DNA of 64,000 nt from Flavobacterium luteum (lineage in GTDB: Bacteria; Bacteroidota; Bacteroidia; Flavobacteriales; Flavobacteriaceae), in contig NZ_WAEM01000004.1 of the NCBI RefSeq assembly GCF_008806775.1, positions 62,001 to 126,000 of the forward strand, given 5' to 3'. This document shows positions 1-64,000 of this stretch, in pieces. Under the pieces are notes generated by a model that saw nothing but the letters and a program-made list of their open reading frames with translations, did not search any database and was not told the DNA's origin. Each line of letters opens with the position of its first letter. Position 1 is the first letter of the stretch. The position numbers and the translations under genes are program-made.

Positions 1-3000
1 AGTAGAAACATCAATAGTAATGTATTCTTCTGCGGGGTAATCACCGTCTTTAAAATATCTTGAATAATACAACCGTATACTTAAACTTAAATTGATAAAG
101 TTTAATGTGCTTACAGTTGATGAAGCTATTTGGTTGTGAACGAAAGGTATGGCATTTGCAAAATCAGATGTTGCCATTGCAAATTTATTGCCGTTTATTC
201 CTGAAGAAATGGCTGGATACCATGTGTTTACACCAGAAATAGCAGTAGGAATGTATGTGCTCGTTCTGTTTTGCCAAGCAGTATCAGCATCACGAACACT
301 AGTAGTTATGTTAGTGTTTGTAAACGATCCTAATCCGCTATTGAACTTTTCATTAATCAAATAAGCTTCTTCCAAATCCCCAGTTGCAGATAATTGAACT
401 CCAACATCTTCTCCACATGAAATTGGGTTTGAAGGAGCAAAAGAAACATTGGGTACAGGGTTAACAATTGCATTAATTGGGGTTCGAACTAAAGACTCGC
501 AACCATTAAAAGCTGTTACATAATAGGTAGTTGTAGAATTTACAGATGGTGTTGTCCAAGTTCCATTTGGCGTTGTGCCTACAAGTGTTGATCCGGTTGG
601 AGAAGAATACCATCTAAATTCTGAAACTGCTGGTACAACTACTGAGCTTGTTGCATTTAGAACTACTATACCACTACCACAAGTTTTACCATCAGTAATA
701 CTTGATATCTGAGAATTACAACTAGGTACTACAGTAAATAAATAATCTTCTGTTTCTCCTCCATTATTAATATTTCCACAAGCTAAAAAAGTTGGGGATC
801 CTCCAGCACTTGCATCTACTCGAATGCGAATTCTATAACTTCCTAAAGCTTGTCCCAGAGGGATAACGAAACCAAATGTAGTCGAACCCGTTGATATTGT
901 TCCTGAATCATAAACTAACTCTTTTGTTGGCAACGTGTCGTCAAAATCACCATCTTTATTCCAGTCTACCCAGGCTTTTGTATAAGAAGAGAAAAGTGCC
1001 TGAATAGAAACATTAACTCCTTCACCTTGAGATTGTCTAGATATATTTGTTAAACCTGTAAAATCTTGATAACCCAAGGGACTGCCAGAGAATGTTGAAA
1101 AATTAGAAATGTCATTTAATGTTCCAATAAAATTAACTTCTGATAAATAGTTGTCATCTTCTCTACCATTAGTAACCGAAGCGGTACAATAATTGGATGC
1201 AATAGTAGCAACATTGCCAGTTAATGGACTGAGGAGATTGTATTTTGTTCCACCAGTACAAATGGAGTTGTATGAGAAAATAAAGAAATAATATGTGGTA
1301 GAAATGGTCAATGAAGATGCAATGAAAGTAGTGTTTGAATCATTATCAACAACTGTGCCGCCAGTTAATGCACTTCCAATGGTATAATTGGTTCCATTTG
1401 AAGGTGAAGGAGTAGTTCCACTTGTATTGATAACTACTAAATAATTATTTGGTGCTGGTGACATAGGAGTAAAGCTTCCAGAAATCGTTGTTCCCGTTGA
1501 ACTTAAAATTAGAGAGGTTGGCTGAGCAGTTGGAGCAACACATGCTATTGGATCAGCTATTGTGATTGTATAATCCTCTGTTTCCCCAAAAGATCCTGAC
1601 ATAGTACAGGGCATACTTGAAGTCACAGTTATTTTTTGACCATAACGAACTCTCATTCTTGTTGCGCCTAATGTTGCTCCCACTGGAATTGTTATAGCAA
1701 TGGTATTGGTGGAGCTCGCAATAATATTATTTCCTATTAAAAAATATTCTCCAGCATCAATAAAATCTCCATCTTTGTTAAAATCAAACCAAACAGCTGC
1801 ACCGTGTTTTTTATTTCCCGGACCTGTTCCAATATTTAAATTAAAAGTATTTCCTCTAATTAATGTTGTTGTTTGACTTAAAGTTGCTGAATAATTAATA
1901 TAGCCTCCTGGAGAGCAGGTACTACTGTTATTTAGAGTATTTATGGTTACATTACCAATATAATCACCATTAGTTGTACAATCTAAATTTCCTGTTGGAA
2001 TGCAATAGCTCGTTGATAATGTTGTAGTTGTGCTATTTAATGGACTTGTATTAAGGTATAAAGGAACGCCGGTACATAAAGAATTAAATGAAAAAACAAA
2101 AATGTAATACGCAGTAGAAACTGTCAATCCGTTTGCTACAAAACTAGTGTCAGAATCAACGTCAACTACAGTACCACCAGTTATTGCACTACCTATTGTA
2201 TATGTAGCTCCATTTGTAGGAGTGGGAGTTGTTCCTGTAGTATTAATAACTACTAAATAATTGTTCGGGGCAGGGGATGCAGCCGTAAAACTTCCTGCTA
2301 ACGATGTTCCGCTAGGAGACAAAACCAATGCAGTTGCTTGTGCAGTAGGAGTTGTGCATGATGGTGGTGCAATAATATTCAGTGTGTAATCTTCTATTTG
2401 ACCATAAGTTATTGTTCCACACGCAGGAGCATATCCTGTCAATATTCTATTAATGACTCTCATTCTTGTAGCTCCAATAAATGCAGTTATTGGAACATTA
2501 ATTGTTGTTGTAAAAGCATTAGTAGCCGTGTTATTAGTTCCTAATTGCGTTTCTTCGGATATATCAAATATTCCATTGTTATTCCAATCGAACCAAACAC
2601 TTGTATAATGTGTATTCAAGTTGACTCCAACTATAGAAACAGTGATTGTATAACTATAGCCAGCTGTTAAATTTGTTGAAATTGAAGTGAAGTTTTCATA
2701 TCCCGTTGTGCCTACAACTGCATTGTTTATCGAGTTAAGACTTACTGAAGATATGGCGTAAACATTTGTTGCTGTTGCAGCACAATAAGTCCAACAACCA
2801 GCACCTATAGGAGAAGTAATGACAACATCATCAAAAGTACTTCCACATCTTCCATTATCTATAGTCCAACGTAATATCGCAGAACTTCCAATTGTCAGTC
2901 CTGTTATTGTTGATGTTGGTGAATTTGGAGAATTTATAGTCGCAGTTCCTGAAACTAGTGTCCAAGTTCCAGTTCCATAAGTTGGGGTATTGCCCGCTAA

Positions 3001-3873
3001 GGTTGATGTTGTTGAACAACCAATCAAAGTTTGATCTGATCCAGCTGCCGCTATTGTATTTATGGGACAAGTAAAGGTTATTTTAACATATCCACTAGCT
3101 CCTGCTCCACCAATTTTATTTTTATTTCCCCCACCACCAGCACCACCGTAATTGGCACCAGGACATCCCTCTCCACCAGCACCGCCTCCGCAGGCGCCTC
3201 CATTACCTCCCGTTCCTGTACCTCCAGTCCCAGATACTCCTCCAGTAGCATTTATGGCACTATTTCCATTAGTCGAAGTTCCTGCACTACCGCCGCCGCC
3301 GCCGCCAGTGGATGTAGTTCCAATAAAACCATTTCCACCGATAAAGGTTCCTGTTCCACCAACTCCAGCAATAGGAATAGTAGAAGAGGTCTGTGTTTGT
3401 CCACCACCACCACCATTTGCCGTTAATAATGTGGAAGCTCCAAGCATAAATGTTGAATTTCCTCCAGCACCTCCATTAGCAGTTATTGTTCCAGCGATTC
3501 CCCCACTGCCTATTGTAACGGTATAGGATTGTCCAGCTAATACGGGTAATGATGTTAATTTTTGGTAAGCACCACCACCACCACCAGCTCCTCTGTAATT
3601 AGTTGTGTTTGAAGCACCGCCACCACCGCCACCGCCGCCCCAAGCTTCAACTTGAATTGAAGTAACCCCTTGTGGACAAATCCAAGTTCCAGAAGTAACA
3701 AATGTAGATTGTGAATAAGAATAATTGGTATACAAAAAAGGCACTAAAATAATAATACATAAAACTAAACTGTGTGAAATAGTCTTTGTGGAGGTGGTAT
3801 TGAAGGTTAATTTTTTTAATTTATATTTTGTTAATAAATTAAAAAAATGTGTGAAATAGTATTTTTCAACCAT
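1..3873 (-). CDS. Giant secreted GEVED-domain surface protein, C-terminus beyond the left edge
   Basis: The reading frame is open from an ATG at 3873 to base 1, giving 1291 codons with no stop, so the C-terminus lies outside the window. The N-terminus has a long basic lead (about 30 residues), then a hydrophobic segment (LVLCIIILVPFLY) and a likely cleavage near YSYSQS. Residues about 70-260 are extremely glycine-rich. Three GEVED domains follow, each with a calcium-loop-like DWNNNG/DFNKDG/DWNKDG motif (about residues 424, 700 and 970) and a closing GQIEDY or GETEDY motif (about 492, 763 and 1040). Fn3-like linkers lie between them. Such modules are common in T9SS-exported adhesins; export by T9SS is inferred because the sorting tail is not visible. 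It lies downstream of another giant surface gene on the same strand. Confidence 0.85.
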   Translation of the reverse strand, partial: MVEKYYFTHFFNLLTKYKLKKLTFNTTSTKTISHSLVLCIIILVPFLYTNYSYSQSTFVTSGTWICPQGVTSIQVEAWGGGGGGGGASNTTNYRGAGGGGGAYQKLTSLPVLAGQSYTVTIGSGGIAGTITANGGAGGNSTFMLGASTLLTANGGGGGQTQTSSTIPIAGVGGTGTFIGGNGFIGTTSTGGGGGGSAGTSTNGNSAINATGGVSGTGGTGTGGNGGACGGGAGGEGCPGANYGGAGGGGNKNKIGGAGASGYVKITFTCPINTIAAAGSDQTLIGCSTTSTLAGNTPTYGTGTWTLVSGTATINSPNSPTSTITGLTIGSSAILRWTIDNGRCGSTFDDVVITSPIGAGCWTYCAATATNVYAISSVSLNSINNAVVGTTGYENFTSISTNLTAGYSYTITVSIVGVNLNTHYTSVWFDWNNNGIFDISEETQLGTNNTATNAFTTTINVPITAFIGATRMRVINRILTGYAPACGTITYGQIEDYTLNIIAPPSCTTPTAQATALVLSPSGTSLAGSFTAASPAPNNYLVVINTTGTTPTPTNGATYTIGSAITGGTVVDVDSDTSFVANGLTVSTAYYIFVFSFNSLCTGVPLYLNTSPLNSTTTTLSTSYCIPTGNLDCTTNGDYIGNVTINTLNNSSTCSPGGYINYSATLSQTTTLIRGNTFNLNIGTGPGNKKHGAAVWFDFNKDGDFIDAGEYFLIGNNIIASSTNTIAITIPVGATLGATRMRVRYGQKITVTSSMPCTMSGSFGETEDYTITIADPIACVAPTAQPTSLILSSTGTTISGSFTPMSPAPNNYLVVINTSGTTPSPSNGTNYTIGSALTGGTVVDNDSNTTFIASSLTISTTYYFFIFSYNSICTGGTKYNLLSPLTGNVATIASNYCTASVTNGREDDNYLSEVNFIGTLNDISNFSTFSGSPLGYQDFTGLTNISRQSQGEGVNVSIQALFSSYTKAWVDWNKDGDFDDTLPTKELVYDSGTISTGSTTFGFVIPLGQALGSYRIRIRVDASAGGSPTFLACGNINNGGETEDYLFTVVPSCNSQISSITDGKTCGSGIVVLNATSSVVVPAVSEFRWYSSPTGSTLVGTTPNGTWTTPSVNSTTTYYVTAFNGCESLVRTPINAIVNPVPNVSFAPSNPISCGEDVGVQLSATGDLEEAYLINEKFNSGLGSFTNTNITTSVRDADTAWQNRTSTYIPTAISGVNTWYPAISSGINGNKFAMATSDFANAIPFVHNQIASSTVSTLNFINLSLSIRLYYSRYFKDGDYPAEEYITIDVST
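1278..2340 (-). repeat. Duplicated linker module inside the GEVED protein
   Basis: Two copies of one coding module lie about 820 bp apart, at roughly 2098-2340 and 1278-1520. Both encode a segment beginning NYLVVINT, continuing TPTNGATYTIGSA or TPSPSNGTNYTIGSA, then TGGTVVD followed by an Asp/Ser-rich stretch, then a Tyr-rich YYIFVFSFNS or YYFFIFSYNS strand. Each copy is followed by a GEVED domain, so the repeat unit appears to be linker plus GEVED. The copies have diverged at many third positions, which suggests an older internal duplication. Confidence 0.7.
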
Positions 3874-4129
3874 AACTAAAATCTTAATAATTAAAAATTT
3901 AAGTGTAAATATTCAAATATTTTTTAAAAAAGATGTTTAACTTATACATGTATTTCTTAACAATTAGATTAAAAACCAAAATAATCGATAAAAGCACTCA
4001 TTTTTATTTTATTTTAATTTAAAAGAGGGGTTTGTGTTTTTTCTTTAAGAATAATTCAACAAATTAGACAGGAAAGCGAATTTTCTTAAATGCTTTAAAA
4101 ATAGGATATGAAAAATCAGACTCTTGTTT

Positions 4130-7100
4130 TTAACGAATCAATTTTTTAGTCACTATGGAATCATCTTCTAATTGAATTTTAGCTAAATAAATGCCTTCAG
4201 CAAAAAGAAAATCATCTTCAAAATGTTTAAGAGATTCTTTAGGAGTATTCGTTTTAATTAATTTCCCTGTTAAATCAAAAATCGAAATACTTATAATATT
4301 TAAAGGTGCTTGAATGGCAATTTTTTTATTTTTTATAAATGCATTTATACCTATTTTTATATTTTGATTTGTAACTCCCAATGTTGGGTTGGTATAACGT
4401 ATTATAAAACGATTATTAAATGTACCTACCTCAGATGTAAACTCATATGGACTTTGTTTCAGGTTATGAATACTATTCAAAACTTTATCTTCAAGATAGA
4501 TTTCTTGATTTTCTGAGAATAAACCATCAACATGGCCTATAGCAATAGTTAATTTACCTAAGGTAGCCGATTTATAACCTAAATTTACGATGTCATTTTC
4601 ATTAAAAGGTAAAGCTCTTCCTTGAATGTTTAGTGCTTTTTCGTCTACTATAGAATAGAGATCAATTTTTGAGTTCGTAATCGTCAAACCATCATAACTT
4701 CTATCATCACTATTTGTAGCGCCATCAACATATCCTATTAAAGTTTGTCGGAACGATGTTTCATTTGTCATGTTCAACCAAATTCTATGGCTTTCAGATA
4801 CTTCAGCTATTGAATGATTAGAAACCCGTAAAAAATTCGAATTAAAATCTTTTATTCTCATATAATTTTTGAAATTGATAGGGCCATCAGCAATCATTTG
4901 CACCATAAAACCTTGTCCAGAAGCAATTTTTCCATCGAATGAAATTCCTGGCGGAGGAATCCCAATTGTGCTACCAGTTTTATTCCAAGGAATATAATCA
5001 GAAACATTATAGGCCCCTGTACCTGAATATACTGTCGTCGAAGTCCATAAATAAATTGTACCACCTACATAGAGTTTATTATTTGGGTCGTCTAAAAATA
5101 ATTTAGCATCTAAAGCACAAGGGTAAGGATTTGCAAGTACTTTAGAATTACCATAAGCGGTTGTAGCTCCTCCATTAAATGTTGTGCCAGATGTAGATAT
5201 AAGTCCGTTATTGGGAACGCCAGTATAGATGAAATCAATTGGAGTAGGATTAACGTTAAATGGCGTTATATTTCTTACTCTTGTAATAAAACCTTCACCT
5301 TCAACAGTAGCAGTTAACGGAGTCCAAATTCCAGTAAAGGTTTTGTTGGTAACATATTTATATTTTAAATCATACTGAATGGGTATTTGACTGAAAATAT
5401 TACCAGCAACTGGCGAACCATGATACACATAATCCCAACGATACATCGGTCTAGAAGTGCGTTTTACGTTAATGTCTCCTGAATTTATGACATTATCATT
5501 TATTTGGATTAAACTGGCATTATTTTCTAAAGTTAATGTTCCATATACAGTTATTTCATTAGTTAATGTTAAGTTGTGACCAGAATTTATTGTTACAGAT
5601 GTGCCAGAATTAACTTGGCAAGAACAACCTTTTAAATCTACAGTCGAACTAAATGAAGGTGCTTCAAAAATAATTCTTTCTGTATCACTAGAAGGTGGAA
5701 ATCCTCTGGACCAACCTGAAGTTTTCCAAATATTATCTATTAAAGTAACAGGGTTTATCAGAACATCTGCCGAAGTTGGAGAGGTACAAGAACCACTTGT
5801 TATGGTGTAATTATATATACTAGGGGTTAATCCTGAAATGGTACAACTCGTTCCTAAATAAGAAATGTTTCCAGGATTTATAATTCCACCTGCTGGTAAA
5901 TTAATTAAAAGTACACTACCAGTAGCTAAAGAACAACTCATGGGTTGTGTAATTGTACTAATTGTTGGTGCAGCAATTGCAGGAGTTACTGCAATACTAT
6001 AAGTATCCGTTTCTATTTGTGGGGCACAGGTATTGTTGCTGGTTACCGTCATGGTCAAGGTTACTATATTTCCGATATCACCAGCCGCTGGAGTATAGGT
6101 GGGCGTAAGTGTTGTAGCTCCTGATGTAATTAAACCCGCTCCATTTTCTGTCCATAATATAGTACCGTTTGTTGCTGTAGCGCCACTAATAATTGCAACA
6201 CCATTAGAACATATGGTCTGACTTCCTCCAGCAGTAGCGGTTGGCAAACCTTGTAAGGCTACTGTCGCTGGTAACGATGGAGCACTTTGACAACCTCCTG
6301 TATTAATAACTTGTACGGTATAATTTCCAAGAGTACTTACAAATAGGAATTGAAGAGTTTCTCCACTAATAGCATTACCATTCAAATACCATTGATAACT
6401 GTTTCCTATAACTGTAGAGCCTAAAGTAACACTATCTGTTTGACAAAAAGTTAATGGTCCTGAAGCAGAAATTGTTGGAGTTGAGGGTAAAGTTGCTAAA
6501 GTTGTTACAAACGATGGAACTGCTGGCACATTAATACTGGAACTACAACTGACTGCTCTAACTCGATAATAGTAAACAGTTCCTGAACTCAATCCTGTAA
6601 AAATATAAGGTGATGATAAAACTCCTGTTACAGTAACTAAACCAGCAGTAAAACCGCTGTCTAAAGCACGTTCTACTGTATAGCTTATGGCACCTGCAGA
6701 AGTCCCCCAAGACATGGTAAATTGACTACATAAAATTGAAGATGTTGTTACGCCTGTTGGAGCAAGGGGTGAAGCAGTTAAAGTTGTAATATTAGGTGAA
6801 CCCGTGCCATTACGAACGACTCCAAATCCACAACCATTTTCAGCAAATACTCTAAAATAATATCCAGTTGAAGCTGTCAATCCTGTAATTGTATATGTTA
6901 ATCCTGTTATGCCGGTTACTGAGCTAAAACCAGTTGTAAATGTTGAATTTGTAGCCCATTCTACTTTATAGCTAATAGCTTGAGAAGCTGTTCCCCAATT
7001 AATTGTAAATTGATTGCAAAAGGTTCCTGGACTAGCGGGGATAGTAATAGCACCTGGTTGTCCTGGAAGAGAATTGACAAGGGAAATATTAGCACTTGTT

Positions 7101-9043
7101 ATATATGAACTTTGATTACATCCATTCACTGAACGAACTCTATACTTGTATGGCTGAGAAGTATTTAATCCTGTTATTGTATAGTTTAGAACAGTTATTC
7201 CAGTTGCAGTTCCTAAAATAGTTGCAAAATTATCTGTAGACCATTGAACTTCATAGTTTGTTGCTCCACTACCCGCTGTCCAACTTATCTTAAGTTCATC
7301 ACACCCTCTACTAACGGTTGTTAAACCGCTCGGTACATTTGGTGTACCAGCTGTTGCATAAGTTATTGTTAAAGAATTAGCACTAATACAAAGCCCATTA
7401 AAAGCTCTAACTCTGTAAAAGTATGTTGTCCCGGGAGACAACCCAATAATGTCAGATGAAGTAATTAAACCAACATTTAAGGCATTATACCCTGTCACAA
7501 AACTGGCAAATGTACTAGAGGTAGAAACATCCAATTCATAGTAAGTAGCATCAGCCATTGGTTGCCAATTGGCGGTAATTTGTGTGCAAGTCGCTCCAGA
7601 TCCTGCTGAAGCCGTAGGAGCAGCTAATGAAGCAACAACAGTAACAGTATCAATATTATTCGTATTAATAGCTGAAGAGCAAAGTCCTGAGGCTATATTA
7701 GTAATTGTTATAGTTCTAGTCCCAATACTTGTAAATCCACTATCTACAAAAGACCCAATTCCAGCAGTAGTAACTATCATAGGTGATGGAGTTTGTGGAA
7801 CACCTTGTATTTCATAAGAGACTATATAAGAACCTACAGGAAGTCCTGCTGCTGTAGCGGTCAATGTAACAAGAGAAGATGAGCCCAAACAAACATTAAC
7901 GCTTGATGAAGTTGTACTTAATAAACTGAAAGTGGGGCAAACATAGGTTGTTATTGTTCCGCTAGCAGATTTTTGAGCGCATCCGCCAGCAGCTATTGTG
8001 GTAACCGTATAATTATAGACCCCAACGGTTGTTGGTGTTCCACTAATTGTAACTGCACCTGATGCCCAAGTTCCAATTACTCCTAGAGGTAGCCCACTAA
8101 AAGTTGCCCCAGTTGCTCCAGTCGTAGCGAAAGTGATATTCAACATTGGGATTGTCACGGGTGTTGTTGGAGAATTAGTTCCTGCTCCAGAGGTCAATGT
8201 AATGCCATTTCCAGTATTAGTTAATCCGTATGTTATTGACAAGTTTGAATGAGTAGTTCCCCCAGAGTTTGAAATACTAGTAGGAGGAACACTAGTGCCA
8301 CAAAAGTTAAAGGTAGAAGTTGGATCCACAGCAACTGTAATCATACTACTTCTAAAATTATTAATATTATAATCTACTACAATCGGCACGGCTGCTGCTA
8401 ATGTTACTGTAACATTAGCTCCAACATTAAAATTACTTAAAGTTTGCCCAGCTGAAGCACTTCCAGTATGAGAAAAAATAATTGAATTTGCAGAAAGATT
8501 GCAGGGGCTATTAATATTCCAAACGGGTTGAGAAGATTTGCCACCAGGGTCATCGTTGTTAGAGGTAATATCTCCACTCACAGTCAAAGTACTTATGCTT
8601 ATTGTAAGTGTGTTTTTTAAATTGTTGACAGTACTTGTAACAGTTGGGACACCTACATTTAGTGATCCACAAAGCAAGGTGCCTAAACCACTAATAGAAG
8701 CATTAGTAAACGTTGTTGATGAGTTTAATAATGCAACAGCTCCAGTAACCGTTAAAGTTGATCCTAAAGCGACTGTTATACCTGAAAGCGCAGTATCCGT
8801 ATTATTGAAATACAATGAAGCAACAGCATTTATGGGTGTTGTGTTAACAGTAACTATGTCGCCTGGTCTAATGATAACCGCCTCTAGTGGGCCTGGTACT
8901 CCCGCTGGAGACCAAGTGCTTGCAACATTCCAATCAGTACTTCCAGTACTTGTTTTTTGAGCAACTATAATATTTGTAAAAAACAAAAACGTTATAAAAA
9001 ATAAGACTAGGCTTAATTTTGAATATTCTAGTTCCTTTTCCAT
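4130..9043 (-). CDS. T9SS-secreted fibronectin type III/Ig-like adhesin
   Basis: This is a 1637-residue extracellular protein. It has a signal peptide (LVLFFITFLFF, cleavage near IIVAQK) and an N-terminal domain opening with WNVASTWSPAGVPG, a motif frequent in Bacteroidota surface proteins. A putative Ig-like domain lies at about 270-360. Four fibronectin type III repeats fill about 490-850; each begins with Cys plus an ITANW, LKISW, FTINW or FTMSW strand and contains YFYRVRA-like strands. Ig/PKD-like domains follow at about 850-1100. The last 80 residues (IFDLTGKLI, GIYLAKI, VTKKLIR) match a T9SS type A sorting domain. It is transcribed toward the GEVED gene with a 256-bp gap in which no convincing terminator was seen. 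Adhesion is inferred from domain content. Confidence 0.88.
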   Translation of the reverse strand: MEKELEYSKLSLVLFFITFLFFTNIIVAQKTSTGSTDWNVASTWSPAGVPGPLEAVIIRPGDIVTVNTTPINAVASLYFNNTDTALSGITVALGSTLTVTGAVALLNSSTTFTNASISGLGTLLCGSLNVGVPTVTSTVNNLKNTLTISISTLTVSGDITSNNDDPGGKSSQPVWNINSPCNLSANSIIFSHTGSASAGQTLSNFNVGANVTVTLAAAVPIVVDYNINNFRSSMITVAVDPTSTFNFCGTSVPPTSISNSGGTTHSNLSITYGLTNTGNGITLTSGAGTNSPTTPVTIPMLNITFATTGATGATFSGLPLGVIGTWASGAVTISGTPTTVGVYNYTVTTIAAGGCAQKSASGTITTYVCPTFSLLSTTSSSVNVCLGSSSLVTLTATAAGLPVGSYIVSYEIQGVPQTPSPMIVTTAGIGSFVDSGFTSIGTRTITITNIASGLCSSAINTNNIDTVTVVASLAAPTASAGSGATCTQITANWQPMADATYYELDVSTSSTFASFVTGYNALNVGLITSSDIIGLSPGTTYFYRVRAFNGLCISANSLTITYATAGTPNVPSGLTTVSRGCDELKISWTAGSGATNYEVQWSTDNFATILGTATGITVLNYTITGLNTSQPYKYRVRSVNGCNQSSYITSANISLVNSLPGQPGAITIPASPGTFCNQFTINWGTASQAISYKVEWATNSTFTTGFSSVTGITGLTYTITGLTASTGYYFRVFAENGCGFGVVRNGTGSPNITTLTASPLAPTGVTTSSILCSQFTMSWGTSAGAISYTVERALDSGFTAGLVTVTGVLSSPYIFTGLSSGTVYYYRVRAVSCSSSINVPAVPSFVTTLATLPSTPTISASGPLTFCQTDSVTLGSTVIGNSYQWYLNGNAISGETLQFLFVSTLGNYTVQVINTGGCQSAPSLPATVALQGLPTATAGGSQTICSNGVAIISGATATNGTILWTENGAGLITSGATTLTPTYTPAAGDIGNIVTLTMTVTSNNTCAPQIETDTYSIAVTPAIAAPTISTITQPMSCSLATGSVLLINLPAGGIINPGNISYLGTSCTISGLTPSIYNYTITSGSCTSPTSADVLINPVTLIDNIWKTSGWSRGFPPSSDTERIIFEAPSFSSTVDLKGCSCQVNSGTSVTINSGHNLTLTNEITVYGTLTLENNASLIQINDNVINSGDINVKRTSRPMYRWDYVYHGSPVAGNIFSQIPIQYDLKYKYVTNKTFTGIWTPLTATVEGEGFITRVRNITPFNVNPTPIDFIYTGVPNNGLISTSGTTFNGGATTAYGNSKVLANPYPCALDAKLFLDDPNNKLYVGGTIYLWTSTTVYSGTGAYNVSDYIPWNKTGSTIGIPPPGISFDGKIASGQGFMVQMIADGPINFKNYMRIKDFNSNFLRVSNHSIAEVSESHRIWLNMTNETSFRQTLIGYVDGATNSDDRSYDGLTITNSKIDLYSIVDEKALNIQGRALPFNENDIVNLGYKSATLGKLTIAIGHVDGLFSENQEIYLEDKVLNSIHNLKQSPYEFTSEVGTFNNRFIIRYTNPTLGVTNQNIKIGINAFIKNKKIAIQAPLNIISISIFDLTGKLIKTNTPKESLKHFEDDFLFAEGIYLAKIQLEDDSIVTKKLIR

Positions 9044-9085
9044 AATCTCTTTCTTATGTATATTGAAGAATTGATTTAAATTTAT

Positions 9086-9133
9086 TCTGATTCAATCAGA
9101 GTCCTTTTAATAATTTAGCTGAACCGAATCAGA
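9086..9133. promoter_or_regulatory. Palindrome plus inverted half-site upstream of the adhesin gene
   Basis: TCTGATTCAATCAGA (9086-9100) is a perfect 7+1+7 palindrome. The 8-mer TCTGATTC recurs inverted as GAATCAGA at 9126-9133. The pair lies 43-90 bp upstream of the adhesin start and between the divergent adhesin and TPR genes. It could be a dimeric regulator's operator or alternative hairpins in the adhesin leader; the one-base centre favours a protein-binding site. No regulator gene lies nearby. Confidence 0.4.
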
Positions 9134-9150
9134 AATTATTTAACTATGTA

Positions 9151-9158
9151 CAAAAGTA
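9151..9158 (-). promoter_or_regulatory. Candidate -7 box for the adhesin gene
   Basis: On the minus strand the sequence reads TACTTTTG, a match to the Bacteroidota -7 consensus TAnnTTTG. No TTG was found at the expected -33 spacing, so this is a half promoter. If used, transcription would start near 9144 and the leader would carry the palindromes at 9086-9133. The rest of the 356-bp gap between the divergent genes is AT-rich with nothing else recognised. Confidence 0.35.
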
Positions 9159-9374
9159 TTTTTATTTGAAGATTTTAAATAATTTATTAGGTAACTAGCC
9201 ATAAAACTCGACGAATTGCACCTTTTAGAAAGTATATTTAAAACTATAACGTAATAGGCTGTATATCTGATTTTTAATTCAAATTTTTAACATTCATTTC
9301 ATCGATTATTTATGTATTTAATGGAGATTTTGTATTCAATTGTTATGAATTAATAAAATACAATCAAATTTCAT

Positions 9375-9382
9375 TACTTTTG
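9375..9382 (+). promoter_or_regulatory. Candidate -7 box for the TPR-protein gene
   Basis: TACTTTTG matches the Bacteroidota TAnnTTTG box and ends 17 bp before the ATG at 9400. No TTG sits at the usual distance upstream, so support is partial. Confidence 0.35.
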
Positions 9383-9399
9383 ATTTTCAATTTTTTAGA

Positions 9400-10095
9400 A
9401 TGAAATATTTTATACTTGTTTTTCTTTTATTTCCAATTTTTGTCATGGCTCAATCTGATTTTGATAAAGCTGAAAAATGCTATGAGAAAGGGCAAATTTC
9501 TCAAGCAAAATTACTTTTCGAAAATGTTGTAAAAGAAAGCCCCAATCATATAAAAGCGTTAGAATATTTAGGGGATATTCAGGGAAGTATAAAAAACTGG
9601 GATAAGACTATCTTTTATTATGAAAAAATAAAAAATCTAAAACCTTCTGTAGCGAACTATCATTATAAATATGGTGGTGCATTAGGGATGAAAGCCAAAG
9701 AAAGTAATAAATTTAAAGCATTGGGAATGATTGGAGAAGTAAAATCTTCATTCGAAAAAGCAATACAATTAAATCCAAAGCACATAGAAGCCCGATGGGC
9801 ATTGATAGAATTGTATTTACAATTACCAGGCATTGTAGGGGGAAGCGAAGCAAAAGCGAAGCGGTATTCCAATGAGTTAGCAGCCATTTCTCCAGTTGAT
9901 GGTTATCTTTCTAAAGGCTATATTTCTGAATATTTTGAAAGGTATCAAGAGGCTATAAAACAATATAAACTAGCCATCGAAATCGGGAAATCTAAACTTT
10001 GTTATGAAAAATTAGCCAATTTATATAAAAATAAAATGAATCAACCAGAAAAAGCAAAACAAGTTTTAGTAGAATATGAGAAAATAAAAGGTTGA
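9400..10095 (+). CDS. Secreted or periplasmic tetratricopeptide-repeat protein
   Basis: This 231-residue protein has a clear signal peptide (MKYFILVFLLFPIFVMAQS, cleavage after about residue 18). The rest is helical repeats of TPR type: about 20-53 (FDKAEKCYEKGQISQAKLLF), about 54-87 (KALEYLGDIQ with WDKTIFYYEKI), a repeat around 115-145 (VKSSFEKAIQLNPKHIEARW), and C-terminal repeats ending in NQPEKAKQVLVEYEKI. TPRs mediate protein-protein contacts; no catalytic motif is visible. The stop overlaps the region in front of mpl, so the two genes are probably co-transcribed. The partner is unknown. Confidence 0.8.
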   Translation: MKYFILVFLLFPIFVMAQSDFDKAEKCYEKGQISQAKLLFENVVKESPNHIKALEYLGDIQGSIKNWDKTIFYYEKIKNLKPSVANYHYKYGGALGMKAKESNKFKALGMIGEVKSSFEKAIQLNPKHIEARWALIELYLQLPGIVGGSEAKAKRYSNELAAISPVDGYLSKGYISEYFERYQEAIKQYKLAIEIGKSKLCYEKLANLYKNKMNQPEKAKQVLVEYEKIKG

Positions 10096-10121
10096 TTTAT
10101 AACACAATAAAAAAAATAAAA

Positions 10122-11480
10122 ATGCGTACACATTTTATAGCTATTGGCGGAGCTGCCATGCACAATTTAGCTCTTGCATTACACAACAAAGGATATCAAG
10201 TAACAGGAAGCGATGATGCTATTTTTGAACCCTCAAAATCACGATTAAATAATAAAGGGTTATTGCCAGAAGAGATGGGCTGGTTTCCGGAAAAAATTAC
10301 TGAAGATATACAAGCAGTTATTCTAGGAATGCATGCCAAATCAGATAACCCAGAATTATTAAAAGCCCAAGAACTGGGGTTGAAAATTTTTTCCTATCCC
10401 GAGTTTTTATACGAACAATCCAAAAATAAAACACGAGTAGTTATAGGTGGTTCACACGGTAAAACGACAATCACGTCAATGATTTTGCATGTGATGCATT
10501 TTCATAACATCAATGTCGATTATATGGTAGGAGCTCAACTAGAAGGGTTTGATACTATGGTACATCTCACTGAAGAAAATGATTTTATTGTTTTGGAAGG
10601 CGATGAATATTTGTCTTCACCCATAGACAGACGGCCTAAATTTCATTTATACCAACCCAATATTGCTTTAATTTCTGGAATTGCTTGGGACCATATTAAC
10701 GTTTTTCCGACTTATGAATTCTATGTTGAACAGTTTGAGGTTTTCATTAGTAAAATTACTAACGGAGGAATTTTAGTGTATAATGAGGATGATTCTGAGG
10801 TAAAAAGAGTAGCAGAAGCCGCAACAAATCCGATACGGAAATTACCGTATTCAACACCAAAATATAAAGTAAATGATGGAATAACCTTATTAGCAACTCC
10901 AGAAGGTGATATGCCAATAGAAGTTTTTGGAGCACATAATTTGAATAATCTAGCGGGTGCCAAATGGATTTGCCAAAATATGGGTGTTGATGAAGCTGAT
11001 TTTTACGAAGCAATAGCTACTTTTAAAGGAGCTTCTAAACGTTTAGAGAAAATTGCCGAAAGCAAAACCAAAGTTGCGTATAAAGATTTTGCGCATTCGC
11101 CAAGTAAAGTTGCCGCCACTACAAAAGCGGTAAAAGAACAACATCCAAACCGAACGTTAGTGGCTTGTTTAGAATTACATACCTATAGCAGTTTAAATGC
11201 AGAATTCCTTAAAGAATACCAAGGAGCATTGGAGTATGCAGATGTTGCAGTTGTGTTTTATTCTCCTGATGCAGTCAAAATTAAACAACTAGACGAGGTG
11301 ACTTATGACCAAATTGCCAAAGCATTTAATCGTGAAGATTTAATTATTTACACCAATCCAAAAGACTTTAAAGATTATCTTTTCAATATCAATTTTGAAA
11401 ATTCTGCACTTTTATTGATGAGTTCAGGAAATTATGGCGGATTAAATTTTGATGAGGTAAAAGCGTTAATCACTAGTTAA
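10122..11480 (+). CDS. mpl: UDP-N-acetylmuramate:L-Ala-gamma-D-Glu-meso-DAP ligase (Mpl-type Mur ligase)
   Basis: Mur-ligase family enzyme of 452 residues. It has an N-terminal Rossmann-like domain (HFIAIGGAAMHNLA, VTGSDD), an ATP-binding P-loop GGSHGKTTITSM in the central domain, and a C-terminal domain with KDFAHSPSK and LELHTYSS. The AHSP and GSHGKTT versions are typical of Mpl, which joins recycled murein tripeptide to UDP-MurNAc in the cytoplasm, rather than of MurC. An in-frame ATG ten codons upstream (10092) overlaps the previous gene; the start at 10122 was preferred because the family begins at the MRTHFIAIGG strand. It lies between a TPR gene and radC on the same strand. Confidence 0.87.
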   Translation: MRTHFIAIGGAAMHNLALALHNKGYQVTGSDDAIFEPSKSRLNNKGLLPEEMGWFPEKITEDIQAVILGMHAKSDNPELLKAQELGLKIFSYPEFLYEQSKNKTRVVIGGSHGKTTITSMILHVMHFHNINVDYMVGAQLEGFDTMVHLTEENDFIVLEGDEYLSSPIDRRPKFHLYQPNIALISGIAWDHINVFPTYEFYVEQFEVFISKITNGGILVYNEDDSEVKRVAEAATNPIRKLPYSTPKYKVNDGITLLATPEGDMPIEVFGAHNLNNLAGAKWICQNMGVDEADFYEAIATFKGASKRLEKIAESKTKVAYKDFAHSPSKVAATTKAVKEQHPNRTLVACLELHTYSSLNAEFLKEYQGALEYADVAVVFYSPDAVKIKQLDEVTYDQIAKAFNREDLIIYTNPKDFKDYLFNINFENSALLLMSSGNYGGLNFDEVKALITS

Positions 11481-11503
11481 TAATTATTTTAAATAAGTCA
11501 GCA

Positions 11504-12199
11504 ATGTCTGAAAGCGGATCATTTCCTATAACAAATTGGAACGAAGACGATAAGCCTCGAGAAAAGCTTATGCTCAAAGGCAAACAAGCGTTGAGCGATG
11601 CTGAATTGATTGCTATTTTAATTGGTTCAGGAAGTCGTAACGAAAGCGCGGTTCAATTAAGTAAACGAATTCTTTCAAGTATAGATAATAATTTAAATGC
11701 TTTAGGAAAATTGTCTATTCAGCAACTTATGACTTTTAAGGGAATAGGAGAGGCCAAAGCAATTTCTATTCTTGCTTCAATGGAATTAGGACGAAGACGA
11801 CGAGCTGAAGAAGCTTTAGAGTTGCAAAAAATTACTTCCAGCAAATCAATATTTGAATTGATGCAGCCTATTATTGGTGAATTGTCTCATGAAGAATTTT
11901 GGATTATCTATTTAAATAATTCTAATAAAGTACTTTCAAAATCACAGTTAAGTAAAGGCGGAATTACAGGAACACTTGTAGATGTTCGTTTGGTATTCAA
12001 AATGGTTTTAGAAATGGGTGCCGTCAGTATTATTCTATGCCACAATCATCCGTCAGGAGCATTAAAACCTAGTGATGCTGACAAGCAAATTACTCGAAAA
12101 TTAAAGCTAGCTGGAGAAAGCCTCGATATAAAAATCTTAGACCATTTGATAGTTACTGAAAATAATTACTTTAGTTTTGCCGATGAAGGTATTCTTTGA
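11504..12199 (+). CDS. radC: RadC-family JAB-domain protein
   Basis: A 231-residue RadC homologue. Residues about 15-100 form the helix-hairpin-helix-like N-terminal part (LSDAELIAILIGSGS, FKGIGEAKA). The C-terminal JAB/MPN metalloprotease-like domain carries the metal signature HNHPSGALKPSDAD at about 185-198. Despite the name, a DNA-repair role is not established for this family; the metal site suggests hydrolase activity. It follows mpl by 23 bp on the same strand. Confidence 0.9.
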   Translation: MSESGSFPITNWNEDDKPREKLMLKGKQALSDAELIAILIGSGSRNESAVQLSKRILSSIDNNLNALGKLSIQQLMTFKGIGEAKAISILASMELGRRRRAEEALELQKITSSKSIFELMQPIIGELSHEEFWIIYLNNSNKVLSKSQLSKGGITGTLVDVRLVFKMVLEMGAVSIILCHNHPSGALKPSDADKQITRKLKLAGESLDIKILDHLIVTENNYFSFADEGIL

Positions 12200-12232
12200 A
12201 AATTAACATATTTAAAATAAAATAATTCCACT

Positions 12233-12919
12233 TTGAAAACGATTATTACTGATGTTTTTTTTGATTTAGATCATACGCTTTGGGATTTTGAAAAAAACTC
12301 TGCATTGGCATTTGAAACTATTTTCAAAAACTACCAAATTGAGATTGATTTAGATAAATTTCTCAAACATTATATTCCAATAAATTTAAAATATTGGGAA
12401 ATGTATCGTATGGAACAAATTACTCAAATCCAATTGCGATTCGGAAGATTAAAAGATACTTTCGATTTAATAGCCTACGAAATAGAAGATGAGAAAATTA
12501 ATTTATTATCCGATAAGTACATCCATTATTTACCCAAATATAACCATCTTTTTGAAGGAACAATTGAAATTTTAGAGTACTTAAGACCTAAGTATAAGCT
12601 ACATATTATTACAAATGGTTTTGCAGAAATTCAAAATAATAAATTAAATAATGCTAATATCAGTCATTATTTTCAAACCATTACAAATTCAGAAATGGCA
12701 GGTGTTAAGAAGCCAAATCCTATTATTTTCGAGCATGCGCTAGATAAGGCACAAGCTAAAAAAGAAAGCAGTATTATGATTGGAGATTGTTTAGAAGCCG
12801 ATATTTATGGGGCTATTCATTCCGGTTTTGAAGCCATATTATTCAATGAACATAAGAAAACTATTCCTGAAAATATAAAACAGGTTCATCATTTGTTACA
12901 ATTAAAAAAACACCTTTAA
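12233..12919 (+). CDS. YjjG-type HAD-superfamily nucleotidase
   Basis: HAD phosphatase of 228 residues. Motif I is FDLDHTLWDFE near residue 11, motif II the Thr in ITNGF, motif III the Lys in KKPNP, and motif IV GDCLEADIYGA. The helical cap lies at about 20-100. The LWDFEKN/ITNGFAEIQ pattern is that of the YjjG noncanonical pyrimidine nucleotidase group, which cleaves nucleoside monophosphates including damaged ones. The start is TTG: an in-frame stop lies just upstream and motif I starts only about ten residues in, so no ATG can serve. It ends 3 bp before the next gene. Confidence 0.82.
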   Translation: MKTIITDVFFDLDHTLWDFEKNSALAFETIFKNYQIEIDLDKFLKHYIPINLKYWEMYRMEQITQIQLRFGRLKDTFDLIAYEIEDEKINLLSDKYIHYLPKYNHLFEGTIEILEYLRPKYKLHIITNGFAEIQNNKLNNANISHYFQTITNSEMAGVKKPNPIIFEHALDKAQAKKESSIMIGDCLEADIYGAIHSGFEAILFNEHKKTIPENIKQVHHLLQLKKHL

Positions 12920-12922
12920 GCC

Positions 12923-13651
12923 ATGAAAAGATGCATTTTTATCATTTTATTTTCTCTAGCTCTAAACCTCTCTTTTTCGCAATCGGTAAATGAGTATAAA
13001 TATGCTTTAGTTCCATCAAAATTTATTTTCCTAAATGAAGTTGATCAATACAAATTGAATACGTTAACAAAATTATTAATGGGTAAATATGGCTTCGTTG
13101 CCTTTCTAGACAATGAAGTGTTACCTGATGACGTTCTTAACAATAACTGCAATAAAGTATATGTTGATGTTGTAAAATCGAGTGGTATTTTTACAACTAA
13201 ACTGAGTATTGTTTTAAAGGATTGCAAAAACAATATTCTGTTTACAACTGCCGAAGGAAAGAGCAGAGAAAAAGAATTTAAAGTTGCTTATAATGAGGCA
13301 CTTCGTGATGCATTTGCTTCATTCGAAACATTAAAATACAAATATTCACCTAAAGAATCGTTACCAGTACTAACAAATACAGAAAATCAAAAGAATCAAT
13401 TAATACTAAAAAATGAATCATTTCAAGAAAATAAAGAGATGCTTTTTGCTCAACCTATTTCAAATGGTTTTCAGTTAATTGATGCAAGCCCCAAAGTAAT
13501 TTTAAAGATTTTTAAAACTTCATTGCCAACTACTTTTTTAGCAACAAGAGAACAAATTCAAGGCGTTTTAATATATAAAGAAAATCAATGGTTTTTTGAA
13601 TACTACCAAAATGCAACATTAATTTCAGAAACAATCAACGTTAAGTTTTAA
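12923..13651 (+). CDS. Secreted hypothetical protein
   Basis: A 242-residue protein with a signal peptide (MKRCIFIILFSLALNLSFSQS). The mature part has no family I recognise: an alpha/beta-looking first half (residues about 25-140, with YKYALVPSKFIFL and a Cys pair in NNNCNK and LKDCKN) and a second half rich in Gln, Lys and Asn ending in a beta-type tail. It starts right after the HAD gene (probable co-transcription) and ends 2 bp from the convergent rarA stop. Envelope location is inferred from the signal peptide only. Confidence 0.7.
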   Translation: MKRCIFIILFSLALNLSFSQSVNEYKYALVPSKFIFLNEVDQYKLNTLTKLLMGKYGFVAFLDNEVLPDDVLNNNCNKVYVDVVKSSGIFTTKLSIVLKDCKNNILFTTAEGKSREKEFKVAYNEALRDAFASFETLKYKYSPKESLPVLTNTENQKNQLILKNESFQENKEMLFAQPISNGFQLIDASPKVILKIFKTSLPTTFLATREQIQGVLIYKENQWFFEYYQNATLISETINVKF

Positions 13652-13653
13652 AC

Positions 13654-14931
13654 TTAATAACCATATTTGTCTTTCCAACGATTTTTTAAAAATTCACGTG
13701 TTCCGTTTTCTCGGGTGTTATTTCCTGGATTATATATTGGAGTATTGGATATTGCGTCAGGTAAAAACTCCTGTTCAGCAAAATTATTTGGATAATCGTG
13801 AGCATATTTATAGTCTTCACCATAGCCCAATTCCTTCATTAATTTTGTTGGAGCATTTCGCAAATGTATTGGAACAGGTAAATCACCAGTTTGCGCCACA
13901 ATTTGTTGCGCTTTGCTAATGGCTAAATAACTAGCATTGCTTTTAGGAGACGTAGCTAAGTAAATAGCACATTGACTCAAGATAATGCGACTTTCAGGAT
14001 AACCAATAGTTGCAACTGCCTGAAACGTATTATTTGCCATAATAAATGCAGTTGGATTGGCATTGCTAATATCTTCACTCGCTAAAATTAGCATCCGTCG
14101 TGCGATAAATTTTACATCTTCACCACCTTCAATCATTCTGGCTAGCCAATAAACCGCACCGTTTGGATCACTCCCTCGAATCGATTTTATAAATGCAGAT
14201 ACAATGTCATAATGTTGCTCGCCCGTTTTATCATAAAGAACAGTGTTTTGTTGCACTAATGCTAAAACACGATTATTGGTAATTAAAATTTCGTCTTCAT
14301 TAGCTGCGTTTACGACCAATTCAAAAATATTCAATAGTTTGCGTCCGTCACCACCAGAAAGTCTCAATAGCGCTTCTGATTCTTGCAAATTTATTTTTTT
14401 GGTTTTCAAAACAACGTCAACAGTCATAGCTCGCTCTAATAACGCTTCTAAATCGGTTTTAGAAAACGGATTTAAAATATAGACCTGACATCGCGACAAT
14501 AGGGCAGGAATCACTTCAAAACTAGGATTTTCTGTAGTGGCTCCAATAAGTGTAATCCAACCTTTCTCAACAGCTGCCAATAAAGAATCTTGTTGCGATT
14601 TGCTAAAGCGATGGATCTCGTCTATAAATAAAATAGGGTTCTTAGCTGTAAAAAGACCACCACTTTGTTTTGCTTTTTCTATAACATCCCTTATGTCCTT
14701 TACGCCTGAATTAATAGCACTCAAAATATAAAAAGGACGTTTCGATTCTTGAGCTATAATTTGTGCTAAGGTTGTTTTGCCTGTGCCAGGTGAACCCCAA
14801 AAAATCAAAGACGGGATAATTCCCTTTTCAATTTGTTGTGTCAACGACCCTTTTGGACCTACTAAATGCGATTGACTGATATAATCTTCTAATCGCTGTG
14901 GTCGAATTCGTTCGGCAAGAGGTGCTTCCAT
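13654..14931 (-). CDS. rarA: Replication-associated recombination protein A, AAA+ clamp-loader-like ATPase
   Basis: RarA/MgsA of 425 residues. The N-terminus [20 protein letters not shown] is typical of the family. Walker A is GSPGTGKTT at about 46-54, Walker [10 protein letters not shown] at about 100-108, sensor 1 GATTENPSF, and an arginine finger lies in LLSRCQVY. The C-terminal helical tetramerisation domain includes [21 protein letters not shown]. The protein acts at stalled or collapsed replication forks. It is convergent with the secreted hypothetical gene and divergent from the rhomboid gene. Length and motifs are complete. Confidence 0.93.
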
Positions 14932-15136
14932 TTTTTTAATCTAAAATCATTACATGTTTTGGTAAAATTACTGTTTTTATTTGAAGTTGCTCTCTCAAAA
15001 CATATTCAGTCTATTATCTCGTCGTGTATAATCCTTATTTCACTTTCTAATATATGACAAAATAGCATTAAAAACCTTTTTGGTTGTATTTTTGATTTGT
15101 GTTTGATGTTGATAATTCCAAATCAAAAGACAGCAA

Positions 15137-15913
15137 ATGAGCGACAATCATTTTAAATTCACCCCATCAGTAATAGCACTTCCGTTTTTGTTTGTGTTGC
15201 TTCTTTGGGTCGTTTTTTGGGCTAATATTAAATTTAATTTAGATATGGAAGAGTTAGGCATTTATCCTAGAACTTTTTTTGGTTTACTTGGCGTTTTTTT
15301 CAGTCCGTTTATTCACGGAAATGTAGAGCATTTATACAACAATTCTATTCCTTTGCTAATTCTACTGGCTGCGTTACGATACTTTTATAGAGAACAGACA
15401 TTTAGAGTATTGGGCTACGGAATTTTAATCTCTGGCTTTTTAACTTGGGTTATTGGACGAGAATCCCACCACATTGGGGCTAGCGGATTAGTTTATGTAT
15501 TGGTTAGTTTTATTTTTTTTAAAGGATTACGAACAAAATATTACCGATTAGTTGCTTTGTCTTTATTGGTGATTTTGGTTTACGGAAGTTTAGTTTGGTA
15601 TGTTTTTCCTAATATAGAAGAAGGAATTTCTTGGGAAGGACACTTAGCGGGATTGATTACCGGTTTTACTTTTGCAATAACTTTAAAAACGAATGATTAC
15701 AAAAAAATGATTCGTTATGATTGGGAAGCCCCAAATTATAATCCAATAGAAGATAAATTCATGCAACGATTTGACGAAAACGGAAATTTTGTCAACTTAC
15801 CAATACCCAAAATGGTAGAGGAATTACCTATAAGTATTGATTCTACATCTTCAGAATATTTTGTAGAGTATGATGCTCTTGAAAATAAATATACTATCAA
15901 AAAGAGGGAGTAA
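15137..15913 (+). CDS. Rhomboid-family intramembrane serine protease
   Basis: A 258-residue membrane protein. About six membrane segments lie between residues 10 and 195, followed by a cytosolic tail rich in Asp and Asn. The catalytic serine lies in GASGLVYVL (about residue 117) and the catalytic histidine in SWEGHLAGLITG (about 174). HGNVEHLYNNSIPLL supplies the conserved His/Asn of the oxyanion region. It cleaves membrane-protein segments; the substrate is unknown. A possible -7 box TATTTTTG lies at 15087-15094. It converges on rlmB with a 7-bp gap and no terminator between them. Confidence 0.88.
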   Translation: MSDNHFKFTPSVIALPFLFVLLLWVVFWANIKFNLDMEELGIYPRTFFGLLGVFFSPFIHGNVEHLYNNSIPLLILLAALRYFYREQTFRVLGYGILISGFLTWVIGRESHHIGASGLVYVLVSFIFFKGLRTKYYRLVALSLLVILVYGSLVWYVFPNIEEGISWEGHLAGLITGFTFAITLKTNDYKKMIRYDWEAPNYNPIEDKFMQRFDENGNFVNLPIPKMVEELPISIDSTSSEYFVEYDALENKYTIKKRE

Positions 15914-15920
15914 TTTTATT

Positions 15921-16655
15921 TTAACTTCTTTGTCTTACTGCTTCATATAAAAAGGCTCCACAAGCAACAGATACATTTAGGGACCCAATAGTACCAAACA
16001 TAGGAAGCTTTGCTTTTTCATCAACAATTTTAAGTACTGATGGATTAATACCACGTTCTTCACTTCCCATTATTAAAGCTATACCTTCTTTTAAATCAAT
16101 ATCATAAATGTTTTGATCTGTTTTTTCGGTAGCAGCTACTGTTTTTATTCCTGAACCTTGAAGATAAAACAGTGCGTCTTTTATATGTTCTACTTTACAA
16201 ATCGGTACATTAAATACGGCTCCAGCTGAGGTTTTTACTGTGTCTCCATTTACGGGTGCTGAACCCGATTTTTGAACAATAATTCCGTTAACTCCAGTAC
16301 ATTCTGCAGTTCTTATAATGGCACCAAAATTTCTAGCATCAGATATCTGATCTAAAATTAAAAACAAGGGCGCTTTTCCAGATGCTAAAGTAGAATCGAC
16401 CAAATGTTCTAATTCTATAAAACCAATAGGAGAAATACTGGCTACTGCACCTTGATGATTATTTGGAGTTAGCCGGTTTAATTTTTCTACAGGAACATAC
16501 GAAAAATTTATGTTGGCGCGTTTCATGACTTTCATCAAATCCTTCATTAACTCACCAGATATTTCTTTTTGAATGAATACTTTATCAACTGCTGCCCCTG
16601 ATTGAATGGCTTCTATTATTGCTCGAATTCCAAAAATTAAATGTTCTTTTTCCAT
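15921..16655 (-). CDS. rlmB: 23S rRNA 2'-O-ribose methyltransferase (SpoU/TrmH family)
   Basis: A SpoU-class knotted methyltransferase. The N-terminal L30e-like substrate domain is at about 1-80 (LIFGIRAIIEAIQSG). The catalytic domain has motif 1 DARNFGAIIRTAE, motif 2 MGSEERGINPSVL and motif 3 GSLNVSVACGAFLYEAVRQ. RlmB methylates G2251 (E. coli numbering) of 23S rRNA; assignment to rlmB over other SpoU members rests on the N-terminal domain and overall length. An upstream in-frame ATG at 16685 was rejected because that extension is encoded inside the terminator hairpin at 16673-16700. Confidence 0.87.
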   Translation of the reverse strand: MEKEHLIFGIRAIIEAIQSGAAVDKVFIQKEISGELMKDLMKVMKRANINFSYVPVEKLNRLTPNNHQGAVASISPIGFIELEHLVDSTLASGKAPLFLILDQISDARNFGAIIRTAECTGVNGIIVQKSGSAPVNGDTVKTSAGAVFNVPICKVEHIKDALFYLQGSGIKTVAATEKTDQNIYDIDLKEGIALIMGSEERGINPSVLKIVDEKAKLPMFGTIGSLNVSVACGAFLYEAVRQRS

Positions 16656-16663
16656 GGTTAAAA

Positions 16664-16700
16664 GATATAAAAAAAACCATCCCATTTTTGGGATGGTTTT
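16664..16700 (-). terminator. Rho-independent terminator of the SusC/SusD/lipoprotein operon
   Basis: Two perfect 12-bp arms, AAAACCATCCCA (16673-16684) and TGGGATGGTTTT (16689-16700), enclose a 4-nt loop. On the minus strand the stem runs into a U-rich tail. It lies 23 bp beyond the stop of the lipoprotein gene and just before rlmB, so it isolates rlmB from the Sus operon. Confidence 0.9.
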
Positions 16701-16722
16701 AGAAATTATTTAATGTATAATA

Positions 16723-17643
16723 TTAATTTGTAGCTTTTATTAATGACAAAGCATTTCCATCAGAGGCACCACTAAAGTTTAATTTTAGATTTATATCGCC
16801 TGTACAAGAACCCACACTCCCATTTCCAGTTACTGTTGTAATAAATCCTCCACCATAGTCCCAATCTTCATTTGATGTTACTGTAACACTTGCATCACTT
16901 GGGTCTATATTGACAATTATATAAGATGTTTGTGAATTAATAACATATGGATTTGCTGTATTAAGTATTCTAAATTGTAATAGACCATTTGCTGAATCGT
17001 AAACTACAGGTATTTTAGTTCCAACCGAATAGTCTTGCCACGCATCAGCTGTAACTTCATATTCTCCATTAAAAAGGGAAGCATCTGCTAAAGGGCATGA
17101 AAACTGAACAGAATATTCAAAAGGAGATCTATAGTAACTTCCTGTGGTAACTCTCGGAGAATTATCGTCTACTGAAAACTTTCTTCCATCGGTTAAATTT
17201 AACTCTAGTCTCATCGTAATTTTATCTGATGAAAAATATTCTCCTGTGGAAAGACCTAAAGCACTTAATGTTTCAGCAAGCGAAGCAGTAACATCACCTC
17301 TAAGATAACCATTAAAACCTTCAACTTTAAAACTTGAAGCAGGTATTGATTTTAAGAAAACTTCTTCAGAATCCACACCATCAGAAGTATGTGTAGCATA
17401 AATCTTAATGTCAGAAAAAATCGCTCCATTGGTTCCGTCTTGCTCTTCAAGGGTTACTGACCATTTTGAAGAGGTGTCATTAAAATCAAAGGTAGCTTGA
17501 TTTACTTTTATCGTTCTTAATATTGCTCCACTTTGAACATTATCAAAAACACCGTCAATTATTTTGTCGTCGTTACTACAATTAATTAAAATTAGTGCAG
17601 TAAAACAAAAAACAAATATTTTTATAATATATTTCATTTTCAT
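16723..17643 (-). CDS. Outer-membrane lipoprotein of the Sus operon, function unknown
   Basis: About 306 residues. The lipoprotein signal is MKMKYIIKIFVFCFTALILINCS with lipobox Cys about 22 residues in, followed by SNDD, an acidic +2/+3 region common in surface-exposed Bacteroidota lipoproteins. The mature part looks all-beta, with alternating hydrophobic strands and Gly-Asp turns, and no enzyme motif was recognised. Third place in a SusC-SusD operon suggests a surface glycan- or peptide-binding accessory (SusE/SusF-like position), which is inference. The ATG at 17643 lies 7 nt after the SusD stop within an A-run; 17661 (overlapping) and 17637 are alternatives. Confidence 0.75.
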   Translation of the reverse strand: MKMKYIIKIFVFCFTALILINCSNDDKIIDGVFDNVQSGAILRTIKVNQATFDFNDTSSKWSVTLEEQDGTNGAIFSDIKIYATHTSDGVDSEEVFLKSIPASSFKVEGFNGYLRGDVTASLAETLSALGLSTGEYFSSDKITMRLELNLTDGRKFSVDDNSPRVTTGSYYRSPFEYSVQFSCPLADASLFNGEYEVTADAWQDYSVGTKIPVVYDSANGLLQFRILNTANPYVINSQTSYIIVNIDPSDASVTVTSNEDWDYGGGFITTVTGNGSVGSCTGDINLKLNFSGASDGNALSLIKATN

Positions 17644-17650
17644 TTTTTTA

Positions 17651-19372
17651 TTAGTTAGCAATAGGTGAACTATTAGTATTCCAAAAAACAGGTACTGTTT
17701 GGTTTGGTTTCTGAGTAATGCTAGAATTATTATTAGCAGAATTTGACGGGTAGTATAATGATCTCATAAAACCACCTGGCGTAGGTTGAAGCATAGGTTG
17801 CAAACTTGTTGGATAACCAGTTCTTCTGTAAAAATTGTAAGACTCTATACCATTACCATAAACATTAAAAAAATATTGAACTGCAAAAATATTCCACTTT
17901 CCAGCATTATCTGCTGTTTCCCAACTATTGCTAATAAAATCTATATAGTCAGTTATAGCAGATGATGATGGTTCAAATGCATCTTTTGCATCTGAATAGT
18001 CTGGGTCTAATTGTCCGAAAGAGATTACTTTAGAGATAGATTTATTCATTCCATTTATCATCTCTGTTTTTGCTAATGCAGGATTGTTTTGAACTAAAGC
18101 GACTTCAGCTTTCATAAAATCTACCCAAGAGGCTAAAAGGATAGGTGTTATACCTTTTCCTTTCCCTCCAGATGTAGGAGTAATGTCTGTAAATTGATCA
18201 GCATCAAATTTTCCTCCAGCAGGATATACCCCAAAAGTTGTTTTCTTAAAACCATCAGCGGGAGAACCACTTACATCACCATGATCCCTACCCCAATAAC
18301 CATTTTTAAGTCCGCAAAAAGTAAACCCTCCTGCAATATAATGTGCCGGTGCTGAATTTAAAGAACAAGGTAATATTGCTTCGTTAGGATCTATCTCTTG
18401 ACCAGGTACAGCAGATTCTTGTCTATAGTAATAATATCTAATCCGAGGATCTTTTAAATTATTCATTGTGCCCATAAACCAATTAGATAAATAATCTGCT
18501 GCTCCAGTAGTAGTGTAATTTAAACCATATCTAGGATGACGATTGTCTGGATTTGAGGTGTTTGTACCAAACCAATTGTATACTAAATCATCCGCAGAGT
18601 CATTAATATAATCTCCTGAATTTACAATCGTATTAAACTTATTTATAGCATCACTATCAACAAGTCTAGTTTGAAGATACAATCTCATTTTTAAAGTGTT
18701 TGCAGCTTTTATCCATTTTTCATAATCATTGTTATAAAACAAATCTGATGGTTCTGATTTTGCTGTGCTTTTAAAATTAAGTATTGCCTTGTCTAATAAA
18801 GCTATACAAGCAGCATATACTGATGCACCAGAATCAGCAGCAGGATTTAAATTATCGGCTCCTAGAAGGGCTTCGGTGTAGGGAATATCACCATAAAAAT
18901 CTACCATTGCGGTCATAGTATACGCTTCAATAAATTGAGCAATTCCTATATGATGAGTTTTATCTTGAGCTTCTGCTAATGGTGTCATGGCTCTTATGTT
19001 TAATAAGATACCACTATAAACATTTAGCCATTCATCATCTGAGTCTGACGCATTAAAAGCGGAATTATATGTAGCTGCACCGGAGTTAGTTAGTCCGTAC
19101 ATTCTAGTAAGTTGTCCTCCGAATAAGGATAAACCATCACCAGCAGTAGCACCACCAGATTGCCAATTATCACCAGTACTATAGTCTCCATCACCTTCTA
19201 TTTGTCTAGCAAAATCCTCTTGTAGACCATTAAACAAAAATTCCACATCAGCTTGGTCTGGTGTTAAACTAAAAGGGTCTTTAGATTTGTCTAGTTCAAG
19301 TGTTTCACAAGAAGAACCAATAAATAAACTTAAAACTAGTATAAGTTTAATATATAATTTATTTTTTTTCAT
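17651..19372 (-). CDS. SusD/RagB-like nutrient-binding outer-membrane lipoprotein
   Basis: A 573-residue lipoprotein with signal LILVLSLFIGSSC and lipidated Cys near residue 22, then ETLELDKSKDP. The mature part matches the SusD-like superfamily: TPR-like helices (ALVQNNPALAKTEMINGMN), SWVDFMKAE, and YNFYRRTGYP followed by LQPMLQ near the C-terminus, which is typical of the SusD_2 subgroup. SusD proteins form the lid over a SusC barrel and capture oligosaccharides or peptides. It lies 19 bp downstream of the SusC stop in one operon. The substrate cannot be read from the sequence. Confidence 0.88.
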   Translation of the reverse strand: MKKNKLYIKLILVLSLFIGSSCETLELDKSKDPFSLTPDQADVEFLFNGLQEDFARQIEGDGDYSTGDNWQSGGATAGDGLSLFGGQLTRMYGLTNSGAATYNSAFNASDSDDEWLNVYSGILLNIRAMTPLAEAQDKTHHIGIAQFIEAYTMTAMVDFYGDIPYTEALLGADNLNPAADSGASVYAACIALLDKAILNFKSTAKSEPSDLFYNNDYEKWIKAANTLKMRLYLQTRLVDSDAINKFNTIVNSGDYINDSADDLVYNWFGTNTSNPDNRHPRYGLNYTTTGAADYLSNWFMGTMNNLKDPRIRYYYYRQESAVPGQEIDPNEAILPCSLNSAPAHYIAGGFTFCGLKNGYWGRDHGDVSGSPADGFKKTTFGVYPAGGKFDADQFTDITPTSGGKGKGITPILLASWVDFMKAEVALVQNNPALAKTEMINGMNKSISKVISFGQLDPDYSDAKDAFEPSSSAITDYIDFISNSWETADNAGKWNIFAVQYFFNVYGNGIESYNFYRRTGYPTSLQPMLQPTPGGFMRSLYYPSNSANNNSSITQKPNQTVPVFWNTNSSPIAN

Positions 19373-19391
19373 TTTTTTAAATTTAAGATTG

Positions 19392-22300
19392 TTAAAAGGA
19401 AACCTTTACAGAAAAACCATATTTTCTAGAACTTGGACCATTTAAATAATCAAATCCTACACCATTTCCTACACCAGTTCCTGATGTATTAGGGTCAAAA
19501 TTAGCACCTTTAGGTGTATTTATTGCTCTGTAATATAAATTATTTCCAGAAACATTAAATGAAACAGAACTAAATGCGGTTTTCTCTAAAATTTTTGAAG
19601 GAATGGTATACCCAAATGAAACTTCTTGTAATCTAATAGTAGTTGCATCATAAATCTGTAATTCATTCGGTCCGAAAAGTACATTGCTAAAAAAGTAATC
19701 TGAATTATTAATTTGTACATTATTGGTTTGCCCTTGTTGATTTACTCCTGGTAAAATAAATGTACGTTCTCTATCAACAGTTTCTTCTATTAAACCTCTA
19801 CCTAACAATGTAGATATAGTGCTCGATAAAATATCTCCTCCTTTAGTGTAATTTACGGTAATTCCTAAATTAAAATTTTTATAAGTAAAAGTATTACCCA
19901 CATTCATTATCCAGTCAGGATTAGCATCTCCAATAATACCATCTACAGGGCTATCAATATAATTTCCTTCAGCATCAACAACAAACTGACCGTTTTCATC
20001 TCTAAGTATTTTACCACCAAAAATAGAAGTTAAAGGATAGCCAACTTCTGCTACATTCCCTAAATTTGAAAATCCAGAATAAATTACTCTTTCAGTATCT
20101 AATCCTAAATTAATTACTTCTGTATCATTTGTTGTAAAATTAATATTAGTGTCCCAATTAAACCCATTAGCTTCATTATTAATAATTGCCGCAGTAAGAT
20201 CTAACTCTAAACCTTTTCCATCTATTTGACCAACATTTGTTTTAGTCTGAAAATAACCAGTAGCAGGATCTAAAGGCCTATTTACTATTAAGTCTTTTGT
20301 AGTTCTTTTAAATAAAGATAAATCAATACCAAATCTGTTTTTAAAAAATTTTGTTTCTAAACCTACTTCATACTCTGTTAAAAGCTCAGGTTTTAAATTT
20401 GGGTTTCCTAAAACTTGACCTATTGCATTTGTAATAATATTTGTACCCGCTTCATCTTGATTATCTCTAACATCTAGTGTCAAAGTTGGCGAAACTGGAT
20501 AACCCCCAAAATCTCCAAAATTTGCTGATGTTCCAACTCCAAATCTAAGTTTTAAGAAATTAAGACCTTTATCAGAAGAAATATTTTCAAATGCGCTAGT
20601 AGGTATAAATGAAACGTTTGCACTTGGATAAAATTGAGATCTGTTTTCAGGAGAAAAATCGGATACCCAATCATTTCTACCTGAAAGTGTTAAATATAAA
20701 TAATTGTCGTATTCAAATTCTGTTTGAGCATACAAACCTACCAAGTTTCTATCGGCATAGCCTTCAATTGGTAAAGAATTTCTAAAGTTATAATGTCTTA
20801 AAACTCCAAATATTACTTGACCATCACTAGCTACACCATTACTTGCATTAACTTCATTTCTAGAGGTAGCTCCTAAATTATAATTTAAATTTAATTTATC
20901 AGAAAACAAATATTTACCGTTTAAAACTAAACTATGATCCCAAATGGTGTTGGTATTATTCCAAGTCTCATAAAATCCAGACGGTGTTCTTGTTCCAAAA
21001 CCATCATTTGTGTTTACACCCCCTTTGTTTTGAAAGCTAACATTGGCTTCGTTATAATTATCTAATCCAGCTCTATATAATACATTTAAATTAGAATTTA
21101 TTTCATAATTCAAGGATAAATTACCATAAGCTCTATTGGTTGATTGAGTTGTCCCTGAATTGTTAAGAGTCCAATAAGGATTCTGAATTGAATTATCCTG
21201 TCTGTAATAAGCACTACCGCCATCGGGTCTTTGGTATGGAAACCCTTGTAGATTAACGCTTCTAGGTGTAAACCATAAATCACCAAAGATAGATGATCCA
21301 GTACCTGTAGCTCCATTACCTTGGCTTAATGCTACAGGGGGAGACTTAAAGTCAGTTTTTGAATAATTAAGGGTTCCATTAATAGTAAATTTATTTGAAA
21401 GTTTGGCTCTACCACCCATAGACAAAGTATTTCTTACAACACCATTACCTGGAGTAAATCCTTCATCATCATTATGACCATAATTTAAGTTATATGAAGT
21501 GTTTCCATCATCAGATGTTCCTTTAATATTTACAGATAAATTCGAAATAACTCCTTTTCTAAAAAAATCTTTAACACTACTGTAAGGCTTATATTCATAT
21601 CTAACACCAGCAAGTTCAGGAAAGAGTTCTGAGATGTTTGAAGTTGAATAAGGATGAGCTACAGTTCCATCAGGAGCAAAAGCCGCACTATTTCCCCAGC
21701 CTGCAGCACCTTCTTTTTCAAAAGTGGGTCCCCAGTTACTAAAAGCCCATGAAAAGGCTTGGTCAAAACCACCTCCGTATTTGTTTTGATAATCAGGTAT
21801 TGAAGCTACTTCATTAATAAACAAAGAAGAGGCTACCGATATTTCACTTTTTTTATTGGATTTTTTAGAAGAACCAGATTTAGTGGTTATTAAAATAACC
21901 CCATTTCTACCTAAACTACCATATAAATTTGCAGCTGCCAGACCTTTTAAAACACTTACGCTTTCAATGTTGTTTGGGTCTAAATCTAAAAACCGACTAG
22001 AGCCATTGTTTCCATTTACAAAATCATTTCTGTCTCCTTGTCTCCCTGATGAATTTGTATCAGAACTAAATGGCACTCCATCTACTATAAATAATGCTTG
22101 GTTACTTCCTGAAAAGCTTTTTAATCCTCTAATCACTACATTCGTTCCAGAACCCGATAAGCCGTTTTGAGAAATGATACTCACTCCCGATGCTTTTCCG
22201 TTCAAAACCCTAGCTATGTCTCCGTCTGGCCGTTGTTCTAAGTCTTTAGATTTCACTTCGCTTACCGCATAACCCAAGCTTCGCTTTTCTCTTTTAATAC

Positions 22301-22628
22301 CTTGCGCAGTAACAACTACACCTTCTAATTGTACAGAGTCATCTTGCATCTTTACATTTAAGGTTGTAGAGGTAGCTGCGACTTCTTGTTTTTTCAAACC
22401 AAGAAAGCTAAAGACTAACACTTGTCCTTGGCTAGCAGCAATTTTAAATTTTCCGTCAAAATCGGTTTGCGTTCCGGTTTGCGTTCCTTTTACTAAGACA
22501 TTTACTCCGGGAATTGGTAGCCCACTTCCGTCGGTAACAACACCAGTTACAGTCCTGTCTTGCGCAAACGTAATTTGCGCTAATAACACTAAAAGAAGTG
22601 TTAAAAATCCATTAAACTTTAGTTTCAT
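19392..22628 (-). CDS. SusC/RagA-family TonB-linked outer-membrane transporter
   Basis: A 1078-residue TonB-dependent receptor. The signal peptide is FLTLLLVLLAQITFAQ. A carboxypeptidase-regulatory-like domain spans about 24-105 (VTGVVTDGSGLPIPGVNVLV). The plug is at about 115-240 with VVIRGLKSFSGSNQALFIVDG and NLYGSLGRNGVILITTKSG, the SusC signatures. The beta-barrel spans about 270-1078 and ends in a terminal Phe (YGFSVKVSF). It imports a large nutrient across the outer membrane with its SusD lid using TonB energy. No glycoside hydrolase, peptidase or regulator is encoded nearby, so the ligand is open. Confidence 0.93.
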   Translation of the reverse strand: MKLKFNGFLTLLLVLLAQITFAQDRTVTGVVTDGSGLPIPGVNVLVKGTQTGTQTDFDGKFKIAASQGQVLVFSFLGLKKQEVAATSTTLNVKMQDDSVQLEGVVVTAQGIKREKRSLGYAVSEVKSKDLEQRPDGDIARVLNGKASGVSIISQNGLSGSGTNVVIRGLKSFSGSNQALFIVDGVPFSSDTNSSGRQGDRNDFVNGNNGSSRFLDLDPNNIESVSVLKGLAAANLYGSLGRNGVILITTKSGSSKKSNKKSEISVASSLFINEVASIPDYQNKYGGGFDQAFSWAFSNWGPTFEKEGAAGWGNSAAFAPDGTVAHPYSTSNISELFPELAGVRYEYKPYSSVKDFFRKGVISNLSVNIKGTSDDGNTSYNLNYGHNDDEGFTPGNGVVRNTLSMGGRAKLSNKFTINGTLNYSKTDFKSPPVALSQGNGATGTGSSIFGDLWFTPRSVNLQGFPYQRPDGGSAYYRQDNSIQNPYWTLNNSGTTQSTNRAYGNLSLNYEINSNLNVLYRAGLDNYNEANVSFQNKGGVNTNDGFGTRTPSGFYETWNNTNTIWDHSLVLNGKYLFSDKLNLNYNLGATSRNEVNASNGVASDGQVIFGVLRHYNFRNSLPIEGYADRNLVGLYAQTEFEYDNYLYLTLSGRNDWVSDFSPENRSQFYPSANVSFIPTSAFENISSDKGLNFLKLRFGVGTSANFGDFGGYPVSPTLTLDVRDNQDEAGTNIITNAIGQVLGNPNLKPELLTEYEVGLETKFFKNRFGIDLSLFKRTTKDLIVNRPLDPATGYFQTKTNVGQIDGKGLELDLTAAIINNEANGFNWDTNINFTTNDTEVINLGLDTERVIYSGFSNLGNVAEVGYPLTSIFGGKILRDENGQFVVDAEGNYIDSPVDGIIGDANPDWIMNVGNTFTYKNFNLGITVNYTKGGDILSSTISTLLGRGLIEETVDRERTFILPGVNQQGQTNNVQINNSDYFFSNVLFGPNELQIYDATTIRLQEVSFGYTIPSKILEKTAFSSVSFNVSGNNLYYRAINTPKGANFDPNTSGTGVGNGVGFDYLNGPSSRKYGFSVKVSF

Positions 22629-22723
22629 TTTTGATTATTTTGAATTAGTTAATCAAAAGTCCTAATTATTTGTTAAGTTTCCTAATATTTTTTAGATTTT
22701 TTATCCAGTATTAACACATAAAA

Positions 22724-24391
22724 TTAGAAATTTGTTTTAAAACTAACATGAACTATTGAGTTGGAGCTTTTTATGGTTTGCTCTTTTTTACTTCCATTGG
22801 CATAAATCAAATTGATTAATCCGTTTTTTGTAAGAATTCCTAAGCCCATTCCCAGACTTAGAAGATTTTCGTTGGTATTGCTAGTCTGATCTTTGTAGTA
22901 GCCATAATCAATTATAGAATGTATATATAGGCTTGGGCTAATTGTATATCGATATTCAGTTAAAATTGAAGTAAATAAATTTCCTTGTAAGCTGTTTTCA
23001 TTAAATCCACGTATCGAATTAACTCCTCCAAATCGATACAATTCATTAATAATATATTTATTGCTTTCTAGATAATAATTTTGACTTTTAATATTGATGC
23101 TGTTTTTATTATTCAAATAAAAATTGTGTTTTAAATCTATTGCAGTAAACACTTGTTTATTGTTGTTTAAACTCGAATTTCTTGAGCCAATGCCAATTTT
23201 GATATTAATTTTTGTTTTTTCTGGAAACATAAAATAATCATTTTTAAAAGCTGAATACTCAAAGTTCCCTGTTACAAATGTGTTGCTAAAATCGCTTATG
23301 CTAGAATTATTTTGGTTTAGAATGTCACTTGATTCAGTAGATTGATACCCAATATAGGTTCGAGTATTGTAATTAAAGAAATAACCCAAATCAATGGCGG
23401 TCTTTGTGTTTTGAAAAGTACTGTCTTGTCTAAAAATATTAAGTTGAGCCTTTAGTCCAAAAGGGCTTTTAAAAATATAAGGAAGTGTTATAGAAGTGTT
23501 AAACGTTTTTTGATCATTTCCGTCACTTTTCCAAAATAAAGAAAACTGTTCTCCGGAATTTAAGGCATTGTTTAAGTTTAAATCTAAATAACCATTTAAT
23601 AGGACTTTATTTGAATTGTCATTAGAAAATCCTATAAATCCATCAAATGTATTCGATTTCGCCTTTTCGAGATAGACATAAATTTTTGTAGAATCTTTTT
23701 CAAAAAGTATTTCTGGATATTTGAGTTGTTTTACAAATCTAAATTTTTCAAAATCAGTGTAAATGCTTTTTAGATTTTCTTGATTGAATGTATTATTTTT
23801 ATTGGCACGTTTTATGTTTTTAAGATGCCCTTTAGGAAATGCCTCATAACCTCTAATAACAATATCATTCAATTGTCGCTGTTTTTCTAGTGCAATTTGT
23901 AAATCAGCGCTCAAATAATCGTTTGTTTTTTTAATATTAATGAGTTTTAACTTAGCAAGAGCAAATCCCTTTCGTTCTAGTGTGTTTAAGGTTTTTTTTA
24001 AAAACGTCTCGATTTCATTAAACGGAATAATTAAAGTATCTTTTTTGGAGTCAAAAAGCGAAGCCAAATTAAGCGAAATAGTTTTACCTATATATATGTG
24101 TATAAAGTCTGTCTTTTTGCCTAAACTAAAATTCCATAAAAAAGTGCTATCGTTAGGTTTTGTAGTTTCTAGGACATGATTTTCAATGTAGCCGTTTTGA
24201 GTTAGTTTTTCTGATAGTTGATTTACTTCATCAACAATCGATTTACCATTTTCGTGTTTTGACTTGTAACCCATTGAGTCAATAATTTTTTTTTCGGCTT
24301 CAATCTTTGTTGCAATTAGTAAATGCAGTTTTTGTGCAGAAGCATCAATGCTAAGGCAGAAGATTAAAAATATAAAAGCTGTTTTATTCAA
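22724..24391 (-). CDS. Omp85/BamA-superfamily outer-membrane protein
   Basis: A 555-residue outer-membrane protein with signal peptide FIFLIFCLSIDASAQ. Residues about 80-260 look like POTRA modules (IETFLKKTLNTLERKGFALAKL, VIRGYEAFPKGHL). The rest is a 16-strand-like beta-barrel with the Omp85 motif GGVNSIRGFNEN at about 460-471 (the conserved RGF) and a terminal Phe (HVSFKTNF). It is shorter than BamA (about 800 residues), so a specialised translocase or insertase (TamA- or FhaC-like) is more likely. It lies 95 bp upstream of susC on the same strand and diverges from rpsL. The client is unknown. Confidence 0.75.
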   Translation of the reverse strand: MNKTAFIFLIFCLSIDASAQKLHLLIATKIEAEKKIIDSMGYKSKHENGKSIVDEVNQLSEKLTQNGYIENHVLETTKPNDSTFLWNFSLGKKTDFIHIYIGKTISLNLASLFDSKKDTLIIPFNEIETFLKKTLNTLERKGFALAKLKLINIKKTNDYLSADLQIALEKQRQLNDIVIRGYEAFPKGHLKNIKRANKNNTFNQENLKSIYTDFEKFRFVKQLKYPEILFEKDSTKIYVYLEKAKSNTFDGFIGFSNDNSNKVLLNGYLDLNLNNALNSGEQFSLFWKSDGNDQKTFNTSITLPYIFKSPFGLKAQLNIFRQDSTFQNTKTAIDLGYFFNYNTRTYIGYQSTESSDILNQNNSSISDFSNTFVTGNFEYSAFKNDYFMFPEKTKINIKIGIGSRNSSLNNNKQVFTAIDLKHNFYLNNKNSINIKSQNYYLESNKYIINELYRFGGVNSIRGFNENSLQGNLFTSILTEYRYTISPSLYIHSIIDYGYYKDQTSNTNENLLSLGMGLGILTKNGLINLIYANGSKKEQTIKSSNSIVHVSFKTNF

Positions 24392-24579
24392 AAGAAATCT
24401 AAGTTTTGATAAAAGTAACGCAAAAAAAGTTCAAATAATATAAAAATATTTTTCAAAAAATCGGAATATGAATTAAGGTTCTGGTATTTTAAATATTTTA
24501 TTCTCTTCTTCATAAATGCTGCTTTGTATTGTATTAAAAGACAAATATTTAATTCGAATAAAAATTAATTAATTATGGT

Positions 24580-24609
24580 TTGTTTCATTAAAAATAATTA
24601 CTACATTTG
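24580..24609 (+). promoter_or_regulatory. Promoter of the ribosomal-protein cluster
   Basis: TTG at 24580-24582, a 19-nt spacer and TACATTTG at 24602-24609 match the Bacteroidota housekeeping promoter TTG-N19-TAnnTTTG. Transcription should begin near 24615, leaving a leader of about 50 nt that includes a small CCCG/CGGG hairpin (24614-24628). Confidence 0.8.
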
Positions 24610-24662
24610 CAACCCCGTAAAAAGCGGGAAATTTAATATATAAGTAATTTTTAGTATTAATT

Positions 24663-25046
24663 ATGCCAACAATTCAACAATTAGTAAGAACAGGAAGAAC
24701 TCAGATAACTAAGAAGAGTAAATCGGTTGCTTTAGATTCTTGTCCTCAACGAAGAGGTGTTTGTACGCGTGTTTACACTACAACTCCAAAAAAACCAAAC
24801 TCAGCCATGCGTAAAGTAGCGCGTGTACGTTTGACTAATGGAAATGAAGTAAATGCCTACATCCCTGGAGAAGGACACAATCTACAAGAGCACTCGATAG
24901 TATTAGTTAGGGGTGGAAGGGTAAAAGATTTGCCAGGAGTAAGATACCACATTGTGCGTGGTGCGCTTGATACATCAGGTGTGGCGGGAAGAACACAAAG
25001 AAGATCTAAGTACGGAGCAAAACGACCTAAAGAAGCAAAAAAGTAA
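24663..25046 (+). CDS. rpsL: 30S ribosomal protein S12
   Basis: A 127-residue S12 with the universal segments [20 protein letters not shown] and [20 protein letters not shown], and a basic C-terminus ([12 protein letters not shown]). It sits at the decoding centre and takes part in tRNA selection. The Lys positions linked to streptomycin resistance in KKPNS and VKDLP carry the sensitive residues. First gene of the str-S10-spc-alpha cluster, behind a clear promoter. Confidence 0.98.
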
Positions 25047-25055
25047 ATTGAAACG

Positions 25056-25123
25056 TTAGAAGCTAGGTGTTAGTAGTGGATGTTCGCATCACAACTTTTG
25101 ACACGTAACGGATAACTTTCTAA
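25056..25123 (+). promoter_or_regulatory. Structured spacer before rpsG (candidate S7 leader)
   Basis: The rpsL-rpsG spacer can fold into nested helices. The outer arms are TTAGAAG (25056-25062) with CTTTCTAA (25116-25123). A middle GTGTTA (25067-25072) pairs with TGACAC (25099-25104), one wobble. An inner GTGgATG (25076-25082) pairs with CATCAC (25087-25092), closed by a TTCG tetraloop (25083-25086). In E. coli, S7 binds the rpsL-rpsG spacer to control translation; the same place suggests the same role here, untested. Confidence 0.5.
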
Positions 25124-25134
25124 AACAAAAAGAC

Positions 25135-25611
25135 ATGAGAAAAAGAGCGGCAAAGAAAAGACCACTTTTACCAGATCCAAGGTTTAATGACCAATTGGTG
25201 ACACGTTTTGTAAACAACTTAATGTGGGACGGTAAAAAATCAACAGCTTTCACAGTGTTTTACGATGCAATGGATATCGTAGAAGCTAAGAAACAAGATG
25301 CAGAAAAATCTTCTGTAGAAATTTGGAAAGATGCACTAACTAATGTTATGCCTCACGTAGAAGTGCGTAGTCGTAGAGTAGGTGGAGCAACATTTCAAAT
25401 TCCTATGCAAATTCGTCCAGATAGAAAAATTTCTATGGCGATGAAATGGATGATTCTTTATGCAAGAAGAAGAAATGAGAAATCAATGGCTCAAAAGTTA
25501 GCTTCAGAAGTTTTAGCTGCGGCTAAAGAAGAGGGAGCAGCGGTTAAGAAAAGAATGGATACTCACAAAATGGCAGAAGCTAACAAAGCATTCTCTCACT
25601 TTAGATTTTAA
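25135..25611 (+). CDS. rpsG: 30S ribosomal protein S7
   Basis: A 158-residue S7 with [17 protein letters not shown] at the start and the conserved [19 protein letters not shown] and [11 protein letters not shown]. It binds the 3' major domain of 16S rRNA and nucleates assembly of the 30S head. An 88-bp spacer with internal folding separates it from rpsL; fusA follows 10 bp after the stop. Confidence 0.98.
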
Positions 25612-25621
25612 TTCTTAAGAA

Positions 25622-27778
25622 ATGGCTAGAGATCTTAAATACACAAGAAACATAGGAATTGCTGCTCATATTGATGCTGGTAAAACAACAACAACTGAGC
25701 GTATATTATTCTATACCGGAAAATCACACAAAATTGGTGAAGTACACGATGGTGCTGCAACAATGGACTGGATGGCACAAGAGCAAGAAAGAGGTATAAC
25801 TATTACTTCTGCGGCTACAACTTGTGAATGGAATTTTCCAACAACACAAGGTAAAATTTTACCTGAAACTTTACCGTATCACTTTAATATTATCGATACT
25901 CCAGGACACGTCGACTTTACAGTTGAAGTAAACCGTTCTTTGCGTGTACTTGATGGTTTGGTTTTCTTATTTAGTGCTGTTGATGGTGTTGAGCCGCAAT
26001 CAGAAACTAACTGGAGATTGGCAGATCAATACAGAGTGCCACGTATAGGTTTCGTTAATAAAATGGACAGACAAGGATCGAACTTTTTGATGGTATGTCA
26101 ACAAGTACGAGATATGTTAAAGTCAAATGCAGTTGCAATCACTTTGCCAATTGGTGAAGAAAATGATTTCAAAGGTGTTGTAGATTTAGTAAGAAATCAG
26201 GCTATTGTTTGGGATGATGCGGGTATGGGAGCAACTTATGAAGTTGTACCAATTCCTGAAGATATGCTTGATGAAGTGAAAGAATACAGATCAATTCTTA
26301 TTGAAGCAGTTGCTGATTATGATGAGAATTTGTTGGAGAAATTCATGGAAGACGAAAGTACTATTACTGAAGAGGAAATTAACATTGCTCTAAGAGCAGC
26401 TGTTATGGACATGGCTATTATTCCAATGATTGCCGGTTCTTCTTTTAAAAATAAAGGAGTGCAATTCATGTTAGATGCAGTTTGTAAGTATTTGCCATCT
26501 CCAATGGATAAAGCGGGTATTGAAGGAATTCATCCTGATGATGTTGATTTATTGGAAGAGGATCAAACTAAAATTTTGCGTAAGCCAGATGTTAAAGAAC
26601 CATTCGCTGCTTTAGCATTCAAGATTGCTACTGATCCATTCGTGGGTCGTCTAGCTTTCTTCCGTGCCTATTCAGGACGTTTAGATGCTGGTTCTTATGT
26701 TTTGAACACTCGTTCAGGGAATAAAGAAAGAATATCTCGTATATACCAAATGCATGCTAACAAACAAAATCCTATAGATTATATCGAAGCGGGTGATATT
26801 GGTGCGGCAGTTGGATTTAAAGACATAAAGACTGGAGATACATTGTGTGATGAAAAAAACCCAATTATTTTGGAATCAATGAAATTCCCAGCACCAGTAA
26901 TTGGTATCGCTATTGAGCCAAAAACTAAAGCTGACGTAGATAAAATGGGTATGGCTTTAGCCAAATTAGCTGAAGAAGATCCAACATTTACGGTAAGAAC
27001 TGACGAAGCTTCAGGACAAACTATTATCTCAGGAATGGGTGAGTTGCACTTAGATATTCTTGTTGATAGAATGCGTCGTGAATTTAAAGTTGAAGTAAAC
27101 CAAGGGGAGCCTCAAGTTGAATACAAGGAAGCGTTTACTAAAAAAGCACAACACAGAGAAACATACAAAAAACAATCAGGTGGTCGTGGTAAATTCGGTG
27201 ATATCGTATTTATTCTTGAGCCAGCAGATGAAGTTGATGGTAAGCAAGTAGCTGGATTACAATTTGTTAATGCAGTAAAAGGCGGTAACGTTCCTAAAGA
27301 ATATATCCCATCTGTAGAAAAAGGTTTTCGTGAAGCTATGAAACAAGGTCCTTTAGCAGGATACCAAGTCGATAGTTTAAAAGTAACTTTATTGGATGGA
27401 TCTTTTCACCCTGTCGATTCTGACGCACTTTCATTTGAACTTGCTGCAAGAATGGGGTATAGAGAAGTAGCAAAAGCGGCTGGCGCTATTGTTTTGGAAC
27501 CTATCATGAAAATGGAAGTGATTACACCTGAAGAAAACATGGGAGATATCGTTGGTGATATTAACCGTCGTAGAGGTCAGGTAAATGACATGGGAGACAG
27601 AGCAGGTGCTAAAACTATTAAAGCCGATGTGCCATTATCAGAAATGTTTGGTTATGTAACAACATTAAGAACATTGTCTTCTGGTAGAGCAACTTCAACA
27701 ATGGAGTTCTCACACTATGCAGAAACACCTGCTAATATTTCAGAAGCAGTTATCAAAAAAGCAAAAGGAAACGCTTAA
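25622..27778 (+). CDS. fusA: Translation elongation factor G
   Basis: A 718-residue GTPase that drives ribosomal translocation. The G1 P-loop is [12 protein letters not shown] at about 17-28, the switch-I region is [12 protein letters not shown]3 is DTPGHVD, and G4 is NKMD. Domain IV includes [10 protein letters not shown], and domain V ends in [14 protein letters not shown]-like sequence. It lies between rpsG and rpsJ; no tuf gene intervenes, unlike in many proteobacteria. Residues near the fusidic-acid site look ordinary. Confidence 0.98.
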
Positions 27779-27789
27779 TTCTAAAGAAA

Positions 27790-28095
27790 ATGAGTCAAAA
27801 AATCAGAATAAAATTAAAATCTTACGATCACATGTTGGTAGATAAGTCTGCTGAAAAGATTGTAAAAACTGTAAAAAGTACAGGTGCAGTAGTAACAGGA
27901 CCAATTCCTTTACCTACTCATAAAAAACTTTTCACCGTTTTACGTTCTCCGCACGTTAATAAAAAAGCAAGAGAGCAATTTGAAGTAATGTCATATAAGA
28001 GATTAATCGACATTTACTCTTCTTCTTCAAAAACTATCGATGCCCTAATGAAATTAGAGTTGCCAAGCGGTGTTGAAGTAGAAATTAAAGTATAA
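27790..28095 (+). CDS. rpsJ: 30S ribosomal protein S10
   Basis: A 101-residue S10 with [29 protein letters not shown] and the [14 protein letters not shown] loop. It is part of the 30S head and can also bind NusB in antitermination. It follows fusA by 11 bp, so the str and S10 operons are fused here. A 98-bp structured spacer follows before rplC. Confidence 0.98.
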
Positions 28096-28117
28096 TTTCC
28101 AGTGTTATAGAAACTTT

Positions 28118-28166
28118 GTATTAAGTATAAGATTAGTCTTAATACTTAATACATTAATCTTAATAC
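28118..28166 (+). promoter_or_regulatory. Hairpin and heptamer repeats before rplC (candidate L4/L3 leader)
   Basis: GTATTAAGTATAAGA (28118-28132) is nearly complementary to TCTTAATACTTAATAC (28137-28152), giving about 15 bp with one bulge and a TTAG loop. The heptamer TTAATAC occurs three times (28139, 28146 and 28160), so the third copy could form an alternative pairing. There is no U-run after the stem, so a simple terminator is unlikely. It lies in the only long spacer of the S10 section, before rplC-rplD. Confidence 0.5.
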
Positions 28167-28193
28167 AATTTTAATAATCAATAAATAATAATT

Positions 28194-28808
28194 ATGTCTG
28201 GGTTAATTGGTAGAAAAATCGGCATGACTAGCATTTTCGACGAAAACGGGAAGAATATTCCTTGTACAGTAATCGAAGCTGGGCCATGTGTTGTTACCCA
28301 AGTCAGAACCAAAGCGGTCGACGGGTATGAAGCGTTGCAACTTGGTTTCGATGACAAAAACGAGAAACATTCCACGCAAGCGGCCGTAGGTCACTTTAAA
28401 AAAGCAGGAACTGTAGCTAAGAAAAAAGTCGTTGAATTCCAATTTGAAAACGAGTACAAATTAGGAGAGGTATTAACAGTTGATGTTTTTACTGAAGGAG
28501 AATTTGTAGATGTTCAAGGAGTTTCTAAAGGGAAAGGTTTTCAAGGAGTTGTAAAACGTCACGGTTTTGGTGGTGTTGGACAAGCAACTCATGGTCAACA
28601 CAACCGTTTAAGAGCGCCGGGTTCTGTAGGAGCTTCTTCTTATCCTTCTAGAGTATTCAAAGGAATGCGTATGGCTGGAAGAATGGGAGGAGATAATGTA
28701 AAAGTACAAAATCTTAGAGTTTTAAAAGTAGTGGCTGATAAGAACCTACTTGTTATTAAAGGATGTATTCCTGGATGTAAAAACTCTTATGTAATCATTC
28801 AGAAGTAA
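28194..28808 (+). CDS. rplC: 50S ribosomal protein L3
   Basis: A 204-residue L3 with [20 protein letters not shown] at the start, the central [15 protein letters not shown] loop that reaches toward the peptidyl-transferase centre, and the Gln of [15 protein letters not shown], the residue methylated by PrmB in E. coli. The stop overlaps the rplD start (TAATG), implying translational coupling. Confidence 0.98.
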
Positions 28809-29437
28809 TGGAAGTAAAAGTTTTAGATAAAACCGGAAAAGATACTGGCAGAAAAGTACAACTTTCTGATGCAGTATATGGAATTGAGCCAAATAATCAC
28901 GCAGTATACCTTGATGTAAAGCAATATCTTGCAAATCAAAGACAAGGAACGCACAAAGCTAAAGAAAGAGCTGAAGTAGCGGGAAGTACACGTAAGATTA
29001 AAAAACAAAAAGGGACAGGTACTGCTCGTGCGGGTAGTGCGAAAAACCCTTTGTTTAAAGGTGGTGGAACTGTTTTTGGACCACGTCCAAGAAGTTATTC
29101 ATTCAAATTGAATAAAAACTTGAAACGTTTGGCTAGAAAATCAGCTTTCTCAATTAAAGCTAAAGAATCAAATATTATTGTAGTAGAAGATTTCAATTTT
29201 GAAACACCAAATACTAAGAATTTTATCTCTGTTTTGAAGGCTTTAGGATTAGAAAGTAAAAAATCTTTATTTGTGTTGGGAGAGTCAAATAAAAATGTAT
29301 ATTTGTCCTCACGCAATTTAAAGGGCTCTAGCGTGGTAAGTAACTTAGAATTAAGCACTTACGCTATTTTAAATGCTAATAATTTAGTTCTTTTAGAAAG
29401 CTCTTTAGAAGGAATTGAAGATAATTTAAGTAAATAA
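28808..29437 (+). CDS. rplD: 50S ribosomal protein L4
   Basis: A 209-residue L4. The long loop KQKGTGTARAGSAKNPLFKGG at about 70-90 lines the exit tunnel. The C-terminal Rossmann-like part includes SKKSLFVLGESNKNVYLSSR. In E. coli, L4 represses its own operon; here the structured spacer before rplC could serve that role. It overlaps rplC by one base. Confidence 0.97.
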   Translation: MEVKVLDKTGKDTGRKVQLSDAVYGIEPNNHAVYLDVKQYLANQRQGTHKAKERAEVAGSTRKIKKQKGTGTARAGSAKNPLFKGGGTVFGPRPRSYSFKLNKNLKRLARKSAFSIKAKESNIIVVEDFNFETPNTKNFISVLKALGLESKKSLFVLGESNKNVYLSSRNLKGSSVVSNLELSTYAILNANNLVLLESSLEGIEDNLSK

Positions 29438-29444
29438 TAGGAAT

Positions 29445-29735
29445 ATGAGCATTATAATCAAGCCTATAGTAACAGAAAAAGTAACCAAGCAAAGTGAAGT
29501 TTTAAATCAATTTGGTTTCGTTGTGGATAGAAAAGCAAATAAAGTACAAATTAAGAAAGCTGTTGAGGCTGCTTATGGAGTAACTATTTTGAGTGTAAAC
29601 ACAATGAATGTTAGACCAGATAGAACTACAAAATACACTAAAAGTGGTTTAATAAGTGGAAAGACAAATGCTTATAAAAAAGCAATTGTACAAGTACAAG
29701 AAGGAGAAACAATAGATTTTTACAACAATATCTAG
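29445..29735 (+). CDS. rplW: 50S ribosomal protein L23
   Basis: A 96-residue L23 with IIKPIVTEKVTKQSEVLNQF and FVVDRKANKVQIKKAVEAAY. It sits at the tunnel exit and docks trigger factor and the signal-recognition particle. It lies 7 bp after rplD. Confidence 0.97.
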   Translation: MSIIIKPIVTEKVTKQSEVLNQFGFVVDRKANKVQIKKAVEAAYGVTILSVNTMNVRPDRTTKYTKSGLISGKTNAYKKAIVQVQEGETIDFYNNI

Positions 29736-29744
29736 AATATAAAG

Positions 29745-30569
29745 ATGTCAGTAAGAAAATTAAAACCTATTACCCCTGGTCAGCGATTTAGAGTTGTGAA
29801 TAGTTTTGACGCTATTACAACTGATAAGCCGGAACGCTCTTTGATAGCGCCGATAAAAAACTCAGGAGGTAGAAATAGTCAAGGAAAGATGACCATGCGT
29901 TATACGGGTGGTGGTCACAAGCAGAGATATCGTATCATCGATTTTAAAAGGACTAAAGATGGAATTCCGGCTTCAGTAAAATCAATCGAATACGATCCAA
30001 ATCGAACTGCGTTTATCGCTTTATTAGCTTATGCTGATGGTGAGAAAACTTATGTAATTGCTCAAAACGGATTGAAAGTGGGTCAGAAATTAGTTTCTGG
30101 TGCTGACGCTCAACCAGAAATTGGTAACACGTTGCCTTTGAGTAAAATTCCATTAGGAACAGTAATTTCTTGTATCGAATTACGTCCAGGACAAGGAGCA
30201 GTTATTGCTCGTTCTGCTGGAACATTTGCGCAGTTAATGGCAAGAGATGGAAAATATGCAACAATTAAAATGCCTTCTGGTGAGACAAGATTAATTTTGT
30301 TAACTTGTTCAGCTACAATTGGAGCAGTATCAAATTCTGATCATCAATTAATTGTATCTGGTAAAGCAGGTAGAACAAGATGGTTGGGTAGAAGACCAAG
30401 AACAAGACCAGTTGCAATGAACCCTGTCGATCACCCAATGGGTGGTGGTGAAGGACGTTCTTCTGGAGGTCATCCACGTTCTAGAAACGGCATACCTGCT
30501 AAAGGGTATAGAACCCGTTCTAAAAAGAACCCGAGTAACAAGTATATCGTAGAACGTAGAAAGAAATAA
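29745..30569 (+). CDS. rplB: 50S ribosomal protein L2
   Basis: A 274-residue L2, essential for subunit joining and peptidyl-transferase function. The N-terminal [17 protein letters not shown], the KRTKDGIPA region and the C-terminal [18 protein letters not shown] motif, with the conserved His near the peptidyl-transferase centre, are all present. It lies between rplW and rpsS with short spacers. Confidence 0.98.
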
Positions 30570-30575
30570 TAAGAT

Positions 30576-30854
30576 ATGGCACGTTCATTAAAAAAAGGAC
30601 CTTTCGTTCATTATAAATTAGACAAGAAAGTTCAAGAAAACATCGAAAAAGGAAATAAAGGAGTAGTTAAGACTTGGTCTAGAGCTTCTATGATAACTCC
30701 TGACTTTGTTGGACAAACAATCGCAGTTCATAATGGTCGTCAGTTTGTACCAGTTTACGTAACTGAAAACATGGTAGGACACAAATTAGGAGAGTTTTCA
30801 CCAACAAGATCTTTTAGAGGTCACGCTGGAGCAAAAAATAAAGGTAAAAAATAA
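30576..30854 (+). CDS. rpsS: 30S ribosomal protein S19
   Basis: A 92-residue S19 with [35 protein letters not shown] and [18 protein letters not shown]. It binds 16S rRNA in the 30S head with S13. Spacers on either side are 6 bp. Confidence 0.98.
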
Positions 30855-30860
30855 GAAGCA

Positions 30861-31274
30861 ATGGGAGTTCGTAAAAGAGAAACAGCAGATGCAAGAAAAG
30901 AGGCTAATAAGTCTCTAGCCTTCGCGAAATTGAATAACTGCCCTACTTCACCTAGAAAAATGCGCTTAGTAGCGGACTTGGTAAGAGGTCAGAAAGTGGA
31001 AAGAGCTTTGAATATTTTAAGATTCAGCTCTAAAGAAGCTTCAAGAAAATTAGAAAAATTGGTTTTATCTGTTATTGCCAACTGGCAAGCAAAAAACCCT
31101 GATGCTAATATGGAAGAAGCAGGCTTATTTGTAAAAACTATCACTGTTGATGGCGGAATGATGTTGAAAAGACTTCGTCCGGCTCCACAAGGTAGAGCAC
31201 ACAGAATTAGAAAACGTTCAAACCACGTAACAATCGTGTTAGGAGCTATTAACGATAACACACAAGCAAATTAA
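30861..31274 (+). CDS. rplV: 50S ribosomal protein L22
   Basis: A 137-residue L22. A basic N-terminal extension of about 20 residues ([17 protein letters not shown]) precedes the core ([17 protein letters not shown]). The beta-hairpin loop that lines the exit tunnel is at [20 protein letters not shown]. The extension makes it longer than the roughly 110-residue E. coli protein. Confidence 0.97.
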
Positions 31275-31279
31275 TAAAG

Positions 31280-32044
31280 ATGGGACAAAAGACAAATCCA
31301 ATTGGAAATAGACTTGGTATCATCAGAGGATGGGACTCTAACTGGTATGGTGGAAATGATTACGGTGATAAAATTGCCGAAGATTATAAAATCAGAAAGT
31401 ACATTCATGCTCGTTTATCAAAAGCTAGTGTATCAAAAGTAATTATCGAGAGAACTTTAAAACTTGTAACCGTTACTATCACTACTGCTAGACCTGGTAT
31501 CATTATCGGAAAAGGCGGACAAGAGGTAGACAAGTTAAAAGAAGAACTTAAGAAAGTTACCGACAAAGAGGTTCAAATTAACATCTTTGAAATTAAAAGA
31601 CCTGAACTTGACGCGTATCTAGTTGCTACAAGCATCTGTCGTCAAATCGAAAGCAGAATTTCTTACAGACGTGCTATTAAAATGGCCATCGCAGCCTCTA
31701 TGCGTATGAATGCTGAAGGAATTAAAGTTCTGATTTCTGGTCGTTTGAACGGTGCTGAAATGGCGCGTTCAGAAGGTTTCAAAGAAGGTAGAATTCCTCT
31801 ATCAACTTTCAGAGCCGACATCGACTATGCTTTGGCTGAAGCACATACTACTTATGGTAGAATGGGTATCAAAGTATGGATCATGAAAGGTGAAGTTTAC
31901 GGAAAGAGAGATCTTTCTCCACTTGTTGGAATGGACAAAAAACAAGCCGGTATTGGTGGTGGTAAAGGTGGTGATGCTCCAAGAGGAGATCGTAAGCCTT
32001 TCAATAAAGACAGAAAACCTGCTGGAGACCGTAAAAGAAAGTAA
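31280..32044 (+). CDS. rpsC: 30S ribosomal protein S3
   Basis: A 254-residue S3. It has [20 protein letters not shown], a KH domain with [15 protein letters not shown] at about 73-87, and a C-terminal domain with [20 protein letters not shown], the mRNA-entry helicase surface. A low-complexity basic tail ([16 protein letters not shown] onward, about 30 residues) extends past the E. coli end. Confidence 0.97.
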
Positions 32045-32063
32045 ATTTTTAAACTAAAGAAAA

Positions 32064-32489
32064 ATGTTACAGCCTAAAAGAACAAAATACCGTAAGGTAC
32101 AAAAAGGTAAGATGAAAGGGAACTCTCAAAGAGGGCATGAACTTTCTAATGGAATGTTTGGTATTAAATCTGTTCATGAAGATGGAATGTTCTTAACCTC
32201 TCGTCAAATCGAAGCTGCACGTATCGCTGCAACTCGTTTCATGAAAAGAGAAGGACAATTATGGATCAAAATATTTCCAGACAAACCAATTACTAAGAAA
32301 CCTCTTGAGGTACGTATGGGTAAAGGAAAAGGTGCCGTTGAATATTGGGCAGCTGTTGTTAGACCCGGAAGAATCATGTTTGAAGTTGGAGGAGTACCTT
32401 TGTCAGTTGCAAAAGAGGCGTTACGTCTTGCAGCTCAAAAGCTTCCATGTAAAACAAAGTTCGTCGTTGCAAGAGATTTTGAAGCATAA
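32064..32489 (+). CDS. rplP: 50S ribosomal protein L16
   Basis: A 141-residue L16 with [37 protein letters not shown], and the Arg-containing loop [20 protein letters not shown] near the A-site tRNA. It is followed by rpmC after 13 bp. Confidence 0.98.
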
Positions 32490-32502
32490 TTAATTAATTA
32501 TT

Positions 32503-32694
32503 ATGAAACAATCAGAGATAAAAGATCTTTCTGCAGCGGAGTTGCAAGAAAAACTTAGTCAAACTAAGAAAACTTATGCCGACCTAAAAATGGCTCATGC
32601 TATTTCTCCAATAGAGAATCCTCTTCAGATTAGAACTGTGAGAAGAACTGTTGCAAGATTAGCTACTGAGTTAACTAAAAGAGAGCTACAATAA
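32503..32694 (+). CDS. rpmC: 50S ribosomal protein L29
   Basis: A 63-residue L29, two long helices with IKDLSAAELQEKL and NPLQIRTVRRTVARLATEL. It sits near L23 at the tunnel exit. Confidence 0.96.
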   Translation: MKQSEIKDLSAAELQEKLSQTKKTYADLKMAHAISPIENPLQIRTVRRTVARLATELTKRELQ

Positions 32695-32709
32695 ATTGTA
32701 TTCTGCAAA

Positions 32710-32970
32710 ATGGAAGATAAAAGAAATTTAAGAAAAGAAAGAATTGGTGTAGTTACTAGTAACAAAATGGATAAATCTATTGTTGTTGCACAAGTAACTA
32801 AAGTAAAGCACCCATTATACGGTAAGTTCGTGTTGAAAACTAAAAAGTATCATGCACACGACGAAACAAACGACTGTAACATTGGAGATACTGTAAAGAT
32901 TAGCGAAACGCGTCCTTTAAGTAAAACAAAATGTTGGAGACTAGTTGAAATCTTAGAAAGAGCTAAATAA
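32710..32970 (+). CDS. rpsQ: 30S ribosomal protein S17
   Basis: An 86-residue S17 (OB fold) with [38 protein letters not shown] and [19 protein letters not shown]. It is an early-assembly 16S-binding protein of the 30S body. rplN starts 2 bp after its stop. Confidence 0.98.
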
Positions 32971-32972
32971 TT

Positions 32973-33341
32973 ATGGTACAACAAGAATCAAGACTAAAAG
33001 TAGCAGATAACACAGGAGCTAAAGAAGTTTTAACTATCCGTGTTTTAGGAGGTACCAAAAGAAGGTATGCCTCTGTTGGTGACAAGATTGTAGTATCTAT
33101 CAAAGATGCAACTCCAAACGGTAATGTTAAAAAAGGAGCTGTTTCAACTGCAGTTGTTGTACGTACCAAAAAAGAAGTGAGAAGAGCCGACGGTTCATAC
33201 ATTAGATTTGATGACAACGCATGTGTGTTATTGAATGCTGCTGGTGAAATGAGAGGAACTCGTGTTTTTGGTCCAGTAGCAAGAGAACTTCGTGAAAAAC
33301 AATTCATGAAAATTGTATCATTAGCACCAGAGGTGCTTTAA
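32973..33341 (+). CDS. rplN: 50S ribosomal protein L14
   Basis: A 122-residue L14 with [18 protein letters not shown] and [20 protein letters not shown]. It lies at the subunit interface and binds the silencing factor RsfS in species that have it. Confidence 0.98.
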
Positions 33342-33352
33342 TTAGTTGCAAG

Positions 33353-33667
33353 ATGATAAAGCTAAAAATAAAATCAGGTGATATTGTTAGAGTAATTGCT
33401 GGAGACCATAAAGGTGCTGAAGGTAAAGTTCTAAAAGTAGATCGTGAGAAGAATAAAGCGGTTGTTGAAGGTGTAAACATGGTTTCGAAACATACAAAAC
33501 CAAGTGCTAAAAGCCCTCAAGGAGGAATCGTTAAGAAAGAGGCTCCAATTCAAATTTCAAACATATCTCTTATAGATCCTAAAACAAAGGAAACTACCAG
33601 AGTTGGAATAAGAGTTGAAGGAGATAAAAAAGTAAGATTTTCAAAAAAATCTAATCAAGTACTATAG
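33353..33667 (+). CDS. rplX: 50S ribosomal protein L24
   Basis: A 104-residue L24 with a KOW motif ([20 protein letters not shown]). It initiates 50S assembly and borders the tunnel exit. rplE follows with a 2-bp spacer, so the S8 target that E. coli has at this junction has no room here. Confidence 0.98.
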
Positions 33668-33669
33668 TA

Positions 33670-34221
33670 ATGGCTTATATACCTAGACTAAAAGAGGAGT
33701 ATAAGAACAGAGTAATCTCTGCTCTTAAAGAAGAATTCGGATACAAAAACGTAATGCAAGTTCCTAAATTGGAAAAAATCGTTTTGAGTAAAGGAGTTGG
33801 CGCAGCAGTGTCTGATAAAAAACTAATTGACTATGCAGTTGATGAGTTAACAAAGATAACTGGACAAAAAGCTTTGGCTACAATATCAAAGAAAGACGTT
33901 GCGTCTTTTAAATTGAGAAAAGGAATGCCTATTGGAGCAAAAGTTACTTTGCGTGGAGAAAGAATGTACGAGTTTCTTGATAGATTAGTTACATCAGCTT
34001 TACCACGTGTACGTGATTTTAGCGGAATTAAAGCTACTGGTTTTGACGGAAGAGGAAACTATAACCTTGGGGTTTTAGAACAAATCATTTTCCCTGAAAT
34101 TGATATCGATAAAGTAAATAAAATTTCTGGAATGGACATCACATTTGTAACTTCTGCAAAAACAGATAAGGAAGCAAAATCGTTATTGGCTGAACTAGGA
34201 TTACCTTTTAAAAAGAATTAA
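33670..34221 (+). CDS. rplE: 50S ribosomal protein L5
   Basis: A 183-residue L5 with [39 protein letters not shown], and [16 protein letters not shown]. It is part of the 5S RNP in the central protuberance. Confidence 0.98.
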
Positions 34222-34224
34222 GAT

Positions 34225-34494
34225 ATGGCTAAAGAATCAATGAAAGCCCGTGAGGTGAAGAGAGAAAAAACGGTAGCAAAATATGCTGAGAAAAGAAAAG
34301 CTTTGTTAGAAGCTGGAGATTTCGTAGGTTTGCAAAAATTACCAAAAAACGCTTCGCCAGTTCGTTTACATAACCGTTGTAAATTAACAGGTAGACCAAG
34401 AGGGTATATGCGTCAATTCGGTATTTCACGTGTTACATTTCGTGAAATGGCTAACAACGGATTAATTCCTGGAGTTAAAAAAGCGAGTTGGTAA
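34225..34494 (+). CDS. rpsN: 30S ribosomal protein S14, zinc-free long form
   Basis: An 89-residue S14. The C-terminal half reads [19 protein letters not shown], so the CxxC...CxxC zinc ribbon of the short form is absent (one Cys remains). This C-minus type does not need zinc. It is followed by a 73-bp spacer with a strong hairpin before rpsH. Confidence 0.97.
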
Positions 34495-34509
34495 TCAAAC
34501 ATTTATAAA

Positions 34510-34549
34510 TTGGTTTCAGGTTCGATAAAATAGTTTTATCGAAAACCAA
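34510..34549 (+). promoter_or_regulatory. Bulged hairpin between rpsN and rpsH (candidate S8 leader)
   Basis: TTGGTTT (34510-34516) pairs with AAACCAA (34543-34549). A five-base 5'-side bulge (CAGGT) follows, then TCGATAAAA (34522-34530) pairs perfectly with TTTTATCGA (34534-34542) around a TAG loop. This gives 16 paired positions and is the strongest fold in the cluster. It precedes the gene for S8, which in E. coli represses the spc operon through an mRNA helix. There is no U-run, so it is not a terminator. Confidence 0.6.
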
Positions 34550-34567
34550 AACCGCAAATCAATAAAC

Positions 34568-34966
34568 ATGTATACAGATCCTATTGCAGATTATTTGACG
34601 AGAGTTAGAAACGCTGTGGCTGCAAACCACAAAGTTGTCGAAATTCCAGCATCTAATCTAAAAAAAGAAATAACAAAGATCTTGTTTGATCAAGGTTATA
34701 TCTTAAGTTACAAATTTGAAGATAATGCCGTTCAAGGTTCTATCAAAATTGCTTTAAAGTATGATAAGGATACTAAAGAGCCAGTAATAAAAGATATCCA
34801 AAGAATTAGTAAACCAGGTTTACGTAAATATGCGGGTGCTTCTAAAATACCAAGAATTCTTAACGGATTAGGTATTGCTATTGTTTCTACATCAAAAGGT
34901 TTGATGACAGGAAAACAAGCCAAACAACTTAACGTTGGTGGTGAAGTAATTTGTTACGTATACTAA
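34568..34966 (+). CDS. rpsH: 30S ribosomal protein S8
   Basis: A 132-residue S8 with [39 protein letters not shown] and [19 protein letters not shown]. It binds the central domain of 16S rRNA. It follows the hairpin spacer at 34510-34549, a possible autoregulatory site. Confidence 0.98.
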
Positions 34967-34984
34967 TTTTAAAGACCAAATAAG

Positions 34985-35527
34985 ATGTCAAGAATAGGTA
35001 AAAATCCCGTTGTAATCCCTGCCGGAGTAACTGTTGAAGTCGCAAATGGTATTATTACAGTAAAAGGAAAAGGTGGTCAACTTACACAGGAGTTTTCGGA
35101 CGTAACTGTAACTGTTGAAGACGGTCAAGTTCTAGTTGAAAGATCATCTGATCATAAAGACGAAAGAGCTAAACATGGATTATATAGATCATTAATCAAT
35201 AATATGATTATCGGTGTATCTGAAGGTTTTACAAAATCTCTAGAATTAGTTGGAGTTGGTTATAGAGCTTCAAATCAAGGCCAAAAACTTGATTTAGCTT
35301 TGGGATTCTCTCATAATATTGTTTTAGAAGTTGCTTCAGAAGTAGTTGTCGAAACGATTTCAGAAAAAGGTAAAAATCCAATAGTTAAATTAACATCATT
35401 TGACAAACAACTTTTAGGTCAAGTAGCTGCGAAAATCAGAGGTTTCCGCAAGCCAGAGCCTTACAAAGGAAAAGGTGTTAAATTTGTAGGTGAAGTATTA
35501 AGAAGAAAAGCAGGTAAATCAGCTTAA
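34985..35527 (+). CDS. rplF: 50S ribosomal protein L6
   Basis: A 180-residue L6 of two similar domains, with [19 protein letters not shown] at the start and [20 protein letters not shown] near the end. It lies close to the factor-binding site of the 50S subunit. Confidence 0.98.
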
Positions 35528-35538
35528 AAAATAACATT

Positions 35539-35889
35539 ATGTCATTAACAAAACCTGAAAGAAGACAGCGAATTAGATTCAGAATAAGAAAAACAATTAG
35601 TGGTACTGCTACTAATCCAAGGCTATCTGTTTTTAGAAGTAACAAAGAAATTTACGCACAACTTATTGATGACGTAAATGGAGTTACTTTATTAGCTGCC
35701 TCTTCAAGAGAAAAAGAAATAGGAAAAGGTACAAACATTGAGGTTGCTACAGCAGTTGGAAAACTAGTTGCAACTAAAGCGTTAAAAGCTGGGATAGAAG
35801 TAGTAACTTTCGATAGAGGAGGTTATTTATATCATGGTCGTATTCAATCATTAGCAGAAGGCGCGAGAGCAGCTGGACTTAAATTCTAA
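35539..35889 (+). CDS. rplR: 50S ribosomal protein L18
   Basis: A 116-residue L18 with [38 protein letters not shown] and [20 protein letters not shown]. It binds 5S rRNA together with L5. Confidence 0.98.
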
Positions 35890-35895
35890 TATAGT

Positions 35896-36420
35896 ATGTC
35901 TAATAAATACAAAAGTATAGAGTTAGTAAAACCGAGTGGTCTTGAATTAAAAGATCGTTTGGTAAGTGTGAATCGTGTTACTAAAGTTACAAAGGGTGGT
36001 AGAGCATTTGGTTTTTCTGCTATTGTAGTTGTAGGTGATGAAAACGGAGTAGTTGGTCATGGATTAGGAAAATCTAAAGATGTTTCTGAAGCTATTGCGA
36101 AAGCAGTAGAAGATGCTAAGAAAAATCTAGTAAAAATTCCTTTGAATGGTCAATCAGTTCCTCACGAACAAAAAGGTAAATTTGGTGGTGCACGTGTATT
36201 CTTAATTCCTGCATCACATGGAACAGGAGTTATTGCTGGTGGAGCTGTTCGTTCGGTTCTTGAATCAGTAGGTATTCATGATGTATTATCTAAATCTCAA
36301 GGATCATCAAATCCGCACAACGTAGTAAAAGCAACTTTTGATGCATTATTGCAAATGAGAAGTGCTTATACTGTTGCGAAACAAAGAGGTGTTTCTTTAG
36401 AAAAAGTTTTTAAAGGTTAA
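35896..36420 (+). CDS. rpsE: 30S ribosomal protein S5
   Basis: A 174-residue S5. The dsRNA-binding-like N-terminal domain has [19 protein letters not shown]; the C-terminal domain has [20 protein letters not shown] and [16 protein letters not shown]. It lies at the mRNA entry with S3 and S4. Confidence 0.98.
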
Positions 36421-36432
36421 TTCAAGGAAATT

Positions 36433-36615
36433 ATGGCTAAATTATTAGTAAAACAAGTTAGAAGTAAAATCAACTGTCCTCTTACTCAAAAGAGAGGATT
36501 AGAGGCTTTAGGTCTTCGTAAAATGGGACAAGTTGTTGAGCATGATTCAAATCCTGCAATCCTTGGTATGATAAATAAAGTAAAACACTTAGTTTCTGTA
36601 GTAGAAGCTAAATAA
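36433..36615 (+). CDS. rpmD: 50S ribosomal protein L30
   Basis: A 60-residue L30 with [20 protein letters not shown] and [19 protein letters not shown]. It is a non-essential 50S protein in many bacteria. Confidence 0.97.
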
Positions 36616-36627
36616 CAAATTATAGTT

Positions 36628-37080
36628 ATGAATTTAAGTAACTTACAGCCTGCTGAAGGTGCTACTCACAATCAAAATAAAAGATTAGGAAGAGGAGAGG
36701 GTTCTGGTAAAGGTGGTACTTCTGCAAGAGGTCACAAAGGAGCAAAATCTCGTTCTGGATATTCTAAAAAGATTGGTTTTGAAGGTGGTCAAATGCCATT
36801 ACAAAGACGTGTGCCTAAGTTTGGTTTCACAAACATCAATCGTAAAGAATATGAAGGTGTTAATCTTGATACATTACAATTATTAGTAGATAATGGTATT
36901 GTTACTGATGCAGTTGATATGACTGTATATGTTTCAAATCGTTTGGCAACTAAAAATGAAATCGTAAAGATTTTAGGTCGTGGTGAATTGAAAGCAAAAT
37001 TAAAAGTATCTGCTCACAAATTTACTGCTACAGCTAAGGCAGCTATTGAAGCTGCTGGTGGAGAAGCAGTAACACTATAA
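36628..37080 (+). CDS. rplO: 50S ribosomal protein L15
   Basis: A 150-residue L15. The glycine-rich basic N-terminal extension reads KRLGRGEGSGKGGTSARGHK, followed by GGQMPLQRRVPKFGF. The globular C-terminal domain ends AIEAAGGEAVTL. secY follows after 12 bp. Confidence 0.98.
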   Translation: MNLSNLQPAEGATHNQNKRLGRGEGSGKGGTSARGHKGAKSRSGYSKKIGFEGGQMPLQRRVPKFGFTNINRKEYEGVNLDTLQLLVDNGIVTDAVDMTVYVSNRLATKNEIVKILGRGELKAKLKVSAHKFTATAKAAIEAAGGEAVTL

Positions 37081-37092
37081 CTTTCTAGTACG

Positions 37093-38436
37093 ATGAAGAA
37101 TTTTTTTGAATCATTAGCCAATATTTGGAAAATCGAAGAACTAAAAAATAGAATTCTAATAACATTAGGTATTCTTTTAGTGTATCGTTTTGGTGCTCAT
37201 GTAACACTTCCAGGTATTGATGCAACTCAATTGCACAGTTTAGCTGGTCAAACAAAGAACGGTATTGGTTCAATACTAGATATGTTTACTGGTGGTGCTT
37301 TTTCAAAAGCTTCCGTTTTTGCTCTAGGGATTATGCCGTACATCTCAGCTTCTATTGTAGTTCAGTTAATGGGAATCGCTATTCCTTATTTACAAAAATT
37401 ACAAAAAGATGGTGAAAGTGGTAGAAAAAAAATCAATCAGATTACTCGTTGGCTAACTATTGCAATTACTTTGGTTCAAGGTCCTGGATATATTTATAAT
37501 TTATACAGAACTTTGCCTCAAAATGCTTTTTTATTAGGATTTGATTCATTTTCATTCTTGTTTTCTTCAGTTTTAATTTTAACAACAGGTACTATATTTG
37601 CTATGTGGTTAGGAGAAAAAATTACTGATAAAGGAATTGGAAACGGTATCTCCCTTTTAATAATGGTTGGTATTTTAGCAAGATTGCCACAAGCATTTAT
37701 TCAAGAATTTTCATCTACAATCACAAACAATAATGGTGGTCCAATGTTATTGGTAATCGAAGTGATAGTTTGGCTTTTAGTTATTATTGCTTGTGTTTTA
37801 TTGGTAATGGCAGTCAGAAAAATTCCTGTGCAATACGCTCGTAGAACAACAATTGGTGATTTTGAAGCTGATATGATGGGAGGTAATAGACAATGGATTC
37901 CTTTAAAGCTTAATGCTTCTGGAGTTATGCCTATTATTTTTGCTCAAGCTATTATGTTCATACCAGCAGCTTTAGCGGGTTTGTCTCAATCTGAAACATC
38001 TCAGTCTATTGCAGGAGCTTTTAGTAACATGTTTGGGTTTTGGTACAATTTTGTATTTGCAACTTTAATAGTTGTATTTACTTTCTTTTACACAGCAATT
38101 ACGGTTCCAACAAACAAAATGGCTGATGATTTAAAAAGAAGTGGTGGTTTTATTCCTGGCGTTAAGCCTGGAGTTGATACTTCAGATTTTTTAGATCATA
38201 TTATGTCTTTAATTACTTTTCCAGGTTCATTATTTCTGGCTCTAATAGCTGTGTTCCCAGCAATTGTAGTTAGTTTTGGTGTGCAACAATCTTGGGCAAT
38301 GTTTTTTGGAGGAACGTCATTAATAATTATGGTTGGTGTTGCCATAGATACTATGCAACAAATTAATTCCTACTTATTAAACAAACATTATGACGGTTTG
38401 ATGAAGAGTGGTAAAAATAGAAAAGCAGTAGCTTAA
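37093..38436 (+). CDS. secY: Preprotein translocase channel subunit SecY
   Basis: A 447-residue inner-membrane protein with ten predicted membrane segments. Signatures include the plug-region sequence [32 protein letters not shown], and the C-terminal cytosolic loops around [16 protein letters not shown] that contact the ribosome and SecA. It forms the SecYEG channel. The adk and map genes, found after secY in some genera, are absent. Confidence 0.98.
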
Positions 38437-38441
38437 TTTTT

Positions 38442-38657
38442 ATGGCAAAACAATCAGCAATAGAACAAGACGGTTCGATAATTGAAGCATTATCTAATGC
38501 CATGTTCCGTGTAGAATTAGAGAATGGACATATTGTAATAGCACATATTTCTGGTAAGATGCGTATGCATTACATCAAATTATTACCTGGTGATAAAGTG
38601 AAACTAGAAATGAGTCCTTACGATTTGTCGAAAGCAAGAATTACTTATAGATATTAA
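38442..38657 (+). CDS. infA: Translation initiation factor IF-1
   Basis: A 71-residue OB-fold protein ([40 protein letters not shown]). It binds the 30S A site during initiation. It starts 5 bp after secY; an 84-bp repeat-bearing spacer separates it from rpmJ. Confidence 0.98.
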
Positions 38658-38659
38658 AA

Positions 38660-38732
38660 AGCAATAAGCAGTAAGCAATAAGCGATAAGCGGTAAAACTT
38701 ATAGCCTAAGCCTAGAGCCTAAAGCCTAAAGC
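38660..38732 (+). repeat. Degenerate heptanucleotide repeat array between infA and rpmJ
   Basis: Five consecutive 7-mers of form AGC(A/G)(A/G)TA occupy 38660-38694. After an 8-base interruption, four units of form AGCCTA(R) occupy 38703-38729, followed by one more AGC. Every unit starts with AGC in a strict period of seven apart from the break and one 6-base unit. There is no coding function and the array fills almost the whole spacer inside the spc-alpha cluster. Confidence 0.85.
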
Positions 38733-38741
38733 AAATTTACA

Positions 38742-38858
38742 ATGAAAGTTAGAGCATCAGTTAAAAAAAGAAGTGCCGAGTGCAAGATTGTACGAAGAAA
38801 AGGCAGATTATACGTAATCAACAAAAAGAATCCTAGATTTAAACAAAGACAAGGATAA
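38742..38858 (+). CDS. rpmJ: 50S ribosomal protein L36, zinc-free form
   Basis: A 38-residue gene starting [20 protein letters not shown] and ending NPRFKQRQG. The four zinc ligands of the C-plus form (Cys11, Cys14, Cys27 and His32) are Ser11, Cys14, Asn27 and Arg32 here, so zinc cannot be bound in the usual way. rpsM starts 2 bp after the stop. Position between infA and rpsM is the standard one. Confidence 0.95.
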
Positions 38859-38860
38859 TT

Positions 38861-39235
38861 ATGGCAAGAATAGCAGGGGTAGATGTCCCAAAAAACAAAA
38901 GAGGAGTTATCGCTTTAACCTACATCTTCGGAATTGGTAAAAGTAGAGCAATTGAGATTTTAGAAAAATCTCAAGTTAGCCAAGATATTAAAGTACAAGA
39001 TTGGAATGACGATCAGATTGGAGCTATCCGTGATGCTGTATCATTTTTCAAAATTGAAGGTGAACTACGTTCAGAAGTTTCTTTAAACATTAAACGTTTA
39101 ATGGATATTGGATGTTATAGAGGTATCCGTCATAGATCTGGTCTTCCGTTAAGAGGACAAAGAACTAAGAACAACTCTAGAACAAGAAAAGGGAAAAGAA
39201 AAACTGTTGCAAACAAGAAAAAAGCAACTAAATAA
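38861..39235 (+). CDS. rpsM: 30S ribosomal protein S13
   Basis: A 124-residue S13 with [34 protein letters not shown] and [20 protein letters not shown], with a basic C-terminal tail near the tRNAs. It is part of the 30S head. Confidence 0.98.
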
Positions 39236-39243
39236 TAGGTAAT

Positions 39244-39627
39244 ATGGCAAAAGCAACTGCAAAAAAACGTAAAGTTATCGTTGAATCAACGGGAGAAGCT
39301 CATATTTCTGCTACCTTCAATAATATCATTATTTCGTTAACGAATAAAAAAGGTGAAGTTATTTCATGGTCTTCAGCTGGTAAAATGGGTTTTAGAGGTT
39401 CTAAAAAGAACACTCCATATGCTGCTCAAATGGCAGCAGAAGATTGTAGCAAAGTAGCTCTAGAAGCTGGACTAAAAAAAGTAAAAGTATATGTTAAAGG
39501 ACCAGGTAACGGACGTGAGTCTGCGATTCGTTCTTTGCATAATGGTGGAATTGAAGTAACTGAGATTATCGATGTTACACCAATGCCCCATAACGGATGT
39601 CGTCCTCCTAAAAGACGTAGAGTTTAA
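39244..39627 (+). CDS. rpsK: 30S ribosomal protein S11
   Basis: A 127-residue S11 with [40 protein letters not shown] and [17 protein letters not shown]. The NG pair in [10 protein letters not shown] is a known isoaspartate site in E. coli S11. It is located on the 30S platform. Confidence 0.98.
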
Positions 39628-39653
39628 TACTCAAAGTAATTATAGTATAACAT

Positions 39654-39705
39654 AGATAGATTATAGATTATCGAAGGATAAGACCTGAATTCATAATCTC
39701 TATCT
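39654..39705 (+). promoter_or_regulatory. Bulged hairpin before rpsD (candidate S4 leader)
   Basis: AGATAG (39654-39659) and AGATTAT (39665-39671) pair with CTATCT (39700-39705) and ATAATCT (39693-39699), leaving a five-base bulge ATTAT and a 21-nt loop. The loop carries AGG and CCT, which could pair further. S4 regulates its own mRNA in E. coli and B. subtilis, and this is the only long spacer before rpsD. Confidence 0.45.
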
Positions 39706-39718
39706 TAAAAAATTTAAA

Positions 39719-40324
39719 ATGGCAAGATATACTGGTCCAAGTACAAGAATCGCACGTAAATTTGGTGAAGCTATTTTCGGAGACGATAAAGCTTTCGAAA
39801 AAAGAAATTACCCTCCTGGACAACACGGGATGGCAAAAAAAAGAGGAAAAAAATCTGAGTATGCTGTTCAATTAATGGAAAAGCAAAAAGCTAAATATTC
39901 TTATGGGATTTTAGAAAAACAATTCAGAAATTTATTTGAAAAAGCATCTGCTACAAAAGGTGTAACAGGTGAAGTTTTACTTCAACTTTGTGAAGCAAGA
40001 TTAGATAACGTTGTTTTTAGAATGGGTATTGCTCCTTCTAGAAGAGGTGCTCGTCAAATCGTTTCTCACAGACACATCACAGTAAATGGTGAATTGGTAA
40101 ACATTCCTTCTTATCACCTAAAACCAGGTGATGTAGTTGCTGTTCGTGAAAAATCTAAATCTTTAGAGGCTATCGAGCGTTCTTTATCAAATTCTTCTCA
40201 TGTTTATGAATGGATAACATGGAATAATGATACTAAATCAGGAACTTTTGTTACTGTTCCTGCCAGACTTCAAATTCCAGAAAATATTAAAGAGCAGTTA
40301 ATCGTCGAATTGTACAACAAATAA
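39719..40324 (+). CDS. rpsD: 30S ribosomal protein S4
   Basis: A 201-residue S4 with [20 protein letters not shown], and an S4 RNA-binding domain with [20 protein letters not shown] and [18 protein letters not shown]. The N-terminal segment lacks the Cys cluster of zinc-type S4. It is a primary 16S-binding assembly protein. Confidence 0.98.
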
Positions 40325-40344
40325 TAATTGACTTAGTCGAAATT

Positions 40345-41337
40345 ATGGCAATATTTAATTTTCAGAAGCCCGATAAAGTTATCATGATCGATTCAACCGA
40401 TTTTGAAGGTAAATTTGAGTTTAGACCTTTAGAACCTGGTTACGGATTGACCGTTGGTAATGCACTTAGAAGAGTTATGCTTTCTGCTTTAGAAGGATAC
40501 GCAATCACATCTGTTCGAATAGAAGGTGTAGATCACGAATTCTCAACTATCTCAGGAGTTGTTGAAGACGTAACTGAAATCATTTTGAACTTGAAACAAG
40601 TACGTTTCAAACGTCAAATAGAGGATATAGATAACGAAGCAGTTACTATATCAGTTTCAGGTAAAGATCAACTTACCGCTGGTGATTTTCAAAAATTTAT
40701 TTCAGGTTTCCAAGTACTGAATCCAGAATTGGTTATTTGTAATTTAGATTCTAAAATCAAGTTGAGTTTAGAATTAACTATCGAAAAAGGTAGAGGTTAT
40801 GTTCCTGCAGAAGAGAACAAAAAACAAAACGCAGCCATCGGAACTATTTTTACAGATTCTATTTTTACACCTGTTAAGAATGTAAAATATGCTATCGAAA
40901 ACTTCCGTGTAGAGCAAAAAACAGATTATGAAAAATTAGTTTTCGAAATTAAAACTGATGGTTCAATCAATCCAAAAGATGCTTTGACCGAAGCTGCTAA
41001 AGTGTTAATTCATCACTTTATGTTGTTTTCTGACGAAAGAATTACTCTTGAAGCTGATGAAATTGCTCAAACTGAATCCTATGATGAAGAGTCATTACAT
41101 ATGAGACAATTGCTTAAAACTAAATTAGTCGATATGGATTTATCTGTAAGAGCCTTAAATTGTTTAAAAGCTGCAGAAGTTGATACACTTGGAGATTTAG
41201 TATCTTTCAATAAAAACGACCTAATGAAATTCCGTAATTTCGGTAAAAAATCTTTAACAGAACTAGATGAACTAGTGGCTATTAAAAATTTAAACTTCGG
41301 AATGGATTTAGCAAAATACAAATTAGATAAAGAGTAA
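40345..41337 (+). CDS. rpoA: RNA polymerase alpha subunit
   Basis: A 330-residue alpha subunit. The N-terminal dimerisation domain has [20 protein letters not shown] and [17 protein letters not shown]; the C-terminal DNA/activator-binding domain spans about 250-320 ([36 protein letters not shown]). It lies between rpsD and rplQ as in most bacteria. Confidence 0.98.
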
Positions 41338-41340
41338 ATT

Positions 41341-41384
41341 ACTTCATATTTTGCTCTCCAAAGCGGATTGAAGCAAGATGAAGT
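41341..41384 (+). promoter_or_regulatory. Three-tier hairpin between rpoA and rplQ (candidate L17 leader)
   Basis: ACTTCAT (41341-41347) pairs with ATGAAGT (41378-41384), TTGCT (41351-41355) with AGCAA (41372-41376), and TCC (41357-41359) with GGA (41365-41367). Small internal loops separate the tiers. Only three Ts follow, so it is not a standard terminator. It fills most of the 62-bp spacer and ends 16 bp before the rplQ ATG. Confidence 0.5.
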
Positions 41385-41399
41385 TTAAAAAAATACGTC

Positions 41400-41897
41400 A
41401 TGAGACACGGAAAAAAATTCAATCACTTAAGCAGACAGACTGGACATAGAAAAGCTATGTTAGCTAATATGGCTTGTTCTCTAATCGAGCACAAACGTAT
41501 TAACACAACTGTTGCTAAAGCAAAAGCACTTAAACAATTTGTTGAGCCGCTTATAACAAAATCAAAAGAAGATACAACTCACAACCGACGTATTGTTTTC
41601 GCTTACTTACGTAGCAAATATGCAGTAACTGACTTGTTCAGAGATGTAGCTTCAAAAGTAGGAGATCGTCCAGGTGGTTATACTCGTATCATCAAAGTTG
41701 GAAATCGTTTAGGAGATAATGCTGATATGGCAATGATCGAATTAGTTGATTTTAACGAACTTTATACAGGTGGTAAAAAAGAAGTTAAAAAAGCAAAAAG
41801 CCGTCGTGGTGGAAAAGCTAAAAAAGAAGATGCTGCTGTTGATGTGGCTCCTGAAGCTGCTGCTCCAGAAGCACCAACTACAGAAACTGAAGAATAA
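41400..41897 (+). CDS. rplQ: 50S ribosomal protein L17 with an acidic Ala/Glu-rich tail
   Basis: A 165-residue L17. The core ([40 protein letters not shown]) ends near residue 118. A low-complexity extension follows: basic ([17 protein letters not shown]) and then Ala/Pro/Glu-rich ([17 protein letters not shown]). Such tails are common in Bacteroidota L17. Last gene of the ribosomal cluster, with a terminator 26 bp after its stop. Confidence 0.97.
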
Positions 41898-41922
41898 TGA
41901 CTATCACTATTTAATACAAATC

Positions 41923-41957
41923 AAGGATAAACTTTTATTAGTTTGTCCTTTTTTTTT
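41923..41957 (+). terminator. Rho-independent terminator of the ribosomal-protein cluster
   Basis: AAGGATAAACT (41923-41933) pairs with AGTTTGTCCTT (41940-41950): eleven positions with one G-U wobble and a six-base loop. A T-tract follows directly. It closes the transcript beginning before rpsL. Confidence 0.88.
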
Positions 41958-42018
41958 GGTCATTGCGAGAGACGAAGTAATCAGGAGCATGATTTTTAGG
42001 TATTTTAATTTTTCATAT

Positions 42019-42080
42019 TCCCGCTCTGCATTACAATCTCCCGATTAATATCGGGAGGATTTTCACTGCGATCGGGGCTA
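42019..42080. repeat. Dispersed hairpin element, copy A
   Basis: The left shoulder TCCCGCT (42019-42025), ten bases, ATCT, then the core stem CTCCCGAT/ATCGGGAG (42038-42045 and 42050-42057) with a TAAT loop, and the right shoulder ATCGGGGCTA (42071-42080). Copy B at 52013-52081 has the same shoulders around a different stem. Just before it, at about 41960-41985, is a CATTGCGAGAGACGAAG segment resembling another intergenic repeat known from many bacterial genomes. Confidence 0.7.
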
Positions 42081-42172
42081 AAAGATAAATTTCGGCTTCT
42101 CGAGAAATTAAATTTTCATAAGCCCACAAATTAAATTAAATTTACAACCGCAACACAACAACTATACAAAGA

Positions 42173-43282
42173 ATGAAATACACTACGAGACAAAAAGCCA
42201 TATTACTGCTAAGTGACGGAACCATTTTTCATGGAAAATCCATTGGAATCAGTGGAACCACTTTCGGTGAAGTGTGCTTTAATACAGGAATGACGGGGTA
42301 TCAGGAAATATTTACCGACCCATCTTATTTTGGTCAAATCATGGTGGCTACTAATCCACATATTGGTAATTATGGTGTAAACAAAAATGAAGTAGAATCT
42401 GATTCTATTAAAATATCAGGATTAGTTTGTAAAAATTTTAGTTTCAATTATTCCAGAGAAGATGCTTCTGAAAGTTTAGAAAGTTATTTCTTAAAACAAA
42501 ATCTAATTTGTATTTCAGATGTAGATACCCGTGCTCTAGTAAGTTATATTAGAGATAACGGAGCAATGAATGCTGTAATTTGTACTGACGGAACAGAGGT
42601 TGAAGATTTGAAAAATCAATTAGCAAAAGTTCCCGATATGAAAGGTTTAGAATTGGCTTCTAAAGTTTCTACCAAACAGACTTATTTCTTTGGCGATGAA
42701 AATGCTACTTATAAAATAGCCGCTCTAGATCTAGGTATAAAAACCAATATACTTCGTAATCTAGCCAAAAGAGATTGCTACATTAAAGTTTTTCCGTACA
42801 ACGCATCGTATTCTGATTTAGCTGCATTTAATCCTGATGGCTATTTCTTGTCTAACGGTCCTGGCGATCCAGACCCTCTTTTTAGTGCAATAGTTGTTGC
42901 AAAAGAAATTATAAAAAACGACAAACCACTATTTGGAATTTGTTTAGGACATCAAGTAATAGCTTTGGCAAACGGAGTTTCTACCTATAAAATGTTTAAC
43001 GGGCATCGAGGTATCAATCATCCTGTTAAAAATATCATAACAGGCAAAGGAGAAATCACTTCTCAGAATCACGGGTTTGCTGTTAACAAAGAAGAATTAG
43101 AAAAAAATGCCGACTTAGTAATAACGCATTTGCATCTAAACGACCATACGGTTGCCGGAATGAGAATGAAAAATAAAAATTGTTTCTCAGTACAATACCA
43201 TCCTGAAGCAAGTCCTGGCCCTCATGATTCCAGTTATTTGTTTGACCAATTTGTAGAGAATATAAAATCTACAGTAAACTAA
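42173..43282 (+). CDS. carA: Carbamoyl-phosphate synthase small (glutaminase) subunit
   Basis: A 369-residue protein. The N-terminal CarA domain has LLSDGTIFHGKSIG and GEVCFNTGMTGYQEIFTDPS. The class I glutamine amidotransferase domain has the catalytic Cys in FGICLGHQVIALA and the His/Glu pair in YHPEASPGPHDS; NGPGDPDP is also present. It supplies ammonia to CarB for carbamoyl phosphate in pyrimidine and arginine synthesis. carB is not adjacent; eno follows after 105 bp. No PyrR or riboswitch structure was recognised upstream. Confidence 0.95.
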   Translation: MKYTTRQKAILLLSDGTIFHGKSIGISGTTFGEVCFNTGMTGYQEIFTDPSYFGQIMVATNPHIGNYGVNKNEVESDSIKISGLVCKNFSFNYSREDASESLESYFLKQNLICISDVDTRALVSYIRDNGAMNAVICTDGTEVEDLKNQLAKVPDMKGLELASKVSTKQTYFFGDENATYKIAALDLGIKTNILRNLAKRDCYIKVFPYNASYSDLAAFNPDGYFLSNGPGDPDPLFSAIVVAKEIIKNDKPLFGICLGHQVIALANGVSTYKMFNGHRGINHPVKNIITGKGEITSQNHGFAVNKEELEKNADLVITHLHLNDHTVAGMRMKNKNCFSVQYHPEASPGPHDSSYLFDQFVENIKSTVN

Positions 43283-43337
43283 ATCGTTATCGTTAATAAC
43301 ATTCGATATTTTCACATTATCAGTATTTTAATAGAAT

Positions 43338-43345
43338 TATATTTG
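43338..43345 (+). promoter_or_regulatory. Candidate -7 box for eno
   Basis: TATATTTG matches TAnnTTTG, 42 bp before the eno start. The -33 position has a T-rich TTTTC rather than TTG, so support is partial. Confidence 0.45.
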
Positions 43346-43360
43346 TATTACAAAAATTAG

Positions 43361-44680
<1,320 letters not shown>

Positions 44681-44703
44681 AATTTTATAAATTTTTATTT
44701 TCT

Positions 44704-44746
44704 AAACCCTTTCAGATTTTTAATTCTGAAAGGGTTTTTGATTTTT
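44704..44746 (+). terminator. Rho-independent terminator of eno
   Basis: AAACCCTTTCAGA (44704-44716) is the perfect complement of TCTGAAAGGGTTT (44725-44737), 13 bp around an eight-base loop, followed by a T-rich run. It lies 23 bp after the eno stop. Confidence 0.92.
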
Positions 44747-45060
44747 ATACTATTCAAAAACTAAATAATAAATCAAAGCTCTTTAATACTAAATCAAGAG
44801 TATAGAATACTATTTATTTCTTAAAAATCACTACAGAAAAAGGAAGTAAAGTAGAGAAAGTATTTAAGAATTAATTCCGAAAAAATCACTTTTTTTATAA
44901 TATAACCCCTTTTTTTAAAGGGTTTAGGGTTTTTTATGAATCAAAAAACTGTTTTTAAGGTATAATTAACGAATTCATCATTGAAATCATTTTTTAATTC
45001 GTGTTATATTCCATAGATTTGTTAAATTATTATTTAAAAAGATAAATTACAGATTTTATT
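44747..45060. other. Intergenic region between eno and gltA
   Basis: No gene was seen in this 314-bp AT-rich stretch. It holds a short hairpin, CCCTTT/AAAGGG (44908-44923), followed by TTTAGGGTTTTTT, possibly a weak second terminator, and a TAGATTTG match to the -7 consensus at 45014-45021 that may serve gltA. No TTG is at the matching -33 position. Confidence 0.5.
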
Positions 45061-46344
45061 ATGTCAAAAACAGCAACACTAGAAATTGACGGCAAGAAGT
45101 ATGAGTTCCCAATTATAAAAGGGAGCGAGAATGAAATAGCTATCGATATTAACAAATTACGTGATTTGTCAGGAGCAATCACTTTAGATAGAGGGTATAA
45201 AAATTCTGGTTCTTGTCTAAGTGAAATAACTTTTCTTGACGGAGAAGAAGGTATTTTGCGTTATAGAGGTTATTCTATAGAAGAGTTGGCAGAGAAAGCA
45301 CATTTTCTTGAAGTATCGTATTTGTTAATTTTTGGCGAATTGCCTACAGCTGAGCAGTTGAAACAATACGAGACTGATATAAGAAAATATACTTTGGTAA
45401 ATGAGGAAATGAAAAACATCATTGACGGTTTTCCAAAAACCGCTCATCCTATGGGAGTTTTATCGGCATTGACAAGTGCTTTAACCGCTTTTAATCCTAA
45501 AGCTGTAAACCCAGACAATCCAAAGGAGTTGTATGAATCGGTTTGTAAGATCATGGGTAAATTTTTAGTAATTGCCACTTGGACGTATAGAAAAACAATG
45601 GGTTATCCTTTAAATTATTACGACAATACAAAAGGTTATGTAGAGAATTTTATGAATTTAATGTTTCATTTACCAACAGAGCCTTACACTGCCAATCCAA
45701 TTATAGTGGATGCTTTAGATAAATTATTTATACTTCATGCCGATCACGAGCAAAACTGTTCTACTTCTACAGTACGAATGGTTGGTTCTTCGCATGCGGG
45801 GCTTTTTGCTTCTATATCTGCAGGAGCCTCGGCACTTTGGGGACCATTACATGGTGGTGCAAACCAAGCGGTACTTGAGATGTTAGAAGAGATTCATGCA
45901 AATGGTGGTGATACTGACAAATATCTTGCGAAAGCAAAAGATAAAGAAGATCCCTTCCGTTTAATGGGTTTTGGACATAGAGTGTACAAAAATTTTGATC
46001 CAAGAGCCAAGATTATTAAAAAAGCAGCCGACGAAGTTTTAAATACGTTAGGTGTAGATGATCCGATTTTAGAAATTGCAAAAAAACTGGAAGCGGCGGC
46101 ACTTGTTGATGAATATTTCGTATCAAGAAAGTTATATCCAAATGTCGATTTTTATTCTGGAATTATTTATAGAGCACTAGGAATTCCTACAGATATGTTT
46201 ACTGTTATGTTTGCAATAGGTCGTTTGCCAGGCTGGATTGCACAATGGAAAGAGATGCGAATCAATAAAGAACCAATAGGGCGACCACGACAAATTTATA
46301 CAGGACATACTCTTCGAGGATTTGTACCAGTTGATAAAAGATAA
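45061..46344 (+). CDS. gltA: Citrate synthase
   Basis: A 427-residue hexameric-type citrate synthase with LDRGYKNSGSCLSEITFLDG, YRGYSIEELAE, the catalytic His in GPLHGGANQAVLEM, the second His in FGHRVYKNFDPRA, and the Asp in VDFYSGIIYRALGIP. It condenses acetyl-CoA and oxaloacetate at entry to the TCA cycle. The gene appears monocistronic, with an intergenic hairpin terminator right behind it. Confidence 0.97.
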   Translation: MSKTATLEIDGKKYEFPIIKGSENEIAIDINKLRDLSGAITLDRGYKNSGSCLSEITFLDGEEGILRYRGYSIEELAEKAHFLEVSYLLIFGELPTAEQLKQYETDIRKYTLVNEEMKNIIDGFPKTAHPMGVLSALTSALTAFNPKAVNPDNPKELYESVCKIMGKFLVIATWTYRKTMGYPLNYYDNTKGYVENFMNLMFHLPTEPYTANPIIVDALDKLFILHADHEQNCSTSTVRMVGSSHAGLFASISAGASALWGPLHGGANQAVLEMLEEIHANGGDTDKYLAKAKDKEDPFRLMGFGHRVYKNFDPRAKIIKKAADEVLNTLGVDDPILEIAKKLEAAALVDEYFVSRKLYPNVDFYSGIIYRALGIPTDMFTVMFAIGRLPGWIAQWKEMRINKEPIGRPRQIYTGHTLRGFVPVDKR

Positions 46345-46368
46345 TTTGTTAAAATAATTTATATATTT

Positions 46369-46406
46369 AAAAAGCTTCTTCTAATCGAGAAGCTTTTTTA
46401 TCTTTG
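46369..46406 (+). terminator. gltA terminator with an overlapping promoter box
   Basis: AAAAAGCTTCT (46369-46379) pairs with AGAAGCTTTTT (46388-46398), 11 bp, followed by T-rich sequence. The end of the tail reads TATCTTTG (46399-46406), an exact TAnnTTTG -7 match, 30 bp before the next ATG. The downstream gene may therefore start from a promoter embedded in the terminator tail. Confidence 0.8.
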
Positions 46407-46436
46407 AATAGATACAATAATATTTAAAACTAGAGT

Positions 46437-48053
46437 ATGCTAAAAGCGGTTCTATTTATTTCAAATAAGAAACAAATTTCTTTATCAAATAGAATTGAAA
46501 ACGGAAAAAGTATTTACTTACACCCTCAATTAGAAATTAATAATAATGAATCTTTTGATTTACAATTTACATTTAATGATGAGATTGTCAAGTTTCGGAA
46601 TCATGATTATACTTGGGTTGAAATTTTGAAAGATGATATAGTTGCCAATCAATTTACACCAAAAATTATTCAATTAAAAAACGGATTTTTTATTCAAGCG
46701 AATATTAACTTCGGTATTTGGGAAATAAAAAGTAATGATAATAAAACTCTCTTTTGGCGTTTTAATCCAGAAAATTCAAATTCATTTACAAGTTTTTCTA
46801 AAAATGCTGATAAATCAATCACTCAGGCACGAACAATAAATAAATTTCTAGTATTACCACAATTATTATTTACAAAGGGAAGCACAATCGAATTTAGTAG
46901 ATCAAAAATTCCTTTTACCGCAATCGCTTGTTTTACTGATCATTGTGATTTTGATACGCCTGAAAATTTAGAAACTCAAAGACTTTTTTTTGCTAAACAT
47001 AAAATTAAAGTAACAAAAGGATTTTTTCTCAATCATTTTTCGAAAAGAAATGATAATGCATCATTTGAAAATGAAAGTCATGAGTTCTTAAAATGGATTG
47101 ACGATGGTCATGAATTGGCGTACCATTCACTTTCACAATCTTTGAAAATTAGAGAAGAAAGTATAAAAGATTTTAAAAGTTTTAAACCACCACTACCTTC
47201 AATACCAGTTTGGATTGACCATGGTTATCAACCCTATAATTTTTCAGTTTATAAAAATCATAATTTATCAGATGAAAATTATGAAAACAATTTAATGGAG
47301 AAGAAAATAAAAATCCTTTGGAATTATATTGATAGTGGTACAGCAACACTTGGAGTAATTAATCAATTAAATAGTAATGATTTTACTCTAAATAGTTTTT
47401 ATAAAGGCAGTAAATCGCTCAAGTTAAAAGAACGATTAGGTACTTTAATAAAAAACATGACAATACATTACTATGCTAACCAAAAGATTATTAAGCAATA
47501 TAGAAATGTAGCTATTTCTTTCAAATCTGTTTTTTTAGAAAGAAAATTAAACTATTTATTTAAGTTTATTGTGAGTTTATTTGGCATAGCTTTTCCAATA
47601 TTAAAAGTTTTTTTTACATGGCATAAAAGTAAAAAAATACCTTATAAACAAGCTAAATATTCATCATTGTTTTTTAAACATAAAATAAATCAAAATGATT
47701 TTTATATTTTTCAAACTCTAAAAATGGTTGATTTTAAAGCATCGTTATGTGAAACGAACATTGAAAAACTTGTAGCTGAAAAAGGTGTTTTTATTGCACA
47801 TACTTACTTTTCTTTACCTATGACTTACCACAAAGGGAAAATGTTTAAAACCATAACGACCATTGATGAGGCAGTAGATGAAAATTTTGGATTGCTAGCC
47901 CAAAAAGTTGTAAATCAAGAAATTTGGAATCCAACCCTAAGCGAATTAATCAACTATTTATCAAAATTAGAAGAAGTAGTTTTAGATATCGATGAAAATG
48001 AAAATGTATACATAAGTCAGAATTCAGGGGTGGCCTTTAGAAATGTAAATTAA
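46437..48053 (+). CDS. Polysaccharide-deacetylase-fold protein with an altered metal site
   Basis: A 538-residue protein. Residues about 160-300 look like a NodB/polysaccharide-deacetylase barrel: FTDHCDFDTPEN (Asp of motif 1, about 167), GHELAYHSLS (motif 2) and WIDHGYQPYNF (motif 3, about 259). Motif 2 normally ends His-x-x-x-His; here the second His is Gln (HSLSQ), so activity may differ or be lost. The N-terminal 150 residues are beta-rich and unassigned. It overlaps the FemAB-like gene by one base (TAATG), so the two are coupled. A role in cell-surface glycan synthesis is inferred. Confidence 0.6.
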   Translation: MLKAVLFISNKKQISLSNRIENGKSIYLHPQLEINNNESFDLQFTFNDEIVKFRNHDYTWVEILKDDIVANQFTPKIIQLKNGFFIQANINFGIWEIKSNDNKTLFWRFNPENSNSFTSFSKNADKSITQARTINKFLVLPQLLFTKGSTIEFSRSKIPFTAIACFTDHCDFDTPENLETQRLFFAKHKIKVTKGFFLNHFSKRNDNASFENESHEFLKWIDDGHELAYHSLSQSLKIREESIKDFKSFKPPLPSIPVWIDHGYQPYNFSVYKNHNLSDENYENNLMEKKIKILWNYIDSGTATLGVINQLNSNDFTLNSFYKGSKSLKLKERLGTLIKNMTIHYYANQKIIKQYRNVAISFKSVFLERKLNYLFKFIVSLFGIAFPILKVFFTWHKSKKIPYKQAKYSSLFFKHKINQNDFYIFQTLKMVDFKASLCETNIEKLVAEKGVFIAHTYFSLPMTYHKGKMFKTITTIDEAVDENFGLLAQKVVNQEIWNPTLSELINYLSKLEEVVLDIDENENVYISQNSGVAFRNVN

Positions 48054-49120
48054 TGAAACTACTAATTACAAAAGATATCGATTGGTTAAAAAAATGGGAT
48101 GATTATGTTTTAAATGAAAATCATGGAAGTCATTTGTTATTGTCAGATTGGAATAAATCTTTTATTGTTTATGGATTTGACTATGAAATCTGTATACTTT
48201 TAGATAATCATAAAATAGTTGGAGGTTATGCTTCTATCATTGCTAAAGTAGCTTTTTTTAAATTTTATATTGTTCCATTCGGTCCAATAGTTAGTACCAA
48301 ATATGAATCTAATTTGGATAATTTAATTGATAAAGTAAAAGAACAAGCCCGTTTTCATACTTGTTCTTATGCACATGTCACATTGCCCTTTTCTGATATA
48401 AAAAATAAACACTCCTATTTTCCTAATCTTAGACTAAGAAGTTTAATTGATGCAAAAAAAGGACAATTGTTTAAACATATATATTCAACATCAGGAATAA
48501 ATTGGAAATCAGTTAAAGAGTTTGAAACAGAAGAAGCATTGATTGCAAGTTTTAGAGCTTCTGTTAGACGATACATTAGAAGTTCTCAACGTAAAGGATT
48601 AGAGTTACAGTTTCTATTAAAAGAAGATGAAATAAAAAAAGGGTATGACCTATGTTTAGAAAACGCAAATAAAAATGGGTATTCGCTAAGGGAATGGAAT
48701 ACCTTTAAAAATACAATTATGAGTTTGGTAGAAAAAGGACATGCCAAATTTATAGTTGCTGTTTTTGATAATCAAATTAAAGGATCAGCTTTTATTATTA
48801 AATCGGGTAATTATTATACTTATATTTTAGGAGGAACAGTTAAAGAAAAACCGGATTTTTTAGCTGGACATTTTCTTCATTATGCCGCAATAAAGTTGGC
48901 TTATGATGAAAAATTGTCAGGTTATAATATTTCGCTTGGGGGTTCAACAGGAGTTGTGAGTTTAAAAAGCAGTTATGCTGATGAACAAATTTATTATAAA
49001 TTAGGACATTATCATTGGGTATTAAGACCCTACTATTTTAAATTTTATTTGTTTATTGAAAAACATTTAAAATCTCATAAAAGAACAATTTCTAAACTAT
49101 TATCACTAATGAAACTATGA
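48053..49120 (+). CDS. FemAB/GNAT-like acyl- or aminoacyltransferase
   Basis: A 355-residue protein of the FemAB-like double-GNAT fold: the N-terminal half has GGYASIIAKVAFFKFYIVPF, the middle SFRASVRRYIRSSQRKGLEL, and the C-terminal half GHFLHYAAIKLAYDEKLSGY and NISLGGSTGVVSLKSSYADE, typical of Fem-type proteins. Family members move amino acids or acyl groups onto peptidoglycan or glycans. It overlaps both neighbours (TAATG and ATGA), so the three genes form one translationally coupled unit. The substrate is unknown. Confidence 0.75.
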   Translation: MKLLITKDIDWLKKWDDYVLNENHGSHLLLSDWNKSFIVYGFDYEICILLDNHKIVGGYASIIAKVAFFKFYIVPFGPIVSTKYESNLDNLIDKVKEQARFHTCSYAHVTLPFSDIKNKHSYFPNLRLRSLIDAKKGQLFKHIYSTSGINWKSVKEFETEEALIASFRASVRRYIRSSQRKGLELQFLLKEDEIKKGYDLCLENANKNGYSLREWNTFKNTIMSLVEKGHAKFIVAVFDNQIKGSAFIIKSGNYYTYILGGTVKEKPDFLAGHFLHYAAIKLAYDEKLSGYNISLGGSTGVVSLKSSYADEQIYYKLGHYHWVLRPYYFKFYLFIEKHLKSHKRTISKLLSLMKL

Positions 49121-49593
49121 TTAAAAAGTTACTAAAATATTTCATGATTAAAAATATAGATGTTTTTATTTATTACATAAATAAAGAAATGCTTTCTGCT
49201 TTTCCAGAACCAAACTATTTAGTAACTCAAGAGGAAATAAATCAAAATAAAACAAGGTATTCTATTGTTGAAAAGGACAGAATAATTCACGAGAGTTTTT
49301 TGTTTAATAAACTTTTTCTTCTAAGATTAATAAAAAAGAGAGGGCCAACTATTGGTGATTGTAAAACTATTCAAGAATTTAGAGGAAAATCTATTTATCC
49401 CTTTGTTATAAATCATATTGCTAAGGATCAGATTCTAAATCACAATAAAAATGAAGTCTTTATTATTGTTAACACCAACAATCATAGTTCTATAATAGGA
49501 ATTGAAAAAGCGGGTTTTAAATTGCATATTAAGATTAAAGCAAAAAGATTTTTCATTTTTCATTATAATGTTATAAAGACATTTTATTTTTAA
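49117..49593 (+). CDS. GNAT-family N-acetyltransferase
   Basis: A 158-residue protein with a GNAT core at about 85-145: FRGKSIYPFVINHIAKDQIL resembles motif A, and NTNNHSSIIGIEKAGFKLH resembles motif B. It probably acetylates an amine with acetyl-CoA. The start overlaps the FemAB-like stop by ATGA. A weak terminator-like AAAAGCT/AGCTTTT stem lies at 49618-49645. The order deacetylase, FemAB, GNAT suggests modification of one common glycan or lipid product. Confidence 0.7.
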   Translation: MIKKLLKYFMIKNIDVFIYYINKEMLSAFPEPNYLVTQEEINQNKTRYSIVEKDRIIHESFLFNKLFLLRLIKKRGPTIGDCKTIQEFRGKSIYPFVINHIAKDQILNHNKNEVFIIVNTNNHSSIIGIEKAGFKLHIKIKAKRFFIFHYNVIKTFYF

Positions 49594-49617
49594 TGATTTC
49601 TTGAAATACTTATAAAT

Positions 49618-49654
49618 AAAAGCTTAGTTAATCTGTTTAGCTTTTTTATCTTTA
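49618..49654 (+). terminator. Short terminator-like hairpin after the GNAT gene
   Basis: AAAAGCT (49618-49624) pairs with AGCTTTT (49639-49645), followed by TT. The tail GCTTTTTTATCTTT is the same as that of the gltA terminator at 46392-46405, and here too a near -7 box (TATCTTTA, one mismatch) overlaps it, 20 bp before the next ATG. Confidence 0.5.
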
Positions 49655-49674
49655 TACACTTTTAAAAATGCTTT

Positions 49675-50589
49675 ATGCTACACTTAAACATTAAAGACGA
49701 AACCTCACGATTAAGAGCTGTAGTTCTTGGTTCAGCAATTAATAATGGGCCTACACCAAGCATTGAAGAGGCCTACGACCCAAAATCTTTAGAGCATATT
49801 TTAGCAGGAACGTATCCAATAGAAGCCAATATGGTTAAAGAAATGGAAGTATTTTATCAAGTATTTAAAAAATATGATGTTACCGTTTATAGACCAGAAA
49901 TGATTGAAAATTACAATCAGATTTTTGCTAGAGACATTGGTTTTGTCATAGACGATATTTTTTTTAAATCGAATATTCTTCCAGATAGGGAAAGAGAACT
50001 AGATGCTATCCAATACATTATAGCTCAAATGAATCCTGAAAAAGTGGTTCGTCCGCCAGAGGAAGTCCATATAGAAGGTGGTGATGTGATGCTTTGGAAT
50101 GATTATATTTTTATTGGAACCTATAAAGGAAGCGATTATAAAGATTATATTACAGCAAGAACAAATACGGAAGGTGTAAATTTTATAAAGAATTTTTTCC
50201 CAAATAAAATAGTGAAAGAATTCGATTTGGTAAAATCTAAAATTGAAGCTCGAGATAATGCGTTGCATTTAGATTGTTGTTTTCAACCCGTTGGTGTAGA
50301 TAAAGGAATTATTTACAAAAGAGGCTTTAGAGAAGAATCCGATTATCTATTTTTAGTTAAACTGTTCGGAAAAGAAAACCTTTTTCATATTACTAGAGAC
50401 GAAATGTATCATATGAATTCTAATGTTTTTTCAATTGCTCCCAATGTAGTTGTTTCAGAACGAAATTTCACGAGATTAAACAATTGGCTTCGCAGTAACG
50501 GGTTTATTGTTGAGGAAATCCCGTATGCCGAAATAGCCAAACAAGAAGGGTTGTTGCGCTGTTCTACCTTGCCTTTAATTAGAGATTAA
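49675..50589 (+). CDS. Amidinotransferase-fold hydrolase (dimethylarginine dimethylaminohydrolase/arginine-deiminase-like)
   Basis: A 304-residue protein of the guanidino-modifying superfamily. It has IFARDIGFVIDD, EVHIEGGDVMLWND, the catalytic His region DNALHLDCCFQPVG, and the C-terminal nucleophilic Cys in LLRCSTLPLIRD. Members hydrolyse arginine, methylarginine or agmatine-like compounds to citrulline or related products. It is followed 70 bp later by a second, distinct member (CtlX). The exact substrate is not readable. Confidence 0.8.
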   Translation: MLHLNIKDETSRLRAVVLGSAINNGPTPSIEEAYDPKSLEHILAGTYPIEANMVKEMEVFYQVFKKYDVTVYRPEMIENYNQIFARDIGFVIDDIFFKSNILPDRERELDAIQYIIAQMNPEKVVRPPEEVHIEGGDVMLWNDYIFIGTYKGSDYKDYITARTNTEGVNFIKNFFPNKIVKEFDLVKSKIEARDNALHLDCCFQPVGVDKGIIYKRGFREESDYLFLVKLFGKENLFHITRDEMYHMNSNVFSIAPNVVVSERNFTRLNNWLRSNGFIVEEIPYAEIAKQEGLLRCSTLPLIRD

Positions 50590-50659
50590 ATAGATATTTA
50601 AGTTTTAATATTTCTCAAAAATATTCTTTAGACTTTTTTGCTTTAAAATATAAAAAATC

Positions 50660-51595
50660 ATGAAACAAACTACAAACTCCATCTTAATGATTCGTCCAGT
50701 GGCGTTCAGGATGAACGAACAAACTGCTGTAAATAATTACTATCAAAAAGTAATTGATACTTTATCACCAGCTACAGTAAATGCTAAAGCACAGGAAGAA
50801 TTTGATGCTTTTGTCAACAAACTTCGCATGGTAGGAGTAGATGTAACTATAGTAAATGATACCTTGCAACCAGATACACCAGATAGTATTTTTCCTAACA
50901 ATTGGATTTCTTTTCATGAAGAAGGCGACGTGGCTATGTATCCAATGTTTGCAGAGAATCGACGTAAAGAGCGTCGTGAAGATATTTTAGATTTGCTTGA
51001 AGACAAAGGGTTTATAATCAACGAAATCATGGATTATACTGAAGCCGAGGAAGATGGCTATTTCTTAGAAGGTACAGGAAGTATGGTTTTAGATAGAGAA
51101 AACGATAAAGCCTATTGTGCACTTTCGCCTCGTTCTGATGAAGAATTGTTTATCGAATTCTGTGAAGATTTTGAATATACTCCAGTAATTTTCGAAGCAT
51201 TTCAAACCATAAACGGAGAACGAAAATTGATTTACCATACCAATGTTATGATGAGCGTTTGTGAAACTTTTGCCATTATTTGTGCCGATTGCATCGATGA
51301 TAAAAAAGAACGCAAAATGGTTTTGGATAGCTTAAGAGGAGATGAAAAAGAAGTCATACTAATCACCGAAGATCAAGTAAATTGTTTTGCAGGAAACATG
51401 CTTGAGGTAAAAGGAGCAGATGAAAGAAGATATTTAGTAATGAGCACCGCAGCACATAAAAGCCTTACCAAAAAACAAATCGCACAAATAGAGGAACACG
51501 TAACCATTTTGAGTTCGAGTTTAGATACCATCGAGGCATGCGGAGGCGGTAGCGCAAGATGTATGATGGCGGAGGTTTTCTTGCCAAAAGAATAA
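50660..51595 (+). CDS. ctlX: Citrulline-utilisation hydrolase CtlX-type amidinotransferase-fold protein
   Basis: A 311-residue protein. The N-terminal motif SIFPNNWISFHEEGDVAMYP is characteristic of the CtlX group, and the C-terminal nucleophile is in EACGGGSARCMMAEVF; the central His is in YHTNVMMSVCET. The name derives from citrulline use in other bacteria. It sits in tandem with the related hydrolase above, and the pair may act on successive intermediates. Only short spacers link these genes. Confidence 0.85.
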   Translation: MKQTTNSILMIRPVAFRMNEQTAVNNYYQKVIDTLSPATVNAKAQEEFDAFVNKLRMVGVDVTIVNDTLQPDTPDSIFPNNWISFHEEGDVAMYPMFAENRRKERREDILDLLEDKGFIINEIMDYTEAEEDGYFLEGTGSMVLDRENDKAYCALSPRSDEELFIEFCEDFEYTPVIFEAFQTINGERKLIYHTNVMMSVCETFAIICADCIDDKKERKMVLDSLRGDEKEVILITEDQVNCFAGNMLEVKGADERRYLVMSTAAHKSLTKKQIAQIEEHVTILSSSLDTIEACGGGSARCMMAEVFLPKE

Positions 51596-51630
51596 ATAAT
51601 TATATTCCCTTTTTATGAACATTTACACAT

Positions 51631-51996
51631 ATGAAAAATAAAAAAACATTAGTTCTAGGAGCTACAGCCAAACCAGAGAAATATGCTTATTTAGCAATTA
51701 CGATGCTTGTAGACAAAGGACATTCGGTTTTGGCAATTGGTCAAAATGCAGGTGAGGTTGCTGGAATAAAAATTCAAACTAAAGCCATTCCCTTAAAAAA
51801 TATAGATACAGTAACCTTATATTTAAATCCAGCTCGTCAACGTGATTATTACAATTATATCGTCGAGGCAAAACCCAAACGTGTCATTTTTAATCCAGGA
51901 ACCGAAAATCCAGAATTTTACCAGTTGTTGCAATTGAATAATATTAAAGTTGAAGTCGCCTGTACATTGGTTTTATTAACCACAAACCAGTATTAG
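51631..51996 (+). CDS. CoA-binding-domain protein (YccU-like)
   Basis: A 121-residue single-domain Rossmann protein with VLGATAKPEKYAYLAITMLV, HSVLAIGQNAGEVAG and VIFNPGTENPEFYQLL, matching the small CoA_binding_2 family. The function in the cell is unknown; members bind CoA. It lies 35 bp after ctlX and converges on the symporter gene across dispersed element B. Confidence 0.8.
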   Translation: MKNKKTLVLGATAKPEKYAYLAITMLVDKGHSVLAIGQNAGEVAGIKIQTKAIPLKNIDTVTLYLNPARQRDYYNYIVEAKPKRVIFNPGTENPEFYQLLQLNNIKVEVACTLVLLTTNQY

Positions 51997-52012
51997 ATTT
52001 TTCAGGAGCTTG

Positions 52013-52086
52013 TCCTGCTATTCACTTTATCTTTTGTGTTTTAAAGAAAAACACAAAAGTATGCCGTTACTATCAGGGCTAGGACA
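52013..52086. repeat. Dispersed hairpin element, copy B
   Basis: The left shoulder TCCTGCT (52013-52019), nine bases, ATCT, then CTTTTGTGTTTT (52031-52042) pairing with AAAACACAAAAG (52048-52059), 12 bp, and the right shoulder ATCAGGGCTA (52072-52081). An outer TGTCCT/AGGACA pair (52011-52016 and 52081-52086) encloses it. Shoulders match copy A at 42019-42080 while the stems are unrelated. Its position between two convergent stops also lets it act as a bidirectional terminator. Confidence 0.75.
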
Positions 52087-52091
52087 TTCAA

Positions 52092-53594
52092 TTAAAATCT
52101 CGTTTCATTAATTGCAGGTTTACTTATCAATAATAATCCAATAAAAGTGATTAATCCGTTTACGATTATAAGTTCATTGTCAAAAACATAATCACCAAAA
52201 AGCAGTGATGAATTTTTACTGATAAAAAAACAAATTGCTGGAGAAACCAAACAAATCATTGGAACCAATTTGTCATGAACCGTCCGGGATTTCATAAACA
52301 ATCCAAAAGTATACAGTCCTAAAAGAGGCCCATAAGTATAAGATGCGATTTTAAAAATCATACTCACTACAGATGCGTCATTAATCGCATTAAAAATTAC
52401 AATTACCAAAAACATCAAAAACGAAAAGCCAAGATGAACAAAATGTCGGTTTCTAACCATATTGTGTTTGTTGAGGTTTTCTACTTTATCCATTCCAAGA
52501 AAATCTACACAAAAAGAAGTGGTTAAAGCAGTTAAAGCCGAATCTGTTGTGGCAAAAGTAGCAGCTGTTAATCCTAATAAAAATACAATCGAAGGAATTA
52601 ATGTTAAATGATGAAAAGCGATTTCTGGAAATAATAAATCGGTTCTAGGTTTTCCAGTAATTAAATCAGTTGGAATAGCAATTCCATTTTTTTCAGCATA
52701 AATATAAAGTAGTGCACCAACGCTAAGAAAGAAAATATTTATGATTACAAAAATACCAGTAAAGGTAAACATGTTTTTTTGAGCTTCTCCAATGGTGGCA
52801 CAACTTAAATTTTTCTGCATCAAATCTTGGTCTAATCCCACCATGGCAATGGTAACAAAAATCCCGCCTAGAATTTGTTTCCAAAAATAGGTTCCTTTCA
52901 TATAATCTTCAAAGAAAAACACTTTAGAATAATTGCTATTTTTTACTTCTTCAAAAGCTTCAAAAACAGATAAATTTAAACTGTTACAAATAAAAAATAT
53001 CGTCAAAAAAACAGAAGAAACTAAGAAAAATGTTTGTAAAGTATCTGTAATTATAATCGTTTTTAGACCGCCACGATACGTATAAGCAAAAATTAATAGT
53101 AATGAAATTAAAACGGTAACCCCAAATGGAATGTGATAAAAGTCGAATACATACCGTTGCAAAACAATAACAACAAGATACAGTCTAAAGGATGAGCCAA
53201 TAGTTCTGCTGATTAAAAAAATACTTGCTGCGGTTTTATAACTTACAGTACCCAATCGTTTTTCGATATAACTATAAATCGAAGTTAGGTTCATTCTGTA
53301 ATATAACGGGAGCAATACTTTGGCAATGATTATAAATCCAATGGCATTTCCTAAAACAAACTGAAAATATTTGAATTGATTGTCAGGATTGCCGACTTCT
53401 CCAGGTACAGAAATAAAAGTAACTCCTGAAAGTGCTGTGCCAATCATTCCAAAAGCCACTAAATACCATTTTGAATTTTTATTGGCTTTAAAAAAAGCAT
53501 CGTTTCCACTATTTTTATTACTAACAAAATGCGAAATTATAAATAAGATGCCGAAGTAGATTATTATTAGCGTTAGTATAGCGAATGGGGTCAT
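52092..53594 (-). CDS. Sodium:solute symporter (SSS family)
   Basis: About 500 residues with some 13 hydrophobic segments. N-terminal features include KWYLVAFGMIGTALSGVTFI, matching the SSS sodium-binding region (the family's GTALSGVTFISVPG loop). AYTYRGGLKTIIITDTLQ is typical of TM6-7 in this family. It takes up an organic solute with sodium; the substrate is unknown. The start at 53594 gives an N-terminus of MTPFAILTLI; an in-frame ATG at 53615 adds seven residues. It converges on the CoA-binding gene. Confidence 0.85.
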   Translation of the reverse strand: MTPFAILTLIIIYFGILFIISHFVSNKNSGNDAFFKANKNSKWYLVAFGMIGTALSGVTFISVPGEVGNPDNQFKYFQFVLGNAIGFIIIAKVLLPLYYRMNLTSIYSYIEKRLGTVSYKTAASIFLISRTIGSSFRLYLVVIVLQRYVFDFYHIPFGVTVLISLLLIFAYTYRGGLKTIIITDTLQTFFLVSSVFLTIFFICNSLNLSVFEAFEEVKNSNYSKVFFFEDYMKGTYFWKQILGGIFVTIAMVGLDQDLMQKNLSCATIGEAQKNMFTFTGIFVIINIFFLSVGALLYIYAEKNGIAIPTDLITGKPRTDLLFPEIAFHHLTLIPSIVFLLGLTAATFATTDSALTALTTSFCVDFLGMDKVENLNKHNMVRNRHFVHLGFSFLMFLVIVIFNAINDASVVSMIFKIASYTYGPLLGLYTFGLFMKSRTVHDKLVPMICLVSPAICFFISKNSSLLFGDYVFDNELIIVNGLITFIGLLLISKPAINETRF

Positions 53595-53615
53595 GGAAGT
53601 TTCTTTAATTATCAA

Positions 53616-53936
53616 AAGCCAAAATACGAAAAAAAGTGAGTTGTAAATTATTTAATTTCTATAAATTAAAGAATAGGAACTTTACTGAAATTAAACAGCT
53701 AGCAATATAATTGTTAAAAAAACTTTAATTATCAGTAAACATTTTTTTGTAACTATATTTGCAAACCAAGTTAAGTCATAGGTTCTGCTCATTATTGTGA
53801 GTGAGAGTTGCGAAGCTGTGGGTTAAAATAATGAATGTTAAAAAGTTACGCTTTTTTAGTAAATATTTAATGAAGTTATATCCAGATTAATTGATTTAAA
53901 AAGGCAAGTTTAAATTATAAATAATAGAAAATACTT
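53616..53936. other. Intergenic leader of the polysaccharide locus
   Basis: No gene was seen. It holds the divergent promoters of the symporter and the flippase gene. TATATTTG (53754-53761) is a -7 match on the plus strand, without a TTG at -33. If used, the transcript would have about 170 nt of leader, including CTCATTATTGTGAG-like sequence (about 53788) able to form a small stem. No JUMPstart or ops element was recognised. Confidence 0.4.
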
Positions 53937-55301
53937 TTGAAGCAAATAATTCAAACAGTTTATAATAAAGTTGGTATTAAAAGTAATCGAACTAAAAACA
54001 TCACTAAGCATGTACTTATTTCATTTGTATATAAAGCAGGAAGTATTTTAGCTTCTTTTTTAATGGTTCCTTTAATAATTAATTATCTTGAAGCAGAAAA
54101 ATATGGAATATGGCTCACATTAAGTTCATTTGTTGCTTGGTTCTCCTTTTTTGATATTGGAATGGGAAACGGGCTAAGAAATAAATTCGCTGAAGCAAAA
54201 GCAAAAGGAGAATTGGGTTTGGCACAAGCTTATATAAGTACCGCTTATTTTACAATAGGAAGTATTAGTTTATTTTTGTCGATTTTTTTTTTTACGTTAA
54301 ACAATTTTATTGATTGGACAGCAGTTTTTAATACTAGTAGTAGTTTGCAAATGGAATTGAGTATAATTATGCCAGTTGTTTTTGCTTTTTTTTGTTTACA
54401 ATTAGTAGTAAAATTAATTATTACTATATATGTAGCCGATCAACATCACTCTATAAATGATAAAATTCAACTAACAACCAACGTAATCACTTTAATGTTA
54501 ATTTGGTTTTTAACATTGACTTCAGGAAGTTCATTATTACTTTTTGCCATATTGTTTTCAGTATTACCAGTAATAATTTTGTTGCTTCTTAATTTTGTTG
54601 CATTTTCAAATACCTATAAAGACTTTAGACCTCTATTTTCTTTGTGGCGAAAAGTGTATTTAAAAGATATAACTGGTGTTGGATTTAAGTTTTTTATAAT
54701 TCAAATAGCAACACTTATATTATTTACTACTGATAATTTTTTAATAAGTAAAATGTTTGGGCCGAAAGAAGTAGTGCCTTATAATATTGCATTTAAATAC
54801 TTTTCAATAATTATATTAGGATATTCTATAGTAGTTGCTCCATTTTGGTCGTCATTTACTGAAGCATTTGCTAAAAAAGATATTACTTGGATAAAGCAAT
54901 CTGTAAAAAATATATTAAAGTTATGGTTGCTAGTTCCTATTATCTTATTAGTTATGATTGTTTTTTCTAATTTCTTTTACAAAACATGGATAGGGGATAA
55001 AGTAATAGTAAATTATGGACTAACACTGTCTATGGCATTATATGCTTTATTAGTGACTTTTAGTATGGTTTTTGTGAATTTCATCAACGGAGTTGGTAAA
55101 ATAAAATTACAATTGATTACAAGTATAATTTCAATATTCATTAATATTCCGCTTTCTATTTTATTGGCCAAATATTTTAATCTCGGTAGTGTTGGTGTAA
55201 TTTTGGCCACCTGTTTTAGTTTGAGCTATTCAGTTATTTTGAGACCATTACAGTTTTATAAAATAATTAATAATACCGCTAATGGAATTTGGGACAAATA
55301 A
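53937..55301 (+). CDS. Wzx-like polysaccharide flippase
   Basis: A 454-residue membrane protein with about 12 hydrophobic segments. Opening sequence FVYKAGSILASFLMVPLIIN and EKYGIWLTLSSFVAWFSFFD matches the polysaccharide-biosynthesis/MOP exporter family. It should flip lipid-linked repeat units across the inner membrane. The start is TTG at 53937; no ATG lies in a better place. It opens a run of plus-strand surface-glycan genes. Confidence 0.82.
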   Translation: MKQIIQTVYNKVGIKSNRTKNITKHVLISFVYKAGSILASFLMVPLIINYLEAEKYGIWLTLSSFVAWFSFFDIGMGNGLRNKFAEAKAKGELGLAQAYISTAYFTIGSISLFLSIFFFTLNNFIDWTAVFNTSSSLQMELSIIMPVVFAFFCLQLVVKLIITIYVADQHHSINDKIQLTTNVITLMLIWFLTLTSGSSLLLFAILFSVLPVIILLLLNFVAFSNTYKDFRPLFSLWRKVYLKDITGVGFKFFIIQIATLILFTTDNFLISKMFGPKEVVPYNIAFKYFSIIILGYSIVVAPFWSSFTEAFAKKDITWIKQSVKNILKLWLLVPIILLVMIVFSNFFYKTWIGDKVIVNYGLTLSMALYALLVTFSMVFVNFINGVGKIKLQLITSIISIFINIPLSILLAKYFNLGSVGVILATCFSLSYSVILRPLQFYKIINNTANGIWDK

Positions 55302-55330
55302 TGAAATTAAATTAATTCAAAAAAATCAGA

Positions 55331-56392
55331 ATGTTCTATTATAATTATTATAAAAGTTTAGCAAAGACATATGTAAAAGCATTTTTTCAAAAGGAAAATG
55401 CAAAGCAAGCGAATATTAATTTCTTAGATATAGGTATTATCAATCCTTCTATAGGTACAGCAAATTTAGGAGATTTAATTATTTATGATGCGGTTATTAA
55501 TGAATTAAGAAGTCATTATCCAAATGATCTTTTTACGAACTATCCATCTCAATTGCATACTAATTATGAAGCAAAACAAATGATGGGTAAAAAAGATTTT
55601 TTATTTGTTTCTGGTACAAATCTTTTAACTTCAAATATGAATGAACGATTTCAATGGAAAATTGATCCTAGTCATAAAATTTTCTTAAAAAATAAAGTTT
55701 TATTGATGGGAGTTGGGTGGTGGCAATATCAAATAAAGCCAAATTCCTATACTAGAAGATTATATAAATCAATATTAAAATCTGAATATTTGCATTCTGT
55801 AAGAGATAGTTATACTTATAATATGCTTCAAGATATTGGCATTACCAATGTTATAAATACATCTTGTCCAACTTTATGGGGGCTGAAACCTGATTTATGT
55901 GCTTCAATCCCAAAGAAAAAGGCCTCAAATGTAATAACAACTTTAACTTTTTATAAGTCAGATACGCAATTAGACAGGAAAATGCTTGAAATATTGATAG
56001 AAAAATATGAAACAGTATATTTATGGGTTCAGGGTATTGAAGATATTGGTTACTTGAATAAAATTTACGCTAGAGCGGACAAAATAAAGCTGGTAGCACC
56101 AACAATAGAAGCATATAATAAAATACTCGAGGAACCATCGATTGAATATTTAGGGACTAGGTTACATGCAGGTATAAGAGCTTTACAAAAAGGTGTCAGA
56201 ACATTAATTGTAGCAGTAGATAATAGGGCGGTCGAAATAGGAAAAGACACAAATTTAAATGTAATTAAAAGAGAAGATATTGAACAAATGCATGACTTTA
56301 TAGATTTACCGTATCAAACTAAAATTAATTTGCCACAGGAAAATATTGATAGATGGAGAGCATCATTGCCCAAAAGTATTTTAAATAAATAA
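55331..56392 (+). CDS. Polysaccharide pyruvyl transferase family protein
   Basis: A 353-residue protein. GTANLGDLIIYDAVINELRS is the N-terminal motif of the pyruvyl-transferase fold, with FVSGTNLL in the first half. EYLGTRLHAGIRALQKGVRT and DNRAVEIGKD near the C-terminus match the family signature with the conserved His (TRLHAG). Members transfer pyruvate ketals to glycans; some are repurposed. It lies between the flippase and a GT4 gene. Confidence 0.83.
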   Translation: MFYYNYYKSLAKTYVKAFFQKENAKQANINFLDIGIINPSIGTANLGDLIIYDAVINELRSHYPNDLFTNYPSQLHTNYEAKQMMGKKDFLFVSGTNLLTSNMNERFQWKIDPSHKIFLKNKVLLMGVGWWQYQIKPNSYTRRLYKSILKSEYLHSVRDSYTYNMLQDIGITNVINTSCPTLWGLKPDLCASIPKKKASNVITTLTFYKSDTQLDRKMLEILIEKYETVYLWVQGIEDIGYLNKIYARADKIKLVAPTIEAYNKILEEPSIEYLGTRLHAGIRALQKGVRTLIVAVDNRAVEIGKDTNLNVIKREDIEQMHDFIDLPYQTKINLPQENIDRWRASLPKSILNK

Positions 56393-56425
56393 ACCAAAGT
56401 ATAGCTATCTAAATAATTACAAAAT

Positions 56426-57685
56426 ATGAAAACCCTTTGGTTCACGAATACGCCTTCTAAATATGATCAAGGTAAGCATTCCTATCATGGAGGGGGTTGG
56501 ATTGAGTCTCTTGAAGAATTGGTTTCAGAGCATAAAGACATAGAATTAGCCATATCGTTTTTTCATAAAGATGGTTTTCAAAAAGAACGAATAGGAAATA
56601 CAACGTATTATCCAATTTTAAGAAAATCGGCAAAAAAAACACCTTTAAAACATATCATAAATAATTGGACTGGTAAAATTGAAAATTCAAATTATATTCT
56701 TCAAATGAAAAAAATAATTGAAGATTTTAAACCTGATTTAATTCATGTTTTTGGAACAGAAGGAATATTTACTTCGATTCAAAGTGAAACAACCATACCA
56801 GTTGTAATACATCTTCAAGGATTAATAAATCCAATCGTAAATGCTTACTTTCCTCCTTCACAATCTAAATTAAATTTCCTTTTTAATTTTAGCTATTTTA
56901 AAAACAATTTATTAGGGAAAAGCCATTTTTTTTCTATGAAACGGCTAAGAAAACAAGCAATTCTTGAAGAAAATAGTTTAAAACTTGCCATGTATGTAAT
57001 GGGAAGAACAAATTGGGATAAATCTATTGTTAGGTTATACGCGCCTAATGCTCATTATTTTCATATTGATGAGGTGCTTAGAGCTCCTTTTTATTTTGAA
57101 AGTAATACTGTTAATCTTGAATCAGACTCTATTTATTTGGTTTCAACATTGTCATCTACTATATATAAGGGAATTGATGTTGTTTTAAAAGCAGCAAAAT
57201 TACTTCATGAAAAAACCAATATCAAATTTAAGTGGCAATTAATAGGAATAGACAAAGACGATAAGATTTTCAAACATTTTGAAAAAAGTATTGGTGTACA
57301 GCATAAACACATTAACATAGAATGTTTAGGAAGGAAATCCCCAAAGGAATTAATATTAATTGTTAAAAAATCGCATTTGTTTATTCATCCCTCATATATA
57401 GACAATAGCCCAAATAGTGTTTGTGAAGCACAAATGTTAGGAATTCCAGTTGTTGCTTGCAATGTTGGGGGCATAACTTCGTTAATAGAACATAAAGAAA
57501 CTGGAATGCTTTTCCCCTCAAATGGTATTTATGAGCTTACAGCAATTGTTCAGGATTATGTAAATAATCCTAAAAAATATTTAAATATAGCCGAAAAAGC
57601 AAGAGAGGTTGCGATGATTCGACACAATAAGAAAACAATTCTTGGCGATGTGATTAGTTGTTATAGTAAAATTGTAAAAAAATAG
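56426..57685 (+). CDS. Glycosyltransferase family 4-like protein
   Basis: A 419-residue GT-B protein. The C-terminal nucleotide-sugar site contains HPSYIDNSPNSVCEAQMLG, including the usual glutamate of EX7E (E in SVCEAQML), and VVACNVGGITSLIEHKETGM. The N-terminal domain has HGGGWIESLEELV. It adds one sugar of the repeat unit; donor and linkage are unknown. It precedes the acyltransferase gene by one base. Confidence 0.85.
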   Translation: MKTLWFTNTPSKYDQGKHSYHGGGWIESLEELVSEHKDIELAISFFHKDGFQKERIGNTTYYPILRKSAKKTPLKHIINNWTGKIENSNYILQMKKIIEDFKPDLIHVFGTEGIFTSIQSETTIPVVIHLQGLINPIVNAYFPPSQSKLNFLFNFSYFKNNLLGKSHFFSMKRLRKQAILEENSLKLAMYVMGRTNWDKSIVRLYAPNAHYFHIDEVLRAPFYFESNTVNLESDSIYLVSTLSSTIYKGIDVVLKAAKLLHEKTNIKFKWQLIGIDKDDKIFKHFEKSIGVQHKHINIECLGRKSPKELILIVKKSHLFIHPSYIDNSPNSVCEAQMLGIPVVACNVGGITSLIEHKETGMLFPSNGIYELTAIVQDYVNNPKKYLNIAEKAREVAMIRHNKKTILGDVISCYSKIVKK

Positions 57686-57686
57686 G

Positions 57687-58304
57687 ATGCAGTATTTATT
57701 TATTTATTTATTAAAAATTTTAAAAAGAATTCAGGTTTACATTTTAAGACCTTTTGATTGGGTTATTAGTTTCTTTATTCTTTATGCGAATGGATGCAAG
57801 TTTAGATCTTTTAAGAGCATTGGGATTCCAAAAATTAATATTAGTTTAGGAGGAAAATGCTTCATTGGCAATAACTTTAGAATGAATAATCGTGAATCAT
57901 CAAATCCTATTGGGCGTTTTTACGCCTGCAGTATTATTGTTGGCAAAAACGGAAAACTGATTATTGGTAATAATGTAGGAATGAGCTCGTCAGCAATAGT
58001 TTGTCAGGACACTATAGAAATTGGGAATGATGTTAATATTGGGGGTAATGTTGTTATATATGACACTAATTTTCATAGTTTAGATTATTTGAAGCGACAA
58101 AATCATGAAGCCGATATAATTGATGTAAAAACAAGACCAGTTAAAATTGGTAACAATGTTTTTATTGGCGCACATACAACAATACTTAAAGGTGTTACAA
58201 TTGGGGATAATTCAATTGTTGGAGCATGTTCATTAGTTACTAAAGACATTTCAAGTAATGAAGTTTGGGGTGGTAATCCTGCAAAATTTATTAAAATCAT
58301 ATAA
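57687..58304 (+). CDS. Hexapeptide-repeat acyltransferase (WcaF/maltose-acetyltransferase-like)
   Basis: A 205-residue protein. Left-handed beta-helix hexapeptide repeats run from about 75 to 195 (IGNNVGMSSSAIV, IGNDVNIGGNVV, IGNNVFIGAHTTILKGVTIG). The loop TNFHSLDYLK holds the probable catalytic His. A hydrophobic stretch lies near the N-terminus (FDWVISFFILYANG). It probably O- or N-acetylates a sugar. It follows the GT4 gene by one base and precedes the polymerase by 9 bp. Confidence 0.85.
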   Translation: MQYLFIYLLKILKRIQVYILRPFDWVISFFILYANGCKFRSFKSIGIPKINISLGGKCFIGNNFRMNNRESSNPIGRFYACSIIVGKNGKLIIGNNVGMSSSAIVCQDTIEIGNDVNIGGNVVIYDTNFHSLDYLKRQNHEADIIDVKTRPVKIGNNVFIGAHTTILKGVTIGDNSIVGACSLVTKDISSNEVWGGNPAKFIKII

Positions 58305-58313
58305 CTAATAGAA

Positions 58314-59483
58314 GTGCAGAGACTAAAAAACTATATTTTTATTTCTATTTTTCTTGCAGGTATTACTTATAGCTATTATTTATCAACAAGGTTATATTTT
58401 TTCAGAACTGTATCTTTTGTTGCATTGTCTTTTTTCTATTTTTTTATTTTCTTACATATTTCTATAGGAATCAAAGAATTAAAGAAAAGATCATTTTCTA
58501 TTAATCCAATTTCAATATATTTAACGACAGTATTTATAATTTTATTTTTCTCATTAACTAGAGATAAATTAGATTATATAACTCTTTTTTTTCATCCTTA
58601 TGCATTTCCCGCTTTTTTTTTAGCGGTAGTAGCTTTGCTTGTAAACAAGAAAAGCGTTTCTTTTTTGTCTTTAGTTAGCAAATACATGACTAATTTAATT
58701 CCACTAATCACTATTTTAGATTTATTTATTTTTAAATTTCCTATCCTTCTTTTTACCAGTTATTCCTTTTTTTTATTTGAGTTTTTAACTACGAAAAGTG
58801 ATAACAGGAAATTTTTTATCTCTATATTATTAATAGCAACAATTAATGTTTTTAGAATCTACGATAATCGTTCAGGGATAATTGTAATATCTATGTTTTT
58901 ATTTACTTTTTTAGCCACAAAAGCATTTAGATTAGTTAAATCTAAATTCTTAAAGTTTATTTTTTTAGTTGCTTCCTTTACTCTTATATATTTTTTATTC
59001 TTTTATTTCGCAGAAATTTTCGAATATCTAACGTCTTCAATAAAGTCTGAAACTATAAGTAAAACCGATACTCGTTCTTTTTTATTTATAGAACTTTTTT
59101 CAGACATGAAAGGTTCAGATTATATTTTAGGAAGAGGATATTTAGGTACTTACTATAGTCCTTATTTTAAGGAATGGCTTGGTGATGGAGGTGATAGTTC
59201 AACAAGATTTTCACTCGAAATTGGTTTTTTAGAGATTATTTTAAAAGGGGGAATCACGATGCTTGTAATCACTTTATTTGTATTTATGAAGTACATTTAT
59301 TTTGGGATTATAAACTTTAAACCCAATAGTTTTCATTTTTTAACTGCGGCATGGTTATTATTAGAATTTGCAATGTTATCTGTTGAAAATGTCCCAAATT
59401 TTGGTGTACATTTTTTCTTTATTTGGATATTGATCGGGATATTAAATAAACGAAAAAATAATTTTATTTTATTAAAAAATTAA
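58314..59483 (+). CDS. Wzy-like O-antigen polymerase
   Basis: A 389-residue membrane protein with about 10-11 hydrophobic segments and a large periplasmic loop around 255-300 (KTDTRSFLFIELFSDMKGSD to GDGGDSSTRFSLEIGF). The Arg-rich loop and topology resemble Wzy polymerases, which have little sequence conservation. The start is GTG at 58314; a Bacteroidota-like A-rich stretch precedes it. Assignment rests on topology and locus context. Confidence 0.65.
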   Translation: MQRLKNYIFISIFLAGITYSYYLSTRLYFFRTVSFVALSFFYFFIFLHISIGIKELKKRSFSINPISIYLTTVFIILFFSLTRDKLDYITLFFHPYAFPAFFLAVVALLVNKKSVSFLSLVSKYMTNLIPLITILDLFIFKFPILLFTSYSFFLFEFLTTKSDNRKFFISILLIATINVFRIYDNRSGIIVISMFLFTFLATKAFRLVKSKFLKFIFLVASFTLIYFLFFYFAEIFEYLTSSIKSETISKTDTRSFLFIELFSDMKGSDYILGRGYLGTYYSPYFKEWLGDGGDSSTRFSLEIGFLEIILKGGITMLVITLFVFMKYIYFGIINFKPNSFHFLTAAWLLLEFAMLSVENVPNFGVHFFFIWILIGILNKRKNNFILLKN

Positions 59484-59552
59484 TAGTGTTATTTAAATCA
59501 CAACTTTAGTTTTTTAACTTTAAAAATATACAGTATCATCAATTTGAATTAA

Positions 59553-60356
59553 ATGACAAACAAAATGATAAAAATTTCTATAGTTACCCCCTCATTTAAT
59601 CAAGGAAAATTTATTGAGGATGCAATTGAGTCTGTACTTATTCAAGATTATGCTAATTTTGAGCATATAATTATCGATGGATGTTCAACTGATAATACTA
59701 TTGAAGTTTTAAAAAAATATCCTCATCTTATTTGGGTTTCTGAAAAAGACGAAGGACAAAGCGATGCGTTAAATAAAGGGTTTAAAAAGGCTACAGGCAA
59801 TATAATCGGTTGGTTAAATTCAGATGACATGTATTTGCCCAATACATTTAAAAATGTTGTTCATGAGCTAACGGATATGCATGTTGATGCTGTTTACGGT
59901 AATTATAAGTTTATAGATTCCAACGGAAAAATCACTCGAGAATTGGTTACTCAGAACTCTAAAAAATGGATGTCTGTTTTTTATTGTTTCATACCTTCCA
60001 CTACTTTCTTCTTTAAACGTAAAATTATCGATCAAGGCATATTTATTGACAAATCGTTCCATATTGCAATGGATAAAGAATTTTTTTCTCATATTTATAA
60101 TTTAGGTTTTAAAATAAAGAAAGTAAATTCATTTTTTGCTCACTTTAGATGGCATGATAATAACAAATCAATTGATACAAATGAAGTAAAAGAAACTAGA
60201 CTTCTAGAAGGACTAGAAATTTTTAATAGATATACTTCGTTTAAATTACCCAAAAATAAATTTGGGCTTTCTGTTTATATATTTTTTATGAATATATGTG
60301 GCGTTTATAGAACTATTTCTAGGTTTTTAAAAATTGGTTTGTATGGTAAACAGTAA
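59553..60356 (+). CDS. Glycosyltransferase family 2
   Basis: A 267-residue GT-A protein with ISIVTPSFNQGKFIEDAIES, IIDGCSTDNTIEVLKKY, and a metal-binding WLNSDDMYLP (SDD). FRWHDNNKSID fits the later acceptor region. It adds a sugar to the repeat unit. An alternative start five codons in (MIKIS, 59565) is possible. It overlaps the next gene by 14 bp. Confidence 0.87.
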   Translation: MTNKMIKISIVTPSFNQGKFIEDAIESVLIQDYANFEHIIIDGCSTDNTIEVLKKYPHLIWVSEKDEGQSDALNKGFKKATGNIIGWLNSDDMYLPNTFKNVVHELTDMHVDAVYGNYKFIDSNGKITRELVTQNSKKWMSVFYCFIPSTTFFFKRKIIDQGIFIDKSFHIAMDKEFFSHIYNLGFKIKKVNSFFAHFRWHDNNKSIDTNEVKETRLLEGLEIFNRYTSFKLPKNKFGLSVYIFFMNICGVYRTISRFLKIGLYGKQ

Positions 60357-61674
60357 ATCTGAATTTATTAAAGATTTATTTAATAATTTAAATAGTAATC
60401 ATGTTGATTACTTTGTACTAGGGGAGTATAATAGTTTACCATTAAAAATAGAGAATAGTGATTTAGATATTATTGTTGATCCAACAGACGTTGAAACTTT
60501 TTTAAAAGTTTTATTTAATTTAATTTCTCAATATAATGTAAAAGTGGTTTCCAATTATACAAATAGTAATGCAAAATTTTACAGGTTGTTGTGTGAGTCT
60601 GACAACTATTGGGGACTACAATTAGATTTGTTTTGTAAAGGTTTTTATTTTCAATCAAAAGAGTATTTCCCCGTTAATCAATTAAAAAAAAATGTTTTGT
60701 TGTTCAATAACATTAAAGTTCTTGATTTAAAGAAAACATATTTTGTTGGTTTCTTAAAAGAAATTATTCATAATGGTTGCTCAAAAAAAAAGTATATTAA
60801 TGGATTTATTACTGAAGTGCTTTCAGATGAAATAAAATATAGAAAATTATTAACTGAACTCTATAGTGAAGAATTTACAAAAATTGTTTTTGATAATCTT
60901 TCAATAAATAGTCTTAAAAAAAAGACTAAAGAGCTTAGAAAAATTATGTTAAATAAAATATACAATGGAAAATCGATATTCTTAAAAAATACAATTGAAA
61001 GAATTAAAAATGCAAAAAGAGTATTTACTCCTCCAGGATATACAATTGTTTTTTTAGGAGAACAAAGTTCTCGAAAAAGATTAATCACTAGTATCATTCC
61101 AGTTTTAAATGAAGCTTTTTATAATAGTGTGTTTTATGAAAATAGTCGTCCCAATTATATTTATTCAAATAAAAAGAAAGCAAATAAAAACAATGATATT
61201 AAAGAGCTCGATTCTTTTTCAAAATCAAAAAAATCATTTTTTTTTATTAGTTCGCTATTTCGCTATTTCGATTATACCTTTGGATATTGGATAAAGATCT
61301 TTCCTAAAAAGGCCTTTAATTCCTGCGTGTGGATATTTGATGGTTACTATTATGATGGAATAATAAATCCCAAAAAAGGTAGATTGGCTTTGCCAAATTG
61401 GATTGTAAAAATTGGAGCACTACTAATACCTGAACCAGATTTAATAATATGTTTAGGGCAGAATACTGAATTTCAGAATAATCAAAAGACTAAATCAAAT
61501 GCGGAAGATATATATAAACAGAGTTATAAATTGTCAAAATTTTGCCTTCAACATAAACAAGCAGTTTGGATTAGTGCCGAATCTTCTTTAGAACAATCAG
61601 TAGATAGTGCAATGAAGTTTATTTCAGAAGTTATGGAAAAAAGGTTTGAAGTTATAAATCAGAATTATAATTAA
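60343..61674 (+). CDS. Nucleotidyltransferase/thymidylate-kinase-like fusion protein with a degenerate kinase P-loop
   Basis: A 443-residue protein, paralogue of the gene at 61951. The N-terminal nucleotidyltransferase-fold region carries NSDLDIIVDP (Asp40 and Asp42), keeping the metal-binding carboxylates. The C-terminal kinase-like region has GEQSSRKRL (239-247) where the neighbour has GTDGSGKST: the second Gly is Arg244 and the Ser is Arg246, so normal ATP binding is unlikely. The following FDR motif is FDG (Asp333-Gly334). Otherwise it aligns throughout, for example IFPKKAFNSCVWIFD and LLIPEPDLIICLG. The ATG at 60343 was chosen over a TTG at 60334. It overlaps the GT2 gene. Confidence 0.7.
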   Translation: MVNSKSEFIKDLFNNLNSNHVDYFVLGEYNSLPLKIENSDLDIIVDPTDVETFLKVLFNLISQYNVKVVSNYTNSNAKFYRLLCESDNYWGLQLDLFCKGFYFQSKEYFPVNQLKKNVLLFNNIKVLDLKKTYFVGFLKEIIHNGCSKKKYINGFITEVLSDEIKYRKLLTELYSEEFTKIVFDNLSINSLKKKTKELRKIMLNKIYNGKSIFLKNTIERIKNAKRVFTPPGYTIVFLGEQSSRKRLITSIIPVLNEAFYNSVFYENSRPNYIYSNKKKANKNNDIKELDSFSKSKKSFFFISSLFRYFDYTFGYWIKIFPKKAFNSCVWIFDGYYYDGIINPKKGRLALPNWIVKIGALLIPEPDLIICLGQNTEFQNNQKTKSNAEDIYKQSYKLSKFCLQHKQAVWISAESSLEQSVDSAMKFISEVMEKRFEVINQNYN

Positions 61675-61950
61675 AACATTTTATGAAAATATTAGTCAAA
61701 TAATTGTATATTGGTAAATGTAGCAAAAACAAAAAAAGTGATTCATCTAGGATGTCTTATCATTATAAATTTGCCTACTAATGCAAGATATAGGAAACTT
61801 AAGTTTAGTTTGATTTATAAATGTATTTAATTTTAGTGAATTATTTGGATTCAATCAAATAAAAATATATAAAAAATGCTTGAATATGTTTATTACAAAA
61901 TCTAAATATCACTTTCTTCTGAAAAACCAATTTTTTTTTAACTTTAAATA
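61675..61950. other. Spacer between the two paralogues
   Basis: A 276-bp AT-rich gap. It contains a six-codon start-stop frame at 61683 (MKILVK) that looks like a truncated glycosyltransferase start, and a further short open frame around 61738-61836 with nothing recognisable. It may be remnant sequence; no promoter match was found. Confidence 0.35.
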
Positions 61951-63261
61951 ATGACATTTTTACCTAATTTTTTTGAAACTCTCAACACAAAAAACATTCG
62001 CTATTGTGTACTTCGTAATTATCATCAATTACCTTATTCTACAGATGGAAGTGATTTAGATATATTAATTGATAAAAATGATTCATTTTTATTCTTATCA
62101 ATTTTGAATGAAACTTGTCAAAGTTATCAAGGCATGATTGTTTCATTTATTCCATCTGAAATTTGTCCAAGAATATGTTTACTTGGCATTGAAAATGGTG
62201 GATGGGGGTTAATGATAGATCTTCATTACAACCAAATTCAATATCGTGGCCACACGATTGTTACAAACCAAAATATATGGAAAAACACTTTTATTTATAG
62301 AGATAATATAAACGTGTTGAATCCTAGAGTAGATGCATTAATTGGATTATTCAAAGAATTATTAAATAATAAAACGTGTAAGCAAAAGTATTATGATGAT
62401 TTTAAAAAGTACTGTTTAAACGCAGAATTTTTAGATGAAATATTTGGAGTAATAAATAAGCAAAACATAAGTCAAATTTTAATGGAATATTTAGAAGTTG
62501 AATACTCAGAAAAAACAATAAAAAAACTAGCTAAACAATTAATCAAAGAGTTTCCTATTAAGAAAAATACTTTTTTCTATTATTTTGTTAAACTAAAACG
62601 AATAATAAAAAAACCTGGTTATACAATTGTCTTTTTGGGCACAGATGGTTCAGGTAAAAGTACTATAATTGAAACTTTAAAACCAGTTCTAAACGAAGCA
62701 TTTCATAAAGCAGTTTATTATGAACATTTGAGACCTAACAAATTTCCGAGTATTGCGCGCCTGTTGGGTAAAAAAGAGGAATTTAATGTGCCTGTTACAG
62801 AACCTCACAGTAAGAAACCTTCAGGGTTTTTAGGTTCATTATTTCGATGGGGTTATTATTTAATTGATTACACACTTGGATATGCATTGAAAATCTATCC
62901 TAAAAAAGCAATTCGCTCTTGTGTTTGGATTTTCGATCGTTATTATTATGATTATATAATTGACCCTAAGAGAGTTAGGATTAAATTGCCGAAAGTCATA
63001 TTAAAAATAGGACAAATAATTATACCCGAACCCGACATTATTTTATGTCTTGGTACAAATGCAGAAATTATTCATGAACGCAAACCTGAATTAGACTTGG
63101 GAGAAGTACATCGGCAAGTAACTGATTTGAAATTTTTTTGTAATTCTCATAAGCATGCTGTTTGGATTGATACAGGAACGAGTATTGAGGTATCTTCTGA
63201 TAATGCCCTTAAAGCTATAAGGGATATTATGGGAAAAAGATTTGAGTCAATTAAATTATAA
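61951..63261 (+). CDS. Nucleotidyltransferase/thymidylate-kinase-like fusion protein with intact P-loop
   Basis: A 436-residue protein. N-terminal nucleotidyltransferase-fold domain: YCVLRNYHQLPYS followed by GSDLDILID (33-41; carboxylates Asp35 and Asp37). The C-terminal domain from about 222 resembles thymidylate kinase: TIVFLGTDGSGKST with Walker A at 230-238, and FDRYYYDYIIDPKR (Asp329-Arg330), like the DR motif of nucleoside-monophosphate kinases. IIPEPDIILCLGTNAE is a later strand. The role in glycan synthesis is unknown; possibilities are phosphorylating a sugar or nucleotide precursor. It is the active-looking partner of the preceding gene. Confidence 0.75.
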   Translation: MTFLPNFFETLNTKNIRYCVLRNYHQLPYSTDGSDLDILIDKNDSFLFLSILNETCQSYQGMIVSFIPSEICPRICLLGIENGGWGLMIDLHYNQIQYRGHTIVTNQNIWKNTFIYRDNINVLNPRVDALIGLFKELLNNKTCKQKYYDDFKKYCLNAEFLDEIFGVINKQNISQILMEYLEVEYSEKTIKKLAKQLIKEFPIKKNTFFYYFVKLKRIIKKPGYTIVFLGTDGSGKSTIIETLKPVLNEAFHKAVYYEHLRPNKFPSIARLLGKKEEFNVPVTEPHSKKPSGFLGSLFRWGYYLIDYTLGYALKIYPKKAIRSCVWIFDRYYYDYIIDPKRVRIKLPKVILKIGQIIIPEPDIILCLGTNAEIIHERKPELDLGEVHRQVTDLKFFCNSHKHAVWIDTGTSIEVSSDNALKAIRDIMGKRFESIKL

Positions 63262-63750
63262 AATGGATATGAAATATCTTTATATACATTCATTTAATCT
63301 CTATTGGTTTAATTCCCCGAAGCTCTACTTCGATATAGGAAAGTTTGAAAACCTCGGTTTTCATAAAGCTAAAAATAAGTTCTTAGCCGATTAATACCTT
63401 GGTGGATCTGCCCCGAGGTAGTTTATTTCACAATTTTTTTTGGTATTGGTTAATAAACTATTTACAAAAAGCGCAAAGCATTCTAGTGATTTTTGAATAT
63501 CATAAACCTTTTGGATGTAATTAGTTTTTGATGATGATTTTTCATCAACTATAGTGATTTTCGATGGTAAACCGTATAGAAAATGAAAATTTTTTTCATT
63601 AAAAACGATTCTAGATACGTTTTTTGTTTCGTTTTATCGCAAACAAACACTCGAATTGACTTTTTTAATAATTACACCCAACGAGTTGAAAGATATAGAT
63701 TTTAATCTATAAAAAGCAATTAATAATTATTTAATAAATCATTTTAAATA
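63262..63750. other. Long non-coding region with three consecutive hairpins
   Basis: Most of this 489-bp region is AT-rich. At 63318-63419, three separate inverted repeats follow in a row: CGAAG/CTTCG (63318-63332), TGAAAACC/GGTTTTCA (63346-63363) and ACCTTGG/CCGAGGT (63396-63419). The GC content is locally higher. A 43-codon ATG frame (63263-63394) spans it and starts one base after the preceding stop, but its sequence follows the hairpin arms, so coding is doubtful. It may be the remains of a mobile element or an attenuator. Confidence 0.5.
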
Positions 63751-64000
63751 GTGATATATAATAAGTTTGTATATTTTCCTCCTAGAAGAAAGGAATATTT
63801 TTTTTCTTTAAAATTGATGCAAAAGAATAAGCGAATTTATTTTTTTTATTCTCCATTTACTTTAATAACTAAAATATTTTGGAAGCTACTATTGAATTCC
63901 AATTTTTTCCAATCATTTTTTACTTGTTCACAAAGTAATCTACCATCTTCCATTCAAACAATACTTAGATTATTAGATTCAAATGATGCAAAATTTCAAA
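63751..64000 (+). CDS. 5' end of an unidentified gene, truncated by the right edge
   Basis: The frame is open from a GTG at 63751 (preceded by an in-frame TAA at 63745-63747) to the window end, 83 codons. It includes FVYFPPRRKEYFFSLKLMQK and IYFFYSPFTLITKIFWKLLL. An internal ATG at 63817 is an alternative start, supported by a -7 match TAAGTTTG at 63762-63769. I do not recognise the family; the locus suggests glycan biosynthesis. Confidence 0.5.
   Translation, partial: MIYNKFVYFPPRRKEYFFSLKLMQKNKRIYFFYSPFTLITKIFWKLLLNSNFFQSFFTCSQSNLPSSIQTILRLLDSNDAKFQ

Follow-up and report, generated by a model that had tools for sequence, protein, structure and literature searches.

A domain mosaic with a predicted pseudokinase half beside an intact nucleotidyltransferase-kinase in a glycan locus of Flavobacterium luteum

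Why does one glycan locus carry two related fusions of a nucleotidyltransferase (NTase) with a thymidylate kinase (TMPK)-like domain, one of them with degenerate kinase motifs? The two genes, ORF A and ORF B (Table 1), lie in Flavobacterium luteum (assembly GCF_008806775.1), in the 64,000-nucleotide stretch analysed here (the window; positions 62,001 to 126,000 of contig NZ_WAEM01000004.1). The basic description given in the initial annotation was confirmed: both genes are open (ORF list), the two proteins align end to end (37% identity, E 3.6e-80, far above chance), and the neighbouring genes (GT2, Wzy-like, GT4, GT26 and APH-type) are those of a glycan locus. Their genome has no further match besides ORF A and ORF B. 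ORF A is listed from a TTG at 60334; its ATG start at 60343 overlaps the 3' end of the GT2 gene by 14 bases, and the same overlapping order (Wzy-like, GT2, NTase-kinase) was found again in loci L009 and L030. The gap between ORF A and ORF B contains no ORF of at least 100 aa in the ORF list and no match to a Bacteroidota-type promoter pattern (11 matches in the window vs 7.9 expected).

Table 1 Features of the locus in window coordinates, with the evidence for each.
Feature	Position	Strand	Evidence
GT2 glycosyltransferase	59553..60356	+	PF00535 E 3.2e-28
ORF A, NTase + degenerate TMPK-like domain, 443 aa	60343..61674	+	open frame, alignment, model
ORF A residues 1-221, NTase + linker, 'GEY' lineage, catalytic residues retained	60343..61005	+	tree, breakpoint
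ORF A NTase motif S-D-L-D (D40, D42)	60457..60468	+	invariant in alignments A1, A3
ORF A third carboxylate D95	60625-60627	+	invariant in alignments A1, A3
ORF A residues 222-443, predicted pseudokinase domain, open frame	61006..61671	+	trees, predicted fold
ORF A degenerate Walker A GEQSSRKRL	61057..61083	+	sequence, alignment
ORF A FDG replacing FDR (DRY) motif	61336..61344	+	sequence, alignment
A-B gap, 276 bases	61675..61950	.	ORF list, promoter scan
ORF B, intact NTase + TMPK-like kinase, 436 aa	61951..63261	+	open frame, alignment, model
ORF B NTase motif S-D-L-D	62050..62061	+	alignment
ORF B Walker A GTDGSGKST	62638..62664	+	sequence, alignment
ORF B FDR	62932..62940	+	sequence, alignment
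MITE-like palindromic element, about 185 bases, between ORF B and APH gene	63503..63687	.	genome matches
APH/choline-kinase-like gene start, 308 aa	63751..64000	+	L008:751-1677, PF01636, motif

Both proteins retain S-D-L-D plus a later Asp: the NTase carboxylates (DxD and later D) are D40, D42 and D95 in ORF A and D35, D37 and D90 in ORF B, invariant in alignments A1 and A5 (D37 nearly invariant in alignment A4). The kinase half of ORF B has the Walker A (GxxxxGK[ST]; GTDGSGKST) and DR(Y/F) (FDRY) motifs, and that of ORF A has neither (GEQSSRKRL, FDG), as first reported, the kinase losses being more numerous than was then noted. ORF A lacks the glycine of the P-loop, the Ser that binds Mg, the arginines of the FDR motif and of the LID, and a helical turn; other changes are H259>N, D338>N, R341>K, R377>Q, E380>K, altered P285 and H286, a 4-residue deletion spanning Y302-Y303, and a one-residue deletion in the P-loop or immediately behind it, so that the P-loop lysine is scored as kept or lost by gap placement. 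Compared with 16 near relatives, ORF A keeps 10/10 invariant columns in the NTase half plus linker, and 17/33 polar and 12/15 hydrophobic invariant columns in the kinase half (polar vs hydrophobic, Fisher p = 0.11); when the relatives were left out one at a time as a control, all 16 kept every invariant column or missed one or two. Both kinase motifs are kept in 84/84 other aligned rows (six with P-loop variants) and in 34 partly overlapping loci picked without regard to motif, ORF A being the only row among these that lost both. Judged from its sequence, ORF A has lost the predicted kinase active site and has kept its reading frame and the predicted NTase active site.

The predicted structures agree with this division. 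The ORF B model (pLDDT 94.1) has a kinase half with a TMPK fold (Z 19.2, rmsd 2.7 over 183 residues; 4hdc), and the same fold is predicted for the kinase half of ORF A (pLDDT 87.6; Z 15.6, rmsd 4.0 over 186; 2plr), in a model that may owe this fold to the active relatives in its input alignment. In this model a helix begins at residue 241, directly behind G239, and little of the P-loop remains. The kinase half of ORF A is thus, by alignment and model, a predicted pseudokinase domain that keeps its predicted fold, with 16/33 invariant polar columns changed. The structure matches for both proteins are filled by the kinase half; Pfam matches in the NTase half are weak. PF02223 was matched at E <= 0.01 by 58/61 family members, and ORF B scored under both dTMP kinase cut-offs (PF02223, 24 vs 27 bits; TIGR00041, 24.8 vs 83.25). 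The likeness to dTMP kinase consists of the P-loop and DR(Y/F) of ORF B and the predicted fold of both kinase halves; the differences are the NTase domain preceding the ORF B kinase, the glycan-locus setting, and family residues such as YxHxRP, PH and YYxxDYxxGY. A search of PDB sequences with ORF B gave nothing under E 0.1, and a PHROGs search gave no match for ORF A and weak matches only for ORF B.

The trees place the two halves of ORF A in different lineages. In the NTase-half tree, ORF A groups with the four 'GEY' rows L036, L037, L039 and L040 (support 100/99), nested by its residues 1-221 within a lineage represented here by Fibrobacter, Xylanibacter, Paludibacteraceae and Bacteroides fluxus, and in the kinase-half trees it groups with ORF B, L024, L025 and L028 (support 93/92 and 91/91). 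The breakpoint, after residue 221, coincides with the domain border (0/2000 permutations). Placing the ORF A kinase half with the four GEY rows was rejected (AU p 0.001; the four GEY rows alone needed no AU test in the kinase half), as was the ORF A NTase half as sister of B+L024 or of L025+L028 (p 8e-5 and 2e-5, respectively); ORF B, L024, L025 and L028 alone as an NTase-half clade were not rejected (p 0.28). ORF A is therefore a mosaic, whose kinase domain is foreign to the lineage of its NTase. The kinase half most likely belongs to the lineage of ORF B, which is favoured rather than proven, since a deeper position, basal to the other clade of ten rows, was not rejected (p 0.12). Simple tandem duplication, as the pair was originally described, was ruled out for the whole protein (AU p 0.006) and for the NTase half, in which ORF A is not sister to ORF B (AU p 8e-5); A-B sisterhood is not rejected by the kinase half taken by itself (p 0.37). 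The two halves also occur apart, as adjacent NTase and kinase genes in L100 and as kinase-only genes in L019, L044 and L072. The trees of the window's GT4 and APH genes gave no clear co-inherited partner for ORF A or ORF B. The two domains of a fused 817-aa GT4, considered as such partners, were unsupported by the GT4 tree: they group together (91/91) and, with L047 and L040 (the latter one of the four NTase relatives of ORF A), make up a poorly supported set of long branches, both lying outside the main GT4 groups of the parent lineages. In its own tree the APH gene is placed with an Algibacter locus (86/91), a clade with L024, L025 and L028 not being rejected (p 0.26), so that the tree does not show whether this gene serves ORF A or ORF B.

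The explanation we tentatively prefer, at slightly below an even chance, is that ORF A and ORF B are NTases differing in specificity and sharing a single active kinase. ORF B is a complete two-domain enzyme (the NTase recognised by its motif, the TMPK-like kinase also by its predicted fold), and ORF A is a recombinant in which the NTase of another lineage was joined to a kinase domain that may now be a non-catalytic docking or structural part; the ORF B kinase and the neighbouring APH-like kinase would supply the phosphorylation step for both. More speculatively, the module (NTase-kinase, APH, GT4s and WecG-type GT26) might modify a lipid-linked sugar in exopolysaccharide assembly by adding a phospho- or nucleotidyl-linked group, with the NTase picking the group or the acceptor and a common intermediate being the target of the kinase. 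Measured over one set of 22 rows, end branches have a median of 0.82 in the NTase half and 0.41 in the kinase half, a roughly twofold faster divergence of the NTase half, as expected if the NTase sets specificity. A broader version, which we hold doubtful, is that the family swaps NTase domains to alter the attached group, this strain holding two specificities through a docking adaptor; if so, the ORF A kinase domain would be the adaptor for the ORF B kinase. A natural variant with one half off suggests that the NTase and kinase halves are separable, and the pair tells experimenters which half to assay in which protein; an active ORF A would offer a clean route to the group attached by the NTase.

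As the chief rival reading, ORF A could be an acquired chimera that is being lost, the kinase having failed first, the NTase yet to decay and ORF B doing all the work, which we consider unlikely. The pair was found in no other locus or genome searched (0/80 loci, 0/397 other genomes of the genus sample), and a mobile-element remnant and long gaps around ORF B suggest a disturbed locus; the MITE-like element has matches at C11:402778-402976 (77%) and C1:28981-29169 (71%), the aligned copies showing inverted ends. For the kinase half of ORF A omega = 1 was not rejected (lnL difference 1.06), as decay would allow. The preferred reading draws on a division of constraint between the halves: the kinase-half branch of ORF A is long (1.39 vs a median of 0.41 in 22 rows), and its omega of 0.28 vs 0.008 fits 3.45 lnL better than equal omegas (a shorter length limit gave 7.1; we use the lower figure). 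Against decay, the NTase-half branch is 0.91 vs a median of 0.82 (22 rows), all ten NTase columns are kept, and this half fits the background omega (0.035), omega = 1 lying 4.9 lnL below the free fit, which reached 0.008 at the length limit, just 0.4 lnL above equal. All these omegas are rough, because synonymous sites are saturated and some of the fits, run with several starts, stopped at the branch-length limit. The NTase half of ORF A is, within such rough omegas, under ordinary purifying selection at the family rate. Of the combination weighed in the initial annotation, a degenerate copy unique to the strain and free of selection, the first part stands where searched and the second fails for this half; the selection rests on one long branch, because the pair is known from a single genome. 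The kinase half is stop-free at 48% identity to ORF B, vs 0/400 stop-free replicates at mean identity <=65% in a neutral simulation that covers the frame across the whole divergence from ORF B rather than the time since active-site loss; the open frame may mostly predate that loss. The start overlap with GT2 also persists. Motif counts, codon models and simulation together support the predicted enzyme/pseudoenzyme pair with a retained NTase that was first suggested.

TMPKs are known dimers, and it is conceivable, if improbable, that the kinase domains join ORF A and ORF B into a heterodimer, in which the dead site of ORF A regulates or shapes the active site of ORF B. The TMPK fold predicted for both and the better retention of hydrophobic than of polar invariant columns, at the p-value given above, are consistent with this; the 4-residue deletion falls in a long-helix stretch, and as a rule the loci examined carry one complete gene, so that the family needs no pseudo-partner. 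That the ORF A kinase half is altered rather than dead, with an atypical phosphate loop or non-catalytic binding of a phosphorylated product, is very improbable: the open frame still encodes FD, the YYYD Tyr, R261-P262 and perhaps the P-loop Lys, but the model leaves little P-loop and R377, E380 and Y302-Y303 are also missing.

The arrangement shares features with known systems. Enzyme/pseudoenzyme pairs are a general concept, and ORF A resembles them in having lost catalytic residues while frame and predicted fold are kept beside an intact relative; it differs in being a domain chimera whose other half retains its own active site. LicA is an example of the APH/choline kinases (PF01636, PF01633), whose likeness here lies in a neighbouring gene that passes the PF01636 cut-off, a partner rather than ORF A or ORF B themselves. 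LicD and other NTase-fold glycan phosphotransferases, such as CpsC (PMC11666461) and the Mnn4 family (PMC5681524), likewise have an NTase-type domain within a glycan locus and set a precedent for enzymes of the NTase superfamily in capsule linkers; the available text of these sources mentions no fused kinase, unlike ORF A and ORF B. The NTase half may have a distant kinship with LicD: at E <= 0.01 the 61 members match 24 Pfam families, PF04991 not being among them, and DUF4269 and NTP_transf_5 (one member each) are weak matches of the NTase type. Among the open-access literature matches listed, we found no glycan-locus family of NTase-thymidylate kinases, which may be described elsewhere; the available part of PMC4275268 lists thymidylate kinase under ordinary pyrimidine metabolism.

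A search of the phylum sample (394 other genomes, E <= 1e-8) gave no further GEY-type NTases. Contigs that carry the NTase-TMPK family itself have titles of Bacteroidota, proteobacterial, Verrucomicrobia, Firmicutes, cyanobacterial and archaeal genomes or MAGs. The initial annotation left out a frequent companion of this family, the APH-like kinase gene on the edge of the window; this gene extends beyond the window to contig position 126677, scores above the PF01636 cut-off (27.7 vs 23.2 bits) and has the motif HGDCCPWN..DWE. Such a kinase lies near the family in 33/80 scanned loci (HMM plus motif; proteins without the HGD..N motif that the iterated APH HMM also caught were excluded from the counts), and one ORF combines APH and NTase-kinase in L013, L015, L018, L021 and L023. 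Six plasmid records contain a relative, the matched gene being annotated as 'hypothetical protein', and one of these matches also overlaps a 'glycosyltransferase'.

The ORF listing confirmed two open frames, A and B, where the initial annotation had placed a tandem enzyme/pseudoenzyme pair of nucleotidyltransferase (NTase)-kinase fusions. As it had stated, they align over their full length (37% identity end to end); they are the sole family matches in their own genome (3.41 Mb, 41 contigs). The motif changes reported in the A kinase half are present in the alignment (GEQSSRKRL replacing GTDGSGKST, FDG replacing FDR), and the loss exceeds that list: H259, P285, H286, D338, R341, R377 and E380 (B numbering) are all altered, Y302-Y303 lie inside a four-residue deletion, and one residue is lost at or just after the P-loop, where retention of the Lys is a matter of gap placement. 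The NTase half keeps the carboxylates (S-D-L-D and the later Asp), and the frame of A is open as described; A is a protein with a conserved NTase, a lost kinase site and a kept frame.

Coordinates of the features (window positions unless a contig or locus is named)
Feature	Position	Strand	Length	Content
ORF A	60343-61674	+	443 aa	NTase and degenerate dTMP kinase (TMPK)-like half
ORF B	61951-63261	+	436 aa	intact NTase-kinase
Short repeat	63335-63428			directly downstream of B
Match of short repeat	C33:260848-260942			76% identity
MITE-like repeat	63503-63687		~185 bases	between B and the APH-like gene
Doubled GT4	L008:1674-4127		817 aa	two GT4 domains, home locus stretch
Repeat-rich region (L117)	G000:C37:203001-212000			tandem repeats among small ORFs
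Rearranged locus (L116)	G388:C1:616001-636000			NTase-kinase, kinase-only and APH genes
Variant relative	L048:3070-4518			NTase motif GDLAIL

The genes 5' of A encode a flippase-type protein, a pyruvyl transferase, a GT4, a hexapeptide transferase, a protein matching Wzy_C (scoring under its cut-off) and a GT2, whose last 14 bases contain the ATG of A. The genes 3' of B, from the window edge onward, encode an APH/choline-kinase-like protein, a GT4 made of two fused copies, a further GT4, a GT26 of the WecG type and an initiating sugar transferase; after these come proteins of the polysaccharide-export and chain-length types (identified by reading the sequence). From this gene content the locus is very probably an exopolysaccharide locus, in agreement with the glycan setting first proposed. 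The fused GT4 is doubled in frame, its two domains being 30% alike, and mapped relatives carry a single GSEPG-type GT4 there.

The new point is that A is a mosaic. In 22-row trees its NTase-plus-linker half joins the relatives from Fibrobacter (L036), Xylanibacter (L037), Paludibacteraceae (L039) and Bacteroides fluxus (L040), here called the GEY rows (support 100/99), with a branch of ordinary length (0.91, median 0.82), whereas its kinase half joins B, L024, L025 and L028, the B group (93/92), on a long one (1.39, median 0.41). The best-scoring breakpoint follows residue 221 of A, where the two domains meet; 0 of 2000 column permutations matched its score. The tandem-duplicate reading was rejected for the whole protein (A and B as sisters, p 0.006) and for the NTase half (p 8e-5), and was not rejected for the kinase half (p 0.37). 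Other NTase-half placements were also rejected: A with B and L024 (p 8e-5), with L025 and L028 (p 2e-5), or in one clade with the four B-group rows (47.8 lnL, p 4e-4); a clade of those four without A was not rejected (p 0.28). Grouping the kinase half of A with the GEY rows was rejected (36.7 lnL, p 0.001), indicating that this half is not the GEY lineage's own; the GEY rows alone form one clade in the best tree (66/77). An origin in B's lineage is favoured, not proven: A at the base of a ten-row clade containing the GEY rows was not rejected (6.1 lnL, p 0.12), and the long branch of A may mislead every kinase-half placement.

Compared with 16 near relatives, A keeps 10/10 invariant NTase-plus-linker columns, and its kinase half keeps 12/15 hydrophobic and 17/33 polar ones, a contrast not significant by itself (Fisher p = 0.11); in a leave-one-out control each relative loses at most one or two columns per class. 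Codon models were run on trees fixed by us, with synonymous sites saturated. The purifying selection that the initial annotation had suggested examining is supported for the NTase half, which fits the background omega of 0.035 (a free omega, with its fit at the length limit, gains 0.4 lnL; omega = 1 costs 4.9 lnL vs free), and not for the kinase half, where omega was 0.28 vs 0.008 (3.45 lnL over an equal fit that ended at the length limit) and omega = 1 was not rejected (1.06 lnL). Neutral drift was simulated from B's kinase DNA (400 replicates, assumed 72% AT equilibrium, scored for stops only): 11/400 replicates were stop-free at 80% mean identity and 0/400 at 65% or less. Since the real kinase halves share 48%, the frame has been held open across the A-B divergence, A's branch being 1.39 of the 1.75 path, although much of that divergence may predate active-site loss.

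In predicted structures, B (pLDDT 94.1) matches the fold of dTMP kinases, which are dimers, over residues 222-430 (Z 19.2, rmsd 2.7 over 183). The A model (pLDDT 87.6, below 50 at residues 281-298) gives Z 15.6 and rmsd 4.0 over 186, with a helix beginning at residue 241, right behind G239; this fold is only predicted, because the underlying alignment consists of active relatives. Each of the 84 other rows in the family alignment, B among them, keeps a P-loop and the DR motif (six being P-loop variants, e.g. SPDGGGKST, or GKGT in L045), as do 34 loci from genome searches selected independently of motif (L022 and L120 are the same place, and several overlap the 84 rows). In L048 the NTase motif reads GDLAIL, possibly the reverse case, with NTase lost and kinase kept.

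Scanning genome_contigs with three queries (B and two relatives) left 80 loci, mostly found via the IFDRY pattern and so biased against dead kinases, titled Bacteroidota, Fibrobacter, several proteobacteria, Verrucomicrobia, Planctomycetota-type, Firmicutes, a cyanobacterium, two archaeal MAGs and others; the archaeal titles are Jingweiarchaeum (L035) and Argoarchaeum (L064). An HMM search of ORFs of at least 80 aa in these loci (flanks up to 6 kb, less at contig ends) gave one match in 78/80 and two in L100, where separate genes encode NTase and kinase side by side; L103, truncated at a contig end, gave none. A second full copy was therefore found in 0/80. The halves thus occur as separate genes elsewhere, with kinase-only genes also in L019, L044 and L072. 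Counting the own genome each time, the family was present with query B in 11/397 (family sample) and 20/398 (genus sample) genomes, and with query A in 5/395 (order sample) and 4/149 (a family sample); no other genome in these samples has the tandem pair. The paired homologues looked for thus proved absent from these samples and the 80 loci, within a family that is itself widespread, and A-B is a real, unusual pair. In genome G388, about 8 kb separate a full family gene from a kinase-only one; the locus looks rearranged, with transposase-like ORFs (by eye), the full gene on one strand and the kinase-only gene and APH on the other. The other 19 genus-sample genomes carry a form whose open frame spans ~730-900 aa, matching in size the APH-NTase-kinase fusion that L013 shows whole.

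APH and NTase-kinase form one ORF in L013, L015, L018, L021 and L023. Within the examined stretch, 33/80 loci have an APH-like gene carrying HGDxxxWN..D(W/F/L)E (HMM and motif); by motif and length the count is 22/27 for L024-L050. L042 is included in the former count and excluded by length from the latter. Its recurring neighbours in 13 mapped loci, not all of which have every gene, are two GT4 genes, one marked by GSEPGxGW and one by PPPVHGAAMVG, and a GT26-like gene; the PPPVHGAAMVG type and the GT26-like gene were recognised by eye.

The open-access papers searched gave no named function for the family. We infer that A may act as an NTase with a different specificity, borrowing the kinase of B. 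More tentatively, the module might add a phospho- or nucleotidyl-linked group in polysaccharide assembly, a reading made plausible by LicD precedent: CpsC, which belongs to the LicD family within the NTase superfamily, is reported to be a transition transferase in a capsule linker (PMC11666461), and fungal phosphomannosylation proteins are marked by LicD domains (PMC5681524). Slow decay of A stays a live rival to this division of labour, because the evidence on the pair comes from one genome.

The MITE-like repeat downstream of B is palindromic, with inverted ends TGTAATTA/TAATTACA, and three long copies were seen in the genome (that in the window, L118 on C11 and L119 on C1). Used as a query, the window's element gave 17 matches of 51-66 bases each in L117, a region of many tandem repeats (7-base AACTTCT and 109/123/205-base).
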